A stretch of DNA of 16,134 nt. It comes from Flavobacterium sp. Lineage in GTDB: Bacteria; Bacteroidota; Bacteroidia; Flavobacteriales; Flavobacteriaceae. This document shows, piece after piece, positions 1-16,134 of the stretch; the first letter of the stretch is position 1; each line of letters opens with the position of its first letter. The stretch spans positions 1-16,134 of the forward strand of contig JAHEBK010000008.1 in NCBI GenBank assembly GCA_024642295.1, read 5' to 3'. A program made the position numbers and the translations under genes. The notes beneath the pieces are model-generated. The model ran no database searches, was not told the origin of the DNA, and worked only from the letters and a program-made list of their open reading frames with translations.

Positions 1-777
1 GTGGGACTATCACCCATGTTGGCTCCTACAATTGGAGGATATGTAACCTCTGGATTTGGTTGGCAAGCTGTATTTATAATTTTGATGTTTTTGGGTATTG
101 GAGTCCTTTTAGCAGCTCAATTTGGCTTACCTAATAATACCTATACGCCAGACGAATCAATTTCGTTAAAACCAAAACCTATACTTGAAAATTTTTTGAA
201 AGTGCTTAAAGAACCTCAATTTTACACCTATGCATTTACTGGGGCTATCGCTTTCTCGGGACTGTTTACTTATGTTTCAGCCTCCCCTATTCTATTTATG
301 GATATTTATAAAGTAGATGCAAAAACGTATGGTTGGATTTTTGCTTTTATGTCCTGTAGTTTCATTGGTGCTAGCCAACTCAACTCAGTATTACTACGAA
401 AATTCACCAGTGAGCAAATGATTTTTAGTGCTTTGATTACACAGTCTGTCATTAGTTTTACATTTTTGATCGCAGCCTTGAACGACCTATTAGGACTTTA
501 TGAAACCATCGCATTGTTATTTTTGTTTTTAGGCTGTTTAGGAATTTCAAATCCAAATACCGCTGGACTCACATTGGCTCCTTTTAAAAAAAATACAGGA
601 AGTGCCTCAGCCTTAATGGGTGCTATTCAATTGGGATTAGGAGCATTGGCATCATTTGCCGTAAGCACTTTTGTAATTGACTCTATTATTCCTATGGTTA
701 TTATTATGGTTACAACTAGTATTACTGCTTTAGTAATATTACAACTTGGAAGAAGAAAAATTAAAATTTTAGATTAA
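1..777 (+). CDS. MFS multidrug exporter, Bcr/CflA type, 5'-truncated by window edge
   Basis: This is an inner-membrane proton-driven drug/metabolite exporter of the major facilitator superfamily. The visible 258 residues begin inside the protein: the stretch SPMLAPTIGGYV followed by GWQAVFIIL is the TM5-TM6 region typical of Bcr/CflA transporters, so the GTG at base 1 is an internal Val codon rather than a start. After it come TM6, a cytoplasmic linker (about residues 45-75) and six further hydrophobic segments ending near residue 250, followed by the basic tail GRRKIK. About four N-terminal helices are therefore missing upstream. The gene converges on the NADH dehydrogenase gene and ends ten bases before a bidirectional hairpin. 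The substrate cannot be told from sequence. The family call is fairly sure; the subfamily is from the TM5 motif and overall layout. Confidence 0.85.
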   Translation: MGLSPMLAPTIGGYVTSGFGWQAVFIILMFLGIGVLLAAQFGLPNNTYTPDESISLKPKPILENFLKVLKEPQFYTYAFTGAIAFSGLFTYVSASPILFMDIYKVDAKTYGWIFAFMSCSFIGASQLNSVLLRKFTSEQMIFSALITQSVISFTFLIAALNDLLGLYETIALLFLFLGCLGISNPNTAGLTLAPFKKNTGSASALMGAIQLGLGALASFAVSTFVIDSIIPMVIIMVTTSITALVILQLGRRKIKILD

Positions 778-786
778 AAAAACAAA

Positions 787-816
787 ACCCCAATAAATTT
801 TAATTTTCATTGGGGT
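787..816. terminator. Bidirectional hairpin terminator between convergent genes
   Basis: ACCCCAAT (787-794) and ATTGGGGT (809-816) form a perfect 8-bp stem with a 14-base AT loop. The right side is followed by AAATTTTATTT and the left side, on the other strand, by a TTTTGTTTTTTT-like run. It lies between the stop codons of the transporter (+) and the NADH dehydrogenase (-), so it probably serves both. Confidence 0.8.
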
Positions 817-838
817 AAATTTTATTTATAAGTTTCAA

Positions 839-2119
839 TTAAACTTCTGAAACTGATTTAGGCGCTTTTTTATCTGGTCTAATAATCATTCTCAAAGAGT
901 TGTCTTTGGAGAAATAAGCAACCATCCAGTTATAGAATGTTTTTACTTTATTTCGATACGTAATCAACGAAATCAAGTGAATAAACAACCAAATAATCCA
1001 TGCAAAAAATCCTTTGAAATGCATTTCTGGTTTTGGTAAATCGACTACTGCTTTGTTTTTTCCAATAATAGCCATAGAACCTTTATCTAGATATTTAAAA
1101 GGAACCATTGGTTTTCCTTGAAGAAAAGCTTTCGTGTTTTTGGCTAAATTAATTCCTTGTTGAATAGCAACTTGTGCCACTTGTGGGTGTCCGTGTGGAA
1201 AAGCTTCGTCGTTAAATTGAATACAAGTATCACCAATTGCATAGATATTATTGAAATTTTCTAACTTATTATAAGCATCCGTTTTTAAACGTTTTCCACG
1301 TCCGTAACTTTCAGCTGGAATTCCTTTGAATTCTCTTGCCGTAACTCCTGCTGCCCAAATCAAGTTTTTTGTTTGAATGGTTTCTCCATTAGCAAAATAA
1401 ACAGTATCATCAACATAATCCACCACATTGTTGTTTAATTTCACAACAACACCTAGTTCAGTAATTGATTTATAAGTATCTTCTTGAGATTTTTTACTCA
1501 TAGGTGTCAACAATGCTGGAGCACCATCCACTAAGTAAATATTACTCGCTGTAGTTTCTAATTCTGGATATTCTTTCAAAAGAATATTTTTACGCATTTC
1601 AGCAAACATACCCGAAATTTCTACACCTGTAGGTCCTCCTCCTGCAACAACAATAGTCAATAGTTTACGACGCTTACGCATGTCTTTCGTAATTGCTGCT
1701 TTTTCTAGATTTTTCAACAAAGTATTACGCATGACAATGGCATCATTCAGTGTTTTCATTGGAATAGCGTTCTTCTTAACGTTTTCCATTCCAAAATAAC
1801 TCGTTTCAGCGCCGGTAGCAAAAATTAATTTATCATAATTTAATTCTCCATTACTCAAAATTACTTTGTTTTCACTTGGAACCACTTCCATAAATTCTCC
1901 CAATCTAAATTGTAGATTTTTTTTACCTGCAAAGAATTTACGAAAAGGATAACTAATACTAGATGGCTCTAAATAAGCTGTTGCAACTTGATAAATTAAT
2001 GGTGGGAAAAAATTATAGTTATTTTTATCCACTAATGTTACATGAACTCCGTCTTGATTTAAAAGAGCTTTTGCGAGATTCATACCTGCAAATCCCCCTC
2101 CGATTATTACTATTTCCAT
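839..2119 (-). CDS. ndh: Type II NADH:quinone oxidoreductase (NDH-2), FAD-dependent
   Basis: Single-subunit, non-proton-pumping NADH dehydrogenase that passes electrons from NADH through FAD to menaquinone at the inner face of the membrane. The 426-residue length is normal. The FAD-binding GGGFAG is at residues 7-12, the NAD-binding GGGPTG at 160-165, IYAIGDT (second FAD contact) at 292-298, and AQVAIQQG, the NDH-2 quinone-site signature AQxAxQxG, at 315-322. The C-terminal part (about 366-405) is hydrophobic and aromatic with basic residues, as expected for the membrane-anchoring helices. The ATG start sits directly before the FAD motif, so the start is secure. The DEAD-box gene ends 32 bases upstream on the same strand, so co-transcription is likely. 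The alternative, a ferredoxin reductase-like flavoprotein, is disfavoured by the quinone motif. Confidence 0.93.
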   Translation of the reverse strand: MEIVIIGGGFAGMNLAKALLNQDGVHVTLVDKNNYNFFPPLIYQVATAYLEPSSISYPFRKFFAGKKNLQFRLGEFMEVVPSENKVILSNGELNYDKLIFATGAETSYFGMENVKKNAIPMKTLNDAIVMRNTLLKNLEKAAITKDMRKRRKLLTIVVAGGGPTGVEISGMFAEMRKNILLKEYPELETTASNIYLVDGAPALLTPMSKKSQEDTYKSITELGVVVKLNNNVVDYVDDTVYFANGETIQTKNLIWAAGVTAREFKGIPAESYGRGKRLKTDAYNKLENFNNIYAIGDTCIQFNDEAFPHGHPQVAQVAIQQGINLAKNTKAFLQGKPMVPFKYLDKGSMAIIGKNKAVVDLPKPEMHFKGFFAWIIWLFIHLISLITYRNKVKTFYNWMVAYFSKDNSLRMIIRPDKKAPKSVSEV

Positions 2120-2151
2120 TTAAATTTTAGTCTAAATTATATACTCCGTTT

Positions 2152-3489
2152 TTAGTTTTTTTTCAATTTCTTCACAGGTTTCTCCGTGATGGAATTTTTA
2201 TTTTGCAGCAAATGATTGGCTAATAATTTTTCAACCAATTCATCTTTGGTTAAATGATGAAAAATTGTTTTTACTTTATTTTTAAACTCAACATCTACTT
2301 CGTGATTGGGCTTGGTTTTGAATATTTGTTTTGCCCACAATAACGTATTATTTTCTTCAATACTGGTTTCAGAAGGTTTTTTGAAAGGGTGAAATTTGAT
2401 TCCCAATTCTTTTTCAAAATCCGGAATTTCAACTACTTCTTCTTGCTGTAATACCGTCAACGAAAGTCCCTTTGCTCCTGCTCTAGCAGTACGACCACTA
2501 CGGTGGACATAATTTTCATACGTATCCGGTAAATGATAATTAACGACATAAGCAATTTCTTTAACATCAATTCCACGAGCAGCTAAATCTGTCGCTACTA
2601 ATATATTGATATGTCCTTCACGAAATTGCTCCATGATTCTATCACGGATTCCTTGTGACAAACTTCCATGAATCGCTCCTGATGAAAAACGGTTAATTGC
2701 TAAATTTTTGGCTAATTTATTGACAGCAGCTTTAGTTTTACAAAAGATAATTCCTCGCTCGCCTTCTTTAGAGTTTAAGAAATGCATCAATACATCCAAT
2801 TTCTCAATAGGATCCACGACTATATAATGGTGATCAATTCCTTGATTCCCCATGATTTCCATACTTGCACTAACCTGAACTACATTTTTGTTCAAGTAAT
2901 TTTGAACCAATTGCTTTATAGTGCCAGGCATGGTAGCTGAGAAAAGAATGGTTTTGTGTGCTTTAGGCAATTCTGCAACGATTTCATCTAAACTTTCCTT
3001 TAAGATGGTTACCATTTCATCGGCTTCATCTAGTACTAAAAATTTAGCATTCGAAAGATTAATCGCTTTGCGCTGAATCAAATCAATCAATCGACCAGGA
3101 GTTGCGACTACGATATGTGTAGGTGTACTCAATCTTTCGATTTGAGGTTTAATTGGAATTCCTCCACAAGTAGCTGCAATAGAAACCTGGGGTAAATATT
3201 TAGCAAAAGCTTCTAAATTAGAAAAAATCTGATGCCCTAATTCCCGCGTTGGAGCAAGGATAACCGCTTGAACAATAGGTTGCTCTGTATCTATTAATTG
3301 CAAAAGAGGTAAACCAAAAGCAGCTGTTTTACCTGTTCCTGTTTTAGCTAGTCCAACTACATCAGTAGTATTGGATAAAAGTAACGGAATTGTTTTTTGT
3401 TGAATTTCTGTGGGTTCAACAATATTCAATTCGGTAATTGCTTTGAGAATTGGTGCTGATATTCCTAAATCTAAGAATTGATTTGCCAT
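2152..3489 (-). CDS. DEAD-box ATP-dependent RNA helicase
   Basis: ATP-dependent RNA helicase that probably remodels RNA in ribosome assembly, mRNA decay or cold adaptation. All motifs are present in order: Q motif PTEIQ (26-30), motif I AKTGTGKT (48-55), PTREL (80-84), TPGRL (130-134), DEAD (154-157), SAT (184-186), IIFC (247-250), ATDLAARGID (299-308) and HRSGRTARAG (329-338). Motif I has Lys where Gln is usual (AQTGTGKT), a mild variant. The C-terminal extension of about 80 residues is Lys-rich and ends in KKLKKN, likely a non-specific RNA-binding tail. There is no DbpA or CsdA RNA-binding domain of the kind seen in longer relatives, so RhlE/CshA-like is the closest description, and I give no symbol. 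It is followed 32 bases later by ndh, and its start lies 56 bases after the stop of another helicase gene. Confidence 0.93.
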   Translation of the reverse strand: MANQFLDLGISAPILKAITELNIVEPTEIQQKTIPLLLSNTTDVVGLAKTGTGKTAAFGLPLLQLIDTEQPIVQAVILAPTRELGHQIFSNLEAFAKYLPQVSIAATCGGIPIKPQIERLSTPTHIVVATPGRLIDLIQRKAINLSNAKFLVLDEADEMVTILKESLDEIVAELPKAHKTILFSATMPGTIKQLVQNYLNKNVVQVSASMEIMGNQGIDHHYIVVDPIEKLDVLMHFLNSKEGERGIIFCKTKAAVNKLAKNLAINRFSSGAIHGSLSQGIRDRIMEQFREGHINILVATDLAARGIDVKEIAYVVNYHLPDTYENYVHRSGRTARAGAKGLSLTVLQQEEVVEIPDFEKELGIKFHPFKKPSETSIEENNTLLWAKQIFKTKPNHEVDVEFKNKVKTIFHHLTKDELVEKLLANHLLQNKNSITEKPVKKLKKN

Positions 3490-3528
3490 TGAGGTGTAGT
3501 TATTTGATCTATTGTTTTTGAATCGAAT

Positions 3529-3541
3529 GAGATATTATCTC
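3529..3541. repeat. Short inverted repeat between helicase genes
   Basis: GAGATA-T-TATCTC is a perfect 6-bp inverted repeat with a one-base centre, four bases beyond the RadD-like helicase stop codon and about 40 bases before the DEAD-box start. No T-run follows it on the transcribed strand, so it is a poor terminator. It could be an operator or a chance palindrome in AT-rich DNA. Confidence 0.35.
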
Positions 3542-3545
3542 CTAA

Positions 3546-5108
3546 TTATTCATTATCATCATCTTCTTCATCATCCAATTCTCTTAATATTTTTTCTCTA
3601 TATTTTTTTCCTATCAATAAGGTTAGTTTTAAGGTATAATCCTCAACTAACCATTCGCGGTAATTCTTACTACATTGACTTAAACATTTAGCGTAACGCT
3701 TGATGCGACACTCAATATCTTGATCCAATTCTTTTGCCAGTAATCTAGCGTCTTTAAGTTCCTCTGTATTATCTACGCACATCGCAGCGTGTTGATCCAA
3801 TGATTTTTCGAGAACTACTTTGGAACGTAAATTTTGAGCAATTGCTTGTTTGTGTTCTTCATCAACATCAAAAGTGACATCAGCAGTTTTAGCAAATTTA
3901 GCTCTTAATTCGGCTGACATAGTATATTTAAAATGCAATTCAATTTCAGAATCGTCACGCAAATTCTCTAGATAAAACTCTGGGGATTTAAAGATATGTT
4001 GCCAATTAACAGGTTCACTCCACAAGCCGAAACGAGCCGCATTGTTTCCTAAATCAATTACTGAAAAAGTATCTTTATTGGGTAATTTACGAGATCCACG
4101 ACCAATCATTTGGTAATACAAAGTGAGTGATTTTGTTGCTCTATTTAAGATAATTGTTTCAACAGTAGGTTCATCAAAACCAGTAGTCAAAATACCAACA
4201 GAGGTTAAAATTGCATCTTTGGTATGCTTAAACCAATGTAAAATCTCCTTACGTTCTTCATTACTACTAGTATTATCTAAATGTCGAATAGCATAACCCG
4301 CTTCTCTGAAAGTTTCATAAACATATAAGGATGTGTTGATACCATTATTAAAAATCAAGGTTTTCTTTCCTATAGAACGTTCCGTATAAGCATGTAATAA
4401 TTTCTCTTGCATTAATGTATTGGTATACAAATCATCTGAAGATTTTACGGTATAATCACCGTTGATACCTACTTTCAACGAAGTTAATCCTACATCATAA
4501 CTATAAGTAATAGCGTTTGCCAAGAACCCATTTTCAATTAATGAAGCAATAGTATCTCCTACGATTAATTCATCATAGCTTTGATGCATAGGCAACTTAA
4601 TATTAGAGCTTAACGGTGTAGCAGTAACCCCTAATATGAAAGCATTTTTGAAAGAACTTAATAATTTTCTAAAAGAGTTGTAATGTGCCTCATCAATAAT
4701 AACAAGACCTATATTATCAAGGTGTAATTTTTCGTCATTGATACGGTTTTTTAAAGTTTCAACCATAGCCACAAAACAAGAATAATCGTTTTGGTCAGGA
4801 AGATCTTTTACCTTACTATTGATAATTTTATTTTTAACCCCAAAACCTTTAAGCATTTTAGAAGTTTGTTTGCACAACTCAATTCTATGAGTAAGTACCA
4901 CCACTTTTTTATCATGTTTAGAGATATATCTACGAACAATTTCAGAAAATATAACTGTTTTTCCTCCACCAGTTGGCAATTGATACAATAAGTGATGCTG
5001 CTGAGGACCATTGTCTATACGTTCAAAAATGGCATCAATATCGCCTTTTTGATATGCATAAAGTTCTTTTTTTTCTTCCTTTTCAATTTCTAAAATATTT
5101 TCCAGCAT
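3546..5108 (-). CDS. SF2 DEAH-box helicase, RadD/XPB-like
   Basis: Superfamily 2 nucleic-acid helicase/translocase of the type often labelled 'DEAD/DEAH box helicase' or type III restriction 'res' subunit. The AYQK Q-like motif is at residues 18-21, Walker A PTGGGKT at 45-51, motif Ia LTHRIEL at 72-78, DEAH at 139-142, TATP (motif III) at 162-165, TTGFDEP (motif V) at 308-314 and QMIGRGSR (motif VI) at 333-340. The overall layout resembles E. coli RadD (YejH), a DNA-repair helicase, but the 520-residue protein is shorter and I see no clear Cys4 zinc finger at the C-terminus. The last 13 residues are almost wholly Asp/Glu (LDDEEDDDNE), suggesting a protein-interaction tail. The DUF6155-like gene lies 103 bases upstream on the same strand. 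No methyltransferase or nuclease neighbours it, so a restriction role is not supported. A role in DNA repair is inference. Confidence 0.8.
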   Translation of the reverse strand: MLENILEIEKEEKKELYAYQKGDIDAIFERIDNGPQQHHLLYQLPTGGGKTVIFSEIVRRYISKHDKKVVVLTHRIELCKQTSKMLKGFGVKNKIINSKVKDLPDQNDYSCFVAMVETLKNRINDEKLHLDNIGLVIIDEAHYNSFRKLLSSFKNAFILGVTATPLSSNIKLPMHQSYDELIVGDTIASLIENGFLANAITYSYDVGLTSLKVGINGDYTVKSSDDLYTNTLMQEKLLHAYTERSIGKKTLIFNNGINTSLYVYETFREAGYAIRHLDNTSSNEERKEILHWFKHTKDAILTSVGILTTGFDEPTVETIILNRATKSLTLYYQMIGRGSRKLPNKDTFSVIDLGNNAARFGLWSEPVNWQHIFKSPEFYLENLRDDSEIELHFKYTMSAELRAKFAKTADVTFDVDEEHKQAIAQNLRSKVVLEKSLDQHAAMCVDNTEELKDARLLAKELDQDIECRIKRYAKCLSQCSKNYREWLVEDYTLKLTLLIGKKYREKILRELDDEEDDDNE

Positions 5109-5127
5109 CGCCTATTTTGAGTTTTTG

Positions 5128-5135
5128 CAAAAATA
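5128..5135 (-). promoter_or_regulatory. Possible -7 element upstream of RadD-like helicase
   Basis: On the minus strand TATTTTTG matches the Bacteroidetes -7 consensus TAnnTTTG exactly, about 20 bases before the helicase ATG. No TTG stands at the expected 17-19-base spacing (the nearest is about 30 bases away), so this is only half a promoter and may be chance. Confidence 0.3.
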
Positions 5136-5211
5136 CGGCTAAAAAACAGTTTAATAGGTATATTTCAACAAAAAGATACAAAATCTTTAAAAAAAAGGGA
5201 TTCTAGCTGAT

Positions 5212-5739
5212 TTAGTCCTCTAATACTTCAGTAATCGCATTAAATTGTGGTTGATTATTCCATTTTTGCAATAAAGTTTCCTTATATATTGCTAAAATTC
5301 TTTTTTTGAAATCAGGTAAAATACCGTTAGCAATACTAAAATGTACCGCCTGCTCGAAAGAATTAAGCATACTCTTGTAGAAAAGTTCTTGTTTGATTGG
5401 GGTTTCTGCTGAAAAAGCTTGTGCAATTTCGATATTATAAAGCATAATATCAGCAATTATAAAAGGATCTACACCAAGAAGAATAAAATGCTTGATGTAT
5501 TTTTGAGCCACTGATCTACGCATTTTAGGTTTGCTCTTTCTACCTGTTTTTTTTATGGGAAAATATTCATGGGATATTTTGAGTTTACATTCCTGCAAAA
5601 GTTTCTCTTCTTTGGGATTAAAAACAAAATTGTAATACACTTTTACTGGACTGAATTTTTCATATAATTCCAGTATTTGCTCTTCAAGTTGCTCTTTATT
5701 TAATTCGGATAAATATTTTTTTAAATCGCGTTTGCTCAT
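5212..5739 (-). CDS. DUF6155-like uncharacterised protein
   Basis: A soluble 175-residue protein without signal peptide or membrane segment. It starts MSKRDLKKYLSELNKEQLEEQI, a helical Leu/Lys/Glu-rich segment, then VKVYYNFVFNPKEEKLL. A strongly basic patch KKTGRKSKPKMRR at about residues 63-75 looks suited to nucleic-acid contact, and the second half is all-helical. From memory the N-terminal pattern and length fit the DUF6155 family common in Flavobacteriia; no function is known to me. It is transcribed toward the RadD-like helicase, 103 bases away, hinting at a linked role in nucleic-acid metabolism, but this rests on adjacency alone. The ATG at 5737-5739 is the natural start, directly before the conserved-looking N-terminus. 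The region upstream (5740-5867) holds no clear promoter for it. Confidence 0.7.
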   Translation of the reverse strand: MSKRDLKKYLSELNKEQLEEQILELYEKFSPVKVYYNFVFNPKEEKLLQECKLKISHEYFPIKKTGRKSKPKMRRSVAQKYIKHFILLGVDPFIIADIMLYNIEIAQAFSAETPIKQELFYKSMLNSFEQAVHFSIANGILPDFKKRILAIYKETLLQKWNNQPQFNAITEVLED

Positions 5740-5867
5740 GGTAAATTTTTCAATTGCTAATAAATTGCTTTAAGCAGCATTAGTGTTAATTAATTTCTCA
5801 AAAAACATAATTCTTAAGTTATAAAAAATGAATCTGTGAATTTGCGGTTATTTTTCAACAAATGCGT

Positions 5868-5897
5868 TTGCCCTATGAATCCTATTTCTTAATTTTG
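5868..5897 (+). promoter_or_regulatory. Bacteroidetes-type promoter for the DUF3817 gene
   Basis: TTG at 5868-5870 and TAATTTTG at 5890-5897 match TTG-N19-TAnnTTTG, the consensus read by the Bacteroidetes primary sigma factor. Transcription would start around 5903-5906, leaving a leader of roughly 16-19 bases before the ATG at 5922. Its position rules against the longer reading frame beginning at 5862. Confidence 0.65.
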
Positions 5898-5921
5898 CCG
5901 CTCATTCAAATACAAATGATT

Positions 5922-6206
5922 ATGTTTAAGCTTTTTAAGATTACTGCAATACTAGAAGGGATATCCTATTTGGTTTTGTTTTCGAATATGCTTTTTATCA
6001 AACCTACAAATTTTGAATTATACCATACCTTATTGTATCCAATAGGAATGAGTCACGGTGTTTTGTTTATCGGATATGTAATCTTCGCTATATTACTAAA
6101 AAAGAGTCAAAACTGGGATTTGAAAACTTTTGGAATTATTCTGGCTGCTTCATTAGTTCCTTTCGGAACATTTTATATTGATAAAAAATATTTGGCAACG
6201 TCTTAA
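5922..6206 (+). CDS. Small DUF3817 family membrane protein
   Basis: A 94-residue integral membrane protein with three hydrophobic segments, roughly residues 4-24, 43-60 and 70-86. The patterns ILEGISYL, YPIGMSHGVLF and SLVPFGTF-IDKKYL are the conserved marks of DUF3817 (YdzA-like) proteins, whose function is unknown. The reading frame stays open back to an ATG at 5862, but the extra 20 residues are not family-like and a well-formed promoter lies inside that extension, so I choose the ATG at 5922. The gene stands alone, divergent from the DUF6155-like gene and convergent with the thioesterase gene. Confidence 0.8.
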   Translation: MFKLFKITAILEGISYLVLFSNMLFIKPTNFELYHTLLYPIGMSHGVLFIGYVIFAILLKKSQNWDLKTFGIILAASLVPFGTFYIDKKYLATS

Positions 6207-6277
6207 AATAATTGTTGTCAATTAAAATTTACAACCGTTAAGAAATTACGGATTAACTTAATAAAACTTAATTAATG

Positions 6278-6298
6278 GTTTAAAAAACTATTTTAAAC
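6278..6298. terminator. Weak AT-only hairpin between convergent genes
   Basis: GTTTAAAA (6278-6285) and TTTTAAAC (6291-6298) form a perfect 8-bp stem around a five-base loop, overlapping the thioesterase stop codon. It sits between two convergent genes, where a terminator is expected, but has only one G:C pair per arm and would be weak. Confidence 0.4.
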
Positions 6299-6679
6299 TA
6301 AACGATTTTTCACAAACTCAATTTGAGTTTTCCCATGAGGTTTTGGCTTACCGTCAGCTCCTAAATTGACCATGGTTGTAGCATCAATTGTAATGATGGT
6401 TTCACGAGTCATCATATTACGTACTTCACATTTTAGTGTAATTGATGTAATTCCAAATTTCACTACATCAATTCCTATTTCAATAACATCGCCTTGTTTT
6501 GCCGATGCTCTAAAATTAATTTCAGACATTGTCTTAGTTACTACTCTTGGGTTTTCTAATTGGATAATAGAATACAAAGCCAGTTCTTCGTCTATCCAAG
6601 CTAATAATTGTCCTCCAAATAAGGTTCCGTTAGGATTTAAATCTTGTGGTTTTACCCATTTTCTAGTATGAAATCGCAT
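6293..6679 (-). CDS. Hotdog-fold acyl-CoA thioesterase (YciA/BACH-like)
   Basis: Cytoplasmic hydrolase of acyl-CoA thioesters. The 128-residue single hotdog domain has the family mark NPNGTLFGGQLLAWIDEE at 15-32, where the Asn/Gly-Gly region and Asp30 on the central helix are the expected catalytic elements. It is followed by MSEINFRASAKQGDVIEIG (51-69), the strand pair that lines the CoA site. Such proteins usually work as hexamers. Acyl-chain preference cannot be read from sequence. The ATG is preceded by a run of ten A residues on its own strand, the A-rich type of initiation region usual in this group. It is divergent from the gene at 6746 with a 66-base shared spacer. Confidence 0.85.
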   Translation of the reverse strand: MRFHTRKWVKPQDLNPNGTLFGGQLLAWIDEELALYSIIQLENPRVVTKTMSEINFRASAKQGDVIEIGIDVVKFGITSITLKCEVRNMMTRETIITIDATTMVNLGADGKPKPHGKTQIEFVKNRLV

Positions 6680-6745
6680 ATTTTTTTTTTATAACGCTAA
6701 AATAGGGCTTAGTTAAGAATTTTTCGTTATTTTTAAAATAAAAAG

Positions 6746-7150
6746 ATGAATCAGAGAGATGTTTTTTTAAGCGAGTTTAGAGGAGAATCAATTGGAAGTA
6801 TCAATCCAAATTCATCCTCAGATGAAAATTTTCAAAATCAAGTCATTCGTCCCATTTTAAAACTACAAAACGATTTGTTTGTAGCCTCCTTCCATAATTA
6901 TATTAGTAAATACAAAAAAGATTTTTATTCTCATTCAGTGGAAAAAAAATTAGCCACAATCGAAAATGCTATTCAAAAAGATATCAAGTTTCGAAATGCA
7001 CTCAAAGGTATGGTTATCGCCTTATTTACAGCCGAAGAATATGCACTTTATATTCAGAGTTCATCCAATTTAAACAAAAGAATGATGAATATGCTAATTG
7101 AAAGGCTTAAAAACCAAGTCCAACTATTTGAAACCAACTCCGTTTCATAA
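6746..7150 (+). CDS. Uncharacterised all-helical protein
   Basis: I do not recognise a characterised family. The 134-residue product has no signal peptide, membrane segment or cysteine and is predicted mostly helical: a polar N-terminus (MNQRDVFLSEFRGESIG), then a conserved-looking core FQNQVIRPILKLQNDLFVASFHNYI (30-54), IENAIQKDIKFRNALKGMVIALFTAEEY (72-99) and a final basic helix MMNMLIERLKNQ. The regular spacing of hydrophobic residues and good codon texture make it a genuine gene, probably a lineage-specific cytoplasmic protein. The ATG follows AAAAAG closely. It is divergent from the thioesterase and separated by 302 bases from the YbdK gene, so it is probably its own transcript. Confidence 0.7.
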   Translation: MNQRDVFLSEFRGESIGSINPNSSSDENFQNQVIRPILKLQNDLFVASFHNYISKYKKDFYSHSVEKKLATIENAIQKDIKFRNALKGMVIALFTAEEYALYIQSSSNLNKRMMNMLIERLKNQVQLFETNSVS

Positions 7151-7452
7151 CATTTGTTACTTTTATTAATGTTATTTTAAAATTTATAATCAATTTTTAA
7201 CCATTTATTAATTGCTGCTTTTTTATTAAAAAAATAGCTTATTAGATATGTTTTACCTATAGTTTGTTAGCTAATTTTCATTATAATAATTAAGCAAAAA
7301 AGATGAAGGAAACCTATTTCAATTGGAACACATTTAACTTGGTTTAAGATTTAAATGTTTTTTTGGACATTCGGAACAACATTTAATTGCCTATTCCAAA
7401 AGAATACTATATAAAAACTATACACTAACCAAACCAATAAACCACCTCTAAA
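7151..7452 (+). promoter_or_regulatory. Leader region of the YbdK cluster, with short ORF and alternative hairpins
   Basis: This 302-base gap is AT-rich. At 7303-7347 an A-rich ribosome-site-like stretch precedes a 14-codon frame, MKETYFNWNTFNLV. ACATTTAA (7330-7337, inside that frame) pairs with TTAAATGT (7351-7358), extended by CTT/AAG inside, and is followed by a T-run to 7364, giving a terminator-like hairpin. TTAAATGTT (7351-7359) can instead pair with AACATTTAA (7378-7386), so the two folds exclude each other. GGAACA(A)CATTTAA also occurs twice (7325-7337 and 7373-7386). TATAGTTTG at 7258-7266 is one base away from a -7 element. Regulation by attenuation is inference; AT-rich DNA makes such pairings by chance. 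Confidence 0.35.
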
Positions 7453-8559
7453 ATGAAAAAACTACCTATTTTCACGCTAGGCGTTGAAGAGGAATATCAG
7501 ATAATAGATCCAGATACAAAAGACCTAAAATCGCATTTATCCAAAATTGTTGATGCCGCTAAAATTTTATTGCACGATCAAGTAAAGTCTGAAATGCATC
7601 AATCAGTAGTTGAAGTTGGAACCAATATTTGTAAAAATATACATGAAGTAGAAAAGGAAATCAAATTTTTACGTTCCAAAATTGTAGATCTTGCTAATGA
7701 TCAAAATTTAATTGTTGGGGCATCTGGGACACATCCTTTTGCGGATTGGCAGGACCAACTTATAACAGATGATCCTCGTTATCACAATATCATCGACGAA
7801 TTACAGGATGCGGCTCGATCTAATTTAATTTTTGGTATGCATTGCCATGTGGGTATTGAAAACAGAGAAATTGGTTTGCAATTAATGAATCAAGTTTGTT
7901 CTTTTTTACCCCATATTTTTGCACTTTCTACTAATTCACCATTTTGGCAAGGTCGAAAAACTGGTTATAAATCATACCGCACTAAAATATTTGACAAATT
8001 TCCAAGAACAGGACTTCCAGAGTATTTTGATTGTTTGAATTCCTATGATGATTTCCTAGATACGTTAGTAAAAACCAACTGTATTGACAATCCAAAGAAA
8101 ATTTGGTGGGATTTACGTTTGCATCCTTTTTATGATACCATTGAATTTCGCATTTGTGATATGAGCTTGACCGTCCAAGAGACAATGTGTATTGTATCTG
8201 TTATACAAGCGGTGGTTGCTAAGTTGTACAAAATGAACCAAAACAATATGAACTTTAATATTTATCGTTTGGCACTCATAAAAGAAAATAAATTCAGAGC
8301 AGCTCGATATGGAATTGATGGTTTAATGGTTGATTTTGGATTACGTAAAGAAGTCGAAATTAAAGTTTTAATTTTAGAATTACTAGATTTTATTGATGAT
8401 GTAGTTGATGAACTAGGTAGTCGAGAACATATTAATTACGTTCATGAAATTTTAAAAAATGGTACAGGTGCAGCTAAACAAATTGCTGTTTGGGAGAATA
8501 CCAAAGACATGAAAGAAGTAGTTAATTTTATCACAACAGAATTTACTAAAGGCTTGTAA
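7453..8559 (+). CDS. YbdK-type carboxylate-amine ligase (GCS2 family)
   Basis: ATP-dependent ligase of the glutamate-cysteine ligase type 2 family, which activates a carboxylate (glutamate-like) as acyl phosphate and joins it to an amine. The 368 residues carry the hallmark GVEEEY at 10-15 (metal/ATP glutamates), MHQSVVEVGT at 48-57, MHCHVGI at 129-135, the STNSPFW-GRKTGYKSYR stretch at 159-176 and WWDLRLHPFYDTIEFRICDMSLT at 218-240. All the family's key acidic and basic residues appear intact, so it should be active. YbdK proteins make gamma-glutamyl amides weakly in vitro, and the natural substrate is generally unknown. It heads a same-strand set with a class I amidotransferase-like and an ATP-grasp protein, which suggests a dedicated pathway rather than glutathione synthesis; no GshB-like enzyme is visible. 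An unusual leader precedes it. Confidence 0.9.
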   Translation: MKKLPIFTLGVEEEYQIIDPDTKDLKSHLSKIVDAAKILLHDQVKSEMHQSVVEVGTNICKNIHEVEKEIKFLRSKIVDLANDQNLIVGASGTHPFADWQDQLITDDPRYHNIIDELQDAARSNLIFGMHCHVGIENREIGLQLMNQVCSFLPHIFALSTNSPFWQGRKTGYKSYRTKIFDKFPRTGLPEYFDCLNSYDDFLDTLVKTNCIDNPKKIWWDLRLHPFYDTIEFRICDMSLTVQETMCIVSVIQAVVAKLYKMNQNNMNFNIYRLALIKENKFRAARYGIDGLMVDFGLRKEVEIKVLILELLDFIDDVVDELGSREHINYVHEILKNGTGAAKQIAVWENTKDMKEVVNFITTEFTKGL

Positions 8560-8580
8560 AAAAATTATAGCTTATATTTG
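8554..8580 (+). promoter_or_regulatory. Candidate internal promoter before the amidotransferase gene
   Basis: TATATTTG at 8573-8580 matches the -7 consensus TAnnTTTG exactly and TTG stands at 8554-8556, a 16-base spacing, slightly shorter than usual. Start of transcription near 8587 would leave about 15 bases to the ATG at 8602. It suggests the last two genes of the cluster can be expressed without the ligase gene. Confidence 0.45.
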
Positions 8581-8601
8581 CATTTCTTTAATTACCACAA
8601 A

Positions 8602-9435
8602 ATGAACAAGAAAAATATAATAAAACTAGCCATTTTGGACATGTACGATGGACAACCTAATCAGGGAATGCGTTGTATTATAGATATTATATCCCGATTT
8701 TCTCCTTTTGTTAGTTTTGATATTTTTGATGTAAGACAAAAGAGCGAATTACCTAAAATAGAAAAATACGATTTATATATTTCAACTGGTGGACCAGGAA
8801 ATCCACTAGAGGGAAATGGAGATTGGGATACTAAATATTACCAATTTATTGATGAATTAACCAAATGGAATATCGAAAATCCTATCAAAAAACACATGCT
8901 TTTTATTTGCCATTCCTTTCAAATGGCTTGTAAACACTTTGGACTAGCCGAAATCACTAAAAGAAAAGATACTTCATTTGGTGTTATGACCATACACAAA
9001 ACCAAAGAAGGAACAACAGATTCTCTTTTTGAAGGTTTAGCAGATCCTTTTTACGCGATTGACTCCAGAGATTATCAAGTAGTACAACCTAAATTAAGTG
9101 TTTTTAAAAAAAAAGGAGCTAAAATTATCTCGTTAGAAAAAATAAGGGATAATGTCCAATATGAAAGAGCAATTATGGCAGTTCGTTTTACTAATTATTT
9201 TATAGGTACACAATTTCATCCTGAAGCTGACCCTATCAGTTTTGTGGCTTCGTTAAGAGATAAGGATACTAAAGAAAAAATCCGAAATCTAAAAGGAAAA
9301 AGAAAGTTTAGAAATATGTTAGAAGACTTGTTAGATGATGATAAAATATACCGAACTAACGAAACACTAATTCCTAATTTTCTTCGTGTAGCCATTAATG
9401 ATTTGATAAAAACTAAAAAAATCATGTCTAATTAA
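8602..9435 (+). CDS. Class I glutamine amidotransferase-like protein
   Basis: A 277-residue protein with the GATase1 fold, in which a Cys-His-Glu triad releases ammonia from glutamine or cleaves gamma-glutamyl bonds. Visible features: a strand at 7-12, ISTGGPGNPLEG at 60-71 (the TGGPG loop of the oxyanion region), FICHSFQMACKHFG at 101-114 with nucleophile Cys103, SRDYQVV at 155-161, and GTQFHPEADP at 202-211 with His206 and Glu208. The usual elbow G-x-C-x-G is F-I-C-H-S here, so both glycines are replaced, which is unusual. A Lys/Arg-rich tail follows residue 220. The frame is open back to a TTG at 8578, but that codon is part of a promoter-like -7 element, so I take the ATG at 8602. The gene is 42 bases after the ligase and 15 before the ATP-grasp gene. 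It could supply ammonia or trim a gamma-glutamyl intermediate. Confidence 0.8.
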   Translation: MNKKNIIKLAILDMYDGQPNQGMRCIIDIISRFSPFVSFDIFDVRQKSELPKIEKYDLYISTGGPGNPLEGNGDWDTKYYQFIDELTKWNIENPIKKHMLFICHSFQMACKHFGLAEITKRKDTSFGVMTIHKTKEGTTDSLFEGLADPFYAIDSRDYQVVQPKLSVFKKKGAKIISLEKIRDNVQYERAIMAVRFTNYFIGTQFHPEADPISFVASLRDKDTKEKIRNLKGKRKFRNMLEDLLDDDKIYRTNETLIPNFLRVAINDLIKTKKIMSN

Positions 9436-9450
9436 CAGCAATTTTTATTT

Positions 9451-10641
9451 ATGATTTCTAAATATAGGGAAGCTTTCAACTTACAATTTTCTGAAGAAAA
9501 ATACCAAGCTTTAAAAGATGATATTACTTCAGATTTTGATTATGAACCTACCTTTAGAATCGGAGAAACTCCTTTTTTTATTTCAAATGATTTAAAAGAA
9601 CAATTAATAGAAGGTTGTAATCAGGTAATAGCTTTAATTCAAGATAAGAACTTTAAAATCTTAACCAATAAATCATTAGAATTAAATACTGATGTTCCAA
9701 ATGAAGATAGCCATACTAATTTTATGGCTATAGATTTTGGAATTTGTGAAGAAGAAGGAAAGGTTATTCCAAAATTAATTGAAGTTCAAGGATTTCCTTC
9801 ATTATTCAATTTTCAGAATAATTTATTTGAGAAATTTAAAAAGCACTATCCTTTTTTAAGCGAACTCTCCCCTTTTGTAAACAACCTTACAAATGATGAA
9901 TACCTTAAAAATCTTGAAGACGTAATTTGTAATGATCATTCTAAAGAAAATGTTGTTCTACTCGAAATAGAACCCGAAAAACAAAACACTAAAATTGATT
10001 TTTATTATTGCAAAAGAGATCTTGGTATTGAAACGGTCTGTGTCACTGATGTTATCAAAAAAGGAAAGCAATTGTTTTATAATAATGAAAAGGGAGAAAC
10101 GATTTTAATAAAACGGATTTACAATAGGGTTATTTTTGACGAATTAAACTTGCGTACCGATTTGAAATTGGATTTTGATTTTACCGATGAACTCGATGTT
10201 GAATGGGCGGGCCATCCTAATTGGTTTTTTAGAATTAGTAAATTTATACTTCCTTTTCTTAAAGGAAAATATTTCATAGAGACAACACTATTAAGTGAAC
10301 TAAAAGAAATCCCTGAAGATTTAGATAATTATGTCCTTAAACCATTATTTTCTTTCTCTGGTTCTGGTGTGGTTTTTCATGTCACAAAAGAAGACATTGA
10401 AGCTATTACTGAAAAAGAGCTTTACATTCTACAAAAAAAAGTCAATTATCTTCCTATTATTCAAGCTATAGAAGGTAAAATAAAAGTTGAAGTTCGAATG
10501 CTGTGTACATGGAAAAAAGAGGACTCCTCACCTACTATATTGTGTAATCTAACCCGACTGAGTCGTGGAGAAATGATAGGCGTAAAATTTAATCAAGACA
10601 AAGACTGGGTAGGCGGAACTATTGGACTATTCGAAAACTAA
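9451..10641 (+). CDS. ATP-grasp ligase-like protein
   Basis: A 396-residue soluble protein whose C-terminal half looks like an ATP-grasp domain, the fold that joins a carboxylate to an amine through an acyl phosphate. YVLKPLFSFSGSGV at 294-307 is the ATP-binding Lys plus glycine loop; ILQKKV (326-331) follows in the position of the adenine-contacting hinge; EVRML (347-351) and NLTRLSRGEMIG (366-377) supply the Mg-binding acidic, Asn and Arg positions, ending in GGTIGLFEN. The N-terminal half, including PKLIEVQGFPSLFNFQ (107-122), is a likely pre-ATP-grasp and substrate-binding part. I do not recognise a named subfamily; it is not a typical GshB, DdlA or PurK. It begins 15 bases after the amidotransferase stop, so translational coupling and a shared pathway with the YbdK ligase are likely. 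Its stop is one base from that of the convergent next gene. Confidence 0.7.
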   Translation: MISKYREAFNLQFSEEKYQALKDDITSDFDYEPTFRIGETPFFISNDLKEQLIEGCNQVIALIQDKNFKILTNKSLELNTDVPNEDSHTNFMAIDFGICEEEGKVIPKLIEVQGFPSLFNFQNNLFEKFKKHYPFLSELSPFVNNLTNDEYLKNLEDVICNDHSKENVVLLEIEPEKQNTKIDFYYCKRDLGIETVCVTDVIKKGKQLFYNNEKGETILIKRIYNRVIFDELNLRTDLKLDFDFTDELDVEWAGHPNWFFRISKFILPFLKGKYFIETTLLSELKEIPEDLDNYVLKPLFSFSGSGVVFHVTKEDIEAITEKELYILQKKVNYLPIIQAIEGKIKVEVRMLCTWKKEDSSPTILCNLTRLSRGEMIGVKFNQDKDWVGGTIGLFEN

Positions 10642-10642
10642 G

Positions 10643-11350
10643 CTATTTTTTCCAAAGTTTCTTGAATAAAACAGGACAGATTTTTTCCATCGTTTTGGGT
10701 TCGTCAACACTCCAAGTAAAATTAATTAAAGGATAGTTTTCATCATTGGTTACAAAAGTATCGTAATCAATGTAAGCGTATATTTCATGATTGGTCTTGC
10801 TTAAAAAAGCATTCATAGCAACAAACCAAAAACCTTCAAACTCATAATTTGTTTGCCCTTCTTTAAGTTGGCTTACCAAACTATCTGGATTAGCAACAGC
10901 ATTATAAAATGTTTCTTTACCTTGTGAAATCAACCAACATCTAAAATAATCAAAGCTACTAGCATCAGTAGTTCCATCATTCATAAGAAAGGCAGCACAC
11001 CATAAATTAGAAGTATAGGTGTCGTATAATAACTTATCTGTTCGTAAGCGAAAACCTATGATTTCTTTTGGAGATAATTTTTCAATTTCATTAGCTAAAA
11101 CAATTTCACGGTCCTCTTGTGGTAAATTGTCCTTCAAGGAATGCGCTATTAATGACCAATACAATTCTTCATCGAGCATCTCGCTAGACTTGGCAAAATG
11201 AATAGAATCGAATACAACTACAGGAAGAACATCAGTAGTAACAGTTTGTTTTTGAGTCTTTTCTTCATTTAGTTTTACAATGCTATTTTGACTAAATACT
11301 CCAAGACCTATGAACAAAAATGAGAATACTATTGTAGTTGTTTTTTTCAT
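10643..11350 (-). CDS. Secreted or lipid-free exported DUF4240 protein
   Basis: A 235-residue protein with a clear signal peptide: MKKTTT, hydrophobic IVFSFLFIGLGVF (7-19), and likely cleavage after Ser20 before Gln. After a Lys/Thr linker the DUF4240 domain runs from about 62 to 162: YWSLIAHSL, LSPKEIIGFRLRTDKLLYDTYTSNLWCAAFLMNDGTTDASSFDYFRCWLISQGKETF in outline, then NPDSL; the family's closing P-LW appears as FKKLW near the end. DUF4240 proteins are mostly small cytoplasmic proteins of unknown function, so export is the odd feature. The gene is convergent with the ATP-grasp gene with one base between stops. The M1 peptidase gene ends upstream on the same strand, 60 bases before its start. 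The 11351-11410 spacer holds only a weak TATATTCG match to the -7 motif. Confidence 0.75.
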   Translation of the reverse strand: MKKTTTIVFSFLFIGLGVFSQNSIVKLNEEKTQKQTVTTDVLPVVVFDSIHFAKSSEMLDEELYWSLIAHSLKDNLPQEDREIVLANEIEKLSPKEIIGFRLRTDKLLYDTYTSNLWCAAFLMNDGTTDASSFDYFRCWLISQGKETFYNAVANPDSLVSQLKEGQTNYEFEGFWFVAMNAFLSKTNHEIYAYIDYDTFVTNDENYPLINFTWSVDEPKTMEKICPVLFKKLWKK

Positions 11351-11410
11351 AAAATAACTCGAATATAAGATTGGTTTATATGTTATATTCTTAGGTAAAA
11401 TTAGTAAATT

Positions 11411-13069
11411 TTAATTTGCAATTTCACTTTCAAGAATATAAAAATTATCATCAATTTTAAACTGCAACTTTTCAATAGTGAAATCCTGACTTTTCCATTT
11501 TTGATTTGGATTAATCCAATAGGCTTCTCCATTTATAAAAACTTTTAAAGGCATACTAAAACCTGACACGCAATTAACCCAACGGTATTTTAGTTTATTT
11601 TTATCTATTTGAAACTCTAAAGTTGGAACTCTTACATCTCTTAAATACTGATTAAAAAAAGATGTTAAATCTATAGCTACTGCTTTACTTAAGTAATCTT
11701 CGATTTGTTTTGTGGTTACTGTTTGATGGTAAAAAGCAGTATTTAATCCTCTCAAAATAGTTCGCCATTTATCATCATTATCTACAATTTGCCGAAGACT
11801 ATGCAACATATTGGCACCTTTGAAATACATATCCGACGAACCTTTGTCATTTACATTATAGTTTGCGATAATTGGCTTATCGTTCGTAATATTGATTCTG
11901 GTTCCTTTTACATAGTCAAATCCAGCTTGTTTGCCATAATAATATTCTACAAAAAGACTTTCAGCATAGCTAGTAAAACTTTCGTGTATCCACATATCAG
12001 CACTATCTTTGTTGGTAATATTATTTCCAAACCACTCATGTCCCGATTCGTGCACGATAATAAAATCAAACTTTAGCCCCCAACCTGTTTTACTCAAATC
12101 AGTTCCTAAATACCCATTTTTAAAACCATTACCATAAGAAATAGCACTTTGATGCTCCATTCCTAAATAAGGAACTTCGACTAATTTATACCCATCTTCA
12201 TAAAAAGGATAGGGTCCAAACCAGTATTCAAAAGCTTTCAACATTCTAGGCACTTCTTTGAATTGTTTTTTAGCTTTTTCTAAGTTGGGTTTTAAAACAT
12301 AATAAGAACAATCTAAATTTCCTTTTTCGCCTTGGTAAGTTTCAGAAAAAGAAACATAATCACCAATAGTGAAATTAACCCCATAATTATTAATTGGATT
12401 CAAAACCTGCCAATTGTAAGTTATCGTACCATCATTTAAAGGTTTTAAAGAAATAAATCTTCCATTTGAAACACCAACTAGCCCAAAAGGCACATTGACA
12501 CTAATATCCATACTTTCGACTTCGTCAGCGAGATGGTCTTTATTTGGCCACCAAACACTAGCTCCTATACCTTGACAAGAAGAAGCGATGAATGATTTTC
12601 CGTTGCTGTCTTTTTTCCAAACAATACCACCATCCCAAGGTGGATTAACAGCAATCTTAGGTTTTCCATTATAGAAAACGGATACTTCTTTCAAACTTCC
12701 TTTTTCTTGTTTGGATTGCAATTCAATAAAAAAGACGTTTCCTTTTCTTTTAAAACTCAATGGCTTCCCATCTTGAATTACCTGTGTAATTCGTAATGGT
12801 TCTTGTAAGTCTATTTGCAATACATTGTATTCATTTACAACTTGATATGTAATTTTATTTGACCCAACAATAGAACTATCTGATGGATTAATTTTGATAT
12901 CTAAATGATACTTAACAACATCCCACCACGCTCGTTCTTTGGTAATACTACCTCTTAAAATATCTTGTTGAGAAAACTGATAATGACTCTTTTTTTTAGC
13001 AACTTGAGCAAAAAGAAGTTTAGCAAACAAAAAAAATACCCAATAAAAAAAAACTAATTTTCTGTTCAT
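11411..13069 (-). CDS. Secreted M1-family zinc metallopeptidase (aminopeptidase)
   Basis: Zinc aminopeptidase exported across the inner membrane; the N-terminus MNRKLVFFYWVFFLFAKLLFA-Q is a signal peptide with cleavage near 21-22. The beta-rich N-terminal domain (about 45-245) precedes the catalytic domain, where GMEHQ (303-307) stands for the GAMEN substrate motif and HESGHEW (340-346) gives His340, Glu341 and His344. Glu363 lies exactly 19 residues after His344, as in HEXXH-x18-E, and Tyr415 in DMYFKG is the transition-state Tyr. All catalytic residues are intact. At 552 residues it lacks the large helical C-terminal domain of PepN and ends with a short beta-like segment, as in the compact M1 peptidases common in Bacteroidetes. 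It lies 59 bases downstream of the esterase gene and is probably part of the same transcript or has its own promoter near a palindrome at 13082-13096. It is likely used for oligopeptide breakdown in the periplasm. Confidence 0.92.
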   Translation of the reverse strand: MNRKLVFFYWVFFLFAKLLFAQVAKKKSHYQFSQQDILRGSITKERAWWDVVKYHLDIKINPSDSSIVGSNKITYQVVNEYNVLQIDLQEPLRITQVIQDGKPLSFKRKGNVFFIELQSKQEKGSLKEVSVFYNGKPKIAVNPPWDGGIVWKKDSNGKSFIASSCQGIGASVWWPNKDHLADEVESMDISVNVPFGLVGVSNGRFISLKPLNDGTITYNWQVLNPINNYGVNFTIGDYVSFSETYQGEKGNLDCSYYVLKPNLEKAKKQFKEVPRMLKAFEYWFGPYPFYEDGYKLVEVPYLGMEHQSAISYGNGFKNGYLGTDLSKTGWGLKFDFIIVHESGHEWFGNNITNKDSADMWIHESFTSYAESLFVEYYYGKQAGFDYVKGTRINITNDKPIIANYNVNDKGSSDMYFKGANMLHSLRQIVDNDDKWRTILRGLNTAFYHQTVTTKQIEDYLSKAVAIDLTSFFNQYLRDVRVPTLEFQIDKNKLKYRWVNCVSGFSMPLKVFINGEAYWINPNQKWKSQDFTIEKLQFKIDDNFYILESEIAN

Positions 13070-13081
13070 AAAATGATACCC

Positions 13082-13096
13082 TTTTGACTGTCAAAA
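13082..13096. repeat. Perfect palindrome upstream of the M1 peptidase gene
   Basis: TTTTGAC-T-GTCAAAA is a perfect 7-bp inverted repeat with a one-base centre. It lies 12 bases before the peptidase ATG and about 33 bases after the esterase stop. No T-run follows it in the direction of transcription, so an operator or mRNA leader hairpin near the ribosome site is more likely than a terminator. Confidence 0.4.
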
Positions 13097-13128
13097 AAAC
13101 TTTTCTTTATTAGCAAGGTCACTAAATA

Positions 13129-14265
13129 TTAATTGTCTTTTTTGTCAAAAAACAACCATTCAATCGCTTTAGGGAATTCATCACTCCAATAAGTTTCATT
13201 GTGTTGCCCTAATTTATTAATACTTAAATTAATTTTCATTTTGTCTTTAACAAATTGACTATTAATAACACGTTCTTTAAAATTTTTGACGTGCTCTAGT
13301 GTATTATTACTTTCTTCACCTCCAGCATATAAATATATTTTAGTGCCATCGGTATTTTCAACTTCTACATCAATTTTCAACTGTGGTACAACCCAAAGTG
13401 AAGGTGAAAAAATCATCAATTTACCAAAAATTTCAGGATTGCGTAACCCACTAAAAATACTAATCAAAGCTCCCATAGAACTTCCTCCAATACCTGTATT
13501 TTTTCTATCTGTTTTTGTTCTGAAATTTTCATCGACATAAGGCTTTAGTGTTTCCTTTAAAAACTTGATGTATTTTTTTCCTTGCCCTTTACCCAAAATC
13601 GTTTTCCCTACGTTATATTCTTTTATTCGATCTTCTTCGGCATGTTCAACAGCTACAATGATAATTTTACCAATTTGATACTCTGACATGACTGCCAATT
13701 TCTTATCAATTTCCCAATTCCCATATTTTGAATTTTCATGAAATAAATTTTGAGCATCTTGCAAATACAGCACAGGATAACGTTCCTCAGTCATATCATA
13801 ATCGTGTGGCAGTAATGCCCATACTTTTCTAGTAGTATTGAGTTGTGGAATTTCAAATTCATCTGAAAGTAAAACTACTTGAGGTAAAAAATTAGGTTTA
13901 AAAGGCAACCAATTTTTTCTCCATTTAGGAACAAATTCATTTTGTATCCCTGCTTTTAAGTTTGTAGAACGATTAGGGGTGATTTCTTCATTCTCACCTA
14001 TTTCAACAGCACTCCAATCTCCTTTTGTGAATTTATATAAAAGTGTTTCGGGCAGTTCAAACCCTTGGGGGAATTCATATTGATATCTATTCTCTGCTAC
14101 TTGTTTCATTTTATAATTAAAATCTTGAGGAAGCCAATTATTAAAATTTCCTGCTAAATAGATTGGTCTAGCATCAATTTCATTAGTAGTCAGAATGATA
14201 TTTAAAGTGGTATAGTGGGTAGTAGTATTTGAATTTATTTCAATTGTGGCATTATCAGAGTCCAT
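13129..14265 (-). CDS. Esterase with N-terminal CBM48-like domain (Fes/esterase D type)
   Basis: A serine hydrolase of the alpha/beta fold, putative-esterase (esterase D / enterochelin esterase-like) group. Residues about 20-105 form an early-set beta domain with IYLAGNFNNWLPQD (35-48) and YKFTKGDWSAVE (77-88), the pattern of CBM48/AMPK-type carbohydrate-binding domains that also caps Fes-like esterases. The hydrolase domain follows: YPVLYLQDAQNLF (163-175), IIIVAVEH (201-208), nucleophile elbow G-S-S-M-G at 261-265 with Ser263, and His355 in LGQHNETYW. There is no signal peptide, so it should be cytoplasmic, unlike its exported peptidase neighbour. Substrate is unknown: a siderophore ester, an acylated sugar or a peptide ester are all possible. 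A hairpin terminator (14332-14363) separates it from hisIE, so it starts a new transcript; the best -7-like match upstream is TATATTTA at 14301-14308 (minus strand), one mismatch. Confidence 0.82.
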   Translation of the reverse strand: MDSDNATIEINSNTTTHYTTLNIILTTNEIDARPIYLAGNFNNWLPQDFNYKMKQVAENRYQYEFPQGFELPETLLYKFTKGDWSAVEIGENEEITPNRSTNLKAGIQNEFVPKWRKNWLPFKPNFLPQVVLLSDEFEIPQLNTTRKVWALLPHDYDMTEERYPVLYLQDAQNLFHENSKYGNWEIDKKLAVMSEYQIGKIIIVAVEHAEEDRIKEYNVGKTILGKGQGKKYIKFLKETLKPYVDENFRTKTDRKNTGIGGSSMGALISIFSGLRNPEIFGKLMIFSPSLWVVPQLKIDVEVENTDGTKIYLYAGGEESNNTLEHVKNFKERVINSQFVKDKMKINLSINKLGQHNETYWSDEFPKAIEWLFFDKKDN

Positions 14266-14331
14266 TATTCGAATTATTTACTTGTAACGTTTAATTATCG
14301 TAAATATAGCTTTTTACACTACAAAAAAAGA

Positions 14332-14363
14332 AACCCAATAGTTAAAATTAAAACTATTGGGTT
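14332..14363 (-). terminator. Rho-independent terminator of the his operon
   Basis: AACCCAATAGTT (14332-14343) and AACTATTGGGTT (14352-14363) form a perfect 12-bp stem with an 8-base loop. On the minus strand it is followed by TTTCTTTTTTTG, a good U-tract, 32 bases after the hisIE stop. The plus side also has a T-run (14368-14375), so it could act in both directions. Confidence 0.88.
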
Positions 14364-14394
14364 AACCTTTTTTTTCTTACAAAAGAAAAAAGTA

Positions 14395-14994
14395 CTACTT
14401 TTGACGGCTTTTTAACACTTTAATCACATCATTTATTTTGAAGCCTTTCGCTTGTAAAAGCATCAAATAGTGGAATAGTAAATCAGCACTTTCGCTCAAA
14501 AATAACTCGTCGTTATTATCTTTAGCTTCGATAACAACTTCAACAGCTTCTTCACCTACTTTTTGAGCTACTTTATTGATTCCTTTAGCAAAAAGAGAAG
14601 CAACATAACTTTTCTCCGAGTCAGCATTTTCGATTCTAGATTGAATGGTCGCTTCTAAATCAGAGATAAAACCATAATTTGGTTCGTTTGGTGTTTGCCA
14701 ACAAGTATCCGCTCCTGTATGACAAGTTGGACCTACAGGTTGTACTTGAATTAATAGCGTGTCCTCATCACAATCATTTTTAACATCAACTAAATTCAAA
14801 AAGTTTCCACTTTCTTCTCCTTTAGTCCATAGTCTTTGCTTAGAACGGCTGAAAAATGTTACTTTACCTGTTTCAATTGTTTTTTGATGCGCCTCGGCAT
14901 TCATATACCCTAGCATCAACACATTTTTGGTTTCGCTATCTTGAATAATGGCAGGAATTAATCCGTGTGCCAATCTTGAAAAATCTATGTCCAT
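14395..14994 (-). CDS. hisIE: Bifunctional phosphoribosyl-AMP cyclohydrolase / phosphoribosyl-ATP pyrophosphatase
   Basis: Catalyses steps 2 and 3 of histidine synthesis: HisE hydrolyses PR-ATP to PR-AMP and HisI opens the adenine ring. The HisI part (1-105) shows LMLGYMNAEA (26-35), FFSRSKQRLWTKGE (47-60), metal ligands DCDED (74-78) and zinc Cys91 and Cys98 in TCHTGADTCW. The HisE part (about 110-199) shows KVGEEAVEVVIEAK (145-158) and ESADLLFHYLML (168-179), the helix-borne Glu/Asp metal residues. Length and fusion order are standard for Bacteroidetes. It is the last gene of the operon, followed by a hairpin terminator; a 44-base spacer with an AAAGT iteration separates it from hisF. Confidence 0.97.
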   Translation of the reverse strand: MDIDFSRLAHGLIPAIIQDSETKNVLMLGYMNAEAHQKTIETGKVTFFSRSKQRLWTKGEESGNFLNLVDVKNDCDEDTLLIQVQPVGPTCHTGADTCWQTPNEPNYGFISDLEATIQSRIENADSEKSYVASLFAKGINKVAQKVGEEAVEVVIEAKDNNDELFLSESADLLFHYLMLLQAKGFKINDVIKVLKSRQK

Positions 14995-15000
14995 ATTTTT

Positions 15001-15032
15001 AGTCTAAAGTTGCAAAGTCAAAAGTCTTAAAG
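15001..15032. repeat. AAAGT iteration between hisF and hisIE
   Basis: AAAGT occurs at 15006-15010, 15014-15018 and 15021-15025, and AAAGA at 15029-15033, so units start every 7-8 bases; AGTC stands at both 15001-15004 and 15023-15026. On the coding strand it reads as repeated GACTTT/ACTTT. It fills most of the spacer between hisF and hisIE and looks like a short simple repeat. Similar ACTTT-rich spacers occur, from memory, in other flavobacteria. Confidence 0.5.
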
Positions 15033-15038
15033 ATAAAA

Positions 15039-15794
15039 CTAGATTCTGACTTCTATTTTATTATTTTTTAATTCCTTTTTCAAGGCTTTAATTTCGATTT
15101 CTTTAAAGTGAAAAACACTTGCTGCTAAGGCTGCATCAGCTTTTCCATCGATAAAAGTATCCGCAAAATGTTGCATATTCCCCGCTCCACCGGAAGCTAT
15201 AATTGGGATGTTCACTAAGCTTGATAATTTAGCCAAAGCCTCATTAGCAAAACCATTTTTGGTTCCGTCATGATTCATCGAAGTAAACAAGATTTCGCCT
15301 GCACCTCTTTGCTCCACTTCTTGAGCCCAATCAAATAATTTTATTTCAGTTGGTACTTTTCCACCAACTAAATGCACGATCCATTCACCATCAATTTGCT
15401 TGGCATCAATCGCCACTACTACACATTGACTTCCAAATTTTTGTGCCAAATCATTAATTAACTGCGGATTTTTTACCGCTGAAGAATTGATAGATACTTT
15501 ATCGGCTCCATTTTGCAACAAAACTTCAACGTCAGAAACAGCCGAAATTCCACCACCTACGGTAAACGGAATATTAATCGTAGCTGCTACTTTTCGAACT
15601 AAATCTACTAAAGTGCGTCGGCGTTCTTCTGTTGCAGATATGTCTAAAAACACCAATTCATCCGCTCCTTCATCCGAATATATTTTGGCTAATTCCACAG
15701 GATCACCAGCATCACGCAAATCTACAAAATTTACGCCTTTGACAGTTCTTCCATTTTTAATATCTAAGCAGGGTATGATTCTTTTTGTAAGCAT
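15039..15794 (-). CDS. hisF: Imidazole glycerol phosphate synthase, cyclase subunit
   Basis: HisF uses ammonia from HisH to turn PRFAR into imidazole glycerol phosphate and AICAR. The 251-residue TIM barrel begins [12 protein letters not shown], with catalytic Asp11 in CLDI and Asp130 in VVVAIDAK, both at the canonical positions. Phosphate-binding FTVGGGIS is at 77-84, and IIASGGAGN is followed by [19 protein letters not shown] near the C-terminus. Nothing is missing. It lies between hisA (98 bases upstream) and hisIE (44 bases downstream). Both gaps are filled by repeat-like sequence and are longer than usual for a tight operon. Confidence 0.97.
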
Positions 15795-15807
15795 ATTTTC
15801 TTTATTA

Positions 15808-15885
15808 CACAGAGATTCACAGAGTTTTCACAGAGATACACAAAAATCTTAGCGAATCTTTGTGCTTTCTTTGTGAGTCTTTGCG
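15808..15885. repeat. Phased inverted repeat between hisA and hisF
   Basis: CACAGAG starts at 15808, 15818 and 15829; the near-complement CTTTGTG starts at 15858 and 15869, with CTTTGCG at 15879. The unit spacings are 10 and 11 on the left and 11 and 10 on the right, so the arms mirror each other. The 28-base arms (15808-15835 and 15858-15885) pair at 19 of 28 positions around a 22-base centre. It fills almost the whole 98-base gap between the two genes. It resembles CACAGAG/CTTTGTG-type intergenic repeats I recall from Bacteroidetes genomes. Transcribed, it would form a long hairpin inside the his mRNA. Confidence 0.75.
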
Positions 15886-15892
15886 AAACAAT

Positions 15893-16134
15893 CTATTTCT
15901 TTAAAATGTAATCCTCTAGTTGTTTCATCGAAATCCTTCCTTCATAAATTGCTTTTCCTATAATCGTTCCTTCGCAACCTATTTCAGCTAATTTAGGCAA
16001 TTCATCAAAAGTAGAAATTCCTCCTGAAGCGATTAATTTAATCTCGCCTTTCGACTCCGCTCGAGGTGACACACTCGAAGTGACTGTACATTGATTGATG
16101 AGTTTCTTATACAAATCAAAACTTGGGCCTTCAA
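15893..16134 (-). CDS. hisA: HisA (ProFAR isomerase), C-terminal part, with internal insertion
   Basis: This is the C-terminal 80 residues of the (beta-alpha)8 isomerase that converts ProFAR to PRFAR in histidine synthesis; the gene runs out of the window upstream. From the edge it reads [14 protein letters not shown] (end of strand 6 loop and helix 6), then [11 protein letters not shown] (strand 7 with the phosphate-binding GG), [21 protein letters not shown] (helix 7, strand 8 and its phosphate loop) and a terminal helix LEDYILKK. Between helix 6 and strand 7 stand about 14 extra residues, [14 protein letters not shown], which ordinary HisA lacks. They are encoded by the palindromic segment at 16046-16087 and keep the frame. 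A start in TTG at 16112 would be wrong: the protein clearly continues upstream. The conserved phosphate-binding elements after the insertion are intact, so the enzyme is probably still active. Confidence 0.9.
16046..16087. repeat. Palindrome-containing element inserted in frame within hisA
   Basis: This 42-base stretch is richer in G+C than its surroundings. It holds TCGA three times (16051, 16061, 16075), outer arms TTCGA (16050-16054) and TCGAA (16075-16079), and a central CTCGAG (16060-16065). TTCGACTCCGCTC followed by GTGACAC resembles, from memory, the very common dispersed intergenic repeat of Flavobacterium genomes. Its length is a multiple of three, so it adds 14 codons to hisA without a stop. 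Exact borders are inferred from the expected HisA alignment. Confidence 0.65.

Follow-up and report, generated by a model that had tools for sequence, protein, structure and literature searches.

Palindromic repeats captured as protein sequence in the α6-β7 loop of HisA, an insertion hot spot in Flavobacteriaceae

The α6-β7 loop of HisA is a hot spot which has been invaded repeatedly by related palindromes across the Flavobacteriaceae. In the window, by which we mean the whole stretch of DNA analysed (16,134 nucleotides, the entire contig G000:C361 of a Flavobacterium sp. draft genome of 2.2 Mb in 425 contigs, 68.9% complete), the loop carries a segment of 42 bases at positions 16046-16087 on the minus strand. 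We consider it very probable (roughly 0.88) that this segment belongs to a dispersed family of REP-like palindromes, that it landed in hisA, where it was apparently re-invaded by a second copy, and that it is translated as a disordered surface loop. The members of the family have a 5' foot (TGTCA) followed by a stem-loop of about 20 bases.

The hisA segment and its repeat family

Translation of positions 15889-16132 confirms what the sequence-only reading had proposed, namely that the 42 bases, described there as TCGA-rich with inverted arms, are in frame and code for 14 residues, which lie in the α6-β7 loop. The same reading took all 14 as added: they are indeed 14 in-frame residues, but the net gain is 13 when compared with empty Flavobacterium HisA proteins (11 residues between SFDLY and LIASGG), with a few of the loop residues replaced. 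The gene itself (15896-16132, minus strand) is truncated where the contig stops, at 16134; its C-terminal 79 codons are present and the first two thirds are missing. The corresponding fragment matches TIGR00007 with an E-value of 3.4e-10 and 39.9 bits, below the whole-protein cut-off of 228.95 because it is a fragment. Thirty full-length relatives from the family align throughout outside the loop, and many of the residues flanking it are invariant. That hisA ends 47 bases past the insert, in a draft as incomplete and fragmented as this one, could raise the suspicion of an assembly or binning artefact at the contig end. This can be practically dismissed: the nearest HisA found (genome G153) is 90% identical over the window's part, complete (254 residues) and has the same arrangement, which indicates that the insert is not an edge artefact, while genome G105 also has this arrangement in a complete ORF and related inserts in named strains agree.

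Downstream of hisA are hisF (15039-15794, minus strand; named from its sequence) and hisIE (14395-14994, minus strand; the name being a reading of the ORF). The hisA-hisF spacer (15808-15888) contains short near-repeats (cacagagattcacagag, cacagagatacacaaaa, tttgtgagtctttgcgaaac) which look like another flavobacterial intergenic repeat family, and the hisF-hisIE spacer (15000-15032, agtctaaagttgcaaagtcaaaagtcttaaag) is repeat-like in appearance.

Alignment of the segment with copies found elsewhere gives the element unit TGTCA-NN-TCGAGCGNAGTCGA-GA-N'N'. The copy in the window, TGTCA-CC-TCGAGCGGAGTCGA-AA-GG at 16047-16071 (minus strand), was delimited from its sequence, the genomic copies, the family consensus and the stem complementarity, and is one base off the core TCGAGCGNAGTCGAG in its tail (GAA for GAG). 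The exact core occurs 23 times elsewhere in the 2.2-Mb draft genome and its reversed control not once, which bears out the proposal that a repeat family has been captured as protein sequence. A repeat search within the window alone did not show the palindrome family, because the window holds only one place with an element. Twelve of 14 genomes examined from the genus contain exact cores, 114 in total (reversed control 0 in all 14), although 12 of the 14 were picked because their hisA carries the element. No exact core was found in G117 and G050, and G056 has a single exact copy, located in hisA. Among 80 distinct copies from 12 genomes, 60 have the TGTCA head (the next commonest, TGTCG, accounts for 4), and the outer stem bases NN/N'N' are complementary in 56, against a mean of 9.9 for shuffled tails. 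The predicted single-strand DNA fold of the copy in the window does not exceed shuffled controls in stability (z -0.14), so the evidence for a hairpin comes from the complementarity across copies and not from the folding energy of this copy. The element is present as a stem-loop, in singles and in inverted dimers, and inverted pairs are also found inside hisA (L294, L301 and L302). Read from its codons, the core is open in all six frames, except for one when the variable base is T; with nearly all frames open, capture as coding sequence is easy. A tandem array of the TCGAG palindrome, with a spacing of 27 and 54 bases and apparently outside genes, was seen at locus L212 (G070:C160).

The 42-base segment does not look like a single element. 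It had been described as one palindromic segment, of which the dispersed palindrome stands, but it apparently comprises two nested elements: the full copy at 16047-16071 is flanked on its two sides by what would be the arms of an older element. The putative left arm (AGTCACTTCGAG, consensus TGTCACTTCGAG) is at 16074-16085 on the minus strand, and is suggested by comparing L059 and L061, where the older element is uninterrupted, with the interrupted L030 and L031. The putative right arm (CGAGATTA, 16039-16046, minus strand) codes for part of the EIK preceding the β7 strand, and thus extends outside 16046-16087; it was recognised from the uninterrupted L038 and L043 (...GTCGAGATTAAA here). The outermost bases of the two arms are mismatched in the window and matched in L031. 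Uninterrupted forms of the older element occur in other species (L038, with ...TGTCAAATCGAGCGGAGTCGAGATTAAA, as well as L059 and L061). A comparison of the uninterrupted L043 and L044 with the interrupted L045 and L040 clearly shows nesting at one and the same core.

In the sampled genomes most copies are outside long ORFs, in line with the intergenic location that had been supposed: of 96 distinct copies fetched from 12 of the sampled genomes, 64 are outside ORFs of 150 codons and 32 inside. Twenty-eight of the 32 lie away from ORF ends: hisA accounts for 5 of these, an ORF that is probably spurious (L184) for 1, and other ORFs for 22. A search for copies inside other genes found them in frame in MetH, PurL and UvrA (NCBIfam matches) and in PurK, ArgS, a SpoU methylase, KdtA, HemW, a GSCFA protein and a putative cyclase (Pfam match and reading); one of the nine proteins in the Pfam search had no Pfam match. 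The comparison with orthologues outside hisA covers HemW and UvrA. In the HemW proteins of two genomes, different copies occupy two loops, each of which is empty in the other genome. The UvrA of the window's genome (L168, G000:C28, about 1.7 kb) has the element reversed and in frame, with 30 residues between RI and IDRI compared to 26 or 29 in five readable relatives (30 loci, its own included). At L193, L194 and L204 (genomes G198 and G045), a protein which reads as VirE/BT4734-like and primase-type has two palindrome types (VTSSxVEM and HTEPVEV) at one place, and L193 has a third copy (SPRAESRG) in this protein.

The position of the insert between helix 6 and strand 7, put forward from the DNA alone, is in agreement with the structural model of F. 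kayseriense HisA, where residues 193-219 are the only stretch under pLDDT 50 (overall mean 84.1) and lie between a helix (180-189) and a strand (223-227). The loop insert is therefore predicted by the model to be disordered. The α-β loops of a (β/α)8 barrel belong to its stability face, away from the side with the active site, and judging from the sequences and the model HisA appears to tolerate the insert. The net gains observed (e.g. +6, +7 and +13 residues) are not equal to one element, which indicates that most events include local sequence loss and are not clean insertions; from these gains it would seem that local bases were lost, or that later trimming restored frame and length.

The HisA loop as a hot spot

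The loops were read from 220 loci, of which 215 were readable and 206 distinct as proteins (L053, L140, L143, L144 and the window itself, L029, were dropped). A recognisable core is present in the loop of 42 of the 206, compared to 2 of 206 with one in the remaining hisA sequence (138.6 kb), for core patterns which were selected after inspecting these loops. Thirty of the 42 cores are exact, 11 have one mismatch and 1 has two. The remaining proteins comprise 109 with a short loop (10 to 13 residues), 23 with a ECSNSSSGQSIK-like loop and 32 with a long loop in which no core was recognised; the latter two classes count 20 and 35 if the rule is changed slightly. The inserted residues are thus not general in related HisA proteins, in line with the sequence-only reading, and SSxSPRAxS-like forms were seen, besides the window, only in L030 and L031, with variants in L033 and L067.

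The cores are of five types, for which the labels A to E are our own (A and D being close); three sense frames are used, and reversed cores are also found. Going by the record titles for organism names, the type with core TCGAGCGNAGTCGA is found in F. omnivorum, F. pectinovorum, F. flabelliforme and F. kayseriense, and in Mesonia and Kordia; GAGCGAAGCGAAGAAT is found in Tamlana nanhaiensis, GAGCGCAGTCGAAG in Aequorivita, and CTGAGCCTGTCGAAGG, together with its mirror, in a Dokdonia draft genome, while TCGACAGAGCAAAGCGA is a further type. They are translated as SSGVE, RAESR or FERSR, or in reverse as STAL. The loop of F. kayseriense HisA reaches 40 residues with repeated copies. A conserved loop of 16-18 residues, ECSNSSSGQSIK, with no palindrome left, was observed in 23 rows in the range L272-L315; in this group of Flavobacteriaceae, it may be an old element that has been tamed.

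How common the inserts are depends on the set considered. In 80 named loci (938 kb), which are the best 80 of 569 matches to an insert-bearing HisA query and therefore biased towards carriers, 18 loci have an exact core in the loop of hisA, and there are 13 further places with one, 2 of these in ORFs of at least 100 codons. In the genus sample, 131 of 199 genomes have a HisA match, and 13 of these 131, the window's included, have a recognisable core; 30 loops and 20 odd rows were read (L140, L143 and L144 among them gave no HisA loop), 9 partial rows were left out, and the others were classed as short from the length of the match. In the family sample, 254 of 299 genomes matched, and a recognisable core is present in 14 among the 150 matches listed (13 by scan and the window by eye). 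Sixty-one of the 150, own genome included, were longer or broken, and 60 were fetched; direct reading of 30 of the other rows listed showed short loops of 11-13 residues, and match length served to classify those left. Beyond the family, none of the 53 HisA-type best matches among those listed for the phylum sample (E-value up to 1e-15, one per genome) was lengthened by more than one codon, as judged by match length; this sample has 148 genomes, 12 of them without a match.

Recurrence, mechanism and alternative explanations

To follow the recurrence, 204 HisA proteins were stripped of the loop and used to build a tree with FastTree. The distribution of palindrome versus none needs 32 changes, gains and losses pooled, and at least 10 of these are forced by branches with support of at least 95, a value reached by 27 of the 201 inner branches. 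Sister genomes can be unlike in the presence or type of palindrome: L273 (type A) and L276 (type E) are joined as sister rows at 99, as are L246 (short) and L265 (type D), and this comparison suggests that several insertions are younger than the species splits. The main competing explanation for the distribution would be a single ancient insertion in the ancestor of Flavobacteriaceae, inherited vertically and followed by divergence or loss, with no hot spot. The form KKIINQC..VTSS, common to L030, L061 and L081, fits such a history, and the fixed ECSNSSSGQSIK-like loop of 23 rows could be an old element. It is nevertheless improbable, considering that types, frames and directions vary in close genomes (L273 and L276; L108 with type B and L267 with type D; L107 in reverse), that 30 of the 42 cores match the repeat consensus exactly, and that at least 10 changes are forced on the tree. 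Retention of the palindromes for a function at the RNA or DNA level, such as an mRNA hairpin, pausing or processing in the his operon, would account for their recurrence at one place in one operon and for the hairpin complementarity conserved in the family. It is about equally hard to accept, as 109 of the 206 HisA rows have a short loop and 55 long loops are without a core, the folding energy of the window copy is not unusual, and the same elements are also found in unrelated genes.

Repeated invasion of the loop could be explained as follows. The elements would move, or be copied by recombination, into many places, and those insertions in coding sequence would survive which keep the frame and fall in a loop tolerant of length change, as the HisA α6-β7 loop on the stability face would be. 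With less confidence, existing elements could serve as landing sites for new ones, so that a loop once hit would be hit again. Tolerance alone may be insufficient to explain repeated hits on one loop, and a preference for hairpins, earlier copies included, would be a testable addition. A more specific form of site-directed insertion, in which a transposase or recombination system prefers a sequence, a small hairpin at the hisA spot, or earlier copies, is a tentative explanation. In 38 of the 42 cases a 5-mer resembling the head (TGTCA itself or any of seven variants) begins at loop nucleotides 17-25, and in 29 of 42 it is strict TGTCA, 7 times at nucleotide 18, a position at which TGT codes for cysteine; new copies are found inside old ones; and enzymes of the RAYT type have single-stranded hairpins as their substrates, according to the available part of PMC6006769. 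The junctions, however, are at several offsets and phases (17, 18, 20, 22, 23, 25), no motif of the empty site is established, and no cognate transposase was found in the search of 15 genomes or among the 30 Y1_Tnp loci inspected. Another candidate is a TGTC target which was already there, at a run of Glu-Cys-Pro codons; cysteine is present there in only 8 of the 109 short loops, and as inverted pairs have TGTCA at both ends, TGTCA looks like the element's own part.

The genomes searched for Y1_Tnp were 11 carriers, one empty genome (G117) and G294, G301 and G264. It was found in 10 of the 15; those lacking a match include three carriers, namely G000 (a draft only 69% complete), G012 and G067. 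Three of the 30 Y1_Tnp loci hold any core (allowing up to one mismatch), and only in L337 (genome G131) is it close to the gene: here a RAYT-like gene is preceded, at a distance of about 220 bases, by a TCGAG inverted pair (about 1657-1700), the sole such case. In the flanks of the RAYT-like genes inspected, other palindromes or none were evident. A role of RAYT as the mover is thus not supported, L337 being one weak lead. By eye, the RAYT-like genes of Flavobacterium at L329, L332, L334 and L341 are flanked by palindromes of the GCAAAGTCTCCGACTTTG and CACGAATCCTTTCGTG types.

Going beyond repeated capture in a tolerant loop, the α6-β7 loop could be a self-perpetuating landing pad, where insertion favours single-stranded hairpins, its own earlier copies included, with a turnover of type after type and one copy tamed into the ECSNSSSGQSIK motif in a large clade. 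We regard this as a speculative possibility, with the odds rather against it.

Relation to known repeats and significance

Flavobacteriaceae are mostly free-living. The element described here works like the Rickettsia palindromic elements (RPE), being a palindromic repeat in frame inside protein genes; its host is Flavobacterium-like, and it is not classed as an RPE. Both are palindromic repeats in frame inside housekeeping proteins, and both come in several families; unlike the RPE, which are about 150 bp, belong to an intracellular genus and sit in frame in Rickettsia genes (available part of PMC10969869), the units here are of about 25-30 bases and in Flavobacteriaceae, and one loop of one enzyme is hit repeatedly, with units nested in units. 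The suggestion that this would be a Bacteroidetes counterpart of the Rickettsia phenomenon is supported, with the amendment that intragenic REPs are known beyond Rickettsia and that palindromes of several types share this hot spot across the family.

As for the GTAG REPs associated with RAYTs, the likeness is that both are short, imperfect palindromes which have a conserved foot at the 5' end and are often paired in inverted orientation, and the difference is that the GTAG tag is absent here (80 distinct copies). The CGTC-tagged repeats, treated in a 2013 paper reportedly by Di Nocera, are also short stem-loops, one end of which bears a tetranucleotide tag, and occur as singles and dimers and in part within genes; the tag here is TGTC(A) and not CGTC, and the elements are therefore not filed with that group despite the common architecture. 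No report of inserts of this kind in Flavobacteriaceae or HisA was found among the open-access papers searched. According to the part of PMC3733652 (2013) available, several bacteria have GTAG and CGTC repeats within genes (uvrA is one such gene), and CGTC repeats, including RPE-4 and RPE-6, are reported from five phyla, Bacteroidetes among them, and said to be without a dedicated transposase. Recurrence at the same site is mentioned in that part only for recB of two Xanthomonas species, and the terms Flavobacteri*, HisA and histidine are absent from the main text as available (PMC3733652). What is already known is thus that REPs and RPEs occur inside genes, in Rickettsia and beyond (PMC3733652, as far as the available part goes). 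The host family, the small self-nesting unit, and the repeated colonisation of one loop of a housekeeping enzyme by several types are new.

These observations extend protein-coding palindromes from Rickettsia and scattered reports of REPs to a large bacterial family. For annotation, they imply that peptides like VTSSGVEK, SPRAESRG or HFERSREA, when met in a flavobacterial protein, come from the translation of a repeat. The many different insertions in one loop of a well-studied TIM-barrel enzyme also amount to a natural experiment, in which the tolerance, decay and possible taming of selfish DNA within a protein are traceable by sequence and testable by complementation. Should the loop be a self-perpetuating landing pad, selfish palindromes would constitute a lasting supply of new loop sequence in a core enzyme.
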